Shown here: positions 1-54,710 of the stretch, in pieces
Layout of the letters: each line of letters opens with the position of its first letter
How positions within the stretch are numbered: position 1 is the first letter of the stretch
Assembly (NCBI GenBank): GCA_019429225.1
Contig: JAHYJK010000006.1
Location: forward strand, 1-54,710
Source of the DNA: Anaerolineaceae bacterium
GTDB lineage: Bacteria; Chloroflexota; Anaerolineae; Anaerolineales; Anaerolineaceae
Reading direction: 5' to 3'
Length of the DNA: 54,710 bases
Program-made: the position numbers and the translations under genes
The notes under the pieces: model-generated
The model's input: only the letters and a program-made list of their open reading frames with translations
Told to the model about the DNA's origin: nothing
Database searches by the model: none

Positions 1-391
1 TTTTATAAAAATCTAGAGAAATTTCTGCTAATCTGGTAAGTTCCTGGATGGTTTTAGTATCGATTGGGGGAGAAAAAGCAACAGTGGAACATGTAAATTC
101 ATTTAATAAGGCAGATATGGTTTGATGGGCCAAATTTAATAACCATTCTTTTTCCAGCTGGTCTAGCCACTTTCTATGCAGAACTTCTTTGCCTGAGCTC
201 CACTTAGCGACAATAGCACCATTCAATCCGCGGCGATATGATATCTTTTTCACCAAAGCAGTCCACAATCGACAGGATTTATCAAAACTGAACACTTGAG
301 TTTCATTTTTAGTTTCGATACTAATCGTCAGGCTATTTATTTTTTGACTGATCGTAACAGTCTTATCATTTGATCGTCCAATATGAACCAA
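1..391 (-). CDS. Unknown protein, partial (C-terminus outside window)
   Basis: An open frame reads leftwards off the window edge, giving at least 130 residues. There is no ATG. The best start is a TTG at 391-389, preceded by GGAG six bases upstream (CTGGAGCATCAATTG), and an in-frame TAA lies further upstream. The visible protein begins LVHIGRSNDKTVTISQK and continues with alternating polar beta-like stretches, then a more helical part (KWLDQLEKEWLLNLAHQ). I do not recognise the family. No signal peptide or membrane segment is visible. It is divergent from the oxidoreductase gene at 626. That it is coding is supported by the long open frame and the placed ribosome site; the function is unknown. 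Confidence 0.6.
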   Translation of the reverse strand, partial: MVHIGRSNDKTVTISQKINSLTISIETKNETQVFSFDKSCRLWTALVKKISYRRGLNGAIVAKWSSGKEVLHRKWLDQLEKEWLLNLAHQTISALLNEFTCSTVAFSPPIDTKTIQELTRLAEISLDFYK

Positions 392-625
392 TTGATGCTC
401 CAGACTCTTTTTGATTTTAAAGGGTTAAGTGAATTCTATCAAAATTATATGATTTAAAGGACTGGAAATATGTTTTTCAATTATTAAAAAAAATTTCAGG
501 ACATTTATCCATGGCAAGAGTGACATCTAAGGTTCAATAGGTTGGAGAAGAATCACTATAATTTTTAATAGAATGTTGAATTAAAAATATCAATTTTGTT
601 TTCACCATAGTCTCAGGAGAAAAAA
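392..625. promoter_or_regulatory. Divergent intergenic region with possible promoter for the AOR gene
   Basis: This AT-rich gap separates two divergent genes. A TATAAT at 557-562 is a plausible -10 for the downstream oxidoreductase; the element 17 bases upstream (TTCAAT, 534-539) is a poor -35. AGGAG followed by a run of A precedes the ATG at 626. Nothing else recognisable is present. Confidence 0.35.
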
Positions 626-2785
626 ATGAAAATTATCTCAACTCAAGAAATTAAAGCCTCCCATAAGATATTAGCTGATTATTCATATGACATAAATAAA
701 GTTGTTAATGGTTATTCAAATCGAACACTTTATATTGATCTGGGTAAGTTAAAAATTGAAAGTAAACCTCTATCTCAAAAAACGAAAGATATATTTACAG
801 GGGGAAAGGGTTTTTGTCTTTGGTTATTATGGAATGGAACAAGTCCTTCTACGAAATGGGATGATCCAGAAAATGAATTGGTTTTTTCGTTAGGACCAAT
901 TGGTGGTATCACCATGTATCCCGGCAGTGGAAAAGTTACTGTTACAACAATTTCACCCTTGACTCAATCTGTGGTTGACAGTAATGGTGGTGGTTATTTT
1001 GGTCCTTATCTTAAATTTGCTGGTTGGGATGCTCTGGAGATACAAGGCAAAGCAGATCAGGAAGTAGTCATTTTTATCGATGGTGATAGTGGCCAGGTTA
1101 GGATCGAAGCTGCTCCATTAGATCCTGTTGACACTCATCTTGTCAATACCTTATTAACAAACATGTTCGCGAAAGATGAAAAAGATAAAAGAAACATCTC
1201 GGTCATCTCGGCTGGTCAAGCAGCAGAATATATTCCGATTTGTGGATTGAATATTAGTTATTTTGACCCCAAAAGAAATGAAGTGCGTTATAAACAAGCA
1301 GCCCGTGGGGGAGCCGGAACAGTATTGAGAAATAAACATATCAAAGCAATCATAGTTCGTTACAGTGGATTATCAGCCAACAGTAACGGGGTTGCAAACA
1401 TGGAATTATTGCGTAAAGCAGGATCGAGAATAAACAAGGAAATTACAACTTTTGATGCATCTCAAAATGATATGCGCCATACTGGGACTCCTTACCTGGT
1501 AGATATTATGAATCGGTTTGATTTATTACCGACTCATAACTTTAAGTATGGGTCTCATGCTGATTCCTATAAAATTGCCGGGGATATTTGGAAAAAAAGA
1601 TTCGATCACAGTGGGCCAGATGGTTGCTGGTATGGTTGCACAATGTCGTGCGCACACGGAGTAGCTCATTATCATTTGAGGACAGGACCTTACAAAGGAA
1701 ATGCAGTTTTTGTTGATGGACCAGAATACGAGACTCTTGGTGGGTTAGGATCAAATATTGGTGTTTTTGCACCAGAAGATATATTAGAAATGAATTTTTA
1801 CGCTGATACATATGGAATCGATACAATTTCTCTAGGGAATTCGATTGCGTTTGCAATGGAATGTTATGAATTAGGAATCCTTGATAAAGAAAAGACTGGT
1901 GGATTAGAGTTAGTTTGGGGAAATTCTGATGCTGCGCTTGACCTGGTACACCAAATGGCTAAAGGAGAAGGATTCGGTCTGGTTGTGGGTCAGGGTGTAC
2001 GAGCTATGAAACAAATCTTCGTTGAGAAATTTGGAGCTGATCCGAAGATTTTACAGGATATTGGGATGGAAATAAAAGGCATGGAGATATCTGAATACAT
2101 ATCAAAAGAATCGATAGCACAGCAAGGTGGATTCGCTTTAGCATCAAAAGGGGCACAACATGATGAAGCCTGGTTAATTTTCATGGAAATGGTGCACAAA
2201 CAATTGCCAACTTTTGAGGACAAAGCAGAGGCGTTACATTATTTTCCCATGTGGAGAACATGGTTCAGTCTGCATGGTTTGTGTAAACTACCATGGAATG
2301 ACATCATCCCTGAAAGTAACAAAACTGCAACTGAACCTGCTAAAGTTCCAGAACATGTAGAGAATTACACCTGGTTATATGAAGGCGTCCTCGGAAAAAA
2401 GATCACTCCTGATGAGATTATTGAACAATCCGAAAAGGTTTACAACTTTCAAAGGTTATTTAACCTTCGACTGGGGTTTGGAACCAGAGAACATGATTAT
2501 CCTCCATATCGGGCTATGGGACCTGTAACAACCGATGAATATGAATCGAGGCTGGACCTGTACGATACTGAATTAGAAGGTATCGGCTTAAAAATCGATA
2601 ATCTAACCACGATTGAGAAAGTTGAAGCATTACGGCAATATCGGGAAAATCGTTATGAGAAATTGGTTGAGGCTGTTTACAAAAGGCGTGGATGGACAAA
2701 AAATGGTATTCCAACATTTGAGACTGTCAAAAGACTGGGGATTGATTATCCTGAAATATTAAATCTCATTGAAAAAAATATATAA
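626..2785 (+). CDS. Aldehyde:ferredoxin oxidoreductase-family tungstoenzyme
   Basis: Members of this family oxidise aldehydes, or related substrates, to acids using a tungsto-bispterin and one [4Fe-4S] cluster, and pass electrons to ferredoxin in the cytoplasm. Visible features are the N-terminal pterin-binding domain (GGKGFCLWLLW near residue 59, GGGYFGPYLKFAGWDALE near 121), the ARGGAGTVLRNKHIKAI segment, and cluster ligands in GCWYGCTMSCAHG plus a distal Cys in LHGLCKLPW. The three clustered cysteines are spaced C-X3-C-X3-C, whereas the classic archaeal AOR spacing is C-X2-C-X3-C. At 719 residues it is longer than the usual 600-650. The gene stands alone between a divergent unknown gene and glmS, so substrate cannot be inferred. 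The start is supported by AGGAGAAAAAA before the ATG. Confidence 0.9.
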   Translation: MKIISTQEIKASHKILADYSYDINKVVNGYSNRTLYIDLGKLKIESKPLSQKTKDIFTGGKGFCLWLLWNGTSPSTKWDDPENELVFSLGPIGGITMYPGSGKVTVTTISPLTQSVVDSNGGGYFGPYLKFAGWDALEIQGKADQEVVIFIDGDSGQVRIEAAPLDPVDTHLVNTLLTNMFAKDEKDKRNISVISAGQAAEYIPICGLNISYFDPKRNEVRYKQAARGGAGTVLRNKHIKAIIVRYSGLSANSNGVANMELLRKAGSRINKEITTFDASQNDMRHTGTPYLVDIMNRFDLLPTHNFKYGSHADSYKIAGDIWKKRFDHSGPDGCWYGCTMSCAHGVAHYHLRTGPYKGNAVFVDGPEYETLGGLGSNIGVFAPEDILEMNFYADTYGIDTISLGNSIAFAMECYELGILDKEKTGGLELVWGNSDAALDLVHQMAKGEGFGLVVGQGVRAMKQIFVEKFGADPKILQDIGMEIKGMEISEYISKESIAQQGGFALASKGAQHDEAWLIFMEMVHKQLPTFEDKAEALHYFPMWRTWFSLHGLCKLPWNDIIPESNKTATEPAKVPEHVENYTWLYEGVLGKKITPDEIIEQSEKVYNFQRLFNLRLGFGTREHDYPPYRAMGPVTTDEYESRLDLYDTELEGIGLKIDNLTTIEKVEALRQYRENRYEKLVEAVYKRRGWTKNGIPTFETVKRLGIDYPEILNLIEKNI

Positions 2786-2792
2786 AAACTCC

Positions 2793-2829
2793 AATCGAAG
2801 CCTGAAAATTTTTAAGTCTTCGATTTTTT
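2793..2829 (+). terminator. Rho-independent terminator of the AOR gene
   Basis: AATCGAAG (2793-2800) can pair with CTTCGATT (2818-2825), and the stem is followed by a T run. It begins eight bases after the oxidoreductase stop codon. Confidence 0.6.
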
Positions 2830-2867
2830 AATCAATAATTTTGTTTTGTTCAGAAACATCAATAATT

Positions 2868-2912
2868 CAAATACAATAAATACAAATACAATAGACACAA
2901 ATACAATAGATA
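2868..2912. repeat. Three tandem 15-bp AT-rich repeats
   Basis: Three near-identical consecutive units are CAAATACAATAAATA, CAAATACAATAGACA and CAAATACAATAGATA. They lie in the glmS leader just upstream of the ribozyme. Units of 15 bp without spacers are not CRISPR-like. Function unknown; they may be simple slippage product. Confidence 0.8.
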
Positions 2913-2961
2913 CTGGACAGAAAGAACTAAATCGAATAAACTCAAAAAATGGAATAGGAAA

Positions 2962-3132
2962 GCGCATGACTTTGCACTCTGCAAAGTGACGAGGATGAAG
3001 GTTCCCCAATGCGAATTGGGGTTAACTGAACGAGAAATCTCTGGTTCAGGAAAATCGAAAGGTCAGCGGAAGCCTTCCTGGTGAAATCACCTGTGCCTAT
3101 TCAGACAATAAAATTTGTAATTTTTTCCTGAA
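2962..3132 (+). ncRNA. glmS ribozyme (GlcN6P-activated self-cleaving riboswitch)
   Basis: The leader directly upstream of glmS carries the glmS ribozyme core. Predicted cleavage is 5' of GCGC, between 2961 and 2962. Next comes a hairpin ACTTTGC-ACTCT-GCAAAGT (2969-2987) as P1, then GACGAGGATGAAGGTT, nearly identical to the Bacillus subtilis core. The closing strand ATCGAA...GCGGAAGCCTTCC follows at about 3053-3077, a short hairpin GGTGAAATCACC, and TTCAG/CTGAA (3100-3104 with 3128-3132) as a possible P4-like stem. Between the two P2 strands two extra hairpins are inserted (CCCCAAT/ATTGGGG and CTGAAC/GGTTCAG), so that region is longer than in B. subtilis. Known mechanism: glucosamine-6-phosphate acts as cofactor for cleavage, after which the mRNA is degraded, giving feedback on GlmS. 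The 3' boundary is approximate. Confidence 0.92.
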
Positions 3133-3149
3133 AAAGCGGAGGTTTTTTT

Positions 3150-4991
3150 ATGTGTGGAATTGTTGGATATATTGGTAGTCAGAATGCTACACCCATCATC
3201 TTAAATGGATTAAAAAAATTAGAGTATCGTGGATATGATTCTGCCGGAATTGCTGTATTACAGGGAGGAAAAATTGAGATTCGCAGAGATACTGGAAAAT
3301 TAAATAAATTAAATGCAATGGTTTCTTTACAACCATTAGAAGGTCACTTAGGTATTGGGCATACGCGCTGGGCAACGCATGGGATGCCAACGGCTGAAAA
3401 CGCTCATCCACATATCGGTAGCACCGGTGAGGTTGTTGTAGTCCATAACGGTATTGTGGAAAACTTCATGGAATTAAAAGAGGAGTTAACTGCGGAAGGT
3501 GTGAAATTTAAATCAGAGACGGATACAGAAACGATCGTTCATCTGATCGAAATGTATATGGGAACCGGTGATGATTTTGAGAAAGCAACGACCAGTGCTT
3601 TGAGGCGGTTAAAAGGGGCACATGGAATAGTAACCTTCACGACCAGAGAGCCTGATAAAATAATTGCCGCAAGAATTGGCAATGCCGGTGGTGTGGTTGT
3701 AGGTTTCGGTGATGAAGGAAATTTCGTTGCTTCAGACATACCCGCCATCCTCGAACATACCCGGAAAATGATTTTTCTGGATTCGGAGCAAATGGTGATC
3801 ATTAAAAAAGATTCGGTGCGTATTCAGGATTTTGATTGCAATCCAATTACACCCGAGATACACATGATCTCCTGGGATCCGGTTTCTGCTGAAAAAGGTG
3901 CGTATCGCCATTTTATGCAAAAAGAAATTCACGAGCAGGTGCGGTCATTAACCGATACACTGGCTGGTAGAGTAGATTTTGATAATGGACGTATTCAAAT
4001 TCCGCAATTGAATCTGGATAAAGAATTAGCGAATAGAATTGAGAAAATCGTCATTACTGCCTGTGGAACAGCAGCCTACGCTGGTATGGTGGGGAAAATC
4101 TTAATAGAATATATTGCAAAAATTCCAGTTGAAGTCGAAATTGCCTCTGAATTTCGCTATCGAGATCCTTTGATCAATTCAAACACAGTTGTGTTGGCCA
4201 TCAGCCAATCAGGTGAGACTGCTGATACATTAGCAGCGATGGAATTAGCCAGGCGTAAGGGGGCCATTCTCTGGTCGAATGTAAATGCAATTGGCTCTCA
4301 AGTAATGCGAATTTCCGATGGTTATATATCCATGCAAACTGGTCCGGAAATTGGAGTGGCTTCTACAAAGGCATTTACTGCTCCTTTGGCGGATTTATAT
4401 ATGCTTGCGGTCCTTCTGGCAGATTTAAGGGGAGTTATCAACCAGGATGAAAGAAAAAAGTTGGTTTCGGATTTGCGACTGGTACCTGCTTTGGTCGGAA
4501 AAGTGCTTGAGCAAGATGAAGTAATCCGGAATATTGCTAAAGAATTCAAATTCATAAAAAACTCACTATACTTAGGACGTGGTATCAATATGCCGATTGC
4601 TTATGAAGGCGCATTGAAACTCAAGGAAATTTCGTATATCCATGCAGAGGGCTATCCTGCTGGCGAAATGAAGCATGGTCCCATCGCTTTAGTAGATAGA
4701 GATATGCCTATTGTTGCAATCGCTCCGAAAGATCCCTGGTATGACAAGATGATAAGCCAGATTGAACAGGCAAAGGCTAGAGGGGGTAGTGTTATTGCGG
4801 TAGCAACCGAAGGTGATGAGAAAATAAAAGAACTGGCTGACCATGTATTCTGGATTCCTGAAACCCCATGGTTATTGAGCCCAATCATTACAGTTGTACC
4901 TCTACAATTATTTGCTTACCACATCGCCTCTCTTAGAGGTTTGGATGTAGATCAACCCAGGAATTTGGCAAAATCGGTAACTGTAGAGTAG
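3150..4991 (+). CDS. glmS: Glutamine--fructose-6-phosphate aminotransferase
   Basis: GlmS converts fructose-6-phosphate and glutamine to glucosamine-6-phosphate, the first step towards UDP-GlcNAc for peptidoglycan. The 613-residue length is typical. The N-terminal glutaminase domain starts MCGIVGYIG, with Cys2 becoming the nucleophile after Met removal, and contains LGIGHTRWATHG and the HNGIVENF segment. Two SIS sugar isomerase domains follow (VITACGTAAYAG and AISQSGETADT in the first; YLGRGINMPIAYEGALKLKE in the second), ending in DQPRNLAKSVTVE, the standard C-terminus. AGCGGAGG lies at suitable spacing before the ATG. Expression is predicted to be controlled by the glmS ribozyme immediately upstream. 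Convergent with the LOG-family gene. Confidence 0.98.
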   Translation: MCGIVGYIGSQNATPIILNGLKKLEYRGYDSAGIAVLQGGKIEIRRDTGKLNKLNAMVSLQPLEGHLGIGHTRWATHGMPTAENAHPHIGSTGEVVVVHNGIVENFMELKEELTAEGVKFKSETDTETIVHLIEMYMGTGDDFEKATTSALRRLKGAHGIVTFTTREPDKIIAARIGNAGGVVVGFGDEGNFVASDIPAILEHTRKMIFLDSEQMVIIKKDSVRIQDFDCNPITPEIHMISWDPVSAEKGAYRHFMQKEIHEQVRSLTDTLAGRVDFDNGRIQIPQLNLDKELANRIEKIVITACGTAAYAGMVGKILIEYIAKIPVEVEIASEFRYRDPLINSNTVVLAISQSGETADTLAAMELARRKGAILWSNVNAIGSQVMRISDGYISMQTGPEIGVASTKAFTAPLADLYMLAVLLADLRGVINQDERKKLVSDLRLVPALVGKVLEQDEVIRNIAKEFKFIKNSLYLGRGINMPIAYEGALKLKEISYIHAEGYPAGEMKHGPIALVDRDMPIVAIAPKDPWYDKMISQIEQAKARGGSVIAVATEGDEKIKELADHVFWIPETPWLLSPIITVVPLQLFAYHIASLRGLDVDQPRNLAKSVTVE

Positions 4992-5016
4992 GATATTGGA
5001 TAATATTTACGTTTGA

Positions 5017-5607
5017 TTATTCTCTTGATATCCAACGTTTTAACCCTTCAGGTTGTTGATATCGGGTAATTTTTTCTAGTAGATGTAAGGGCTCTGCATC
5101 ATTTATCAATAAAACTTTATGCTCAGCATAAATGAAATTTTCTTTTAAGGCGTGTTCAACCATCGACAACAGTGGCTCGAAGTAATGGTTAACATTTAAC
5201 AACCCAATAGGTTTCTGATGTATTCCAATTTGTGCCCAGGTTAGTGTTTCGAATAACTCATCAAACGTTCCAAAACCACCTGGTAATGCAATAAATGCAT
5301 CAGCCAATTCACTCATACGGGCTTTTCTTTGGTGAATATCTGGAAGTACAACAAGTTCTGTGAGATTCTCATGTATTAATTGAGGTTCGTTTAGAAGAAC
5401 AGGTACAACACCAATAACTTTTCCATTATTATCCAAAACCCCGTTCGCCACAGCGCCCATTAAGCCTGTTTTACCTGCACCATAAACCAGTGTAATATTC
5501 TGATTGGCTAATAATTGACCTAGATAGTAAGCTGCATCGTAGTACTCTTTTTTCAAGCCATCAGCAGAACCACAATACACACAAATTGATTTTACAGTTT
5601 TTGTCAT
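5017..5607 (-). CDS. LOG-family nucleotide 5'-monophosphate phosphoribohydrolase (YvdD-like)
   Basis: The Rossmann-type LOG fold is shown by SICVYCGSADG at the N-terminus, YGAGKTGLMGAVANG, and the signature PGGFGTFDELFETLTWAQ, matching PGGxGTxxE. Family members hydrolyse N6-modified AMP or other nucleoside monophosphates to a base and ribose-5-phosphate; bacterial physiological substrates are often uncertain. I chose the ATG at 5607 (MTKTVKSI), which has AAGGA just upstream, over a longer frame that would need TTG at 5637. This gives 196 residues. It stands alone, convergent with glmS. Confidence 0.9.
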   Translation of the reverse strand: MTKTVKSICVYCGSADGLKKEYYDAAYYLGQLLANQNITLVYGAGKTGLMGAVANGVLDNNGKVIGVVPVLLNEPQLIHENLTELVVLPDIHQRKARMSELADAFIALPGGFGTFDELFETLTWAQIGIHQKPIGLLNVNHYFEPLLSMVEHALKENFIYAEHKVLLINDAEPLHLLEKITRYQQPEGLKRWISRE

Positions 5608-5689
5608 TATATCCTTAACGGTTGTTTGATTTCTCAATTAATTTGATACTTGATTTTATCTTAAAGTAACCAATTGGTTAAAAAAATTA

Positions 5690-6277
5690 TCAAATTAAAA
5701 CTTGAAATTTACAATTTTTAGTTCCATTTATAGCGAAGGTATTTGTAATCGTTACATTTTTGTCGAGAAAAACCTCAACTATTCGTCTGTCTAGTTCACA
5801 CAAGATGAGATGATTTTGTACTACTTGTCGATAAGGACAATTTGAAAAATAAATAACAGGACCTTTAAACTGGGTTTCCCAGCGGGCATTATAATTTTGT
5901 TTGTTCAAACCAATTATCAAGGTATTAAATTTTGTAATGAGTGATTGTGAATGTTCTAAAGGAATCAATGAGGAGTAATATTTTGCTATTTTCGAAATAT
6001 TATCATCATTAATGGTAATTATTGATAATAAAGCATTTATCAAAGTCACAAGATTATGGGAAAAAAAAGTATTTGCAATTCTATACCGAATTGCTGGTCT
6101 ACCTCTCACACCTGCTACTGGTGTAAGAATGTTAATATCCCCGGATGTCAATAACTTCTTGATATGATATCGAATATCCGCTTTTGTCAGGTTTAATGAA
6201 ATTGATAATTCCAATGTAGACATCGAATCATGGTGTGAAAGTGTCGCTAATATCTCTTCTTCAGTTGATTTGTTCAT
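5690..6277 (-). CDS. SufR-like winged-helix regulator with Cys-rich C-terminus
   Basis: A winged-helix DNA-binding domain occupies residues 1-70 (TLELSISLNLTKADIRYHIK, then GVRGRPAIRYRI as the wing). The C-terminal domain resembles the SufR family: NCPYRQVVQNHLILCELD and, at the end, NGTKNCKFQVLI. The cysteines are C147, C160 and C189. The SufR pattern is C-X12-C-X13-C-X14-C; here positions one, two and four fit exactly and the third is Asn174. SufR proteins bind an Fe-S cluster and repress Fe-S biogenesis genes when it is present. The gene is divergent from nuoB, and a perfect 12-bp inverted repeat lies in its own leader, suggesting autoregulation and control of the Fe-S-rich nuo/mrp cluster. 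AGGAAT precedes the ATG. Confidence 0.75.
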   Translation of the reverse strand: MNKSTEEEILATLSHHDSMSTLELSISLNLTKADIRYHIKKLLTSGDINILTPVAGVRGRPAIRYRIANTFFSHNLVTLINALLSIITINDDNISKIAKYYSSLIPLEHSQSLITKFNTLIIGLNKQNYNARWETQFKGPVIYFSNCPYRQVVQNHLILCELDRRIVEVFLDKNVTITNTFAINGTKNCKFQVLI

Positions 6278-6285
6278 TGTATTCC

Positions 6286-6315
6286 TAATTAAGAAAAAAA
6301 TTATTTTCTTAATTA
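6286..6315. promoter_or_regulatory. Perfect 12-bp inverted repeat, candidate operator
   Basis: TAATTAAGAAAA (6286-6297) is repeated as its exact reverse complement (6304-6315) around a 6-base spacer. It begins nine bases from the regulator's start codon, overlaps a minus-strand TATAAT (6317-6312) that could be the regulator's -10, and ends five bases before the proposed nuoB -35. The position suits an operator for the SufR-like protein. It could alternatively form an mRNA hairpin, but no terminator would be expected here. Confidence 0.6.
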
Positions 6316-6319
6316 TAAC

Positions 6320-6347
6320 TTGACCTTTTTATCTCATGGGTTAGAAT
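6320..6347 (+). promoter_or_regulatory. Candidate promoter of the nuoB operon
   Basis: TTGACC (6320-6325) and TAGAAT (6342-6347), separated by 16 bases, lie 37 bases before the nuoB ATG and directly next to the inverted repeat. Confidence 0.5.
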
Positions 6348-6383
6348 TGAGTTGTATCAAAAAATTCTTTAACTAATGAGGGT

Positions 6384-7049
6384 ATGATGCAGTCTGAAAA
6401 AATTAACAAACCGGATATTAATATTCCTCCCGAATTACAAAGCCAGGTAGCAGTTACTACGCTGGATAGAATATATAATTGGAGCCGAGCTAGTTCTTTG
6501 TGGCCAATGATGTTCGGGTTGGCTTGCTGTGCTATTGAAATGATTATTACTGCAGCTAGCCGAGTTGATTTCTCTCGCTTTGGCATGGAAGTAATGCGGC
6601 CAAGTCCCAGACAGGCTGATGTAATGATTGTCTCTGGAACGGTAACAAAGAAAATGGTGCCACAGATTGTGCGCCTATTCAACCAGATGGGTGAACCGAA
6701 ATATGTAGTGGCTATGGGAGCATGTGCTTCTGGTGGTGGACCGTTCAAAGAAGGCTATAATGTCGTTTCAGGTATTGATAAATTTTTGCCTGTTGATGTT
6801 TATATTCCCGGTTGTCCACCGACACCACAGGCATTATTACATGGATTACTCGTTTTGCAAAAGAAAATCGAGAAAGAAAAATTGACAGACGCTGAATGGT
6901 ATAAAAAAGATTTCCATGAAGAGATACCGATCCCAATTTTAGGGCCAGATTTATTAGACCCAAGAAAATTCCATTTATTTAAGAAAGAATTAGAAACAAC
7001 TACAGAAGAATTCCTCATTGAATCAGATGCAAAAGGAGAAGAGGCTTAA
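6384..7049 (+). CDS. nuoB: NADH-quinone oxidoreductase subunit B
   Basis: NuoB carries the terminal [4Fe-4S] cluster N2 of complex I, which passes electrons to quinone at the NuoB/NuoD interface. The ligands are visible: the adjacent Cys pair in [21 protein letters not shown], and [17 protein letters not shown]. At 221 residues it has a normal core with a charged C-terminal extension. It starts at one of two consecutive ATGs (6384 or 6387) after GAGGGT. It is the first gene of a colinear run with nuoCD one base downstream. No nuoA precedes it; the divergent neighbour is a SufR-like regulator. Confidence 0.95.
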
Positions 7050-7050
7050 T

Positions 7051-8784
7051 ATGGAAGAAAAGGTTCTTGTCTCAGATTTACCTGCGTTAGATTCTCTTTA
7101 TCCTGAAAAGGTCATACTGGATACCAGATCGGGTTATGGCGGATTCATAGTCCAGAGAGAGTTCCTCTTGGAACTATTCAAAGACATCCATGATGTCTGG
7201 GGTTATGATATGTTGTCATCCATAACGGGAGTAGATTATTTTCCGGAAATGATGGAAGTTGTTTACCATTTTTATCGTTCTCTGGGAGGTGGTGCTCTGG
7301 TATTAAAAGTCCAGGTACCAAGAGATGATGCGGTGGTTCCATCTATATTTTCAATTTACAATGGGGCAGAATTCCAGGAACGCGAAGCTTGGGATTTATT
7401 GGGGATTAAGTTTGATGGACATCCAGATCTACGGCGCATTTTGATGTGGGAGGGATTTGCAGGACATCCTTTACGAAAAGACTGGAAAGAAGCTTATTAC
7501 GAAGAAGATACCAAACCATTTTCTTCACGCTGGCCAGAAGGGGTTGCTGAGCATGCAGAAAAGAAGAACCTATTTAAAGCCAATGTAAAATATCCAGATA
7601 ATTTCGACCCGGATAAATGGATTGCATCTGGTGAAGAAGCTTTATATTTAGGGTTACAAAAATCGAAAAATGACCAGGATATGGAGACAGAATCCATTGT
7701 CATTAATCTGGGTCCCCAACATCCTTCTACTCATGGTGTATTTCGAATGGCAGCATTGATAGAGGGCGAGGCAATTATTGATCTTAAACCTGCTTTTGGC
7801 TATTTACATCGAAATCATGAAAAGATTGGTGAAAGAAATACTTTCTTACAAAATATGCCATTTACGGATCGTCTGGATTATATAAGTTCCATGAGTAATA
7901 ATTTTGGATATGCCCTGGCTGTTGAAAAATTAATGGGCGTGAAACCTCCTGAAAGAGCAGAATATATCAGAGTGATTATGGCGGAATTAACACGAATCGT
8001 CAGCCATTTTATTTCAACCGGATTTTTGCTTAATGATCTTGGTGCTTTTTTTACTCCAGCATTGTATGCACTGAAGGAAAGAGAATTAATCCTGGATGTT
8101 TTTGAAGCTGTTTCAGGATCAAGAATGATGTGCAATTACTTCCGATTTGGCGGTGTCGTTCGTGACTTACCGGCTGGGATTCATGAAACAATTAAAAATT
8201 TAGCATTTGAACGTTTGCCTGGTAAGGTTGATGAACTGGATCAGTTGCTAACTGGAAATGAAATTGTGCGCTCAAGGTGTATAGGGATAGGTGTATTAAC
8301 CGCTGAGCAAGCTATTAACTTATCAGCAACTGGTCCAATATTACGTGCCAGTGGTGTTCCATATGATATTCGTCGAGCGGATCCTTACAGCATCTATGAC
8401 AGATTTGATTTTGACATTCCGGTTTTATATCATGGGGACATTTATGACCGGTATCTGATTAGAATTGAAGAAATGCGACAAAGCATACGCATTATTCAAC
8501 AAGCCATTACCCAAATCCCAGAAGGGCCAGTTTTTGAGGGTAAACCACAATATCAAGTAAAAGTACCTGCTGGTGAAGCATATGGTAGGGTTGAAGCACC
8601 TAAAGGAGAACTCGGTTTCTATGTTGTGTCAAATGGACAGGCGAACCCCTGGAGATATCATGTTAGAGCACCGTCATTTATTAATCTTACTTCATTACGA
8701 CAAATGTGCTTAAATTACAAAGTAGCTGATGTGGTAGCAATTCTTGGTTCCATTGATATTGTTTTGGGCGAAGTTGACCGGTAG
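7051..8784 (+). CDS. nuoCD: NADH-quinone oxidoreductase subunit C/D fusion
   Basis: This is a 577-residue fusion of NuoC (about residues 1-150) and NuoD (about 210-577), both in the peripheral arm of complex I. NuoC shows [20 protein letters not shown] and GHPLRKDW. NuoD shows [61 protein letters not shown] and YHVRAPSF, the quinone-site and N2-facing segments. I chose the ATG at 7051, two bases after the nuoB stop with AGGAGAAGAGG upstream, rather than an in-frame TTG at 7018 inside nuoB. Fused CD subunits occur in E. coli and other lineages; here the link is about 60 residues. Confidence 0.95.
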
Positions 8785-8793
8785 GAGGAAAAA

Positions 8794-9408
8794 ATGGGAA
8801 TAAATGGAATTGTTAAAGGGTTAGGAATTACATTAAAACATTTTATAGAAACCTATTGGGTTGATATTAAATACAAAGGCAAAAGATATGGAACGGAATC
8901 TGGAATTGAAGATCGCAAGTCCTTTGATACGAAAGGAATTTTTACTGTTCAATATCCGGAAGAGAAAATTAAGGTTCCAGAAGCATTTCGATATATACCT
9001 TTTCTTGTCTATGATGAAGGTGAGTTAGGTGAAAAAGAAATTCGATGTACTTCATGTGGTATCTGTGCAAAAGTGTGCCCTCCACAGTGTATATGGATAA
9101 CCCGGTCAGTAAATCCTGAAACGGGAAAACCGGTTCCTAAACCGGCAAAATTCTTTATTGATGTGGATATTTGCATGAATTGCGGTTTATGTGCTGAATT
9201 CTGTCCTTTTGAAGCTATACGCATGGACCATGATTACGAAATTGCGAATATTGACCGATTTGCTCATCACATTTATGATTTAGATAAATTACTGAAACCT
9301 GCATCATATTATGCTGAGATCCGACCAACTCAATTCAAAGAAGAGGAAGATGCCAGGAAGGAAAAGGAAGCCAAAAAAGCGGCAGCAAGAGCTGCTAAAC
9401 AAACATAA
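8794..9408 (+). CDS. nuoI: NADH-quinone oxidoreductase subunit I (2x[4Fe-4S])
   Basis: NuoI relays electrons through clusters N6a and N6b to NuoB. The two ferredoxin motifs are CTSCGICAKVCP and CMNCGLCAEFCP, separated by about 35 residues as in the family. The N-terminus (GLGITLKHFIETYW) is the usual helix lying on the membrane arm, which implies that a NuoH-type membrane partner exists elsewhere. The 204-residue protein ends in a Lys/Glu/Ala-rich tail. AGGAGGAAAAA precedes the ATG, nine bases after nuoCD. Confidence 0.93.
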   Translation: MGINGIVKGLGITLKHFIETYWVDIKYKGKRYGTESGIEDRKSFDTKGIFTVQYPEEKIKVPEAFRYIPFLVYDEGELGEKEIRCTSCGICAKVCPPQCIWITRSVNPETGKPVPKPAKFFIDVDICMNCGLCAEFCPFEAIRMDHDYEIANIDRFAHHIYDLDKLLKPASYYAEIRPTQFKEEEDARKEKEAKKAAARAAKQT

Positions 9409-9434
9409 AATGATCATAAAGGTAATTGAATATT

Positions 9435-9758
9435 ATGTACAATTCTGACACAGAAGTACTTTTTCCTGTAAGGGCAATACCCGGATTGAAAGGATTAAGA
9501 GGCCCTCAATGGGATCAATTGATTGATTTTGTATTAAATGACGCAAAAGATCAGGAAAAATTGGCGTTTGTTCTAATGATAGTGCGGTTGGTAGGCTGCG
9601 GTGGTTGTAATGCAGATTCTTTTAGGGCTATGAGAGGATGCACAAAATGCGCCCAACAATCTATTCGTAGATTCAGGGGTGATGATGGTGACTTACTTAA
9701 ATTATATGAGAAATCAAAAATAGAAGTAGAAAACAACAATAAAGGTAATATTTCTTAA
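9435..9758 (+). CDS. Small Cys-rich protein of unknown function in the nuo-mrp cluster
   Basis: A 107-residue protein whose centre holds VGCGGCNADSFRAMRGCTKC followed by a basic QQSIRRFRG. The four cysteines in two C-X2-C pairs could bind a metal or an Fe-S cluster. I do not recognise a named family. It sits between nuoI and the Fe-S carrier gene mrp, so a role in maturation or assembly of the oxidoreductase is plausible but only inferred. The start is ambiguous: ATG at 9435 has AAAGG 12 bases upstream, while an in-frame TTG at 9426 has it only three bases away. I prefer the ATG. Confidence 0.8.
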   Translation: MYNSDTEVLFPVRAIPGLKGLRGPQWDQLIDFVLNDAKDQEKLAFVLMIVRLVGCGGCNADSFRAMRGCTKCAQQSIRRFRGDDGDLLKLYEKSKIEVENNNKGNIS

Positions 9759-9776
9759 TTAATTGAAAGGTGACTA

Positions 9777-10859
9777 ATGACTGTAAACAACGTAACAAAT
9801 GAAGAAGTTCTTGCTGCGCTTTCAAAAGTACAAGAGCCAGAATTGCACAAAGATCTCGTATCACTAAATATGATCAAAGATTTATCCATTAATGGGTCAG
9901 AAGTAAAATTTACGATTGTTCTTACCACGCCTGCATGTCCTTTAAAAGGCAAAATTGAAAAAGAATCTAGAGACGCTGTCATGGCGATAGCTGGTGTTGA
10001 TAAAGTTGTTATTATGTTAGATTCAAATGTTCCATCAGATGGAAGAAATCGAGGAAATTTATCTGTGCAAGCTAAAAATGTTGTTGCAATTGCCTCAGGG
10101 AAAGGTGGGGTTGGTAAATCTACGGTAAGTGTCAATATTGCCGTTTCATTAGCAAAAGCCGGGGCACGTGTTGGACTATTAGATGCTGATATCTATGGCC
10201 CAAACATTCCAACAATGATGGGTGTTGATCACTTACCAGCTTTCAATGAAAATAAAATTATTCCCGCTGTTGCGTTTGGGGTCAAGTTAATGAGTATTGG
10301 TTTTCTGGTTAAACCTGGTCAACCACTGATCTGGCGTGGACCTATGTTACATTCTGCAATACGCCAATTCTTATCGGATGTTGCCTGGGGTGAAATGGAT
10401 TACCTCATCATTGATTTACCACCTGGAACGGGTGATGCCCAGTTAAGCCTCGCACAATCAATTCCGATTAGTGGTGGTGTGATTGTCACAACACCACAGG
10501 CTGTCTCTTTAGAAGATGCAAGTCGCGGATTATATATGTTTAAACAGCTTGACATTCCAATCCTTGGTGTGATTGAAAACATGAGTTTTCTTGAATTGCC
10601 TGACGGTCAGATCATGGAGATATTCGGTAGTGGAGGCGGAGAAGCATTAGCAAATGAAGCCCAAACAGAATTTTTTGGAAAAATCCCATTAGAAACTGAT
10701 GTGCGTGTAGGTGGAGATTCTGGTAAACCTATCGTGATTTCAGACCCAGATTCAAAAGCTGCTATAGCTCTGAAGAAAATGTCTGAACTAATAGCAGCAA
10801 AATTAAGTATGGCAGCTTTAAATACAAACCCAGTCATCCAATTAGAAATTGTTGAGTAA
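9777..10859 (+). CDS. Mrp/ApbC-family P-loop ATPase (Fe-S cluster carrier), lacking the usual CxxC
   Basis: Residues 1-90 form a MIP18 (DUF59) domain with VLTTPACPLKGKIE. The ParA/MinD-like ATPase follows, with the deviant Walker A SGKGGVGKSTVS (108-117), LLDADIYGPNIP, and IIDLPPGTGDAQLS. Mrp/ApbC proteins bind and deliver [4Fe-4S] clusters, usually on a C-terminal C-X2-C just after the ENMS segment. Here that stretch reads ENMSFLELPDGQIMEIFG (267-284) and contains no cysteine. ATPase function is expected, but canonical cluster bridging is questionable. The gene follows nuoI and a Cys-rich protein, so it probably serves Fe-S maturation of the oxidoreductase. ATGs are spaced by 18 and 3 bases from its neighbours. 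Confidence 0.9.
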   Translation: MTVNNVTNEEVLAALSKVQEPELHKDLVSLNMIKDLSINGSEVKFTIVLTTPACPLKGKIEKESRDAVMAIAGVDKVVIMLDSNVPSDGRNRGNLSVQAKNVVAIASGKGGVGKSTVSVNIAVSLAKAGARVGLLDADIYGPNIPTMMGVDHLPAFNENKIIPAVAFGVKLMSIGFLVKPGQPLIWRGPMLHSAIRQFLSDVAWGEMDYLIIDLPPGTGDAQLSLAQSIPISGGVIVTTPQAVSLEDASRGLYMFKQLDIPILGVIENMSFLELPDGQIMEIFGSGGGEALANEAQTEFFGKIPLETDVRVGGDSGKPIVISDPDSKAAIALKKMSELIAAKLSMAALNTNPVIQLEIVE

Positions 10860-10862
10860 TAA

Positions 10863-11903
10863 ATGGAAAATAAACCCCTACATAATGTTGTTTCAGTCAG
10901 GTTTTCCAAGGTTGGAAAACTATATCATTTTGAAGCTGATGCAGAAATGAGCCTTTCTTTTGGCGACCATGTTGTTGTAGAAACTGCGCGTGGTTGGCAA
11001 TTAGGTGAAGTTGCTCAAATAATTGGCGATGTTTCTACTCCTGGCGAAGGTTCTTGGAAAAAAATTGATAGAAAAGCAACGGAAGAAGATTTCCAGCAAA
11101 GAAAAATCAATGAAGAGAAAGAAGCTGAATTATTAGATTTTTCAAGAAATGAAATCAAAGCGCAAAAACTTGATGGCGTCAAAATTGTTTCGGTTGAATT
11201 TAGTCTGGATGGATCAAGAACATCGGTTTTATACAGTTATGAGGGGGATAACAAAGTTGAATTAAAAAATCTGAAACAAGAAATTAATAAATTTGTTCAA
11301 CAATCACAAGTTGAATTGCGACAAATCGGTCCCAGGGATGTGGCCAAAATATTTGGCGGGATGGGTGCATGTGGTTTGCCAACAAGATGTTGTTCGAAAT
11401 TCCTGACAGATTTTAGTTCGATATCCATAAGGATGGCAAAAGAACAGGGCATTTCATTGACACCAACGGAAATTACCGGTATGTGTGGCCGATTAAGATG
11501 TTGTTTGATTTATGAATACGAAATGTATGCCGAGAATAGAAAACAGTTACCAAAAAGGAACAAACGGGTAATTACACCAGTCGGAGAAGGTAAGGTTTTT
11601 GATGTCCTACCGCTCAAAATGGCCGTGATTGTTGATATTCCAGAGATCGGTAGAAAAGAATTTTTCAACTCAGATATTCAATTGGTTGATGGTTCTTCTC
11701 ATCAACAAATCCAATCAAAAATTAAATTAGAAGAAAAAGATGTGGTCGTTGAAGTTGATGAGAGTGACTCTATCAATAAAAATTCCGATAGTGAGACCAA
11801 GGAAAGAAATCAGAGTAAAAATCAACAAGGTGGTAAAGGAAGAAGACCTCGCTGGAGAAAACGCCGGCCTTCAAATCAGAATAAAAGCAATGACAGAAAA
11901 TAA
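10863..11903 (+). CDS. PSP1-domain protein, RicT/YaaT-like
   Basis: The PSP1 C-terminal domain is recognisable from VVSVRFSKVGKLYHFEA at the start, FGDHVVVETARGWQLGEVA, RQIGPRDVAKIFGGMGACG, the cysteines in GLPTRCCSKF, and MCGRLRCCLIYEYEMY. In Bacillus the RicT subunit works with RicA and RicF as an Fe-S-containing complex that affects RNase Y cleavage. No ricA or ricF is in the window. The last 50 residues are highly charged, ending in a basic tail (RRPRWRKRRPSNQNK) likely to be disordered and possibly RNA-binding. It begins three bases after mrp and overlaps the next gene by 14 bases. Confidence 0.9.
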   Translation: MENKPLHNVVSVRFSKVGKLYHFEADAEMSLSFGDHVVVETARGWQLGEVAQIIGDVSTPGEGSWKKIDRKATEEDFQQRKINEEKEAELLDFSRNEIKAQKLDGVKIVSVEFSLDGSRTSVLYSYEGDNKVELKNLKQEINKFVQQSQVELRQIGPRDVAKIFGGMGACGLPTRCCSKFLTDFSSISIRMAKEQGISLTPTEITGMCGRLRCCLIYEYEMYAENRKQLPKRNKRVITPVGEGKVFDVLPLKMAVIVDIPEIGRKEFFNSDIQLVDGSSHQQIQSKIKLEEKDVVVEVDESDSINKNSDSETKERNQSKNQQGGKGRRPRWRKRRPSNQNKSNDRK

Positions 11904-13092
11904 TTTAGTCCAATTAGCCAAAGAAAATTTTAATTATTCGGTTAGTTTTAGAAGGGATTTTCACCAACATCCTGAGTTGGGCTTCCAGGAAATTAGAACC
12001 TCGGAAATAATCACCAAAGAATTAATGAATCTTGGTTTTGCAGTAAGAAAATACATTGGAAAAACTGGAGTGCTTGGTGTCCTTAAAGGCACTTCGGTTG
12101 GACCAACGCTACTATTGAGATTCGACATGGATGCATTACCTATCCGTGAAACCAACACAACCACTTATGTTTCAAAAAATGAGGGGATTATGCATGCCTG
12201 TGGTCATGATGGACATATGGCAATTGGGCTTACAATCGCAAAAATCCTTAGTTTATATAGAGACCAAATTACCGGAACTGTAAAAATTATTTTTCAACCT
12301 GCTGAAGAGGGACTTGGTGGTGCTCTTGCGACGATCGAAGATGGTGTTTTAGAAAATCCTCGGCCTGATTATTGTTTGGGGTTGCATATATGGAATGAAA
12401 AACCGCTAGGTTGGTTTGGAATTAATTCTGGCGCAATGATGGCTGGTGCTGATACTTTTGAAATCATCGTGAATGGTAAAGGTGGACATGGTGGCTTACC
12501 ACATAAAGCAATAGATCCGATCATTTGTGCAGCTCATATCATTACAACCATACAGACGATTGTGAGCAGGAATATTTCTCCTCTCGACAATGCTGTTGTC
12601 AGTTTTGGCAGCATAAAAGGTGGTTCAACATTTAATGTAATTCCTGATTCCGTATACCTTTCGGGAACAATTCGTACCTTTGATCCACAAATCAGGATGG
12701 AAGTAATTCAAAATCTGGAAAGAATTTCCAAATCGGTGGGTGAAGGTATGGGGTGTACAGTTGAATTTACTTTGGATGAGGTGACACCTGCTGTTGTAAA
12801 TAATTCAAAAATTGCAGCTGATTTACAAAAAGTGATTCGTAAAGTTTTTCCTGATTTTTCGATTGATATGGATCTTAAAACAATGGGCTCAGAAGATTTC
12901 TCTTTGTTCCTGAATGAGGTCCCTGGTTGTTTTTATTTTGTTGGATCGGCAAATCCAGATAAGAACCTGATTTACGGGCATCATCATCCAAAGTTTGATT
13001 TTGATGAAGGTGTTCTACCAATAGCAGTTGCAAGTTTGCTGGGTATGATTGAAGAATTAGGTTGCTTATCCATTCGATCATTGAATTCATAA
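11890..13092 (+). CDS. M20D-family amidohydrolase (N-acyl-amino-acid/hippurate hydrolase type)
   Basis: M20 metallopeptidase-like enzymes hydrolyse N-acyl amino acids using a binuclear metal site. Visible residues are FRRDFHQHPELGFQE, DMDALPIRE, MHACGHDGHMA, FQPAEEGLGGA, HIWNEKPLG, the dimerisation-domain GGHGGLPHKAIDPI, and MGSEDFSLF with a late GHHHPKFDFDE metal ligand. The 400-residue length is standard. I chose the ATG at 11890, which overlaps the end of the PSP1 gene by 14 bases; the open frame further upstream lies inside that gene. The exact substrate cannot be told from sequence. Confidence 0.93.
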   Translation: MTENNLVQLAKENFNYSVSFRRDFHQHPELGFQEIRTSEIITKELMNLGFAVRKYIGKTGVLGVLKGTSVGPTLLLRFDMDALPIRETNTTTYVSKNEGIMHACGHDGHMAIGLTIAKILSLYRDQITGTVKIIFQPAEEGLGGALATIEDGVLENPRPDYCLGLHIWNEKPLGWFGINSGAMMAGADTFEIIVNGKGGHGGLPHKAIDPIICAAHIITTIQTIVSRNISPLDNAVVSFGSIKGGSTFNVIPDSVYLSGTIRTFDPQIRMEVIQNLERISKSVGEGMGCTVEFTLDEVTPAVVNNSKIAADLQKVIRKVFPDFSIDMDLKTMGSEDFSLFLNEVPGCFYFVGSANPDKNLIYGHHHPKFDFDEGVLPIAVASLLGMIEELGCLSIRSLNS

Positions 13093-13142
13093 ATCACATA
13101 AAATCCGGATAAATTGTATAAGGATAGCATTACATAGTTCTC

Positions 13143-13172
13143 TTGACTGCCTGGTTGCCAAGATGCTATACT
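13143..13172 (+). promoter_or_regulatory. Candidate sigma70 promoter for the GntR-KOR operon
   Basis: TTGACT (13143-13148) and TATACT (13167-13172) are separated by 18 bases. About 22 bases downstream is the palindrome GATTAATC (13195-13202), flanked by TAATC and GATTA; such a site in the initial transcribed region could be an operator for the regulator that follows, which is inference. Confidence 0.55.
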
Positions 13173-13226
13173 GACAATTAAGTATTAATCATCCGATTAA
13201 TCAGATTATTTGTTTTTCGGCTATTT

Positions 13227-13928
13227 ATGATGATATTTTCAAATTCAAACAACCATTTATCGGAATTTCTCAGGTACATAGCCGAAAAATCTTTATTGGG
13301 GGAAGTAAGGATCCCCGCATTGACTGTGCTCAGTAAAGAGTTGCAGGTTAGTGTTGCCAGTTTAAGAGAACAATTAGAGGTGGCTAGAGTTTTAGGTTTT
13401 GTTGAGGTGAAACCAAAAACAGGAATTCGCTGGCTGCCTTACAACTTTACTCCATCCCTTTTATTATCTGTGTCGTATGCATTATCCATTTCTCCTGATT
13501 TTTTTGAACAATTCAGGGATATGCGGAACCATTTAGAGGGAGCTTATTTTCTTGAATCAGTTGCTAAATTATCAAAAAATGATATCGATCAATTAAAAAA
13601 TATTGTTTTAAGAGCTGAAGAAAAAATAATTTCCAGCCCCCCTAAATTACCACATGCAGAGCATCGCGAATTTCATGCAAGAATCTTCTCAAGAATACAG
13701 AATAATTTCGTCAAATCAATTTTTTCGGTGTACTGGGATATTTACGAATATCAAGGCTATGCAATTATCAATGATCTGGATTACTTGAAAAGAGTCTGGC
13801 ATTTTCATCGACTCGTTTATGAGGGAATTCAATACGGGAATATTCATCAAGCATTGGAAGCATTTCTTGAACATAAAAACTTAATGATAAAAAATATTAA
13901 ATCTGTACCTTCGCAAACTTTCGAATAA
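13227..13928 (+). CDS. GntR-family regulator, FadR/FCD type
   Basis: The N-terminal winged helix (residues about 10-70) contains VLSKELQVSVASLREQLEVA and GFVEVKPKTGIRWLP, the GntR recognition helix and wing. The C-terminal helical part matches an FCD domain with metal-ligand-like positions: FRDMRNHLEGAYF, HREFHARI and WHFHRLVYEGI, followed by AFLEHKNLMI. FCD regulators sense small carboxylates. The gene is 25 bases upstream of the 2-oxoacid:ferredoxin oxidoreductase genes on the same strand, so it probably controls them in response to a 2-oxoacid or related acid. Two consecutive ATGs are possible starts. Confidence 0.85.
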   Translation: MMIFSNSNNHLSEFLRYIAEKSLLGEVRIPALTVLSKELQVSVASLREQLEVARVLGFVEVKPKTGIRWLPYNFTPSLLLSVSYALSISPDFFEQFRDMRNHLEGAYFLESVAKLSKNDIDQLKNIVLRAEEKIISSPPKLPHAEHREFHARIFSRIQNNFVKSIFSVYWDIYEYQGYAIINDLDYLKRVWHFHRLVYEGIQYGNIHQALEAFLEHKNLMIKNIKSVPSQTFE

Positions 13929-13953
13929 ATAGATTCTTTAATAAGGAGAGGAA

Positions 13954-15795
13954 ATGGCTAAAAATAATCCTACTAAAGAGGTTGAAATCATAAAAAACAA
14001 TAAAATAATCAATGATTTTTGCATAACTTTCAGTACAGTCAATGGATCTGGAAGCGCAACCGCTAACACAACTTTAATGCGTACCTTTTTTAAAATGGGG
14101 ATTCCAGTATCTGGAAAGAACATTTTCCCTTCGAATATTCAAGGATTACCAACCTGGTATACACTGAGATTGAGTAAACATGGTTATTTGGCTCGAGTTC
14201 AGGAAGATGATATTGTAATTGCGATGAACCCCTCAACAATCAATAAAGAGATTGATTACATTGTTCCTGGAGGAGCGCTTTTCTATCCGGATGATATCAA
14301 AATAGCCAATACCAGAGGTGACATTGTTTACTATCCCATACCTATTCGAAAAATTATCAAAGAATCTGAAGTTACCCCCAGTCTAAAAGATTATATATCT
14401 AACATGGTATATGTAGGTATACTGGCTCAAATGCTTGGGATTCCACTTGTGATTATCCAGGAAGCATTAAGTTTCCATTTTAAGAACAAAGAAAAACCCG
14501 TAAATCTTAATATGGATGTTATTGGAAAATCTGCAGAGTGGGCTAAGGAAAATCTAACCAAATCAGATCCATATTTTGTTGAACCCATGCAAGGCAACGA
14601 TGATTGGATCATGTCTGATGGAAATACAGCTGGTGCGTTAGGCTCAATATTTGGCGGAGTTCAATTTACAGCGTGGTATCCAATCACACCTGCTTCCTCG
14701 TTAGCCGAATCATTGCATGAATACATTCCTGAATTGAGAACTGACCCTGTTACAGGGAAGGAAACATCGGTAATTGTTCAGGCGGAAGATGAGTTAGCAG
14801 CGATTGGTATGGCAATTGGGGCTGGGTGGGGTGGTTTACGGTCGATGACCTCCACGTCAGGTCCTGGGTTGAGTTTGATGACAGAATTTATTGGACTTGC
14901 ATATTATGCTGAGATACCTGTTGTTATCTGGAATGTCCAGAGAGTTGGACCCAGTACCGGATTGCCAACCAGGACGGCCCAAGGGGATATTACATTTGTA
15001 AAATTCATGGGTCATGGAGATACAGATAATATTATGCTTTTTCCAGGTTCTGTAAATGAATGCTTTGAATTTGGGTGGAAAGCTTTTGACATTGCTGAAA
15101 GATTACAAACACCTGTTGTCGTCATGTCGGATCTGGATTTGGGCATGAATGAATGGATGACACCAAAGTTTAATTATCCTGATCAACCGATTGACCGCGG
15201 AAAAATATTATGGGAAGAAGATTTACAAAAAATGCTGGATAAATACCAGAATGAATTTGGTCGCTATAAAGATCTGGACGGGGATGGTATCCCTTACCGA
15301 ACGCTGGTTGGCAATATGCATCCCAAAGCTGCATATTTTACACGTGGTACTGGACATGATGAATATGCAAGTTACACAGAAGATCCAGAAATTTGGGAAG
15401 AGAGCTTATCCCGGATAAAAAGAAAATTTGAAAATGGGAAACAATATCTTCCAAAACCAATGATTAAATCGAATGATTCTAAAAGTGGCATTATCTGTGT
15501 TGGATCGGCAGCATTTCCAGTTGAGGAAGCTATTGATATGCTTTCGAAAGACCATTTGTATTTTGATTACATGAGAATTAAAAGTATTCCTTTTCATCAA
15601 GAGGTCATCGATTTCCTTCACATACATGACAGAATTTACATTGTAGAGCTTAATCGTGATGGCCAATTAGCTCAATTATTAACCTTAGCGGCTCCGGTAG
15701 AATCTATAAAATTCAGAAATGTAACGAAAGTTGATGGACTACCTTTAACGGCCAAATGGATTGCAAATGAGATCCGCAAAGACGAGGAGAAATAA
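13954..15795 (+). CDS. 2-oxoacid:ferredoxin oxidoreductase, fused gamma/alpha subunit (KorA-like)
   Basis: The enzyme oxidatively decarboxylates a 2-oxoacid to acyl-CoA and reduces ferredoxin. Residues about 20-200 are the gamma (catalytic) domain (VNGSGSATANTTLMRTFF, IVPGGALFYPDD). From about residue 215 the alpha domain follows, with TAWYPITPASSLAES, VQAEDELAAIGMAIGAGWG and TSTSGPGLSLMTEF, and GPSTGLPTRTAQGD. Gamma-alpha fusion of about 610 residues is typical of the 2-oxoglutarate/2-oxoacid group. AAGGAGAGGA precedes the ATG. It overlaps the beta-subunit gene by one base. The likely substrate is 2-oxoglutarate, but pyruvate or branched 2-oxoacids cannot be excluded. Confidence 0.93.
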   Translation: MAKNNPTKEVEIIKNNKIINDFCITFSTVNGSGSATANTTLMRTFFKMGIPVSGKNIFPSNIQGLPTWYTLRLSKHGYLARVQEDDIVIAMNPSTINKEIDYIVPGGALFYPDDIKIANTRGDIVYYPIPIRKIIKESEVTPSLKDYISNMVYVGILAQMLGIPLVIIQEALSFHFKNKEKPVNLNMDVIGKSAEWAKENLTKSDPYFVEPMQGNDDWIMSDGNTAGALGSIFGGVQFTAWYPITPASSLAESLHEYIPELRTDPVTGKETSVIVQAEDELAAIGMAIGAGWGGLRSMTSTSGPGLSLMTEFIGLAYYAEIPVVIWNVQRVGPSTGLPTRTAQGDITFVKFMGHGDTDNIMLFPGSVNECFEFGWKAFDIAERLQTPVVVMSDLDLGMNEWMTPKFNYPDQPIDRGKILWEEDLQKMLDKYQNEFGRYKDLDGDGIPYRTLVGNMHPKAAYFTRGTGHDEYASYTEDPEIWEESLSRIKRKFENGKQYLPKPMIKSNDSKSGIICVGSAAFPVEEAIDMLSKDHLYFDYMRIKSIPFHQEVIDFLHIHDRIYIVELNRDGQLAQLLTLAAPVESIKFRNVTKVDGLPLTAKWIANEIRKDEEK

Positions 15796-16847
15796 TGATG
15801 GTTAACTCTGAAATTAAAACAGGTAACGAAAATTCAGCTGGTTTGACCCGTGCTGATTATCGTGGAAGACCAAGTACACTTTGTCAAGGCTGTGGTCACA
15901 ATTCAATTTCCAGTCAGATTGTGGCTGCTTGTTATGAGTTAGGTCTTGTTCCAGAAAAAATTGCCAAGTTCAGTGGGATAGGATGTTCCAGTAAAAGTCC
16001 TACATATTTTCTCAGCCGATCGTTCGGATTTAATGGGTTACATGGAAGAATGCCTTCTGTCGCATTAGGTGGCTTATTCGCTGATATCACAGTCAAAGGA
16101 TTAGGGGTAAGTGGTGATGGGGATACAGCGTCAATTGGCATGGGTCAATTCAAACATTTAGCACGCCGCAATATGCCTATGGTGTATATTGTTGAAAATA
16201 ATGGTGTTTATGGACTAACCAAAGGACAATTTTCTGCAACTGCTGAAGAAGGTCTGTTGTTGAAACGACAGGGAATAAATACATATTTGCCAGTTGATAT
16301 CTGTATGGAAGCATTGGTCACGAATGCATCATTTGTGGCCCGTGGTTTTGCTGGTGATCCCAAACAATTAAAAAATCTTTTGAAAGCGGCTCTTAGTCAT
16401 GATGGATTGGCGATCTTAGACATTATCAGTCCATGTGTTACTTTTCATAATAAAGAAAATTCTTATCACTCCTATTTATGGGGAAAAGAACATGAAATTC
16501 AACTTCATGACATAGAATTTGTGCAAGCCAGAGATGAAATTACGATAGAAGATTTCGAACCTGGTTCATCAAAAGAAGTTTCTTTACATGATGGCACTGT
16601 GGTTCTCATGAAGAAATTAGACAAGGATTATGACCCTACTAACCGCTATGAAGCACTGAGGATATTAGAGGAAGCTGAAAGAGAAAATACATTGATTACA
16701 GGGCTCTTATTTGTCGATCCTAACGCTAAAACATTGTTTGATCGATACTGTTTGCCTGATGAGCCTTTAAATCGTTTAGAACCCAGCAAATTACGTCCTT
16801 CAGCTGATGCCTTGAATAAACTTAATCAATCGTTATTTATGAAATAA
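15795..16847 (+). CDS. 2-oxoacid:ferredoxin oxidoreductase, beta subunit (KorB-like)
   Basis: The beta subunit binds thiamine diphosphate and the catalytic [4Fe-4S] cluster. Seen are LCQGCGHNSISSQIV, FSGIGCSSKSPTYF with FNGLHGRMPSVALG, the ThDP motif GVSGDGDTASIGMGQF and VENNGVYGLTKGQFSATA, and a further Cys in IISPCVTFHNKENS. The HGRMPS segment is typical of 2-oxoglutarate-type enzymes. The first ATG (15795) overlaps the preceding TAA in ATGATG; the second ATG at 15798 is equally possible. The ferredoxin partner is not in this window. Confidence 0.94.
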   Translation: MMVNSEIKTGNENSAGLTRADYRGRPSTLCQGCGHNSISSQIVAACYELGLVPEKIAKFSGIGCSSKSPTYFLSRSFGFNGLHGRMPSVALGGLFADITVKGLGVSGDGDTASIGMGQFKHLARRNMPMVYIVENNGVYGLTKGQFSATAEEGLLLKRQGINTYLPVDICMEALVTNASFVARGFAGDPKQLKNLLKAALSHDGLAILDIISPCVTFHNKENSYHSYLWGKEHEIQLHDIEFVQARDEITIEDFEPGSSKEVSLHDGTVVLMKKLDKDYDPTNRYEALRILEEAERENTLITGLLFVDPNAKTLFDRYCLPDEPLNRLEPSKLRPSADALNKLNQSLFMK

Positions 16848-16867
16848 CATTCTTGGAATAAATTTAC

Positions 16868-16926
16868 AATCATCCAATAACTGAAGATTTCAGGAGATGG
16901 AATCTGAAATAATTGGATGATTTTTA
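16868..16926 (+). terminator. Terminator after the KOR operon
   Basis: AATCATCCAAT (16868-16878) pairs with ATTGGATGATT (16912-16922), with an inner ATTTCAG/CTGAAAT stem (16887-16893 with 16904-16910), and a TTTTTATTT tail. The right part encodes the last residues of the convergent sulfurtransferase gene. Confidence 0.65.
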
Positions 16927-17747
16927 TTTCTAATCCATTCGCTCCATGAACCTAAATATAAATGGATTGGTTTTATGCCGATGTGTTGCATTACTGCAAA
17001 ATTCAAGCAGGATGTAACACCGGATCCACAATACACGACCTTAGATGTATCGTATTTTTCTTCAAGCAAGTCGTTATATTTTTCTTGCAATTCCTCTACT
17101 GGCAATAATATCCCATTTACATCCAAATTGTTCTGATGAAAGAAATTAATAGCATTGGGTATGCGACCAGCAACCTTATCTAAAGGCTCTTCCAATCCTA
17201 AATAGCGTTCTCTTGATCTTGCATCAATGATTGTGTAATCTGGCTGGTATATGATCGTTTCCATTTCCGATGTTGTTTTCATTAACTTAAGATCAGGAGA
17301 TCCGATAAATTTTGAGGGTTGATTATGAACCTGGCCAGATTCCTGTGAAAAACCAGAATCTAACCAGGCAGCGAACCCTCCGTTCAATATGGCTACATTT
17401 AAATGACCAAAATATTTCAACATCCACCATAAACGGCTGGCAAACGATCCAGAGGTTGTATCATAGACAACCACCTGTTTGTGCTCGTCAATTCCCCAAT
17501 TTGAACAGGTTTCGATAAATTTATCTGGCTCTGGTAAAGGATGTCTGCCGGTTTCTTCAGTAATCTTTCCGGATAAATCCTTATCTAAATCAGCATAAAT
17601 CGCGTTTGGGATGTGATTTTTCAGGTAATCCTGGTACCCCCAGGTCGGATTAATGAGGTCAAAACGACAATCAATGATAACCAAATTATTAAGATCCAAT
17701 AATTTAACCAAATCATCAGGATCGATAAAAGTAGTAAATGTTTCCAT
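16890..17747 (-). CDS. Sulfurtransferase (thiosulfate/3-mercaptopyruvate, two rhodanese domains)
   Basis: A 285-residue tandem rhodanese. The N-terminal domain (VIIDCRFDLINPTWGYQDY, GRHPLPEP) is the inactive copy. The C-terminal domain holds the catalytic loop VVYCGSGVTSCLNFAV; CGSGVT is the loop of the mercaptopyruvate-type subgroup. The protein is expected in the cytoplasm, transferring sulfane sulfur to cyanide or thiol acceptors. I chose the ATG at 17747 (METFTTF), which is five bases from the pyruvate kinase stop; the longer frame would run inside pyruvate kinase. The Shine-Dalgarno is poor, consistent with translational coupling. Confidence 0.92.
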   Translation of the reverse strand: METFTTFIDPDDLVKLLDLNNLVIIDCRFDLINPTWGYQDYLKNHIPNAIYADLDKDLSGKITEETGRHPLPEPDKFIETCSNWGIDEHKQVVVYDTTSGSFASRLWWMLKYFGHLNVAILNGGFAAWLDSGFSQESGQVHNQPSKFIGSPDLKLMKTTSEMETIIYQPDYTIIDARSRERYLGLEEPLDKVAGRIPNAINFFHQNNLDVNGILLPVEELQEKYNDLLEEKYDTSKVVYCGSGVTSCLNFAVMQHIGIKPIHLYLGSWSEWIRNKNHPIISDSIS

Positions 17748-17751
17748 AAAG

Positions 17752-19209
17752 TTATTTTTTTCCAATGGTATGTAATAGCAGAAAGTTAGGCGGGCGCATA
17801 TCACCCATTGGAAGCCCTGACACAAAAATTATCTGTTGACCGTTTTGAATGGGGTTAGACGCAATGATCGCTTCTTCCACAAAAGCAACCATATCCTCAA
17901 TCGTAGTGGCGTGCGGAACCTGGTACGGTTTTACGCCCCAGAACAGTGATAGCATTCGAAAAGTTTCTAGCTCTGGAGTGAATGCGAGAATTGGAACCTT
18001 TGGCCGTACTTTTGACATCAATAAAGCTGTTTTACCCGATTGGGTTAAAACTGCAATATAAGCTACATCACGATCAAAAGCTAAGTCTCCTGCTGCTCGG
18101 GTTAAAGCGACAGCATCATCGTGTGTTTGGTCCAATGGATGACGTTTAATGTATCCCCAATGATGATAATTCGCTTCAGCCTCTTTTATGATCGAAACCA
18201 TCATCGAGATGACCTCGAGTGGATATTTTCCAATAGCTGTCTCACCAGAGAGCATGACAGCATCACTTCCATCCAGGATTGCATTTGCGACATCGGATGC
18301 TTCTGCACGTGTTGGACGAGGGCTATTGATCATTGAATCTAACATTTGGGTAGCGGTGATTACAAATTTTGCTTTTTTGTATGCTGAATCAATAATTTTC
18401 TTTTGAAAAATGGGAACACAAGCAGGTGAGGTTTCTACAGCCAGATCACCGCGAGCAACCATAACACCATCGGTCACATCCAGTATTTCTTCTAATCTTT
18501 CAATCGCCTGGGGACGTTCCATTTTTGCAATTACAGTTGGTGGGATTCGGTAGGGTGCTATTTCACGAATTGCTTCCTTGACTCTCACCACGTCTTCAGG
18601 ACCGGAAACAAAGGAAATTGCTACAGCATCAATACCATTTTTTAGACCAAATTCCAGATCTTCTTTATCCTTTTCCGTGAACCCAGGGATCTTAAGATCA
18701 GTTCCCGGCAGGTTAACACCTTTATTTGAAGTTAAAATCCCCCCCAAAATAACTTTTGCAAAAACAGTATCATTTACTACATTTATCACTTCCAGCTCCA
18801 GATTACCATCATCGAGGAGGATGCTATCTTTTGGATTAACACTTCTGGCAAGATTTGGTACATCTAAAGGAAGTGTTGCGGCTACAGAATCGGAATTAAA
18901 ATTTTGATTATCAACATCTACCGGGGTTAAAGCGACAGTTTGATCCTTTTCAAGTTGAATTCCTTCAGGAGGTAGTTTACCAACCCTTAATTTGGGACCT
19001 TGAAGATCCTGCAGGATGGTGATCGGTTTATGTAATTCTTTGGATAACTTTCTGATTAACTCAATATTTCGTAAATGGTTCTCATGGGTACCGTGTGAGA
19101 AGTTTAATCGAACGATATCAAGGCCTTCAAGGATCAATTTTCTTAAGATTTCCTCTTTATCACTACTTGGACCCAATGTGGCTATTATTTTTGCTCTTCT
19201 TTCCATCAT
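17752..19209 (-). CDS. pyk: Pyruvate kinase
   Basis: Pyruvate kinase makes pyruvate and ATP from phosphoenolpyruvate and ADP in glycolysis. Family motifs are KIIATLGPSSD, IVRLNFSHGTHENH, the active-site IAKMERPQAIERLEEI, DGVMVARGDLAVE and ATQMLDSMINSPRPTRAE, then DGSDAVMLSGETAIGKYP. The C-terminal allosteric domain is present, ending without the extra PEP-utiliser-like domain of some bacilli, giving 485 residues. The start is one of two consecutive ATGs after AGGTGA; the second has better spacing. Co-transcription with the sulfurtransferase is likely, since only four bases separate them. Confidence 0.97.
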   Translation of the reverse strand: MMERRAKIIATLGPSSDKEEILRKLILEGLDIVRLNFSHGTHENHLRNIELIRKLSKELHKPITILQDLQGPKLRVGKLPPEGIQLEKDQTVALTPVDVDNQNFNSDSVAATLPLDVPNLARSVNPKDSILLDDGNLELEVINVVNDTVFAKVILGGILTSNKGVNLPGTDLKIPGFTEKDKEDLEFGLKNGIDAVAISFVSGPEDVVRVKEAIREIAPYRIPPTVIAKMERPQAIERLEEILDVTDGVMVARGDLAVETSPACVPIFQKKIIDSAYKKAKFVITATQMLDSMINSPRPTRAEASDVANAILDGSDAVMLSGETAIGKYPLEVISMMVSIIKEAEANYHHWGYIKRHPLDQTHDDAVALTRAAGDLAFDRDVAYIAVLTQSGKTALLMSKVRPKVPILAFTPELETFRMLSLFWGVKPYQVPHATTIEDMVAFVEEAIIASNPIQNGQQIIFVSGLPMGDMRPPNFLLLHTIGKK

Positions 19210-19270
19210 TTCACCTGATTTCTATAATTTATTGTTAGGATAATTTTAGATCATTTTGTCTTAAGATGAT

Positions 19271-19295
19271 GAAAAACCGCCTTTTTCAAGGCGGT
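19271..19295 (-). terminator. Terminator of the argF-rocD operon
   Basis: Read on the minus strand, ACCGCC-TTGAAAAA-GGCGGT is followed by TTTTC, 16 bases beyond the rocD stop codon. Confidence 0.8.
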
Positions 19296-19310
19296 CGATA
19301 ATTTTGTTTT

Positions 19311-20513
19311 TTAATCCATCAAAAGTGTTTCTTCGATAATGGGTAGTGCCCAGTCTAAAATTTCTTTTGAAATGATCAATGGTGGAGCAAAGCGAATAAC
19401 ATTATCATGTGTTTCTTTTGCCAGGATTCCTTTTCTTTTTAACACTTCACAAAAACGTCTTGCGCCACCTGCTTCGGGTTTTAATTCGACTCCAATCAGA
19501 AGCCCTCTTCCGCGAACTTCTTTAACATGCTTGCTGGAAATTTTCTTTAATTCTTCAATAAAATAATTTCCCAGTTCTTCAGCACGTTCAATTAATTTTT
19601 CATCCCTAATCACATTTAAAGCCGCTCGCGCAACAGCTGCACCCAGAGGATTACCTCCGAATGTTGATCCGTGTTCTCCAGGTTGGAATAACCCCATTAT
19701 TTCGCGATCTGCTAAGACAGCAGAAACTGGGTAAAATCCACCAGATAAAGCTTTTCCAATGATCATCATATCTGGGCGAACGTTTTCATGCTGGCAGGCA
19801 AATAGTTTTCCAGTTCTTCCCAGTCCAGTTTGAATTTCGTCAGCAATGAAAAGTATATTATTCTGTTGACAAAGATTTACCACAGACTGTAAATATCCTT
19901 TGGGAGGAATGATTACACCCCCTTCGCCCTGGATGGGTTCTAACATGATTGCTGCTGTATTCGGGGTAATTGCACTTTCTAAAGACTTCAGGTCACCATA
20001 TTTAACGGTTATAAAACCTGGTGTGAATGGGCCAAATTCTTTTTTGTAATATTCTTCCGTTGAAAAAGAAATGATTGTGATGGTTCTTCCATGAAAATTG
20101 CCATCCGCAACAATGATTTCACTTTCATAATAGGGGATTTCTTTGGTTTTATAAGCCCATTTACGTGCTAATTTAATAGCAGTTTCTACAGCTTCTGCAC
20201 CACTATTCATGGGTAAAGACATCTCGTATCCAGTCATTTCGGATAATTCCTTGTAAAACAGAGGAAGCTGTTGATTACGAAATGCTCTTGAGGTCAGTGT
20301 TACTTTTTTTGCCTGTTCAATCATTGCATCTAAAATTTTTGGATGGACATGTCCTTGATTTAACGCTGAATATGCACTAAGACAATCTAAATATTTATTT
20401 CCTTCAACATCAAAAACCCAGACACCTTCACCACGTTCAATCACAACATCCAGCGGATGATAGTTGTGGGCACCATATTTTTCTTCAATTTCAATATATT
20501 CTTTTGATTCCAT
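19311..20513 (-). CDS. rocD: Ornithine--oxo-acid aminotransferase
   Basis: A PLP-dependent class III aminotransferase that interconverts ornithine and glutamate-5-semialdehyde. The start EKYGAHNYHPLDVVIERGEG and LDCLSAYSALNQGHVHPKI are characteristic of ornithine aminotransferase rather than ArgD. Other landmarks are MNSGAEAVETAIKLAR, DGNFHGRTITIISFS, FIADEIQTGLGRTGK and the PLP lysine in IIGKALSGGFYPVSAV, then HGSTFGGNPLGAAVA. 400 residues is normal. It lies four bases downstream of argF, so the pair links citrulline, ornithine and proline/glutamate metabolism. Confidence 0.95.
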   Translation of the reverse strand: MESKEYIEIEEKYGAHNYHPLDVVIERGEGVWVFDVEGNKYLDCLSAYSALNQGHVHPKILDAMIEQAKKVTLTSRAFRNQQLPLFYKELSEMTGYEMSLPMNSGAEAVETAIKLARKWAYKTKEIPYYESEIIVADGNFHGRTITIISFSTEEYYKKEFGPFTPGFITVKYGDLKSLESAITPNTAAIMLEPIQGEGGVIIPPKGYLQSVVNLCQQNNILFIADEIQTGLGRTGKLFACQHENVRPDMMIIGKALSGGFYPVSAVLADREIMGLFQPGEHGSTFGGNPLGAAVARAALNVIRDEKLIERAEELGNYFIEELKKISSKHVKEVRGRGLLIGVELKPEAGGARRFCEVLKRKGILAKETHDNVIRFAPPLIISKEILDWALPIIEETLLMD

Positions 20514-20517
20514 TTAG

Positions 20518-21444
20518 TTACATTCCTTTTAGTAGATTTACAATTATGGCTTTTTGAGCATGGAGGCGATTATGAGCCTGTGGGAATAATCTGGAATGAG
20601 ATCCGTCAGCAACTGCATCGGTAATTTCCTGACCTCGGTGGGCAGGTAAACAATGTAATACGATCGCATCCTTATCTGCTTCATTAACCAGCTTCTCATT
20701 TACCTGATATGGAGGAAAGACGGCTTCTCGTTTTTTAGCTTCTTCTTCCTGTCCCATTGAAGTCCAGGTATCTGTATAAATAACGTGTGCATTTTTCACG
20801 GCTTCATGTGGATCTCTGCTGAAATGAATTTTAGAACCGGATTCTAAGGCAATATTCTGTCCTAATTCAATCGCCTGGGGTAGCATATCATACCCTTCAG
20901 GTGCACTCAGCGTAAAGTTAGCTCCTAATTTGGTGCAGATATGTAATAATGAAACGGCCACATTATTGCCATCACCGATAAATGTTACGTTTAAGCCTTT
21001 CATCGAACCAAAATTTTCAATAATAGTCAGGGCATCCGCCATAGCCTGACAAGGATGGTTGTAATCACTTAAACCATTTATTACAGGAATATCAGCCCAT
21101 TTTGCCAATTCGACCACATGCTCATGATCAAACACACGCGCCATGATGATATCTACATAACCAGAAATGACCCTGGCGACATCAGCAATTGATTCGCGCT
21201 TTCCGAGACCAATTTCACTAGGAGAAAGGTAAAGTGCATCACCACCAAGATGTCGCATAGCCATATCAAAGCTTACTCTGGTACGTAAACTGGGTTTCTG
21301 GAAAATCATACTCATTACTTTGTTTTTTAGAATGGGTTGATTTCCTCCAGCACTCCACTCTTTTTTTAAATCCATTGCTAATTCCAGCATATCTTGGATA
21401 TCAGAAGAGGAATAATCTGTAATGGCAATAAAATCTTTCTTCAT
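20518..21444 (-). CDS. argF: Ornithine carbamoyltransferase
   Basis: OTC condenses ornithine and carbamoyl phosphate to citrulline. The carbamoyl-phosphate site reads FQKPSLRTRVSFD (Leu where many enzymes have Thr in STRTR), with HPCQAMADALTI in the middle. The ornithine-binding DTWTSMGQEEE loop and HCLPAHRGQEI identify it as OTC rather than aspartate or acetylornithine carbamoyltransferase. The 308-residue length fits. GGAGAACAAAA precedes the ATG. A minus-strand TATACT lies about 45 bases upstream as a possible -10, without a convincing -35. First gene of a two-gene operon with rocD. Confidence 0.96.
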   Translation of the reverse strand: MKKDFIAITDYSSSDIQDMLELAMDLKKEWSAGGNQPILKNKVMSMIFQKPSLRTRVSFDMAMRHLGGDALYLSPSEIGLGKRESIADVARVISGYVDIIMARVFDHEHVVELAKWADIPVINGLSDYNHPCQAMADALTIIENFGSMKGLNVTFIGDGNNVAVSLLHICTKLGANFTLSAPEGYDMLPQAIELGQNIALESGSKIHFSRDPHEAVKNAHVIYTDTWTSMGQEEEAKKREAVFPPYQVNEKLVNEADKDAIVLHCLPAHRGQEITDAVADGSHSRLFPQAHNRLHAQKAIIVNLLKGM

Positions 21445-21579
21445 TTTTGTTCTCCTAAACTATTTTTATATATATATTACGCTCAAGCAGTATAACATAA
21501 GGTAAGATTAGCTAAAATGAATTTATTAATGATTCTTCTACAAATTTATCATTTTTTATGAAATTCTGGAGGGCATTAA

Positions 21580-22512
21580 ATGTCTTTAAGAAAATTTAGT
21601 CTTTTTGTACTTATTTACAATGTGCTTGTAATCTTAATCGGTGCCCTTGTAAGGGCCACGGGTTCAGGTGCAGGATGTGGGTCTCACTGGCCAACCTGCA
21701 ATGGACAGGTTATTCCAACTTCTCCTCAGTTGGAAACCATGATCGAATTTTCACATCGAATAACAAGCGGATTAACGATCATTTTTGTCCTTTTACTTTT
21801 TATTTGGGTTTTTCGGATGTATGAAAAGAAATCCAAAGTAAGGTTGGCTGCCTTATTTGTTTTGATTTTCATAATTTTTGAAGCACTCATTGGTGCAGGA
21901 TTGGTTTTGTTTGAACTTACTGGAGAAAATTCTTCATTAACGCGGGCTACTGTAATCGCTTTACATCTTGTAAATACGTTTTTATTGTTGGGAAGTAATG
22001 CTTTATTGTATGAATGGATCAGTGATGGTGAGCCAAAGAAATTATTAATTAATCGAAATGCCAGACAGCTTTTTATTTTGATTTTTATATTATTTTTACT
22101 TTTAGGGGCAAGTGGAGCAATAACTGCTTTAGGAGATACCTTGTTTCCTGCAGCATCATTATCGGAAGGCATCGAGCAAGATTTTTCAGGAGAAAATTTT
22201 CTATTACAGTTAAGGATATATCACCCAATTTTTGCAGTTTTCATAGGGTTAGGTCTATTTATTATTTACAATAATTTTCTGAAGAAATCTAAAAACCAAA
22301 GATTAAATATCTATTCCAGATATCTGGCTGGTTTGTTTCTGCTTCAATTATTTTTAGGCGTTTTCAACGTAATATTACTTGCGCCTATCTGGATGCAACT
22401 CATTCATTTATTACTGGCGGACATCGTCTGGATAATTTTTATATTATGGATTAATCAGATTGTTTTTTATGGGTTGTCTGCTTCATCGCCCGGGAAACCA
22501 TTAAGTCCATAA
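21580..22512 (+). CDS. Heme A synthase-like membrane protein (CtaA/COX15 family)
   Basis: An eight-helix membrane protein of 310 residues. It starts with LFVLIYNVLVILIGALVRATGSGAGCGSHWPTCNG, the highly conserved CtaA N-terminus with a Cys pair (here given in shortened form as GALVRATGSGAGC and CGSHWPTC). Candidate heme-ligand histidines occur in IEFSHRITSG, VIALHLVNTF, LRIYHPIFA and QLIHLLLAD. CtaA converts heme O to heme A for cytochrome oxidases. It suggests that the host, despite ferredoxin-dependent enzymes nearby, may respire oxygen. GGAGGG precedes the ATG. Its last 62 bases overlap the convergent SDR gene. Confidence 0.88.
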   Translation: MSLRKFSLFVLIYNVLVILIGALVRATGSGAGCGSHWPTCNGQVIPTSPQLETMIEFSHRITSGLTIIFVLLLFIWVFRMYEKKSKVRLAALFVLIFIIFEALIGAGLVLFELTGENSSLTRATVIALHLVNTFLLLGSNALLYEWISDGEPKKLLINRNARQLFILIFILFLLLGASGAITALGDTLFPAASLSEGIEQDFSGENFLLQLRIYHPIFAVFIGLGLFIIYNNFLKKSKNQRLNIYSRYLAGLFLLQLFLGVFNVILLAPIWMQLIHLLLADIVWIIFILWINQIVFYGLSASSPGKPLSP

Positions 22513-23281
22513 TCTTATAAGTTAATGGTCCAAGAAGATTGCTTAAGTGATATAAGAATTTACTTTCCACGCCTGGAATAATGACATAATTTCTATTTTT
22601 AATTCCAATTATTATTTCGTGTGATACTTTTTGAGCGCTTAAGACGCTCGTGGCTGAACCAGAAATAATTTTTGTAATTTCTGGTTTAAATTTGTTTTCG
22701 TAAGCTAATTGAGGTGTGTCTGTATCAGGGGGGAAAACGATTGATACATGGATACCTTTTGGTTTTAATTCACTTCGTAAAACATCTGTAAAACCGCGTA
22801 CAGCGAATTTACTGGCACCATACGCAGAATAACCATACAAACCGATTACACCCGCCATCGATGAAATATTAACGATAAAGGATCCTGAAGCCATCAAAGG
22901 TAAAAGTGCCATGATGCAATTAACGGTTCCAAAATAATTTATGTCCATCAACCATCGAATTTTATCCATTTGGATTGATTCAAATTCTTCTGGGTGGGTA
23001 ACACCTGCAGAATTGATCAGCCCATCTATCTTTATATTTTTTTGACTCAGTTCATCTGCAAAAATTTTTATCTCTGAAAAATTTTGAACATCTGCTAAAA
23101 AATAATTAATTTTTGGATTTTCATCCTTAATTTGATGAATAGCCGCTAAGATTTTTTCTTCGTCTCTTGCGATTATCCAGATGTTGGCTTCTAAATTGAC
23201 CAAATCTTTTACAAGTGCCAATCCGATACCACTTGACCCACCTGTAATGATAATATTTTTATTTTTAAAATTGAACTTCAT
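22451..23281 (-). CDS. Short-chain dehydrogenase resembling 3-ketosphinganine reductase
   Basis: A classical NAD(P)-binding SDR: GGSSGIGLALVKDL cofactor motif, INSAGV, and catalytic Ser with YSAYGASKFAVRGF (Tyr/Lys). The segment FPPDTDTPQLAYENKFKPE closely matches the FPPDTDTPGF-E(N)-KP-E signature of eukaryotic and bacterial 3-ketodihydrosphingosine reductases (KDSR), and SATSVLSAQKVS parallels the following KDSR segment. A semi-hydrophobic C-terminus is also in keeping. KDSR reduces 3-ketosphinganine in sphingolipid synthesis; no serine palmitoyltransferase is in this window, so the assignment is inference. It is followed on the same strand direction by nothing, and preceded by the TrmH-type gene nine bases away. 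Confidence 0.75.
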   Translation of the reverse strand: MKFNFKNKNIIITGGSSGIGLALVKDLVNLEANIWIIARDEEKILAAIHQIKDENPKINYFLADVQNFSEIKIFADELSQKNIKIDGLINSAGVTHPEEFESIQMDKIRWLMDINYFGTVNCIMALLPLMASGSFIVNISSMAGVIGLYGYSAYGASKFAVRGFTDVLRSELKPKGIHVSIVFPPDTDTPQLAYENKFKPEITKIISGSATSVLSAQKVSHEIIIGIKNRNYVIIPGVESKFLYHLSNLLGPLTYKIMDLMVSRAMKQTTHKKQSD

Positions 23282-23290
23282 ATTTCTCCT

Positions 23291-23998
23291 TTAGTGATGG
23301 CAAGATGAGCAATTTTCACCTGAACAGGAACCACAACCATTTCCCGATGAAGCAAAATTATTTTTTTTCAATGAATAAACTGCAATACCAAAAGCAATCG
23401 CAACATTTAATGAATTCTTTAATCCAACCATAGGAATATGTAAGTGTGCATCACATAGTTTCAAAACATCAGGATCTACTCCCGTGATTTCGTTGCCGAC
23501 CACAAGGATTGTCGGTTGCGAGAATTCAGATATATCATAATTAAAAATTGATTGAGACGTTGATGTTTTTTCTAATGCCCAAATTATATAGCCGTTTTCT
23601 TTCAAGGATTTTATGAGGGATACTGTGTTGAGGTGAGTTTCATAATTTACTGTAAATTCAGACCCTAAGGAAGTTTTGTGAACTTTTGGATTGGTTGGTG
23701 AAGGAGTTATTCCACAAAGATGAATTTTTTTTATACCAACACCATCAGCTGATCTAAAAATGGCTCCCACATTGAAAGTAGAACGAATATTATCCAGAAC
23801 AATGTTTAACTTATTAGCTTGATGAAGCTCATTATTTGCATATAGCTCTTCATGATTGAGATTTATTTCATGAATAATCAAAGTTTCTGATTTGCATTTT
23901 GGACAATTTACTCCTATCCCAGAATTTTTAGGGGCCGGAAAACGAAAATTACAATTTTGATTTGGGCATTGCCTGATTAGATAAAATTCAGTGGACAT
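23291..23998 (-). CDS. TrmH/SpoU-family RNA 2'-O-methyltransferase with zinc-ribbon and Cys-rich tail
   Basis: The SPOUT methyltransferase core has LDNIRSTFNVGAIFRSADG, TSLGSEFTVNYE, VVGNEITGVDPDVL and the knot motif IPMVGLKNSLNVAIAFGIA, as expected for TrmH-type tRNA or rRNA ribose methylation with S-adenosylmethionine. It is preceded by a zinc-ribbon-like segment (RQCPNQNCNFRFP, NCPKCKSE) within residues 1-45. It ends with an unusual run GCGSCSGENCSSCHH, five Cys and two His in the last 15 residues, which could bind metal. The RNA target is unknown. It lies between DUF2344 and the SDR, closely spaced on the minus strand. Confidence 0.88.
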   Translation of the reverse strand: MSTEFYLIRQCPNQNCNFRFPAPKNSGIGVNCPKCKSETLIIHEINLNHEELYANNELHQANKLNIVLDNIRSTFNVGAIFRSADGVGIKKIHLCGITPSPTNPKVHKTSLGSEFTVNYETHLNTVSLIKSLKENGYIIWALEKTSTSQSIFNYDISEFSQPTILVVGNEITGVDPDVLKLCDAHLHIPMVGLKNSLNVAIAFGIAVYSLKKNNFASSGNGCGSCSGENCSSCHH

Positions 23999-24003
23999 AA
24001 ATC

Positions 24004-24651
24004 TTATTTTTTCACAACCAATTCATTTGCCATGATTATCTTTTTACGAATAATTCTCGTGAACTCTACAGGAATATTTAGCTCACTCAGTACTTCTTCT
24101 GGTCTGCCCGTAGCGCCATCTTTGGATTTTAATAACATTTTGAGATAATACGAGTCTTCCATAATAATCTCAAGATCTAATATAAGTGGTCGCAGGTCGT
24201 AAGATTTCCCTCTTCGCACTCGTATAACCGTTTCTTTGCTTTTCAGGTCATAAATGCTTTCGATTATTTTGTTTGAATCAAACTCCTCCAGAAAAAAAAC
24301 GTGATATTCAGAAGCGATAGTCTGAGTCTGCAAAGCTGGTTCTGCCAGATTGATTTCGATGATGGAATTTACCGAAATTCCGTATGGAAGAGTGTTAGTT
24401 AGTGCAGTTTCAAGAGATAATAAATCCATTTCCTGCTCCAGGAAAAAATCGACAATTTCGCAGTCACTCAGGAAACCAAGAGGTAAAGGACTGGCTTGTT
24501 GAATTTTTGGTTGTGGATGGAAACCCTGACTGTAAACTAAAGGGAGTTTAGCCCTTCTGAATGTTCTTTCCCACATTTTATGAATATCCAGGTTGGAAGT
24601 GTATCGCATACCTTCTTTTTTTGAGTAATTAATTCGGTATCGATAATTCAT
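24004..24651 (-). CDS. DUF2344 protein, radical SAM-associated
   Basis: A 215-residue protein beginning YRYRINYSKKEGMRYTSNLD and containing RTFRRAKLPLVYSQGFHPQP, the hallmark of DUF2344. The family is regularly fused to or adjacent to the radical SAM protein of the same operon and has been linked by context to RNA metabolism; its biochemical role is not known to me. I chose the ATG at 24651, with an excellent AAGGAG five bases upstream; this overlaps the radical SAM gene by 23 bases. The longer frame upstream lies entirely within that gene. Confidence 0.9.
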   Translation of the reverse strand: MNYRYRINYSKKEGMRYTSNLDIHKMWERTFRRAKLPLVYSQGFHPQPKIQQASPLPLGFLSDCEIVDFFLEQEMDLLSLETALTNTLPYGISVNSIIEINLAEPALQTQTIASEYHVFFLEEFDSNKIIESIYDLKSKETVIRVRRGKSYDLRPLILDLEIIMEDSYYLKMLLKSKDGATGRPEEVLSELNIPVEFTRIIRKKIIMANELVVKK

Positions 24652-26539
24652 TTTTACTCCTTCTGGGTGACAAGTTGGGACACTTCCAAACAATTCCAGG
24701 ATCTTCTTTACGTAAATGGTTGAATGTCTGAGTGATACCGCAGGCATAACATTGTTCTCTACAATCACCACGCAATCGCAACGAAAGGCTGTTAAGGTAT
24801 TCTGTTTTTAGGTATGTTTTCTTTACACCAGGATGAATGTGATCCCAAGGAAAAATCTCATCAATACTTCGCTCACGGTGGACATAAAAATCGGGTTCCA
24901 GATTTGCTTCAGAAAAAGCTTGAATCCAGATATCATAATTCTTGAAATCCTGCCAGGCATCGAACTTCGCTCCATTTTTCCAGGCTGTTTCAATGACTTC
25001 AGCTAATCTTCGATCACCTCGCGACAGCCAGGCTTCCATCACTGTCTCTTTTGGATCTGTCCAATTAAATTTCAATCCAGGACCTTTGAGCTCCTCCCTA
25101 AGAAGGTTTTGTTTCTGGCGAATAGACTCTTGCTGATCGCATGCAACCCATTGAAAAGGTGTATGTGGTTTGGGAACAAAAGTAGAAACACCCGCATGAA
25201 CTTTCGCTCTTCTACCAATTGCTTTTACACCAACAGCAAGAACTTTCTTACATAAAGCGGCAATTTCAGCAACATCTTCCAACGTTTCTGATGGATGACC
25301 AATCATAAAATAAAGTTTCAATGTGTGCCAACCACGTTTGAAAATCTCGAAAGCAGTTGATAGTAACATTTCTTCTGAGATCGGCTTGTTGATTATTTTA
25401 CGCATTCTCTCTGATGCTGCTTCAGGAGCTAGCGTAAAGCCACCCTGACGAGAACCTTTAAGCTTCTCCATTAATTCCACTGAAAAAGAGTCAATCCTTA
25501 ATGAAGGCAAAGAAATGGTTAAATTTTTACCAGCGAATTTATTGCTTATCTCTTCCACCAACTCCAGAACATTCGTGTAGTCACTGGAGGACAAAGATAA
25601 AAGGGCAACTTCTTCAAATCCGGTATTTTCAAGACCCGTTTCGATCGTTTGGATGATTTCCTGAACAGTCCTCTCTCTGATGGGACGATTAATCATTCCA
25701 GCATGACAAAAGCGACATCCTCGTGTGCAACCGCGCATGATTTCAACGGCGATGCGATTATGAACCACACCAATTGAGGGAACGATAAAACGAGTGGGGG
25801 CATAAGGAAGTTTACCCATGATTCGCTTTGTCACCTTTTTGGGTACATTTTTGTTTTTGATTTTCATATTGAGGAAAGTGCCGTCCGAATTGTATTGAGG
25901 ATCATACAACGATGGGACATAAACGCCATCAATAGAAGAAATTTTCAACAATAATTCATTTTTGGAGAGGTCGTCTTTTTTCCATACCTGATATGCATTA
26001 ATGACTTCTAACAGGATTTCTTCACCTTCTCCAATCAGGAATGCATCAATAAAAGGTGCCATCGGTTCAGGATTATAGGTTGCGTGACCGCCGGCAACGA
26101 TGAGCGGAAAATATTTACCTCGATTCTCTGATCGTATTGGAATTTGGCTCAGATTCAATAGATTCAGCGTGTTTGTGTAAAGGGTTTCATATGGTAGCGT
26201 AAATCCAATAATATCAAAATCTTTTAAAGGAGATTTTGTCTCCAATGAATATAATGGAATTTCATTTTTTCTGAGTAATTCTTCCATATCCTGCCATGGT
26301 GAGTATGCTCGTTCTGCCAGGCAATCTTCCCGTTGATTAATATTTTCATACAAGATTTGCAATCCCAGATTGGATAATCCAATATCGTAAATGTCAGGAA
26401 AGACCAGGGCTATCTTTGTTGAAACTTCGCCCCAATTCTTAACAACAGAATTGTATTCACCGCCTACATACCTGCCTGGTTTTTCAACAAGGGGTAGAAT
26501 TCTTTCTAGTCGATTTAATAATGATTTTTCCTGGTTCAA
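24629..26539 (-). CDS. B12-binding-like radical SAM protein partnering DUF2344
   Basis: A 636-residue radical SAM enzyme. The N-terminal part (VFPDIYDIGLSNLGLQILY, GGHATYNPEPMAPF) resembles the B12-binding-type domain of this family. The SAM cluster motif is RGCTRGCRFCHAGMINRP, a C-X3-C-X2-C. A PEAASERMRKIINKPISE segment and LKLYFMIGHPSETLEDV follow, typical of the YgiQ/TIGR03960-like group. C-terminal cysteines occur in GDCREQCYACGITQTF. The substrate is unknown. It is the upstream member of an overlapping pair with DUF2344. Confidence 0.9.
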   Translation of the reverse strand: MNQEKSLLNRLERILPLVEKPGRYVGGEYNSVVKNWGEVSTKIALVFPDIYDIGLSNLGLQILYENINQREDCLAERAYSPWQDMEELLRKNEIPLYSLETKSPLKDFDIIGFTLPYETLYTNTLNLLNLSQIPIRSENRGKYFPLIVAGGHATYNPEPMAPFIDAFLIGEGEEILLEVINAYQVWKKDDLSKNELLLKISSIDGVYVPSLYDPQYNSDGTFLNMKIKNKNVPKKVTKRIMGKLPYAPTRFIVPSIGVVHNRIAVEIMRGCTRGCRFCHAGMINRPIRERTVQEIIQTIETGLENTGFEEVALLSLSSSDYTNVLELVEEISNKFAGKNLTISLPSLRIDSFSVELMEKLKGSRQGGFTLAPEAASERMRKIINKPISEEMLLSTAFEIFKRGWHTLKLYFMIGHPSETLEDVAEIAALCKKVLAVGVKAIGRRAKVHAGVSTFVPKPHTPFQWVACDQQESIRQKQNLLREELKGPGLKFNWTDPKETVMEAWLSRGDRRLAEVIETAWKNGAKFDAWQDFKNYDIWIQAFSEANLEPDFYVHRERSIDEIFPWDHIHPGVKKTYLKTEYLNSLSLRLRGDCREQCYACGITQTFNHLRKEDPGIVWKCPNLSPRRSKNELSIPN

Positions 26540-26601
26540 ATCTTCTCCTACAATGATTCATTGACAATGCAATTTCCCAATTGTACTTGAAAATGAAACC
26601 A

Positions 26602-27393
26602 TTACAGAATTCCTTTTACCATTCCTCCATCAACTGAAAGCATTGTACCTGTCAGATAAGATGCTCTTGGGGATACGAGAAAGGCTGCAACATTCGCGAA
26701 TTCTTCTGGTTCTGCCATCCTGCCTAATGGGCTTTCAGAAGATTGTTTCGCAATTTCTTCCTCTACCGAAGAATTATTTATTTGAGCACGGTTTTCCATT
26801 AATGTTTTTACTCTTTCAGTTTTTGTCCATCCTGGCAAGATCGAGTTAAATCGAATACCATCTTTTCCTAATTCCAAGGCTAAAGTTTTTGTGAGTCCAA
26901 TTGTTGCCGCCCGTATTGAATTGGATAATATCAGGTTTGGAATTGGTTGTTTTACAGAATATGATGTGACCGTCAGTACATTACCTTGTGCAGATAATCT
27001 CAGTAAAGGTAACATTGAACGAATCAGTCTCACATGACTGAGAAATGATAATTCAAAGGCGTTATGCCAGGATTCATCATTAATTGATTCAAACGCTCCA
27101 GGTGCTGGCCCCCCTGAATTGGTGATGAGCACATCTAATGTACCAAATTTTGATTTTATAAATTCAAATAATTTAGAAGAGAAATTAACATTCGTTACAT
27201 CACCTGCAAATGGAATAACTGAACCATTTGTATTTTGGATTAATTTCTCTGCTGCCTTACCAAGTTTATCCTGATTGCGCCCATTGATTATTACAACTGC
27301 TTTTTCATTTAACAAAGTTTCAGCGATTGCATAACCAAGTCCTTGACTGGATCCTGCAATAAAAATTATCTTACCTGCTAACAGTAAATCCAT
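26602..27393 (-). CDS. SDR family oxidoreductase
   Basis: A 263-residue short-chain dehydrogenase/reductase with GSSQGLGYAIAETLL cofactor motif, INGRNQDKLG, ITNSGGPAPGAFE, catalytic Ser in VTSYSVKQP, and AFLVSPRASYLTGTMLSVDGG at the C-terminus. The usual YxxxK is replaced around NLILSNSIRAATIG, where Ser-Ile-Arg occupies the expected positions, so the catalytic Tyr/Lys are not evident; this also occurs in a known subgroup with SNxxRA. I chose the ATG at 27393, with GAGGAG seven bases upstream, rather than the ATG at 27408 that overlaps the DUF503 stop. Substrate unknown. Confidence 0.88.
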   Translation of the reverse strand: MDLLLAGKIIFIAGSSQGLGYAIAETLLNEKAVVIINGRNQDKLGKAAEKLIQNTNGSVIPFAGDVTNVNFSSKLFEFIKSKFGTLDVLITNSGGPAPGAFESINDESWHNAFELSFLSHVRLIRSMLPLLRLSAQGNVLTVTSYSVKQPIPNLILSNSIRAATIGLTKTLALELGKDGIRFNSILPGWTKTERVKTLMENRAQINNSSVEEEIAKQSSESPLGRMAEPEEFANVAAFLVSPRASYLTGTMLSVDGGMVKGIL

Positions 27394-27404
27394 GCTTTTT
27401 CTCC

Positions 27405-27689
27405 TCATAACTTTTCTTTGGATATTATTGTTACGCGAATTTCTGGATATGAAGATTCTACAAATTCGATGATATTTTCAATCATTGAATCGAAAATCCT
27501 ACCATTTTGAGCAACAATTGCCATCCCTAATTTTGCAGATTTCCATACATCATTGAAGTCAATTTCTGATATGGATACATTATATTTTTTAGATATCCTT
27601 GAAGTAATCGAAGTTAAAATTCTTCGTTTATCTTTAAGGTTTTGAGCAAAAGGTAGATCAACTTTAATTTCAATATAACAAAGAGCCAT
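27405..27689 (-). CDS. DUF503 family protein (YlxP-like)
   Basis: A 94-residue protein with the family pattern IEIKVDLPFAQNLKDKRRIL, RISKKYNVSISEIDFND and LGMAIVAQNGRIFDSMI. DUF503 proteins (YlxP in Bacillus) are small ferredoxin-fold proteins, usually found near infB/rbfA and implicated in ribosome-related functions; here the neighbours differ. It is the first gene of a two-gene unit with the SDR and divergent from folC. Confidence 0.88.
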   Translation of the reverse strand: MALCYIEIKVDLPFAQNLKDKRRILTSITSRISKKYNVSISEIDFNDVWKSAKLGMAIVAQNGRIFDSMIENIIEFVESSYPEIRVTIISKEKL

Positions 27690-27731
27690 GTCATTTCATT
27701 GGATGATCAATCAGGATTAATTAAATTGTAC

Positions 27732-27760
27732 TTGCATAATTAAATTGCGTTTAGTAGAAT
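27732..27760 (+). promoter_or_regulatory. Candidate promoter of folC-lon
   Basis: TTGCAT (27732-27737) and TAGAAT (27755-27760) with a 17-base spacer lie 30 bases before the folC ATG in a divergent gap. Confidence 0.5.
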
Positions 27761-27790
27761 TCAACTCTACCTTTTATTGTGGGAGTATCA

Positions 27791-29176
27791 ATGGATATCG
27801 AAACGAAATATCAAGAAGCGCTAGATTATTTATACACATTTATTGATTACAGCATGACCAGGAACATGCGCTACACCGAAGATAAGTTTAATTTGGATAG
27901 AATGCATAAATTTATGGAATTATTTGATAATCCCCACAAAAAATATCCTGTGATTCATGTTGCCGGAACGAAAGGGAAAGGATCTACATCTGCACTCATT
28001 GCCCATGCGTTATATGAACAAGGTTATAAAGTTGGTTTTTACACATCTCCCCATTTGCATGACTTTTGTGAAAGAATTCAGGTCGATTTTATCCCTTTGA
28101 AGCATGAAGAAATGGTTGCAATCGTTGACGACATGCGATCAAAAATTCCATTGGTTGCTGAAATAACTACTTTTGAATTGATGACTGCCATGGCGTTTAT
28201 CTATTTTATGAATAAGCGTGTTGACTATGCCGTAATTGAAGTTGGTTTAGGTGGGAGACTGGATGCTACGAACGTAGTTTCTCCGTTAGTTTCTGTCATT
28301 ACATCCTTATCTTTAGATCATATCAATGTCCTGGGTGATACTCTGGCAAAAATTGCATACGAAAAAGGTGGAATTATAAAGAATAATACGCCAGTGGTAG
28401 TTGCTCCTCAAAAAGATGAAGCAATTCTGGTCCTCAATAAAATCGCGGAAGAACGAAATTCGCCATTGATCCAGGTTGGGAAAGATTACTTATATGCGCA
28501 AGCAGCTAAATCTCTCAGTGGACAAAATTTCTTTGTGTGGCCTAAGGAAGATCAAATCGCAGTGAATGCATTTATCGAAAGTGCTGGACGAGAGGATTGG
28601 GAACCAACCAAGTTTCATATACCTCTCCTGGGTTTTCATCAGGTTCAAAATGCAGCCACGGCCTTTACATCATTGACAGTTCTCAGGCAAAATGGTTTAA
28701 AGATTTCAGATGATAGCATTCGAAAGGGGTTTGCCAATGTAATTTGGCCTGGTAGATTTGAAGTAATAAATCGACGACCTTTAATCGTCATAGACTCTGC
28801 CCACAATCGAGAATCGGCTTTACGATTAAGAAATGCAGTTGATGATTATTTCCCAGGTATCCCAGTCGTTTTAGTTTTTGGTGCTTCAGAAGACAAAGAT
28901 ATTGATGGAATGTTGGTCGAGCTTCTACCAAGAGTTAAGATCGTGATTACCACCAAATCCATCCACCCGAGAGCAATATCTCCTGAGGATCTTATAATTA
29001 AAGTAAATCAGATGGGAGTTCGGGCAATTCCTACGCAATCTCTTGAAGAGGCATTTGACCAGGCGCTTAAACTGGCTGGAAAAGAAAATCTCATTTTGGT
29101 GGCTGGAAGTATTTTTGTCGCTGGTGGAATGAGAGATATTTGGTTTGATTTACAAAAAAATAGAGATGAAAGGTAA
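27791..29176 (+). CDS. folC: Folylpolyglutamate/dihydrofolate synthase
   Basis: A Mur-ligase-like enzyme that adds glutamate to folates, and in many bacteria to dihydropteroate. Visible motifs are the P-loop VAGTKGKGSTSALI, GFYTSPHLHDFCERIQV, VIEVGLGGRLDATNVV, SLDHINVLGDTLAKIAYEKG and, in the C-terminal domain, VIDSAHNRESA and VLVFGASEDKD. 461 residues. The ATG at 27791 is preceded by GGGAG; a GTG four codons upstream is less well placed. lon begins three bases after its stop. Confidence 0.93.
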   Translation: MDIETKYQEALDYLYTFIDYSMTRNMRYTEDKFNLDRMHKFMELFDNPHKKYPVIHVAGTKGKGSTSALIAHALYEQGYKVGFYTSPHLHDFCERIQVDFIPLKHEEMVAIVDDMRSKIPLVAEITTFELMTAMAFIYFMNKRVDYAVIEVGLGGRLDATNVVSPLVSVITSLSLDHINVLGDTLAKIAYEKGGIIKNNTPVVVAPQKDEAILVLNKIAEERNSPLIQVGKDYLYAQAAKSLSGQNFFVWPKEDQIAVNAFIESAGREDWEPTKFHIPLLGFHQVQNAATAFTSLTVLRQNGLKISDDSIRKGFANVIWPGRFEVINRRPLIVIDSAHNRESALRLRNAVDDYFPGIPVVLVFGASEDKDIDGMLVELLPRVKIVITTKSIHPRAISPEDLIIKVNQMGVRAIPTQSLEEAFDQALKLAGKENLILVAGSIFVAGGMRDIWFDLQKNRDER

Positions 29177-29179
29177 CCA

Positions 29180-31645
29180 ATGACGAATGAGAATTGGTTT
29201 TTAGATAATCAAGACGATTTTGATATTCCTTATAAATATAGATCTGATGAGTTTTATCAATTTCCAAATTTTGAAGCGGACGAAAAAGGTGAATTTGAGT
29301 GTGCTGCGATAATTGTCCGAGATTTAATTGTCTTTCCACGCATGATGACGCCAATATTGATTGATGCTGGACTTAATTACAGTGCTATTCAATCTGCACT
29401 TAAGAAATTTGAAACGCTGGTTGCGATTTATGTTGTTGACCATGAGAATCAACCGGAAGAGAATTTTGATTTTTTACCTATAGGTACTGAAATATCGGTG
29501 GGAAAAATAATGTCACTTCCAGAAGGTGATTACTCTGCTTTGATTCAAGGGAGAAGGCGAGTGGAAATTCTGGCAGTTATACAGGAAGATCCACATATCA
29601 AAGTGCGAGTTCGTATCATAAATGAAAAAGTAACGAATGATCGTCATATAAAAGCTTTGATGCGTATCAGTAAAGATTTATTTATCAAATGTGTACATTT
29701 AGATAAAAGCTTATCGGATGAAGCACAATTACTTGCCACGAATATACAGGATCCTTCCTGGCTAACAGATATGATCTCTTCAGCAATCAATATCAGCCCA
29801 CTGGATCGACGAAAATTAATTATTGAAGTTAACCCGAGAGAAAGATTGAAATTGTTGAATGGAATTCTAGCGCAGGAATTGGATGTGTTGGAATTGGAAG
29901 ACGAAATTCAAGCAAAGATCCAAAACGAAGTTGACAAAACTCAAAGAGAATATTATTTGCGGGAGCAGTTGAAGGCAATTCAGGCTGAATTAGGTGAAAG
30001 TGATCTATTTATCAATGAGCTCTCTGAATTAAGGGAGAAAGTAAAAAACAAACAGTTACCTGATGATGCAAAATTCGTTGTGAACAAAGAAATTGATCGC
30101 CTTGTTCAAATGCCTCCAATGTCACCGGAAACGGGAATCATTCGCAGTTATATTGATTGGATTCTGGATTTACCATGGTATGAATCCACTGAAGATAATC
30201 TTGATGTGCAACATGCAAACCAGGTGTTAGAAAAAAATCATTACGGTCTGGGAAAAGTGAAAGATAGGATACTTGAATTCATCGCAGTTCAAAAATTGAA
30301 ACCACAGGACACCAAACAACCCATATTGTGTTTTGTTGGATCTCCTGGAACGGGAAAAACATCATTGGGTCGATCAATATCTGAGGCATTGGGAAAGAAA
30401 TTCGTCCGGGTTTCATTGGGTGGTGTGCGAGATGAAGCAGAAATCCGAGGGCATCGAAGAACTTATATTGGCGCTTTGCCCGGCCGGATCCTGCAGACTA
30501 TGAAAAAAGCTGGAACGATCAACCCTTTATTCATGCTGGATGAAATTGATAAATTAGGGTCTGATTTCAGAGGGGATCCTTCTGCAGCGTTATTAGAAGT
30601 ATTGGATCCAGAACAAAATAAAGAATATTCAGACCATTATCTCGAACTTGATTATGATTTATCCAAAGTTTTGTTTATAACAACAGCAAATACCACACTC
30701 TCAATTCCATCAGCATTGTTGGATAGAATGGAAGTGATTGAATTTTCAAGTTATATTGAAGATGAAAAAGTGATGATTTCCAAACAGTTCTTGATCCCCA
30801 GACAATTGCATGAAACAGGTATTGAGGACCTAAATTTGCAGTTTCCTGAAGGATCCATTCGTCAAATCATTAGAAATTATACGTACGAAGCTGGTGTGAG
30901 AAATCTTGAGCGCGAGATAGGTCGAATTTGCAGGAAAATTGCTCGATTAAAAACAGAAGGGAAAACCTTCCCAACAAAAATTGAATCTCACCACATTGAA
31001 AGATTTTTAGGACCACAACAAATATTCGATTTGGAAGCTGAGCATGAAGATGAAATAGGTGTTGCAACAGCGATGGCATGGACTGAAAGTGGCGGGGATA
31101 TTATGCCAGTGGAGGTATTAATTGTTGATGGCAAAGGCAATCTTCAAATCACAGGTCAAATAGGCGAGGTCATGCAGGAATCTGCTCAAGCTGCATTATC
31201 CTATATGAAATCCAAAGCTGATTTGTTAGGTGTGGAGGTGGATTTATTTGAAAATGTTGATGTTCATATCCATATTCCAGAAGGCGGAATTCCAAAGGAT
31301 GGACCGAGTGCAGGCATAACAATCGCGAGTGCACTCATTTCGGCTTTCACGAATCGAAAAGTTCGAAAAGATGTTGCATTAACTGGAGAAATTACGCTTC
31401 GGGGAAGGATTCTTCCAGTCGGTGGCATCAGAGAAAAAATTCTGGCTGCTCATCGTGCTGGTATTACAAAAATCTTTATTCCTGTGAAAAATGAAAAGGA
31501 TCTTGTTGATTTATCCAAAAAAGTTCGAAAACAATTAGATATCGTCCTTGTAAAACATATGGATGATGTTATTGAAGAAGTGCTTTTACCTGCAGATCCA
31601 AAAATTGTAAAGGAAAAACCTGCCAAGAAGCAAAAAGATAATTAA
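29180..31645 (+). CDS. lon: ATP-dependent protease Lon
   Basis: Lon degrades misfolded and regulatory proteins in the cytoplasm. The 821-residue protein has the N-terminal substrate domain ([33 protein letters not shown]), the coiled segment [18 protein letters not shown], the AAA+ module with Walker [12 protein letters not shown], Walker [10 protein letters not shown] and the [13 protein letters not shown] loop, and the protease domain with the Ser-Lys dyad in [15 protein letters not shown] and [13 protein letters not shown]. An extra acidic N-terminal 30 residues precede the usual start. A weak AAAGG precedes the ATG. Convergent with the coiled-coil gene. Confidence 0.98.
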
Positions 31646-31648
31646 TCT

Positions 31649-32110
31649 CTACACCGTTGGTGGTTTTGAGATATTTTGCAGGGCTTTGATGCCATTTTTG
31701 ACCTGGACTAGCAATACTTCTAATTCTTTCTCTAAATCAGAAAGTGAAGTAATGATGTATTGGTCAGCTTCAATTCTATTGATTTCACTTTCCTGTTTTG
31801 CCTGTTCAATAATTTGGTTCGCCCGAACTTGAGCACTTTGAATAATTGCATCTTTTTCTACCAACTGGCTGGCTTTTTCTCTGGCTAATTGCAGGGTACG
31901 ATTTGCCTCTTCCTGTCCTTGAGCAATAAGCCGGTCTCGTTGGGCTAACAATTGTTGCGCTTTTTTTATCTCTTCAGGAATAGAAACACGCATTTGATCA
32001 ATTATGCTTAACATTTTATCTTCATCAACAACAACCTTGCGCATCATAGGCAATGGACGGCTCTCGTTGAATAGTTCTTCCAGGCGGTCTACCAGATGTA
32101 AAATGTCCAT
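31649..32110 (-). CDS. Coiled-coil protein, DivIVA-like or ATPase-subunit-like, function unknown
   Basis: A 153-residue, highly helical protein. MDILHLVDRLEELFNESRPL is followed by MLSIIDQMRVSIPEEIKKA and a long heptad-rich region (about 45-135) rich in Gln, Glu and Ala. The start pattern is reminiscent of DivIVA-type or V-ATPase H-like annotations common in Chloroflexota, but there is no diagnostic motif. I chose the ATG at 32110, with GGAGG four bases upstream. It follows coaD in the asp23-fakA-degV-recG-coaD operon, so co-regulation with cell-envelope/lipid genes is possible. Confidence 0.8.
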   Translation of the reverse strand: MDILHLVDRLEELFNESRPLPMMRKVVVDEDKMLSIIDQMRVSIPEEIKKAQQLLAQRDRLIAQGQEEANRTLQLAREKASQLVEKDAIIQSAQVRANQIIEQAKQESEINRIEADQYIITSLSDLEKELEVLLVQVKNGIKALQNISKPPTV

Positions 32111-32150
32111 AAATCCTCCAAGCAACATAAAATCTAATAATCAATAATAA

Positions 32151-32675
32151 TTAATCGCGCAAATCAGTTTGCTGAACGACGTTTTGGTCTTTTCCTAATT
32201 CGAGAAAACGTCTGTCCAATGCTTCTTTTACAATTTTTGGTACCATGCGAGAAAAATCTCCACCTAAAGAGGCAATTTCTCGCACGGTTGATGATGATAA
32301 AAAGGTGTATTTTTCGTTCGTTATGAGCGCAGCGACTTCAATGCCCGGGTCAAGGTGTTTATTGGCCAATGCCATCCGGAATTCATGTTCAAAGTCGGAT
32401 ATTACTCTTAAACCACGGACAATTACTTTAGCATCAATTTCTCTGGCATATGCAACCGTTAATCCACTGTAGCCAACTACTTTAATATTTTCAATATCAA
32501 TTAAAGATTGTTTCGTGAGAAAAATCCTTTCTTCTGGTGAAAAGAGCAGATTTTTCAATGGTCGATCATAAACAGCAACAACCAACTCGTCAAATATTTT
32601 TGATGCTCTTGTTGCGATGTCAATGTGTCCACAGTGTATAGGATCAAAAGTACCAGGAAATATAGCTCTTACCAT
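32151..32675 (-). CDS. coaD: Phosphopantetheine adenylyltransferase
   Basis: CoaD catalyses the penultimate step of coenzyme A synthesis, adenylylating 4'-phosphopantetheine. The nucleotidyltransferase signature is GTFDPIHCGHIDIATRA (T/HxGH). Also seen are VVAVYDRPLKN, VRGLRVISDFEHEFRMA and the YTFLSSSTVREIASLGGD segment containing the second catalytic motif. The 174-residue length is slightly above the usual 160. It starts two bases after recG's stop region, so it is translated from the recG operon. Confidence 0.97.
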   Translation of the reverse strand: MVRAIFPGTFDPIHCGHIDIATRASKIFDELVVAVYDRPLKNLLFSPEERIFLTKQSLIDIENIKVVGYSGLTVAYAREIDAKVIVRGLRVISDFEHEFRMALANKHLDPGIEVAALITNEKYTFLSSSTVREIASLGGDFSRMVPKIVKEALDRRFLELGKDQNVVQQTDLRD

Positions 32676-32677
32676 GT

Positions 32678-35128
32678 TCAGTTTTTTTCTCCAATCATTT
32701 TCTGCCAGTATTCTGACGTTATTATCTTATATAAGTGGCTATCTTCATTAATAAACTCAGGGTCTTTTTCTAAAACTTCTTTCGCTAATGATCTTGCTTT
32801 TTCTATTAGTTTAACATTCATTATATTTGAAAAACGTATTTCTTTATAGCCAGATTGTCGAATACCTATAAAATCTCCTGGACCTCTTTGAGACAAATCA
32901 ATTTCAGCCAGTTTAAACCCATCATTTGTTGCAGCCATCGCTTTAAGTCGTTCATTTTCGATTGCATCTTCCGTTTCAGGTATTAATAAACAGTAAGATT
33001 GTTGATTACCTCTACCAACCCTTCCACGTAATTGATGAAGTTGAGATAATCCAAATCGATTAGCTCCTTCAATCATCATTATTGCTGCGTTTGGCACATC
33101 TACTCCAACCTCAATCACAGTCGTTGTTACAAGAATCTTGTATGTACCTTTACGAAAGTTCAGCATAACTTTTTCTTTTTCATCTGATTTTAATTTTCCG
33201 TGTAATAATCCAATGGAAAGATCAGGAAAAACTTCTTTTTTCAAGCGCTTGTATTCATTTACCGCTGCATTCGGACTGGTTAATTCCTCGTCATCCGATT
33301 CGACCAGCGGGTAAACAATAAACGCCTGAGATCCTTCATTGACAAGTTTACGAATTAACGTAAATGCATCTGATCTTTTTTGTGGATTGACGATAAGGGT
33401 TTTAATGTCTTTCCTTCCTGGTGGAATTTCATCTATGATTGATAAATCCAGGTCACCAAAAATGGTTAATGCAAGCGTTCGTGGAATAGGCGTGGCTGTC
33501 ATCACAAGGAGATGTGATGATGAACCTTTGGATCTGATTTTTTTCCTTTGCATGACACCAAAGCGATGTTGTTCATCTATTACAATGAATTCCAAATTTT
33601 TAAATTCGACTGGCTCTTCAATCAGGGCATGAGTGCCTACAGCCACTTTAATTAATCCAGATTTTAGATTTCCCTTGATAATATTTTTTTCTTTTTCAGA
33701 AGTATCACCTGATAGATAACAAATTTCGTCCTGGGAAATAATGTTGTTGGCAAGAAGAAATGAGCGAATATTTGTGTATAGTTGTTCAGCAAGAATGCCT
33801 GTTGGTGCCATTACTGCTGATTGAAAACCATTTTTGATGGTTCCAGCAATAATAATGGCAGCAACAATTGTCTTTCCAGACCCCACATCTCCCTGAACAA
33901 GGCGGCTCATTGGAATACCTGATGCTAAATCTAACTGGATCTCAGATATACATTTTTTTTGTGCGTAGGTTAAGGAATATGGCAAATTATCGATCAGTTG
34001 AGACATTAATTTGTCATCAAAAATAATTTTTTTTGCATCAACATTTTGCCAGTTTTTCTTCTGTTGAAGCATAGCCAGGTGTAAAAAGAAGGTATCTTGA
34101 AAAGAAAAGCGTTCTTCTGACAATCTTTTTAGTTCAACATTCTCAGGGAAATGAATATTTTTTAATGCTGTTGGGAGATCTACTATATTTGCTCTGGACA
34201 AGAATTCGGAACTAAAAAAATCAGATAATTTTGGGACCCATAAACTAATTTGATTTGAGATTGTTTCTCTTAACCATTTTTGGGTGATATTTTTAGTCAA
34301 TGGATAATAAGGAAAAAGGCGGTTTAGAGATACACCGCCCCGTTCTAATTGGACCCATTCAGGATTAGTAAGCGCATATCTCCCCATGTACATGTCAACT
34401 TTACCGGAAACCATTATTCTGATGCCAGCTTTAATAGATTTTTCGAGAAAAGGCTGATTGAAAAAGGTAATCCGCAGACTTCCTGTATCATCTTCCACAA
34501 TAACTTCTGTAATTTTTTGTTTTCCACCCTTTATATTTCTGGTGTGAATACTTTTTACGTTAGCTGCTACTGATACTTTTTCAGAAAACTTTAGTTGGTT
34601 TATTGTTATGAGATTACTAAAATCTTCGTGTTTTCTAGGAAAAAAATAAATTAAATCCTTAATGGTTGAAATACCCAATTTGGAAAGCGCTTCCGCTCGA
34701 AATTTTCCGATACCAGGAATTTTAATGACAGAATTCGATAATGCTTTTTCTAAATCAAACAAATTTTGATTAGAGAATTCATTTTTTGTTCCTTTTACAT
34801 CATTATTATTTTTCTCAAGTAAATCATTTTTTGAATCGAAAAATTCGGCGTATTTTGTATTCGGACATAATATCAAGTTATCTGAAACCTCTAAGATTTC
34901 AAAGATCGTTTTTATTGCTTCTTTTCTACCTGTTTTTTCCAATAGAGCATAATTTGCCAAAATTTTACAAATCTCGTTGATTAGATCTGAAGGAACCCCT
35001 TGAATGAGTGCCTCTTTTTTCCACCCTGTACAAATCTTCTCAAATCCACCAAAAACCGAACGATTATCAAATTGACGATCGATTTCTAAAAGCAAGAATT
35101 TAGTTAATTTTTCAATAGATGCATACAT
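32678..35128 (-). CDS. recG: ATP-dependent DNA helicase RecG
   Basis: RecG remodels stalled forks and Holliday junctions. It carries an OB/wedge domain (ADTG-like part VAANVKSIHTRNIKGGKQ, IRITFFNQPFLEKSI shortened here to ITFFNQPFL), Walker A VQGDVGSGKTIVAAI, a DEQH box IDEQHRFGVMQR, MTATPIPRTLALT, and the helicase C-terminal motifs TTVIEVGVDVPNA and QLRGRVGRG. At 816 residues it is longer than the E. coli protein (about 690): the first ~130 residues form an extra N-terminal helical region plus a helix-hairpin-helix-like IPGIGKFRAEALSKLGI segment. It lies between degV and coaD. Confidence 0.96.
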   Translation of the reverse strand: MYASIEKLTKFLLLEIDRQFDNRSVFGGFEKICTGWKKEALIQGVPSDLINEICKILANYALLEKTGRKEAIKTIFEILEVSDNLILCPNTKYAEFFDSKNDLLEKNNNDVKGTKNEFSNQNLFDLEKALSNSVIKIPGIGKFRAEALSKLGISTIKDLIYFFPRKHEDFSNLITINQLKFSEKVSVAANVKSIHTRNIKGGKQKITEVIVEDDTGSLRITFFNQPFLEKSIKAGIRIMVSGKVDMYMGRYALTNPEWVQLERGGVSLNRLFPYYPLTKNITQKWLRETISNQISLWVPKLSDFFSSEFLSRANIVDLPTALKNIHFPENVELKRLSEERFSFQDTFFLHLAMLQQKKNWQNVDAKKIIFDDKLMSQLIDNLPYSLTYAQKKCISEIQLDLASGIPMSRLVQGDVGSGKTIVAAIIIAGTIKNGFQSAVMAPTGILAEQLYTNIRSFLLANNIISQDEICYLSGDTSEKEKNIIKGNLKSGLIKVAVGTHALIEEPVEFKNLEFIVIDEQHRFGVMQRKKIRSKGSSSHLLVMTATPIPRTLALTIFGDLDLSIIDEIPPGRKDIKTLIVNPQKRSDAFTLIRKLVNEGSQAFIVYPLVESDDEELTSPNAAVNEYKRLKKEVFPDLSIGLLHGKLKSDEKEKVMLNFRKGTYKILVTTTVIEVGVDVPNAAIMMIEGANRFGLSQLHQLRGRVGRGNQQSYCLLIPETEDAIENERLKAMAATNDGFKLAEIDLSQRGPGDFIGIRQSGYKEIRFSNIMNVKLIEKARSLAKEVLEKDPEFINEDSHLYKIITSEYWQKMIGEKN

Positions 35129-35140
35129 TTACACGAGTTG

Positions 35141-36004
35141 TCAACCAGAAAGAGAATAAGGTCTCTCAAAAATAATTAAACCTAATGTTTTTGGACCAAA
35201 AATTGCCCCTAAAAATGGATTTATCCTATGTTCGCTAAATGGAGTTTCGGGAAAGTTCTCCTGAACAAATAATTTCAGGATTCGATTATCAATTCCTTGT
35301 GTATTCAATCCCTTTAATAAGGATATGTGAATGAGGTCGTCATATTCTTCAATAAATTCCTGAAAATAATCCTGTGCATGCCTGAAGTTTCTGACCTTAC
35401 AAATAGCCTGAGGGTAACCTTCTTCTAAGGTAAAAATGGGATGCAGATTTAACATTTCTCCTATCACTGCCTGTGAATATTCAAGGATGTTGATGTTATT
35501 TAAATATTTCAAACATGGTGTGCAAAATAAAGTATAAACGTGTGGGATTAATTGCCTTACATGACGATCTGCTTCGGTTAACGATGCTCCATTACTAATA
35601 ACTTCTGTTGCAGCCTGAACAATCATTCCTAAGCCAGTAGCAATGGTTTGTGAATTTACAACTTGTATCGTTGTTTCTCCCTGAATTAATTTCACAGCTT
35701 CAATGGAATTTTGATAGAAAGATGATAAATTTGCTGAATTTGTGATTACCAATAATTCATTAAATTTCTTAAGTAACACAATAAATTGTTCAGCAATTTC
35801 TGCCGGTGATGGAATGAGTAATTTTGTATTATTTTCATCAGAAGGCGATAGTGGCAAGTCAGCAGTTTTTAACCCCGCTCCTTCTTTGATCAATGAACCA
35901 TTGATTTCGACATCAAGGGGAATAATCCTGACCAGGTCTTTCCCCTGGAAACTTGGATTTGGAAATTGGGCTGTGCTATCGGTGATGACGGCTATTTTAG
36001 ACAT
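35141..36004 (-). CDS. DegV family protein, candidate fatty-acid-binding FakB
   Basis: DegV proteins bind a long-chain fatty acid and present it to the kinase FakA. The N-terminus IAVITDSTAQFP and the internal TSxP-like SPAEIAEQF, plus LVITNSANLSSFYQN, match the fold. The 287-residue length is typical. The gene is two bases downstream of the DhaL-type FakA-like gene, which strongly suggests that the two work together as an acyl-phosphate-forming fatty acid kinase. Ligand is not predictable from sequence. Confidence 0.88.
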   Translation of the reverse strand: MSKIAVITDSTAQFPNPSFQGKDLVRIIPLDVEINGSLIKEGAGLKTADLPLSPSDENNTKLLIPSPAEIAEQFIVLLKKFNELLVITNSANLSSFYQNSIEAVKLIQGETTIQVVNSQTIATGLGMIVQAATEVISNGASLTEADRHVRQLIPHVYTLFCTPCLKYLNNINILEYSQAVIGEMLNLHPIFTLEEGYPQAICKVRNFRHAQDYFQEFIEEYDDLIHISLLKGLNTQGIDNRILKLFVQENFPETPFSEHRINPFLGAIFGPKTLGLIIFERPYSLSG

Positions 36005-36006
36005 GT

Positions 36007-37659
36007 TTACTCAATTGAGATGATGAATTGATAGTGAGGTTGTCCGCCTTCGTGAATTTCAATCTCGAATTGAGGAAATTTCTCTCTTATGTGGTCAATA
36101 ATCAGGTTGACATCTTGTTTTGAAATATCTGAACCGTAAAATAAAGTCAATCTTTCTCTTTCGTCTAGATCTACGCGTTTGAGAATTTCAAAGCAAGCAC
36201 TTTCAATGGAGGGTGAAGAGGCGATTAATTCAGAATTGAATAAAGCAATTGCCTCACCTTCTTGAACATTAACGCCATTGATCTCTACCGACCTGGTTGC
36301 TACTGTTATCTCACCAGTGTCAACTTCTATAATTGCTTCGTTCATTTCCTCGAATATTTCATCAATATCACCAAATGGATCCAAACGTAACATTGCAGAC
36401 AGCCCCTGGGGGATTGTTTTACATGGCAATACTTCAACCTGCTTTACAGTAGCCTCTTTGGCAGATTTTGCAGCAAGGAAAATATTTTTATTGTTGGGGA
36501 GAATAATAACTTTATCTGTTGGGAGATTTTCAAATGAATGTAGGATCTCTTCCGTACTGGGATTCATAGTTTGTCCACCCTGAACAATCGCAGCTGCACC
36601 TAAACTGGCAAAAATTTGTGAAAGACCAAACCCTGGAGAAACAGCCACAACTGCTACCTGATCTGGTTCCACTGGGATCAAATCCAATTGCTTTTGCTGG
36701 CTGGATTCTTTTTGTTCCATCTGGTCAATTAAATTTTCCATATAAACTTTTGTTATTGTGCCTAATTTCATTGTGTAGTCAATTGGAAGATATCGGTTTT
36801 CGGTCGGAACATGTATATGCATCCTGTACATGCCATCTCCTTCCCCGACCTGAATAGATGTACCCATTTCAGTCAAGTCTGAATAGAAAATATCCAGGTT
36901 AAGAGGGTCGGATGGACGAAAATCTACTATAACTTCAAAATCCTGACCGGGTTCAATTTCTTCCATATCACCGCCATTCATTAAAGCAATTGGTTGTACC
37001 AATTTTGCCGTGCTGGCTTCAAGAGATTCCCCACGAAGAAATTTAAGGAAACCCTCAAGAATGAAAAACAAGCCTTTTCCACCAGAATCAACAACCCCAG
37101 CTTGTTTGAGAATGGGTAATAGTTCAGGTGTATTTTGAACTGATTTATCTGCTTCTTTTACGATAAAATCTAGAAACTCTTCTAAATCATCTGTTTTCGA
37201 AATTATTTCTTCACTGGCAATAGAAATATCTTTTGCAACTGTTAATATCGTGCCTTCAACAGGACGAACAACGCCCTTATAAGCAGTATTTTTTGCTTCG
37301 ATAAGAGCTTTTGAAAAATCCGATAAATTCATTACATCATGATTGTCCAGTGCACGAGAAAAACCTCTCCAAATCTGGGAGAGTATAACTCCGGAATTCC
37401 CACGAGCGCCCATCAAAGCTCCCTGGGCGACTGAATGAGCAATTTTGGATATTTTATTCTCTCCGGAATTTTGGATTTCATTGTAAGCAGCTTGCATTGT
37501 TAATAGCATATTTGTTCCTGTATCGCCGTCAGGAACTGGAAAAACATTTAAAGAGTTGACCAGTTGTTGATTTGTCCTAAGCCAATTTAAGCCGGCCTCA
37601 ATTAGTAGTTTAAAAAGTTGACCGTCAACGGATTTAAAAGTCTTGAGTTCTTGATTCAT
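36007..37659 (-). CDS. DAK/DhaL domain protein, FakA (YloV)-like fatty acid kinase
   Basis: The N-terminal DhaL domain has VFPVPDGDTGTNMLLTM, the Asp-rich Mg-ATP site, GARGNSGVILSQIWRGF and the VDSGGKGLFFILEGFL motif. The middle and C-terminal parts (residues 230-550) match the YloV/FakA architecture. FakA phosphorylates FakB-bound fatty acids to feed phospholipid synthesis. The 550-residue length fits. It is preceded by an Asp23 gene and followed by degV, recapitulating the Bacillus yloU-yloV order. TTCTCCTAG upstream on the plus strand corresponds to a good AGGAGAA ribosome site. Confidence 0.92.
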   Translation of the reverse strand: MNQELKTFKSVDGQLFKLLIEAGLNWLRTNQQLVNSLNVFPVPDGDTGTNMLLTMQAAYNEIQNSGENKISKIAHSVAQGALMGARGNSGVILSQIWRGFSRALDNHDVMNLSDFSKALIEAKNTAYKGVVRPVEGTILTVAKDISIASEEIISKTDDLEEFLDFIVKEADKSVQNTPELLPILKQAGVVDSGGKGLFFILEGFLKFLRGESLEASTAKLVQPIALMNGGDMEEIEPGQDFEVIVDFRPSDPLNLDIFYSDLTEMGTSIQVGEGDGMYRMHIHVPTENRYLPIDYTMKLGTITKVYMENLIDQMEQKESSQQKQLDLIPVEPDQVAVVAVSPGFGLSQIFASLGAAAIVQGGQTMNPSTEEILHSFENLPTDKVIILPNNKNIFLAAKSAKEATVKQVEVLPCKTIPQGLSAMLRLDPFGDIDEIFEEMNEAIIEVDTGEITVATRSVEINGVNVQEGEAIALFNSELIASSPSIESACFEILKRVDLDERERLTLFYGSDISKQDVNLIIDHIREKFPQFEIEIHEGGQPHYQFIISIE

Positions 37660-37696
37660 AATTCTCCTAGTGAAAAAGGTATTCTAATATCAGAAG

Positions 37697-38053
37697 TTAA
37701 TCCGTATCACTAATTCGCAATGCGCGAATGTGAACGTTTACTTTCTCAACTGGAATACCAATTGTTTTTTCAACCCGATAACGGACATTATTGCTAACTG
37801 ATTCAGCTACCATCTTTATACGAGTGCCATATTCAACAACAATAAAAAGATCGATCTCAATACTATTACCATCATATCTGACATCTACTCCCATGCTTGG
37901 GTCCTTGACAATTGCCTGGGCAATTCCTTCTGCGAAATTCTTAGCAGCCAAACCCACCACACCATAGGATTCTATGGCGGATTGGTGAGCAATCGTCGAG
38001 ATGGCTCGGTGTGAAACATAAACATTACCCATTGGATTCTTTATCTCTTTCAT
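37697..38053 (-). CDS. Asp23/Gls24 family envelope stress response protein
   Basis: A 118-residue Asp23 protein with GNVYVSHRAISTIAHQSAI, GVDVRYDGNSIEIDLFIVVEYG and the C-terminal VNVHIRALRISD. Family members associate with the membrane or cell envelope and respond to alkaline or envelope stress; in Bacillus and Staphylococcus the gene sits before fakA. I chose the ATG at 38053, with AGGGAG seven bases upstream; the longer frame adds an unrelated hydrophobic stretch. Divergent from rpmB with about 130 bases between start codons. Confidence 0.92.
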   Translation of the reverse strand: MKEIKNPMGNVYVSHRAISTIAHQSAIESYGVVGLAAKNFAEGIAQAIVKDPSMGVDVRYDGNSIEIDLFIVVEYGTRIKMVAESVSNNVRYRVEKTIGIPVEKVNVHIRALRISDTD

Positions 38054-38182
38054 AAGTAATCTCCCTAACAAAAACACGAATCTTGAAAAAAGATACGGTG
38101 TGTGGTAATATATCAGATTGTTGTGTAAAGAACAATATAAATGATGAAAAATTAGCACTCAATGGTGAAAGGATCCTTTATT

Positions 38183-38368
38183 ATGGCAAAATGTGAGAAA
38201 TGTGGTAAGGCAACAACTTTTGGTCATAACCGCAGTTTTTCCATGCGTGCTACCAACCGGAAATTTAAACCGAATTTGCAAAAGGTTTCTGTTTTTGAAG
38301 GTGGCCGGAAAGTCCAGAAAGTACTTTGTACTCGATGCATCCGAACAATGGTTAAATCTGTAAAATAG
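38183..38368 (+). CDS. rpmB: 50S ribosomal protein L28
   Basis: A 61-residue L28 of the Cys-containing (C+) type: MAKCEKCGKATTFGHNRSF with RATNRKFKPNLQKV, and CTRCIRTMVKSVK. The two C-X2-C pairs are expected to bind zinc. I chose the ATG at 38183, with AAAGGAT upstream; an earlier frame adding seven residues lacks a good site. It is divergent from asp23, as in Bacillus. Confidence 0.96.
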   Translation: MAKCEKCGKATTFGHNRSFSMRATNRKFKPNLQKVSVFEGGRKVQKVLCTRCIRTMVKSVK

Positions 38369-38395
38369 TCCATTTATTGAATTGCCAACAAAACG

Positions 38396-38423
38396 AAAGT
38401 CGCGGTTAATCCCGTGATTTTTG
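38396..38423 (+). terminator. Terminator after rpmB
   Basis: AAAGTCGCGG (38396-38405) can pair with CCGTGATTT (38412-38420) through one or two G-U pairs, followed by TTG. It lies between the rpmB stop and the convergent end of rpe. Confidence 0.6.
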
Positions 38424-38429
38424 TTTAAG

Positions 38430-39077
38430 CTAGAAATTTCGTAATGCATCGACGCCAGCCTTAATTCCTTGGGGATATTTATAGATAGCAGTTGCTGCGA
38501 CAATAACATCCGCACCTGCTTCAATTACAGATTTGATTGTATCTTTATTAATTCCCCCATCAACCTGCAATAAAATTTTCTGCGTAGATTGATCTATCAA
38601 CTTTCGTATTGTATTAATCTTTGGCAACATTTCTGGAAGAAATTTTTGACCGGAAAATCCAGGATTGACAGTCATTACCAATATCATATCCACGAAAGGT
38701 AAAAGCTCAATTATTGATTCAACAGGGGTGGCGGGATTCAACACGATACCAGCTTTACAATCAAATTCTTTTATTTGTTGAATTGTGCGTAAAACATTCG
38801 GATTATTCTCAATATGAATGCTGATGTGATCAGCACTGGCTTTAGCAAAGGCTTCTATATGTCTTTCTGGATGATTAATCATCAAATGCACATCCAAAGG
38901 TAAATTGGTTGCTTTTTTACAAAAGGGTAAGAACATAGGACCAATGGTTATGTTTGGTACAAAAAGGCCATCCATTACATCTATGTGTAACCAATCAATT
39001 CCTGCTTGGACAGTTCGTTTCAACTCTTCTTCAAAAGACAGAAAATCTAAGGAAATAATGGATGAGGAAATAATCAT
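38430..39077 (-). CDS. rpe: Ribulose-phosphate 3-epimerase
   Basis: A TIM-barrel enzyme of 215 residues that interconverts ribulose-5-phosphate and xylulose-5-phosphate in the pentose phosphate pathway. Motifs are IISLDFLSFEEEL, DWLHIDVMDGLFVPNITIG (HxDxMDGxFVPN), DVHLMINHPE, VMTVNPGFSGQKFL and QVDGGINKDTI. Seven bases downstream of a Ser/Thr kinase gene, as in Bacillus prkC-rsgA-rpe, though rsgA is missing here. Confidence 0.97.
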   Translation of the reverse strand: MIISSSIISLDFLSFEEELKRTVQAGIDWLHIDVMDGLFVPNITIGPMFLPFCKKATNLPLDVHLMINHPERHIEAFAKASADHISIHIENNPNVLRTIQQIKEFDCKAGIVLNPATPVESIIELLPFVDMILVMTVNPGFSGQKFLPEMLPKINTIRKLIDQSTQKILLQVDGGINKDTIKSVIEAGADVIVAATAIYKYPQGIKAGVDALRNF

Positions 39078-39084
39078 TCGTAAA

Positions 39085-40143
39085 TTACCTGCCAGAATTT
39101 AATGAAAACCAAATATAAAGCCAGAAGGGAATCAGTCCACCTGCTAGAAGAAATGCTAAAAGTGCTAACAATGCCGTTTTCCAATCAAAAGTTCCAGATT
39201 GTTTTTTATCAATGCTCGAAGAGTATGGTGTTATTTTCGATTTTTGCTCAGCTGATGATGATTCAAGTAAGGCAGAAGATTGGTTATTTTGGCTGTTGAT
39301 TTTGTAGGATTCTTTTAAGTTTTCCAATACTCTTCCAAATTGATCGGCTGTGCGATAACGACTTGTTTGTTCTTTGGAGAGAACCTTTAGTATTATTTGA
39401 TCAAGGGTGAGTGGAACCTCTGGATTAATATTTCGTGTAGAAATTGGTAATACTTCTTTGTGCATGCGCGTTAATTCAGTCGCATCTTTTGAGTAGAAGG
39501 GTAACTTACCAGTTACCATTTCATAAAGAACAATTCCCAATGAATACACATCAGAAGCCGGGGAAGGTGGAAGCCCTTCTGCTTGTTCAGGGGAGAGGTA
39601 TTGAGGTGAACCCCAAACATAGGCATTTTTCTCCTCAGGCTGGATGGTTGTCAATGCTCGTGCAATCCCGAAATCAGTGACTTTTAATCGACCATCCGGT
39701 GAAACAAGCATGTTGTGGGGTTTAATATCACAATGGACTAATCCGGCCCTATGAGCGTAACCGATACCTTGCGCAGCCTGAATAATTAAGTCGAGAGCTT
39801 TATCAGTTGGAATGACTTGCAGTTCACGAATCATGGATTTTAAATTTGTTCCAGGAACATATTCCATGATAATAAACAAGCGTTCACCGTCTAAACCAAA
39901 ATCATGAACTGTTACAATATTTGGATGTGAAAGATTTGCGGCTGCTTTTGCTTCCTGATGAAACCTTTTTCGAAACCCCTCATCTTTTGAAAAATCCGGT
40001 CGTAATATTTTTACCGCTACGTATCGTTCCAGGTTCAAATCTTTAGCACGATAAACAACTGCCATTCCTCCAGATCCTAATGTCTGGAGTAATTGATATC
40101 TATTCGCAAGGATTGGAATCGCTGGATTATGATTTTCAGTCAT
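39085..40143 (-). CDS. Membrane-anchored Ser/Thr protein kinase (PknB/PrkC-like catalytic domain)
   Basis: A Hanks-type kinase spanning about residues 12-280: G-loop LGSGGMAVVYRAKD, VAVKILR lysine, HRD-equivalent VHCDIKPHNML (Cys replaces Arg), VTDFGIARALT and SPEQAEGLPPSPASDVYSL. A linker of about 45 residues leads to one C-terminal transmembrane helix (LLALLAFLLAGGLIPFWLYI) with almost nothing outside, so unlike PrkC it has no PASTA sensor. It is expected to act at the inner face of the membrane. The rpe and kinase genes are in one unit. Divergent from the SH3 gene. Confidence 0.93.
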   Translation of the reverse strand: MTENHNPAIPILANRYQLLQTLGSGGMAVVYRAKDLNLERYVAVKILRPDFSKDEGFRKRFHQEAKAAANLSHPNIVTVHDFGLDGERLFIIMEYVPGTNLKSMIRELQVIPTDKALDLIIQAAQGIGYAHRAGLVHCDIKPHNMLVSPDGRLKVTDFGIARALTTIQPEEKNAYVWGSPQYLSPEQAEGLPPSPASDVYSLGIVLYEMVTGKLPFYSKDATELTRMHKEVLPISTRNINPEVPLTLDQIILKVLSKEQTSRYRTADQFGRVLENLKESYKINSQNNQSSALLESSSAEQKSKITPYSSSIDKKQSGTFDWKTALLALLAFLLAGGLIPFWLYIWFSLNSGR

Positions 40144-40266
40144 ATTATTTGTAGCGATTATATCATAGGGGTGAAATCCTTTTTAAAAATCGATTAAAAT
40201 GAATGCAGCTTCAATGACACATGTTTTATAAATTTACACAAAATTTGATTTTTTTAGGGAATTTTA

Positions 40267-40731
40267 ATGAAAAGAAGTTGGCTGCCACTGATAATAGGAT
40301 TTGTGATCACGATTCTTATCCTGTTTTCTGTTTTTATTTTTTTGATATTTCTTCCAAAAAAACAAACAGTGGAAGATAAGATTGCGTTAATTTCGGTTAT
40401 ACCAGCACTAACATCAACGCCAGTTGTTGGATTAACAATAGTCCCAACACCCACCATCGAAATAACTGAAACCATTGAAAATAATTACAAATTTAAAGTA
40501 GGTGAATTTGTTCAGATTACAGGAACATCCGGAGAAGGTCTGAGACTTCGATCCGAACCTGGTAGATCCTTCAGTGTGAATTTTATTGGGATGGATGCAG
40601 AAGTTTTTGAAGTAATCGATGGCCCAGTTGAATCTGACGGGTTTATCTGGTGGTATCTCGAAGCACCATACGATAAAACCAGAAATGGTTGGTCTGTGGA
40701 TGAATACTTACAGGAAGTAACAGTACCATAG
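40267..40731 (+). CDS. SH3-domain protein with N-terminal membrane anchor
   Basis: A 154-residue protein with an N-terminal transmembrane helix (LPLIIGFVITILILFSVFIF), a Thr/Pro-rich linker (STPVVGLTIVPTPT) and a C-terminal bacterial SH3-like domain (GEGLRLRSEPGRSFSVNF, IWWYLEAPYDKTRNGWS). SH3b domains outside the membrane often bind peptidoglycan peptides or mediate protein contacts. The gene is ten bases upstream of a DUF971 gene and divergent from the kinase gene; a role as envelope sensor or partner is inference. Confidence 0.8.
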   Translation: MKRSWLPLIIGFVITILILFSVFIFLIFLPKKQTVEDKIALISVIPALTSTPVVGLTIVPTPTIEITETIENNYKFKVGEFVQITGTSGEGLRLRSEPGRSFSVNFIGMDAEVFEVIDGPVESDGFIWWYLEAPYDKTRNGWSVDEYLQEVTVP

Positions 40732-40741
40732 AGAGGACACA

Positions 40742-41095
40742 ATGCAGGATAATAAATTGTCACCATTAAAAATTAAATTAGATAAGAAGGAAAGATTTTT
40801 ATACATAGATTGGAACGACAATCACAAAACGTGTATAAGTTTTGGATTATTAAGGGCTGCTTGTCCTTGCGCAACCTGTAGAGGTGGTCATGAGAACATG
40901 AAATCTGAACCAGATTCCAATGTGTTTGAACGTGAACTCCCAATTTCAAAAATGACTGAGATTGAGAAGATTGATATGGTGGGAAGTTATGGCTTATCCA
41001 TTATGTGGGCAGATGGTCACCATTATGGTATCTACACATGGCAATATTTACGGGCATTGTGCGATTGTGAAGATTGTAGACTTAAAAGAAATTAG
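40742..41095 (+). CDS. DUF971 domain protein
   Basis: A 117-residue protein of the DUF971/gamma-butyrobetaine-hydroxylase N-terminal-like family, a small metal-binding-type fold. Visible are LYIDWNDNHKTCISF, LRAACPCATCRGG, MVGSYGLSIMWADGHHYG and YLRALCDCEDCR. The C-X-C-X2-C and C-X-C-X2-C clusters could bind a metal or Fe-S. Family members are often near Mrp/Fe-S genes. Precise role unknown. Confidence 0.88.
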   Translation: MQDNKLSPLKIKLDKKERFLYIDWNDNHKTCISFGLLRAACPCATCRGGHENMKSEPDSNVFERELPISKMTEIEKIDMVGSYGLSIMWADGHHYGIYTWQYLRALCDCEDCRLKRN

Positions 41096-41109
41096 ATGCC
41101 ATTAATATT

Positions 41110-42528
41110 CTAAAAATCGTAATAAGTTTCAATTTCATAAGGATGAGGTCGAATCTGCACTTCTTTGAATTCACTCATCTTTTTAGAAATCCATAAATCA
41201 ATCAGATTTTGAGAGAAAACATTATTCCTAACCAAAAACTCACGATCGTTATCCAACGAAATTAATGCTTCTTCCAGAGAAGAGGGTAATTTTTTAATTT
41301 TGTTCCTTTCTTCTTGGGTCCATGAAAAAATATCTTCATCAAATGGTCCAAATCCATTTTCTTTTGGACTTATTTTGTTAACAATTCCATCGATTCCTGC
41401 CATTAGCATGGCTGCCATTGCTAAATAAGGATTACAAGTTGCGTCTGGGGGACGAAATTCGAACCTGACTTCATCTGGATTGGTGACATATTTAGGAATC
41501 CGAATCGCTGCGCTTCTGTTTCCACGGGAAAAAAAAGCGTTTACAGGTGCTTCGTATCCAGGAACGAGTCTGCGATAACTATTTGTGCTTGGGTTCGTAA
41601 ATGCAAGTAATGCAGGTGCATGATAAAGCAAACCACCGATGTAATATAAAGCAGTTTCGCTCAGAAGATTCTCAGATTCTGAATCATAAAAAATATTGGT
41701 ATTACCTTTTCTGATTTGCTGGTGAAAGTGCATTCCATTTCCAGCTTCTCCAAAAAGTGGTTTAGGAAGAAATGTTATTGAGAGATTATCCTGAAAAGCA
41801 GTCATTTTAGTGATGTATTTAATCAACATAGAAGCATCGCCAGCTTTGAGAATTCCTAATAGAGGTGTTTCTATTTCTTGTTGACCAGGTCCACCGACTT
41901 CATGGTGATGATATTTAAACGGTACCCCCATTTTTTCGAGATTGTCAGCCATTTTTGCCCTAACCGAAAAATATCGATCTTTTGGAGGAATTGCGTGGTA
42001 CCCAACATGATAAGCGTTAACATAACCATTCCCAATATATTTTGAATTCCAAAGCCCTTCTTCAGAATTTAATAAATATCGAGATTCATTCATGTTATTT
42101 TGAAATGAAACTTCATTGAAAATATAAAATTCGAACTCTGGTCCCCAAATACTTTGATCGGCGATTTGGGTTTCCTGCAAATACATTTCTGCTTTTCTAG
42201 AAATTTCTCTTGGCTCATCGCGGAAAAGCACTTTTGAATCAGCTTCCACTGTGTTACAAATAAAACTGAGGGTTGGAATATCCCAAAAAATATCAATGAA
42301 TGCAGTTGATAAATCAGGAATTAGTGCCATGTCTCCAGAGTGAACATTCAAGAATCCAACACTGGAGCCATCAAACCCAATCCCATTTTCCATTAATTCG
42401 GCAGTAAATTCCTTAGCAGAGATGGTTACATGATGCCATTTTCCCCATAAATCACAAAACTTGAGATCAAGCATTCTAATTTGTTTTAATTTTATGAATT
42501 CTTCAGCATCTAAAAAATTGGCAAACAT
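41110..42528 (-). CDS. glnA: Glutamine synthetase, type I
   Basis: GSI makes glutamine from glutamate and ammonia with ATP. The 472-residue protein has MENGIGFDGSSVGF, EFEFYIFNEVS, HHHEVGGPGQQEIE, GNGMHFHQQ, NPSTNSYRRLVPGYEAPV and RGNRSAAIRIPK. The loop that carries the adenylylated Tyr in the E. coli type (NLYDLPPEE) is replaced by an acidic segment with GPFDEDIFSWTQEERNK, so control by adenylylation is unlikely. GGGAG lies ten bases before the ATG. Single gene, convergent with DUF971. Confidence 0.95.
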   Translation of the reverse strand: MFANFLDAEEFIKLKQIRMLDLKFCDLWGKWHHVTISAKEFTAELMENGIGFDGSSVGFLNVHSGDMALIPDLSTAFIDIFWDIPTLSFICNTVEADSKVLFRDEPREISRKAEMYLQETQIADQSIWGPEFEFYIFNEVSFQNNMNESRYLLNSEEGLWNSKYIGNGYVNAYHVGYHAIPPKDRYFSVRAKMADNLEKMGVPFKYHHHEVGGPGQQEIETPLLGILKAGDASMLIKYITKMTAFQDNLSITFLPKPLFGEAGNGMHFHQQIRKGNTNIFYDSESENLLSETALYYIGGLLYHAPALLAFTNPSTNSYRRLVPGYEAPVNAFFSRGNRSAAIRIPKYVTNPDEVRFEFRPPDATCNPYLAMAAMLMAGIDGIVNKISPKENGFGPFDEDIFSWTQEERNKIKKLPSSLEEALISLDNDREFLVRNNVFSQNLIDLWISKKMSEFKEVQIRPHPYEIETYYDF

Positions 42529-42662
42529 TATGATCGTTCTCCCTGGATTAGCATTTTTCTCATTTTAGGATATTTCGATATCAAGTAAAAGTAACAGATA
42601 TCTTATTCTGAAAGCGTTTTGTCTACCCTCGAGTAATACAAATTTGTGTAATAATATTTAGG

Positions 42663-42691
42663 TTGCTTTTCCTACCGTTGATGTTTATAAT
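42663..42691 (+). promoter_or_regulatory. Candidate promoter of the kinase-phosphatase-FHA operon
   Basis: TTGCTT (42663-42668) and TATAAT (42686-42691), with a 17-base spacer, lie about 40 bases before the kinase start. No other strong promoter is seen until the thioredoxin gene, in line with one transcript over 42.7-48.5 kb. Confidence 0.6.
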
Positions 42692-42730
42692 CATTTTCAT
42701 ATTAAAATCAGGTTCTTTTAGGAGGGAAAA

Positions 42731-44608
42731 CTGGAGACACGACGAATTACTTCCAGTTTTAATTCATCAACTTCAAACGCAGTAAAGCAATTGGAATCAG
42801 GTATCGTGCTTTTCAATCGATACCAAATCCAGGATGTTATCGGTATTGGAGGTATGGGATCGGTTTATCGAGCACGCGATCTGCATTTTCCTAATGTGAT
42901 TAAATTAGTTGCTGTTAAGGAAATGATCAACAATGCACCTGATCCTTTAGTTCGACAAACCATAATTCAGAATTTTGAGCGTGAAGCGAATATTTTAGTA
43001 ACTCTCAACCATGTCGCGATTCCTCAAATTTTTGATTTTTTTTCAATAGACGAAAGATCTTATCTGGTATTGGAATACGTTCATGGAAGAGATCTGGAAG
43101 CAATTCTCCAGGAAAACAATGAGCCCTTACATGAAGATAATGTCATTGTATGGGCTATTGAATTATGTGACGTATTGGAATATTTGCATTCATATAAGCC
43201 AGAGCCCATCATTTTTAGAGACATGAAGCCCAGCAATGTGATGATAAATCAACAAGGAAGAATTGTGTTGGTAGATTTTGGCATCGCAAAAAACTTCAAA
43301 ACTGGACAGAAAGGGACAATGATTGGAACCGAAGGTTATTCACCTCCGGAACAATATCGTGGCGACGCGACACCAGTTGCGGATATTTATGCTCTTGGTG
43401 CCACTTTGCATCATTTATTAACAAATCATGATCCAAGAATGGAAGCACCTTTTTCCTTTTCTGAAAGAAAAATTCGTTCCATTAACTCAAGAGTTTCTCT
43501 TGAACTTGAAATCGTCATTGATACTGCCCTTCAATATAATCCTGAAGAGCGATTTCAGAGCGTTGCAGATATGAAAAATGCATTATTGTCCGTTGCAAAA
43601 AAAACTGGCGCTCTATCCAGGTTGCCGATGACAAAAAAGAGTCAATCTCAATCAATAAAACCCTTGTGGACATTTAAATGCGAGGATGAAATTCGAGGAT
43701 CAGTTACTTTTGATAATGGAAAAATATATTGCGGAAGTTATGATAATAATCTTTATGTTCTAGATGCTTCAGACGGATCTTTTTTATGGAAATTTCCGTC
43801 ATATGGTGGCATTGTTGGAAAACCAGCAATATTTGAAAATAATATTTATATTGGATCTGAAGATAAGAAAATGTATTGTATTTCTGCGTGGACTGGCAAA
43901 GAACTGTGGACTTTTTCAACGGATGGTCCGATTAGGAGCTCAGTAAAAATTGCAGAAGGACATGCGTTTTTTGGCTCTGATGATGGCTATTTATACGCAG
44001 TAAATTTAGTCTCTAATAAAATAACGTGGCGGATAGATTCCGGTTCTGCTGTGCGAACCACTCCGTTTATTACAAAAGACAATGTCTACTTTGGTAATGA
44101 ATATGGCGATTTTTTCTGTCTTGATTTTAGCGGTCATGTGCGGTGGAGATTTAAGACTAAAAAAGCAATAACTTCATCTCCAATTGTAGATGGAGGAATG
44201 GTGTTTTTTGCTTCTCTCGATTCAACATTTTACGCATTAGATGCAAAGTCTGGATGGGTTGTCTGGCGTTTTAGAATGGAAAAGGGTTCTATATCATCTC
44301 CCTACAAATCCGAAAACTATCTTGTATTTGGTTCAGCTGATAACCACATTTATTGTTTAGAATCTGGTAATGCCAGAGAGATTTGGAGATATAAAACTGA
44401 ACATCAAGTCAGTGGCTCCCCAATTGTTCATAATAATTCAGTTTATTGTGGATCTGCAGACGGCACACTTTACTCACTTGATTTAAAAAATGGACAGTTA
44501 AGGTGGAAATTTAAGACAGATGATCTAATCACCGGATCACCAGTCATAATTAATAATATTTTATACATAGGATCTAGTGATCATCTGATTTATGCACTTT
44601 ATGCATAG
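42731..44608 (+). CDS. Soluble Ser/Thr protein kinase with C-terminal PQQ-type beta-propeller
   Basis: The start appears to be CTG at 42731: AGGAGG with a five-base spacer lies directly before it, while the next in-frame candidate, TTG at 42791, has no ribosome site. This gives 625 residues. The kinase domain (about 30-290) has IGIGGMGSVYRARD, VAVKEM, IFRDMKPSNVMIN (His of HRD replaced by Phe), VDFGIAKNF and YSPPEQYRGDATPVADIYAL. After a Ser/Gln-rich linker eight W-containing repeats of about 40 residues follow (starts WTFKCEDEI, WKFPSYGGI, WTFSTDGPI, WRIDSGSAV, WRFKTKKAI, WRFRMEKGS, WRYKTEHQV, WKFKTDDLI), forming a PQQ/quinoprotein-like propeller. There is no transmembrane helix or signal peptide, so the propeller is cytoplasmic and may sense a ligand or bind substrate. 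First gene of the signalling operon. Confidence 0.92.
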   Translation: METRRITSSFNSSTSNAVKQLESGIVLFNRYQIQDVIGIGGMGSVYRARDLHFPNVIKLVAVKEMINNAPDPLVRQTIIQNFEREANILVTLNHVAIPQIFDFFSIDERSYLVLEYVHGRDLEAILQENNEPLHEDNVIVWAIELCDVLEYLHSYKPEPIIFRDMKPSNVMINQQGRIVLVDFGIAKNFKTGQKGTMIGTEGYSPPEQYRGDATPVADIYALGATLHHLLTNHDPRMEAPFSFSERKIRSINSRVSLELEIVIDTALQYNPEERFQSVADMKNALLSVAKKTGALSRLPMTKKSQSQSIKPLWTFKCEDEIRGSVTFDNGKIYCGSYDNNLYVLDASDGSFLWKFPSYGGIVGKPAIFENNIYIGSEDKKMYCISAWTGKELWTFSTDGPIRSSVKIAEGHAFFGSDDGYLYAVNLVSNKITWRIDSGSAVRTTPFITKDNVYFGNEYGDFFCLDFSGHVRWRFKTKKAITSSPIVDGGMVFFASLDSTFYALDAKSGWVVWRFRMEKGSISSPYKSENYLVFGSADNHIYCLESGNAREIWRYKTEHQVSGSPIVHNNSVYCGSADGTLYSLDLKNGQLRWKFKTDDLITGSPVIINNILYIGSSDHLIYALYA

Positions 44609-44631
44609 CACAATTGATCTGGGAGGGTAAA

Positions 44632-45531
44632 ATGGTAGATTTTTTTAAAAAATTATTTGGTAGTAAAAAAAATGAAATCTCCAACATTAATGTAGAGACT
44701 GCGCCATTATCAGAGGAACAACTAAAGTTTGTTACCAGAGAAGATCCCATTGTTACTCCTTCTCAAATAATAGTCGGAATAGGTCAGTCAGTTGGGAGAC
44801 AAAGAGATCATAACGAGGATGCTTTATTTTATTTCAATTCTAATTTTGCGAATTGTTCAAAAGATATTTCTTTTGGTTTATTCATTGTTGCTGATGGCAT
44901 GGGGGGGCATGAATATGGAGAAGTAGCCAGTAGTGTTGCATCAAAAACGTTAGGAGATTATGTTGTCCAAAAACTTTATTCTCCATTATTCAATCCCAAT
45001 TCAACAACTCCACCAAATGAGAGTATTCAAGAAATCATTGAGAATGGTATAAAGCAAGCACAAAATGCTGTTATGCAAAAGGCCCCTGGTGGTGGTACAA
45101 CTATAACTGCCGGGCTGATACTCGGTGATCAAATTACCATTGGTCATGTGGGGGATAGTAGGTTGTATTTTATTTTTCCAGATGGAAGAATTGAAGCGAA
45201 AACAAATGATCATTCTTTAGTTAGAAGGTTAGTTGATCTTGGACAAATATCTGAAACTGAGGCTAAAAATCATCCAAATAAAAATGTATTATATAGAGCA
45301 TTAGGCCAATCAGAACCTTTCAGGCCGGACCTAGTGAATTTAACCATCCCAAAACCAGGGTATATTCTGATTTGTAGTGATGGATTATGGGGAACTATTG
45401 GAGATGAAGAATTATTCAGGTTAGCAACCAATTCAGAAAACCCCTCTATCTCGTGTTCAAAAATGGTTGATGCTTCTAATAGAGCAGGTGGACCAGATAA
45501 TATCAGTGTAATCTTAATTAAAATTATGTAA
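44632..45531 (+). CDS. PP2C-family Ser/Thr protein phosphatase
   Basis: A 299-residue metal-dependent phosphatase. Motifs are GRQRDHNEDALFYF, VADGMGGHEYGEVASS, GHVGDSRLYFIFPDGRI, LICSDGLWG and AGGPDNISVILIKI, all the acidic metal ligands being present. An N-terminal basic segment (MVDFFKKLFGSKKNE) precedes the domain. I chose the ATG at 44632, with GGAGGG five bases upstream; an in-frame TTG at 44614 is inferior. It should reverse phosphorylation by the kinase encoded just upstream. The next gene starts five bases after its stop. Confidence 0.95.
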   Translation: MVDFFKKLFGSKKNEISNINVETAPLSEEQLKFVTREDPIVTPSQIIVGIGQSVGRQRDHNEDALFYFNSNFANCSKDISFGLFIVADGMGGHEYGEVASSVASKTLGDYVVQKLYSPLFNPNSTTPPNESIQEIIENGIKQAQNAVMQKAPGGGTTITAGLILGDQITIGHVGDSRLYFIFPDGRIEAKTNDHSLVRRLVDLGQISETEAKNHPNKNVLYRALGQSEPFRPDLVNLTIPKPGYILICSDGLWGTIGDEELFRLATNSENPSISCSKMVDASNRAGGPDNISVILIKIM

Positions 45532-45535
45532 TCTT

Positions 45536-47002
45536 ATGAATTATTACAATTTATTAGGATTACCTTTTGATGCGACACAAGAAGAGATTAGGAAAGCTTA
45601 TTTTGATTCTGCAAAAAAGCATCATCCTGATCTCAATACATCTTTTGATTTGCGGGAACGATTTTTCCAAATTCAAAATGCATATGAAACTCTGAGAAAT
45701 GAAGAAAAAAGAAAAGAATACAATCAATATTTAGATTATCCACAAGTTGAAGATAAATCCATTCAAATAAATGCTTATTACAGCAGATCAATAATTCCAT
45801 TAATTTCTGAAGCACAAGCCTTTTATTTATTATTAGATATATTTTCTACAGAGAATGTTAAGAAAGAGGACCTACCGAATATAAATTTGTGTATTGTGCT
45901 TGATAAATCAACTTCCATGCAGGGGGAAATAATGGATAAGTTAAAAAAAGAAATTATTAACCTTGTCCATGAGTTGAAGGATGAAGACATTTTTTCAATT
46001 GTTACATTCAGTGATCGTGCAGAGACCGTAATACCCCCAATTAAGGTCAAAGATTTCGGCAATGAAGTGGCCAAAATATACTCAATTTTTGCATCTGGTT
46101 CAACTGAAATCTTAAAAGGATTAGAAGAAGGTTTTTCTATATTACGAAATTTAGAAAATAATTCTCCAAAGTTATTGTATCTAATAACTGATGGACATAC
46201 ATATGGAGATGAAGAAGAGTGCAACAAGATCGTTAAAGTAGCCAGTGATGAAGGAATAGTTTTTCAGGCAGTTGGTGTTGGGAAAGATTGGAATGATGAT
46301 TTTCTTGATAATTTATCAAAAATTTCAGGGGGGGAAACACAATTTGTAAGTTCATCCCAGGAACTGTATAATTTGTTAAAAGTAAAATTACACAATTTTA
46401 GTGTTATATTCTCTAAATCAATAAAAATTTATTTTAACTTGCACCCAAAGGTGAGGATTAATTATGCATTCCGTTTGAGTCCTGATCTATCTCCGGTAGA
46501 TACTGGACCAGAAATACATTTGGGAAGTTTGTATTCTGGACAGCATCTTAGAGTAATTTTTGAATTTTTTATTGATGAATTACCCATAAATATTAAAGAA
46601 TTAAGATTGTCTCATGGGAGTATAAAAGTAGAAATCCCTTCAAATATAATCTATATGAAACGATTTTTTTATGATTTCAAAAGACCAGTGTTACCCAAAG
46701 TTGAGAAAGAAAAAATTCCACCTGTAATTGTAAATGCCTTATCAAGTCTTTCACTTTATCGATTGCAAGAAAAAGCACGTGAGGATGTCAAAGAAGGGAA
46801 TTATAATAATGCAACCAGGCGATTACAAAATTTAGCAGCGCATCTAGTTAGTAGAGGAAATCGCGATTTAGCGAAAACAATTATGCAGGAAGTAGAAAAT
46901 TTACAAAATAACAATAATATTTCGGAATTAGGAAAGAAAAAAATCAAATACGGAACAAGATCCTTATTAATGTTACCTGAACCCTTAAGGGAGGAAAAAT
47001 GA
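45536..47002 (+). CDS. J-domain and von Willebrand A domain fusion protein
   Basis: Residues 1-66 form a DnaJ J-domain (NYYNLLGLPFDATQEEIRKAY, HPD at 30-32, YETLRNEEKRKEY), which stimulates Hsp70 ATPase. Residues about 113-285 form a vWA domain with a complete MIDAS: DKSTS (123-127), Thr in ASGSTEILKGLEEGF, and Asp in YLITDGHTYGDEEE. The remainder (about 290-488) is a beta-rich then helical region I do not recognise, with a TPR-like KEGNYNNATRRLQNLAAHLV stretch. J-vWA fusions are uncommon. Placed directly after kinase and PP2C genes, it may be a phospho-regulated adaptor that presents metal-dependent ligands to Hsp70. Starts five bases after PP2C stop; its stop overlaps the FHA start. Confidence 0.9.
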   Translation: MNYYNLLGLPFDATQEEIRKAYFDSAKKHHPDLNTSFDLRERFFQIQNAYETLRNEEKRKEYNQYLDYPQVEDKSIQINAYYSRSIIPLISEAQAFYLLLDIFSTENVKKEDLPNINLCIVLDKSTSMQGEIMDKLKKEIINLVHELKDEDIFSIVTFSDRAETVIPPIKVKDFGNEVAKIYSIFASGSTEILKGLEEGFSILRNLENNSPKLLYLITDGHTYGDEEECNKIVKVASDEGIVFQAVGVGKDWNDDFLDNLSKISGGETQFVSSSQELYNLLKVKLHNFSVIFSKSIKIYFNLHPKVRINYAFRLSPDLSPVDTGPEIHLGSLYSGQHLRVIFEFFIDELPINIKELRLSHGSIKVEIPSNIIYMKRFFYDFKRPVLPKVEKEKIPPVIVNALSSLSLYRLQEKAREDVKEGNYNNATRRLQNLAAHLVSRGNRDLAKTIMQEVENLQNNNNISELGKKKIKYGTRSLLMLPEPLREEK

Positions 47003-47529
47003 TCGTTTGCCCAAATTGCCATCACAAAGAATTGCCTGGAGCACTATTTTGTAGTGAATGCGGAGCGAGGTTAATCTCTCTAGATTATTTGACGACGCAA
47101 TCAATTAAAAAAACAAATACAGACAATCTAGATGAGTCTATGGTTGAGGAATTAAAAGATAAAATTAGTTCAGCTGAGGATTCTTTCAGTAAACATGACA
47201 TATCTTCTGATTTGGCACTTTACCTGATTGAAGCAAAACAGACTTTGCAACTTGCAGGCAGATCTGAATATACTTTAGGTAGGATTGCTGAAGGGCAACC
47301 GATCCTGCCGGACGTGGATCTTTCGCCGTTTGATGCTTACGCCCAGGGAGTATCACGTTTGCATGCTGCTCTAAAAATAAACAAAAATCGAATTGCGATT
47401 ATGGATTTGGGTTCATCAAATGGCACGAGGGTGAATGGACAGAAAATTGTTCCTCATGTAGACTATCCCATCAGTCATAATGATCAAATTGCTCTTGGAA
47501 AATTAAGAATTCAAATATTAATAAAATAG
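46999..47529 (+). CDS. Zinc-ribbon and FHA-domain protein
   Basis: A 176-residue protein. The zinc ribbon is CPNC (4, 7) and CSEC (18, 21). A linker of about 60 residues, with an amphipathic acidic part, precedes the FHA domain (about 88-176): YTLGR, VSRLHAALKI, LGSSNGTRVNGQKI and SHNDQIALGKLRI, with the Arg, Ser, His and Asn residues that read phosphothreonine all present. It probably reads kinase output. The ATG overlaps the TGA of the preceding gene in ATGA, so translation is coupled; GGGAGG lies five bases upstream. Confidence 0.94.
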   Translation: MIVCPNCHHKELPGALFCSECGARLISLDYLTTQSIKKTNTDNLDESMVEELKDKISSAEDSFSKHDISSDLALYLIEAKQTLQLAGRSEYTLGRIAEGQPILPDVDLSPFDAYAQGVSRLHAALKINKNRIAIMDLGSSNGTRVNGQKIVPHVDYPISHNDQIALGKLRIQILIK

Positions 47530-47537
47530 GTAAAAAC

Positions 47538-47777
47538 ATGTACACTGTAATCGTTCATATCAATAATGAAGATCCTGTATTGGGTGAAGTTGAAGATTTA
47601 CCTCAACCAGCTGACCAGATCATCATGCTTAAAAATCCCAGAAAAAAAGATGGAAAAGATGTCCATTATTTAGAACCTAATGTTAATCTGGTGATCTGGC
47701 CATTTCATCGAATTACTTTTATTGAGATAATCCAGGATGTTGAAGAAGATGAAATTATTTCATTCGTAAGAGAATAA
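47538..47777 (+). CDS. 79-residue protein of unknown function in the signalling operon
   Basis: A small acidic protein: MYTVIVHINNEDPVLGEVED, then LPQPADQIIMLKNPRKKDG and VNLVIWPFHRITFIEIIQD, ending in an acidic DVEEDEIISFVRE tail. The alternating hydrophobic pattern suggests a compact beta barrel, resembling small single-domain proteins without a known family. It is eight bases after the FHA gene and two bases before the response regulator, and has a weak ribosome site (AGGTAAAAAC). Its location suggests involvement in the same signalling system; I do not recognise it. Confidence 0.8.
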   Translation: MYTVIVHINNEDPVLGEVEDLPQPADQIIMLKNPRKKDGKDVHYLEPNVNLVIWPFHRITFIEIIQDVEEDEIISFVRE

Positions 47778-47779
47778 TC

Positions 47780-48493
47780 ATGGATGATATTTTAAAAAAT
47801 AAAACGATTTTGGTAGTTGATGATGAAGAGCGTATGGCTCGTTTTATTCGTCTCAATTTAGAGCACGATGGTTTTCAAGTCGTGGAAGCTTACCGAGGGA
47901 TGCAAGCATTGCAACAATATCGAGATTCACTACCTGACCTGGTACTACTGGATGTTATGATGCCAGATATTGACGGTTTTGAAGTATTAAGTATGCTAAG
48001 AGAAATCAGCAATGTACCTGTGATTATGTTAACTGCCAAAGGTGAAGAAGATGATAGGGTGCGTGGTTTGGAGTTAGGTGCAGACGATTATGTTACTAAG
48101 CCTTTTAGCCCTCGTGAATTGGTAAGTCGTGTCCGCGCAGTTTTACGACGGACAGATTCTAGCTCAACCGATTCTCCGGATGTCATTGAAGTCGATGAAC
48201 ATCTGAAGCTAGATTTCTCAAAACGTGAGATTTGGTTGGATGGCGAGTTGGTTAAATTACGACCGACTGAATATAGATTGCTATATCATCTGGTTAAAAA
48301 CGCTGGGTGGGTGTTAACCTACGACCAAATTTTATCCCGAGTCTGGGGCTATGAATACAGAGATGAGCCTCATTATGTCAGGTTATATATAAATTATTTA
48401 CGTCAAAAAATAGAAAAAGATCCATCTAACCCAAAATTTATATTGACTGAAAGGGGAGTGGGCTATCGATTTGTCGATTATAAGAGATTATAA
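47780..48493 (+). CDS. OmpR/PhoB-family response regulator
   Basis: The N-terminal receiver domain has LVVDDEERMARFIRL, the phospho-acceptor LVLLDVMMPDIDGFE (Asp58), MLTAKGEEDDRVRGLELGADD and YVTKPFSPREL. The C-terminal winged-helix DNA-binding domain reads YRLLYHLVKNAGWVLTYDQI, GYEYRDEPHYVRLYINYLRQ and LTERGVGYRFVDY. 237 residues, resembling WalR/MtrA/PhoB. No histidine kinase is nearby. It starts two bases after the 79-residue gene, so it is the last gene of the operon; target Ser/Thr phosphorylation by the upstream kinase is possible, by analogy with WalR, but not shown. Confidence 0.95.
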   Translation: MDDILKNKTILVVDDEERMARFIRLNLEHDGFQVVEAYRGMQALQQYRDSLPDLVLLDVMMPDIDGFEVLSMLREISNVPVIMLTAKGEEDDRVRGLELGADDYVTKPFSPRELVSRVRAVLRRTDSSSTDSPDVIEVDEHLKLDFSKREIWLDGELVKLRPTEYRLLYHLVKNAGWVLTYDQILSRVWGYEYRDEPHYVRLYINYLRQKIEKDPSNPKFILTERGVGYRFVDYKRL

Positions 48494-48532
48494 GAAATTT
48501 ATAAAATTATTAATTGGATCAATTAATTATGG

Positions 48533-48551
48533 TATACTCTCCGGGAGTATA
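48533..48551 (+). promoter_or_regulatory. Inverted repeat overlapping the thioredoxin promoter
   Basis: TATACTC (48533-48539) is followed by TCCGG and the exact reverse complement GAGTATA (48545-48551). TATACT itself is the probable -10 of trx, with a poor -35 (TTAATT) 17 bases upstream. A regulator bound here would block the promoter. Confidence 0.55.
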
Positions 48552-48579
48552 TAAAATAAAAAGGGTTTAAGGAGTAAAA

Positions 48580-48924
48580 ATGATTTCAGAGCCCGTACAT
48601 GTAACCGATGCATTATTTGAAAAAGTTGTTTTACAGTCAGAAATACCTGTAATCGTTGATTTTTGGGCACCGTGGTGTGGACCCTGTCGGATGGTTGCAC
48701 CTACGTTGGATAAGTTAGCCAAAGAATATGTTGGAAAGTTATTGGTGACAAAAGTAAACACTGATGAGAATCCTGATTGGGCAACAAAATTTGGTGTTCA
48801 AGGAATTCCAACTATGTTGTTTGTAAGTGGTGGAAAAATTGCACACCGGCAGGTTGGAGCGTTACCTGAAGGTATGTTGAGAGATGTTGTAGAGCAATTT
48901 TTGGAAGTAGTTTCTGAAAAATAA
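48580..48924 (+). CDS. trxA: Thioredoxin
   Basis: A 114-residue thioredoxin with the active site DFWAPWCGPCRMVAP, TKVNTDENPDWATKFGVQG and the cis-Pro IPTMLFVSGGKI. It reduces protein disulfides, taking electrons from thioredoxin reductase (not in the window). AAGGAG precedes the ATG at good spacing. A separate promoter and terminator make it a monocistronic gene after the signalling operon. Confidence 0.96.
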   Translation: MISEPVHVTDALFEKVVLQSEIPVIVDFWAPWCGPCRMVAPTLDKLAKEYVGKLLVTKVNTDENPDWATKFGVQGIPTMLFVSGGKIAHRQVGALPEGMLRDVVEQFLEVVSEK

Positions 48925-48945
48925 AATAGGGTTTCCATTAAAAAC

Positions 48946-48980
48946 AAAAATCCTCTTAATACTAACCAGAGGATTTTTTT
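48946..48980. terminator. Bidirectional terminator between trxA and murA
   Basis: AAAAATCCTCT (48946-48956) pairs with AGAGGATTTTT (48968-48978), with T runs on both strands, between convergent trxA and murA. Confidence 0.85.
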
Positions 48981-49014
48981 GTTTCCACAAATTGCTATAA
49001 AACAATAAAAATGT

Positions 49015-50292
49015 TTAAGCTTCTCTTGAGATATGAGCTCCTAATTGAGATAGTTTCTTTTCAACTGATTCATATCCTCTATCAATTTGACGAATATTGC
49101 GCAACACTGAGGTACCTTTAGCCGATAACGCCGCTAGCACCAACGCCATTCCAGCTCTAATATCAGGGCTTTCAAGGTTTTCACAAAACAACTGGGTGGG
49201 ACCTTGAACAATGCACCGGTGTGGGTCGCATAAAACGATTTGCGCTCCCATCCCGACTAATTTATCCGTAAAATACATGCGGCTCGGATACATCCAATCA
49301 TGAAATAACATGGATCCTTTGGATTGAGTCGCTACAACAATCGCAATACTCATCAGATCAGTTGGAAACGAAGGCCATGGCATAACACTGATCTCAGGAA
49401 TTGCATTCCCTAGATCTGGTTCTATTAGTAATGGCTGATCCTTAGGTACGAATAAATCATCCCCATTCGTTTCCCATATTACTCCGATCCTTTGGAAAAC
49501 AAGACGTATCATATCTAAATATTGGTTACCAGCATTATGAATAGTTATTTCACCTTTCGTTACTGCTGCTGCTCCAATATAAGAGACAACTTCAAGATAA
49601 TCTGGTCCTACTGTAAATTCACATCCATGTAGATTATCTACTCCTTCAATATGCAATGTATTGGAACCGATATTTTCAATGTGAGCCCCCATTTTATTGA
49701 GGAAATGGCATAGTTCCTGAATATGGGGTTCTGAGGCTGCATTTCTGATGGTTGATTGACCTTTAGCTTTCACGCATGCCATGATTGCATTTTCGGTAGC
49801 AGTCACACTGGCTTCATCTAGAAGAATATCAGCTCCTGTAAGAGAATTAGCATGAAAATGGAAAGTGCGATCATATGTTACGTCTACGCCTAGTTTTTTT
49901 AGTGCCAAAATATGTGTATCTAACCTTCTTCTGCCGATCACATCACCTCCTGGGGGAGGGAGGATTAAATTTCCAGATCGGGCAACCATAGGTCCAGCTA
50001 ATAATATTGAAGCACGTATACGTCTACATAAATCAGGATCCAGATTCTTAAAAGAAATATCTTTTGCATGAATATGCCATGAATTTAAATTTCTAACTTC
50101 AATGGAAACCCCCAGACTTTCCAGTAGATTCTTCATAGCCAAAACATCCAGTATGTTAGGCATATTATTTAAAATAATTGGTTCGTCAGTTAATAACGTA
50201 GCTGCCAGTAAAGGTAATGCTGCATTTTTATTACCTGAGGGAGTAAAATCTCCTTTCAATGAATATCCACCCTCAACGATAAATTTATCCAT
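49015..50292 (-). CDS. murA: UDP-N-acetylglucosamine 1-carboxyvinyltransferase, Asp-type active site
   Basis: MurA transfers the enolpyruvyl group of PEP to UDP-GlcNAc, the first committed peptidoglycan step. The 425-residue protein has FIVEGGYSLKGDFTPSGNKN, DLCRRIRASILLAGP, and RLDTHILALKKLG and TDLMSIAIVVATQSKG. The loop that holds the catalytic Cys in most MurA enzymes (PGGC-x-IG) reads PPPGGDVIGRRRLD, so Asp117 replaces Cys. Cys-to-Asp MurA (Mycobacterium, Chlamydia) is active but not alkylated by fosfomycin. I chose the ATG at 50292 with GGAGG seven bases upstream. An isolated gene. Confidence 0.95.
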   Translation of the reverse strand: MDKFIVEGGYSLKGDFTPSGNKNAALPLLAATLLTDEPIILNNMPNILDVLAMKNLLESLGVSIEVRNLNSWHIHAKDISFKNLDPDLCRRIRASILLAGPMVARSGNLILPPPGGDVIGRRRLDTHILALKKLGVDVTYDRTFHFHANSLTGADILLDEASVTATENAIMACVKAKGQSTIRNAASEPHIQELCHFLNKMGAHIENIGSNTLHIEGVDNLHGCEFTVGPDYLEVVSYIGAAAVTKGEITIHNAGNQYLDMIRLVFQRIGVIWETNGDDLFVPKDQPLLIEPDLGNAIPEISVMPWPSFPTDLMSIAIVVATQSKGSMLFHDWMYPSRMYFTDKLVGMGAQIVLCDPHRCIVQGPTQLFCENLESPDIRAGMALVLAALSAKGTSVLRNIRQIDRGYESVEKKLSQLGAHISREA

Positions 50293-50577
50293 AACTACCT
50301 CCAATGTTTGATACATTTATTATAGCTATATTGTAATGGATTAGTTTTTTGGTAATTACGCGAAAATTAAAAATAAATATTCTTCTTTGGTGAATTTAAA
50401 ATATCACACAAATATCAGAAGGTAATCACCTTAAAAGATGATAAATTTCCAATGCAAGTCATTCAATAAAAGCAGAATAGCCGATGCAAATATAAAGGGT
50501 TTATTTTATTAGTCGTGCCAGCCAGATTGAATCTTCACTTTGTTGAAATCCGTCAACGTGTTGATATTGAATTATTA
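50293..50577. promoter_or_regulatory. Intergenic region upstream of murA
   Basis: This 285-base AT-rich gap holds the murA promoter region; a minus-strand TATAAT about 40 bases before the murA ATG may be the -10, with no clear -35. A small palindrome TCAACGTGTTGA lies near 50550. No RNA gene or full ORF is apparent. Confidence 0.4.
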
Positions 50578-51873
50578 TTAAAGTTTGATTGGAGAACGTA
50601 TGGATGAATTTTTTATTAGTTTTATTATTTGTTCTAAACCAATCATTGCAAAAATGATCGTAAACGGAATTGCAGGTAAATAATACCTTTGGAAGGGTAT
50701 TGCCAGAGTTAACAAAATTTCTAAACTGAACAATATGAAACCACTTAAGAAAATTAATTTAAATTTGATTGGAAGGGATGATATAGATTTATACAAACCA
50801 AATAAAAATAATACGAGATAGATCGCTCCACCAAAAAGATTTCTGATTAAACCTCTATGAAGTGGATTCTTAAAATAATCAACAATCGATTTGTTTAGAT
50901 ATTCTTGATAATTACTGACTTCCTGAGGCGATGGTTGCAGTATGAATAATTGAGCAATAAAAGCAATTATCCTTTTTGGGGCTGAATTCGTCAGGAATTC
51001 AGGGGAAACTGATTCAATTGCTTCTGCTTGATTTTGAGATAATTCCATTCTTTGGTTGAACATATGTTTTGCTACTTGAACCGGTTGTTTCCATGCAATT
51101 GGATTTAGGATAAAAAGAATACCAACCAAAAGTACAAAAAATAAAGTTATTTGGACTACTAAATTTTTCAAATGCTTCTTAAAATAAAAAAATAATAAAA
51201 TTATTGCTAATAGGATTAGAAAAATCAGAATTTGTTTTGCATTTATCGCAAAAGCAATTGGAACTGAAGACAAAAAGAACCATTTTTTAGGGATTTTGCA
51301 TAAGGTTAAAAGACTGAGCAATAAAAAGAATATCATCGATGACTCTGCCATTGCCCGGCGGGTGTGAAGAAGTAAAAGGGAATTAAAAGCAAATAACATT
51401 AAAGACAAAAAGATTAATAAATTATCAGATTTAAAAACCTCTTTTAAGATAAGCGCAAACAAAACGATGGATAATGGGAAAAAAATGGCTGCGCTCAATC
51501 TTGAAATTAATAATAATTGGTTGCCTGGAATAGCAATCTGATTGTCAGTCCATGATTTTGACCAATCCCAATCAAATGGAATTGCTTCCAATTTAAAAAT
51601 AATGCGAAATAATCCGATAAAATATTTTGGTAACGGCGCATCCAGTAAACGATAATTTTGCTCAATTGAATTTTGGGTGTCCTTCTGAAAATATAAATCT
51701 GATGTATTATTGATTATGAGTTCCACGTCTTTGCTCATAAATATTTGAGTAGACTCATCGGGATGAAGAGGAACATTCAAAAGATCATTGAAATAAAAAA
51801 ACATCCACAGAATAGAAAAAATACCTGCAATTAAATATAAATATCTTTTATTTTTTACTAAACAGTTAACCAT
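50578..51873 (-). CDS. Polytopic membrane glycosyltransferase-like protein (GT39/PMT-2 style)
   Basis: A roughly 431-residue protein with about ten hydrophobic helices. The first extracytoplasmic loop carries LLNVPLHPDESTQIFMSKD, where the acidic HPDE pair resembles the catalytic Asp/Glu of GT-C mannosyltransferase-like enzymes that use lipid-linked sugars. No specific substrate can be inferred. I chose the ATG at 51873; an ATG at 51903 would add ten residues. The ATG at 51873 overlaps the ATG of the divergent gene, so the two genes share their start region. Confidence 0.75.
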   Translation of the reverse strand: MVNCLVKNKRYLYLIAGIFSILWMFFYFNDLLNVPLHPDESTQIFMSKDVELIINNTSDLYFQKDTQNSIEQNYRLLDAPLPKYFIGLFRIIFKLEAIPFDWDWSKSWTDNQIAIPGNQLLLISRLSAAIFFPLSIVLFALILKEVFKSDNLLIFLSLMLFAFNSLLLLHTRRAMAESSMIFFLLLSLLTLCKIPKKWFFLSSVPIAFAINAKQILIFLILLAIILLFFYFKKHLKNLVVQITLFFVLLVGILFILNPIAWKQPVQVAKHMFNQRMELSQNQAEAIESVSPEFLTNSAPKRIIAFIAQLFILQPSPQEVSNYQEYLNKSIVDYFKNPLHRGLIRNLFGGAIYLVLFLFGLYKSISSLPIKFKLIFLSGFILFSLEILLTLAIPFQRYYLPAIPFTIIFAMIGLEQIIKLIKNSSIRSPIKL

Positions 51874-53482
51874 GATCCAAAAAATTCTTGAAAATAAAGT
51901 CATATCTATTGTAATTTTACTGATTTTTCACTTTCTTTTTCGATTTCTATTGTTATCAATTAATGCTTTCCCATTTAATTCCGATGAAGCTATTGTTGGG
52001 TTAATGGCAAAACACATACTGGATGGTGAAAATTTTTTATATTTTTATGGCCAATCATATATGGGCAGTTTGGATGCGTACCTGGTTGCCTTAGGATTTT
52101 TATTGTTCGGTGAACAAGTTTGGGTTATTCGTCTCATCCAGCTGATTTTATATGGTCTGGTTATTATTTTTTCGTATTTGTTTGTGAATATTTCATTTCA
52201 AAATAAAAAGATTGCTTTTGTAAGTTCATTATTTCTTGTTTTTCCTGCCGTAAATGTTGTCTTGTATACAACGGTCTCATTGGGGGGATATGGCGAAGCC
52301 ATGTTATTGGGCGTGGTCAGTTTCTATGTAGCAGCATTCATTGTAAAAGGTATTGAAATTTATAAAAAGATCAATCATGTTTACCTGGGAATATTGGGTT
52401 TCTTGCTGGGAATTGGATTATTCGTAAACCCTATTAGTTTAACCATGATAATCCCAGCCATTGTGTTCGTTGCCTGGAAAATTGTAAAATCAAATAAGTC
52501 AAAGAAGAAAATATTTGTTCAGTTTCTCTTTTTACTGATTTTTTTCTTGCTAGGGTCTGCATTATTTTGGTACTCACTAATATTGACAAATGGACTTTCA
52601 GTAATCCGCGAAATAGGTGGGAGTGCTGTTGCGGTAGAAAGTGAATCATATTTTCAGTTAATAAAATCGCATGCGATATCCCTGATATTATTTGGACCCA
52701 CCGTAATTCTTGGTCTACGACCACCTTGGGGTGTTAATTTAATTGGAATTGTTTTTATTCCATTTGTTATTCTTTATTGGATATTTACAATTTATTTACT
52801 CGGGAAGGAGAAATATAAATTTAAAGATGCTCCAATATTTGTTGCTTTGACCGGAGTAATAATTCTTGTAGCAGGGGGATTTATTTTTACCTCCTTTGGA
52901 ATTGATCCTTCTGGTCGATATTTTCTTCCGATTGTTTTTCCATTGAGTGTATTTTTTGGATACGCCTTCATTAAATTGAATAATAAGGTTATCTACGCTT
53001 TAGGCATAATAACATTAGTATTTCACTTATATGGCGCCTGGAAATCAGGAACTGAAGAACCATATATGACAACCCAATTTTATTCTCCTGCTCAAGTAGA
53101 TCATTCAAGAATCAATGAATTGCAAAAGTTCTTGATACATGAAGAAGAATATTATGGATTTTCAAATTACTGGATTTCTTACCCGTTAGCATTTGTCAGC
53201 GATGAAAAAATTATTTCTATACCAAAATTGCCTTACCATCAGGATCTTCGATTTACTGAACGTGACAATCGAATTTCAAAATATAATGAAATCTTAGAAA
53301 TGGGAAGTTCTTATTTTTACATCACTTCAAATAACCCGAAACTTGATGATTTACTTGTGCGTGCATTCCAGGAAAACTATATTGACTATCTACAAAAACA
53401 AATCGATGATTATCACGTTTTTTATAATCTTTCCAAAAAAATAACCCCTGAAGAATTGGGAATCACCAATGAATTCAATTGA
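51872..53482 (+). CDS. Polytopic GT-C-like membrane protein
   Basis: A 536-residue protein with about ten transmembrane helices. The first is VISIVILLIFHFLFRFLLLS, followed by NSDEAIVGLMAKHIL, in which DE matches the catalytic acid position of GT-C glycosyltransferases. The loop FYGQSYMGSLDAYLVAL is typical of a group of GT39-like proteins in Chloroflexota and others. The C-terminal third is soluble and extracytoplasmic, about residues 400-536. No Shine-Dalgarno is visible before the ATG. The next gene overlaps its end by 14 bases. Confidence 0.8.
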   Translation: MIQKILENKVISIVILLIFHFLFRFLLLSINAFPFNSDEAIVGLMAKHILDGENFLYFYGQSYMGSLDAYLVALGFLLFGEQVWVIRLIQLILYGLVIIFSYLFVNISFQNKKIAFVSSLFLVFPAVNVVLYTTVSLGGYGEAMLLGVVSFYVAAFIVKGIEIYKKINHVYLGILGFLLGIGLFVNPISLTMIIPAIVFVAWKIVKSNKSKKKIFVQFLFLLIFFLLGSALFWYSLILTNGLSVIREIGGSAVAVESESYFQLIKSHAISLILFGPTVILGLRPPWGVNLIGIVFIPFVILYWIFTIYLLGKEKYKFKDAPIFVALTGVIILVAGGFIFTSFGIDPSGRYFLPIVFPLSVFFGYAFIKLNNKVIYALGIITLVFHLYGAWKSGTEEPYMTTQFYSPAQVDHSRINELQKFLIHEEEYYGFSNYWISYPLAFVSDEKIISIPKLPYHQDLRFTERDNRISKYNEILEMGSSYFYITSNNPKLDDLLVRAFQENYIDYLQKQIDDYHVFYNLSKKITPEELGITNEFN

Positions 53483-54710
53483 GTCAGACCGTAATATACA
53501 AAAAAAACTATTTTTTAACATCGTTATTTTTTTATTAATTTTCTTTATGGCGATCAGGGTGCCCTTGGATTCGGATTTTTGGTGGCACTTGCGAGCTGGA
53601 CAATTGAGTTTGACGAACGGTTCTCCAATCCTGGAAGACCTGACAACATTTACAGTATTTAAATCTCCCTGGGTAAACCATAGTTGGCTTTCACAAATAT
53701 TCTATTTTTTTATTCAAAATTCACTTGGAAATATAGGCATAATGGTCAGTGTCGGCATTATTGCAACTCTCAGTATTTTCTTTGTTTACATTCGGCTCAA
53801 ATCGAATCCGATCATAAATGGATTCACAATCCTTTTGTGTGTAATGGCAACAGCGGTAGTTTGGTCTCCGAGACCTCAATTACTGACATTATTGTTTTTT
53901 TCAATTTTGACATATTTATTAACCGAAAAATCGATCTTTTCAGATAAAATCCCAACATTACTAATTCCCATTTTATTTTTAGTCTGGGGAAATCTACATG
54001 CGGGCTTCAGCATTGGTATTATATTGATCATCACGATTTTTATTGGTAAGGTTTTGGATTTTCTTTTATTTAAAGAGGAATCAAATCAAAATGAATACAA
54101 AAAACTCATTTATTGGTTACTTATGATTGTTGCTTGTTCATTGATTGTCATGATCAATCCTAACGGCGTGGGGATCTGGCAAGTTCAATTTAACACGATA
54201 AACCTCCCATCATTACAAAATCTTATTCCTGAATGGGCATCACCGAATTTCCATGAGTTATATCAACAGCCATTTTTATGGTTGTGGTTATTATTGGTAT
54301 TTTTCTTCATGGCAAATAGAACCAGCCATAAATTTTCTACGATCATTCCATTGCTCGTTTTGGGCGGACTTGGTTTTATTTCCAGACGAAATTATGTGTA
54401 TTTTGCAATATTTTCAATCCCTTTGTTGAGTATTGAATTACAACTTTTTTTTGAAACATATATCAAGGATTCCATCTCAGAACAAAAAATTCTGAAAAAG
54501 ATTAAGAATTTCAATAATAAGTCTGACAATCAATTTTCAAAATTTATTAATCTCTTTTTTATTGGATTTTTATGGTTTGTTACAACATGGAAAATTGTTT
54601 ACCTGGGTTCACCCATAATTTTTGATGTTTATGAGAAGATGAGTTTTCCAAAGGAAGCGATCACAAGCTTAGAAAATTATAATTTAACAGACTTCCGCTG
54701 TCTAAATTCT
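53469..54710 (+). CDS. Polytopic membrane protein, GT-C-like, partial (3' end outside window)
   Basis: An open frame of 414 codons runs to the window end. ATG at 53469 lies within the last codons of the preceding gene, overlapping by 14 bases, so translation is coupled. It starts NSIESDRNIQKKLFFNIVIF, a first membrane helix, then VPLDSDFWWHLRAGQLSL, the DxDFWWHLRAGQ signature of an uncharacterised multi-spanning family that resembles glycosyltransferases or oligosaccharyltransferases; several further helices and LVWGNLHAGFSIGI follow. Together with the two preceding genes it makes an envelope glycosylation-like cluster. Confidence 0.8.
   Translation, partial: MNSIESDRNIQKKLFFNIVIFLLIFFMAIRVPLDSDFWWHLRAGQLSLTNGSPILEDLTTFTVFKSPWVNHSWLSQIFYFFIQNSLGNIGIMVSVGIIATLSIFFVYIRLKSNPIINGFTILLCVMATAVVWSPRPQLLTLLFFSILTYLLTEKSIFSDKIPTLLIPILFLVWGNLHAGFSIGIILIITIFIGKVLDFLLFKEESNQNEYKKLIYWLLMIVACSLIVMINPNGVGIWQVQFNTINLPSLQNLIPEWASPNFHELYQQPFLWLWLLLVFFFMANRTSHKFSTIIPLLVLGGLGFISRRNYVYFAIFSIPLLSIELQLFFETYIKDSISEQKILKKIKNFNNKSDNQFSKFINLFFIGFLWFVTTWKIVYLGSPIIFDVYEKMSFPKEAITSLENYNLTDFRCLNS

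Follow-up and report, generated by a model that had tools for sequence, protein, structure and literature searches.

The 54,710-nucleotide stretch of Anaerolineaceae DNA analysed here (the window) encodes a J-vWA protein, a J-domain joined to a body that profile and model comparisons place with the archaeal scaffold ArnB. Its gene sits in a conserved block with genes for a kinase, a PP2C phosphatase and an ArnA-like zinc ribbon-FHA protein. The reading that we favour by a modest degree is that J-vWA would be the scaffold of a cytoplasmic, ArnA/ArnB-like phosphorylation switch with a J-domain added at its N-terminus, and within this switch we infer roles for the kinase, the FHA protein, PP2C and DnaK. 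The data suggest an Hsp70-coupled variant of a type of phosphorylation switch that has been studied in archaea alone, ArnA/ArnB having been treated until now as an archaeal motility regulator. In a 2026 structural paper, ArnB is the only subunit for which bacterial look-alikes are named; across Anaerolineae, the genes for both subunits stand in one block with those for the kinase and PP2C and with two more. J-less versions occur elsewhere in Chloroflexota and cyanobacteria offer a partial parallel, so that this would make a wider bacterial switch, one that could be reconstituted from a single locus.

The J-vWA protein and its ArnB-type body

The protein and its parts are encoded as follows:

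45536..47002, + strand: J-vWA protein, 488 aa, consisting of a J-domain and an ArnB-type scaffold (beta-sandwich, vWA, helical bundle)
45539..45733, + strand: J-domain, aa 2-66 (HPD codons 45623-45631)
45878..46405, + strand: vWA domain (MIDAS DKSTS 45902-45916; T190 46103-46105; D219 46190-46192)
46706..46969, + strand: C-terminal helical bundle (AF2 helices 396-477), counterpart of the regulatory helix bundle of ArnB
46955-46966, + strand: T474-R-x-L477 at the end of the helical bundle, conserved in orthologues

The gene is a stop-free, open reading frame of 488 codons. An intact HPD motif and a DKSTS MIDAS in one 488-residue chain, as stated in the original prediction, were recovered in the ORF translation, in Pfam and in the orthologue alignment. 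DnaJ (PF00226) matches residues 2-63 with an E value of 4.9e-19 and VWA (PF00092) residues 117-275 with 2.3e-18, both far over their curated cut-offs; the prediction was to fall if profile searches gave no support to the vWA fold, and they do support it. HPD occupies residues 30-32, between helices II and III of the J-fold. The MIDAS is complete, with D123, S125 and S127 of DKSTS (residues 123-127) joined by T190 and D219; these five residues are invariant in 25 aligned orthologues, and the motif, including the Thr and the last Asp, is identical in 96 of 96 aligned rows. Across those 96 orthologues the mean frequency of the commonest residue is 0.62 in the J-domain, vWA domain and helical bundle alike, and 0.32 in the linker that follows the J-domain. 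A TerF-like vWA model also matches above its cut-off, at 35.9 bits, and is far outscored by the general VWA model.

No J-vWA fusion of this type is described in the literature searched, which covered few subscription journals. Full-length J-vWA orthologues on 80 further contigs (the best 80 loci from a scan of GTDB contigs, all of them named Chloroflexota records) rule out a chance fusion, a frameshift or an assembly artefact. One orthologue (G103:C8:49805-51244) carries an in-frame TGA.

The AF2 model of J-vWA, built with 25 orthologues as input, has a mean pLDDT of 88.3 and a pTM of 0.84, and its secondary structure shows both the J-domain and the vWA domain. The vWA domain is inserted in a beta-sandwich and followed by a C-terminal helix bundle, the build that characterizes ArnB. 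The best non-J match of the J-vWA family among PDB profiles is ArnB of Sulfolobus acidocaldarius (8s05_A, E 2.1e-22, residues 115-462), and the match is retained at 5.5e-22 when the J-domain is left out of the family profile. By structure comparison with VIA-align, residues 74-480 of J-vWA align with ArnB over 370 residues at Z 31.4; the Catenulispora acidiphila vWA protein 4fx5 reaches 36.1, the ArnB paralogue vWA2 26.6, and other vWA chains about 25 and lower, with the vWA domain alone matched or with a large deviation. By profile and predicted structure, then, the non-J part of J-vWA is a three-domain, ArnB-type scaffold. Pfam does not place it in the strict ArnB family, with ArnB_C under its cut-off of 26.3 bits (14.5 for the window protein, 16.2 at best), and the likeness is one of anatomy. 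Because sequence identity to ArnB is only about 20%, and because 4fx5, which has no known partner, fits slightly better, the fold by itself is no proof that the switch is of the ArnA/ArnB type.

At the end of the bundle, T474, R475 and L477 are invariant in the 25-row alignment and in 17 rows that include J-less members. T474-R-x-L477 lies near the C-terminal Thr sites of ArnB in a comparison made by position only, and the conservation of T474 may be structural. The SIETT and LIETT phospho-motifs of ArnB are not recognisable in the J-vWA helical bundle.

A gene block with a kinase, a phosphatase and an ArnA-like protein

The genes and motifs around J-vWA, all on the same strand, are:

42791..44608, + strand: Ser/Thr kinase (aa 11-256; PF00069, 2.6e-39) fused to a PQQ/BamB-type beta-propeller (PF13360, 5.6e-50)
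44614..45531, + strand: PP2C phosphatase with an unconserved N-terminal extension (Pfam PP2C; NCBIfam Stp1_PP2C 7e-63, just below its cut-off)
44698..44709, + strand: T-A-P-L motif of PP2C (residues 29-32), a candidate FHA ligand once phosphorylated, from its conservation in orthologues
46999..47529, + strand: ArnA-like protein with an N-terminal zinc ribbon (CPNC..CSEC; PF13240, 7.9e-06) and an FHA domain (PF00498, 3.2e-14)
47092..47106, + strand: TTQSI motif (T33..I36) in the zinc ribbon-FHA linker, a candidate self-ligand like the ETT motif of GarA/OdhI
47538..47777, + strand: 79-aa protein of an undescribed family, the sixth gene of the block, between the FHA and response-regulator genes
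47780..48493, + strand: OmpR/PhoB-type response regulator adjoining the block (PF00072, PF00486)

Pfam bears out the earlier assignment of the two genes upstream of J-vWA: the first encodes a Ser/Thr kinase joined to a PQQ-type propeller, the second a PP2C phosphatase. Active-site motifs are intact in both, including the catalytic K (VAVK), FRD and DFG of the kinase, and the kinase-propeller contains no transmembrane-like segment (maximum 19-aa hydropathy 1.44). At two loci (L022 of genome G001, and L110) a frameshift or an assembly error divides the kinase-propeller gene between two ORFs, and the other genes are intact.

Downstream, the start of the FHA gene overlaps the J-vWA stop by 4 bases. 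The top PDB matches of the zinc ribbon-FHA profile are ArnA entries 5a8i and 8s05_C (E about 2e-12), and the protein shares with ArnA the layout of zinc ribbon, linker and FHA domain. The four zinc-ribbon cysteines (C4, C7, C18, C21) and the FHA positions G94, R95, S119, R120, H122, N141, G142 and T143 are invariant, giving a four-Cys zinc finger and a C-terminal FHA domain with its pThr-binding residues, as in ArnA. That the best profile matches of the vWA body and of the FHA protein are the two subunits of one complex makes a bacterial ArnA/ArnB-type phospho-switch probable. Counting against this is the fact that FHA domains are alike everywhere and that, by structure, ArnA ranks only tenth among similar FHA domains. 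The ArnB-type body, the ArnA-like downstream gene, the short motifs described below and the sixth gene had all gone unrecognised in the original prediction.

Two short Thr motifs look like candidate FHA ligands. Among the main features that FHA domains recognise is a hydrophobic residue three positions after the Thr (+3), and GarA, OdhI and DgcB bind a motif of this kind near their own N-terminus (PMC6733907). The zinc ribbon-FHA linker, predicted to be disordered (pLDDT about 50), contains T-x-x-[ILVF] in 34 of 42 non-redundant sequences (12.2 expected by shuffling) and the narrower T[QH]x[ILF] in 20 of the 42 (0.8 expected). In the PP2C extension, TxP[LVIF] occurs in 27 of 30 non-redundant orthologues against an expectation of 2.4, none of 1000 shuffles exceeding 8; the neighbouring columns, from residue 17 to 48, are all conserved below 60% and mostly below 45%. 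Several J-less Chloroflexota blocks likewise have TAPL, TEPL, TTPL or TQPL in the PP2C extension and TTASL or TTANI in the FHA linker.

The block is widespread. A close orthologue, covering at least the part from the vWA domain to the C-terminus at E 1e-60 or better, is present in 27 of 40 related genomes; in a further genome, G015, there are several copies that match more weakly. Loci of the related genomes keep the order kinase-propeller, PP2C, (J-)vWA, zinc ribbon-FHA and response regulator, and block order is the same at 80 of 80 Anaerolineae loci wherever the contig reaches far enough. Gene order is also kept in J-less Chloroflexota loci. To the earlier question of whether homologues always adjoin kinase, PP2C and FHA genes, the answer is thus yes as far as contigs reach, and because these genes always accompany J-vWA, the phosphorylation control proposed earlier is likely. 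The conserved block and neighbours rule out a one-off horizontal gene. Beyond the phylum, genes for a J-less vWA protein, a zinc ribbon-FHA protein, PP2C and a kinase follow one another on a plasmid of the cyanobacterium Gloeothece verrucosa (Cy782202, L181), so that the set extends outside Chloroflexota; the plasmid is typed as conjugative, and its kinase is an FHA-kinase. In the plasmid search for J-vWA relatives, the best-covering matches lacked the J-domain.

The 79-aa gene was found at 76 of 76 loci, and its family (consensus NEDPVLGEVEELP...NPRRRDGKDLHYL...VIWP..RINFIE) in 91 of 301 surveyed Chloroflexota genomes; the protein has no Pfam or NCBIfam match. In most compared genomes that have both, it follows the vWA gene at a distance of about 0.5-0.9 kb. 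This placing holds in J-less genomes too (e.g., G073, G156 and G188), and does not in G123 or G281. The response regulator is a conserved neighbour in Anaerolineae; in J-less Chloroflexota, most loci did not show it immediately downstream of the block. No histidine kinase gene was recognised in the ORF listing of the response-regulator end of the window and no MoxR AAA+ ATPase on reading the ORFs around its block, and promoter and terminator scans gave no more matches than shuffled sequence. At one G015 locus (L048, 1-19897), an expanded island resembles a duplicated version of the block: it has two kinase genes, three genes that contain PP2C, several for FHA proteins and at least four for vWA proteins.

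The proposed switch and related systems

In Sulfolobus, ArnA contacts ArnB with its zinc finger, at the beta-sandwich and the helical bundle, and with its FHA domain, at a phospho-Thr of the bundle (PMC12852372); the kinase ArnC phosphorylates the bundle Thr, FHA then binds tightly, and PP2A reverses the reaction (PMC12852372, PMC6509490, PMC7472852). We propose that the bacterial proteins may work along similar lines. The cognate kinase would act on Thr residues in the bundle, with T474 as the best candidate, and on those in the linker motifs; by binding the phospho-Thr, the FHA domain would turn a loose, zinc-ribbon-mediated complex into a tight one; and PP2C, tethered through its own TAPL motif, would reverse the phosphorylation. 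The J-domain precedes the first beta-strand and would lie near the place where the ArnA zinc finger docks in ArnB, from which it could recruit DnaK. The chaperone might then remodel or reset the complex, or Hsp70 might be handed a partner that is bound to the scaffold. The adjoining response regulator is a candidate for the output.

Like ArnA/ArnB, which works with kinases ArnC and ArnD and phosphatase PP2A, the bacterial block sets a zinc finger-FHA protein beside a vWA protein with a beta-sandwich, full MIDAS and C-terminal helix bundle, and a Ser/Thr kinase and a phosphatase accompany both. Unlike the archaeal system, it includes the kinase and phosphatase genes, the latter a PP2C rather than a PP2A, and it adds a J-domain, the 79-aa gene and the response regulator, with no archaellum. 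The 4fx5 protein shares the tripartite fold at the highest Z but is without a J-domain and is cited in the ArnA/ArnB papers for its fold only, so it offers no mechanism. GarA, OdhI and DgcB resemble the FHA protein in pairing an FHA domain with a conserved Thr motif, hydrophobic at +3, in a flexible N-terminal region; here, in contrast, the motif stands between zinc ribbon and FHA, and PP2C has a second, similar one. As in class C J-domain proteins, a J-domain with HPD is joined to an unrelated domain. Foldseek also matched the core of Sec23/Sec24 (vWA, beta-sandwich and helical domain, with a zinc finger), which is distant; J-vWA is without a gelsolin domain and without coat or GTPase context.

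The J-domain, Hsp70 and competing readings

In the 96-row alignment, all 92 sequences with an intact J-domain retain HPD; the other four rows are the J-less L044, L045 and L046 and the degenerate L047. The J region has dN/dS values of 0.07 and 0.19 against the two closest relatives (a comparison with L023 was left out for an indel outside the J region). By these sequence comparisons, the J-domain and its HPD triad are under purifying selection in the window's clade. Against the favoured reading, the J contact surface differs from that of DnaJ, the position of K26 in E. coli being Phe in 61 of the 96 rows. Two full-length, DnaK-type Hsp70 genes are present in the window's genome, one of them beside dnaJ.

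The block also persists without the J-domain. Orthologues that lack it occupy the same block in other Chloroflexota (L158, L160, L163-L165) as well as in three genomes of the window's own order (L044-L046), and the J profile persists without HPD in L047 (SRS, 29.3 bits), L169 (QPN, 45.6 bits) and L172 (triad gone, 25.8 bits). In the other direction, G050, G123 and G092 (the last with a partial Pfam match) have a J-domain with HPD outside class Anaerolineae but within the phylum, and acquisition of the J-domain only in Anaerolineae was rejected. On the tree, its presence and absence takes about seven changes with inner branches open, and gain and loss are not told apart. Since several lineages keep the module with the J-domain absent or HPD-dead, Hsp70 coupling is probably an add-on to the core function of J-vWA, which is unlikely to be that of a co-chaperone. 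The original prediction of an Hsp70 co-chaperone stands in part: purifying selection on J and HPD and the presence of Hsp70 genes speak for it, and the persistence of the module after J loss or HPD decay speaks against it.

Within the ArnA/ArnB-type reading, a tentative form is that the J-domain would recruit DnaK to dismantle or refold the FHA-bound complex, making chaperone availability (protein stress) a direct input of the Ser/Thr kinase pathway. If so, HPD-dead or J-less lineages would be natural mutants of the coupling. The J-domain would tie Hsp70 directly to bacterial Ser/Thr signalling, in a way that is open to testing, with the HPD-losing lineages as built-in controls.

Alternatively, the J-domain may be a fold kept for protein contacts that is no longer Hsp70-active, the module being a plain ArnA/ArnB-type phospho-switch. 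The lineages just listed, in which the module is retained although J is missing or HPD-less, fit this account, but a purely structural J-domain would not require the invariant HPD of the window's clade, and we hold it unlikely.

Somewhat less likely again is the original view, in which J-vWA is a dedicated co-chaperone of Hsp70, holds a particular client at the MIDAS of its vWA domain and has this binding tuned by the kinase and phosphatase. J and MIDAS are both intact and conserved, and a client at the MIDAS is possible; against this, FHA and kinase genes stand in every locus, and J is lost without loss of the block. Moreover, ArnA and ArnB stay together in EDTA (PMC7472852), so the archaeal relative can do without its MIDAS in the known contact, which argues against a metal-dependent contact as the main one. 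Given this and the ArnB-type body, client binding through the MIDAS is not upheld as it was stated.

Least probable is that J-vWA acts as adaptor in a module for biological conflict or stress, of the TerY/PP2C/kinase or vWA-GTPase kind: vWA, PP2C and kinase genes and DnaJ/HSP70-linked systems are described in conflict contexts (PMC7159879), and the TerF-like match and the expanded L048 island point the same way, but the J-vWA and FHA proteins have no PADLOC match, the kinase and PP2C matches are to general domains, the genes around the block look like housekeeping genes (glnA, rpe, murA), and the conservation of the block is that of core genome rather than patchy.

Two other genes of the window are often near the block too: a second PknB-like kinase without PASTA repeats (39085-40143, - strand), and a small gene (40267-40731, + strand) with no Pfam match that encodes an N-terminal membrane segment and an SH3-like stretch.
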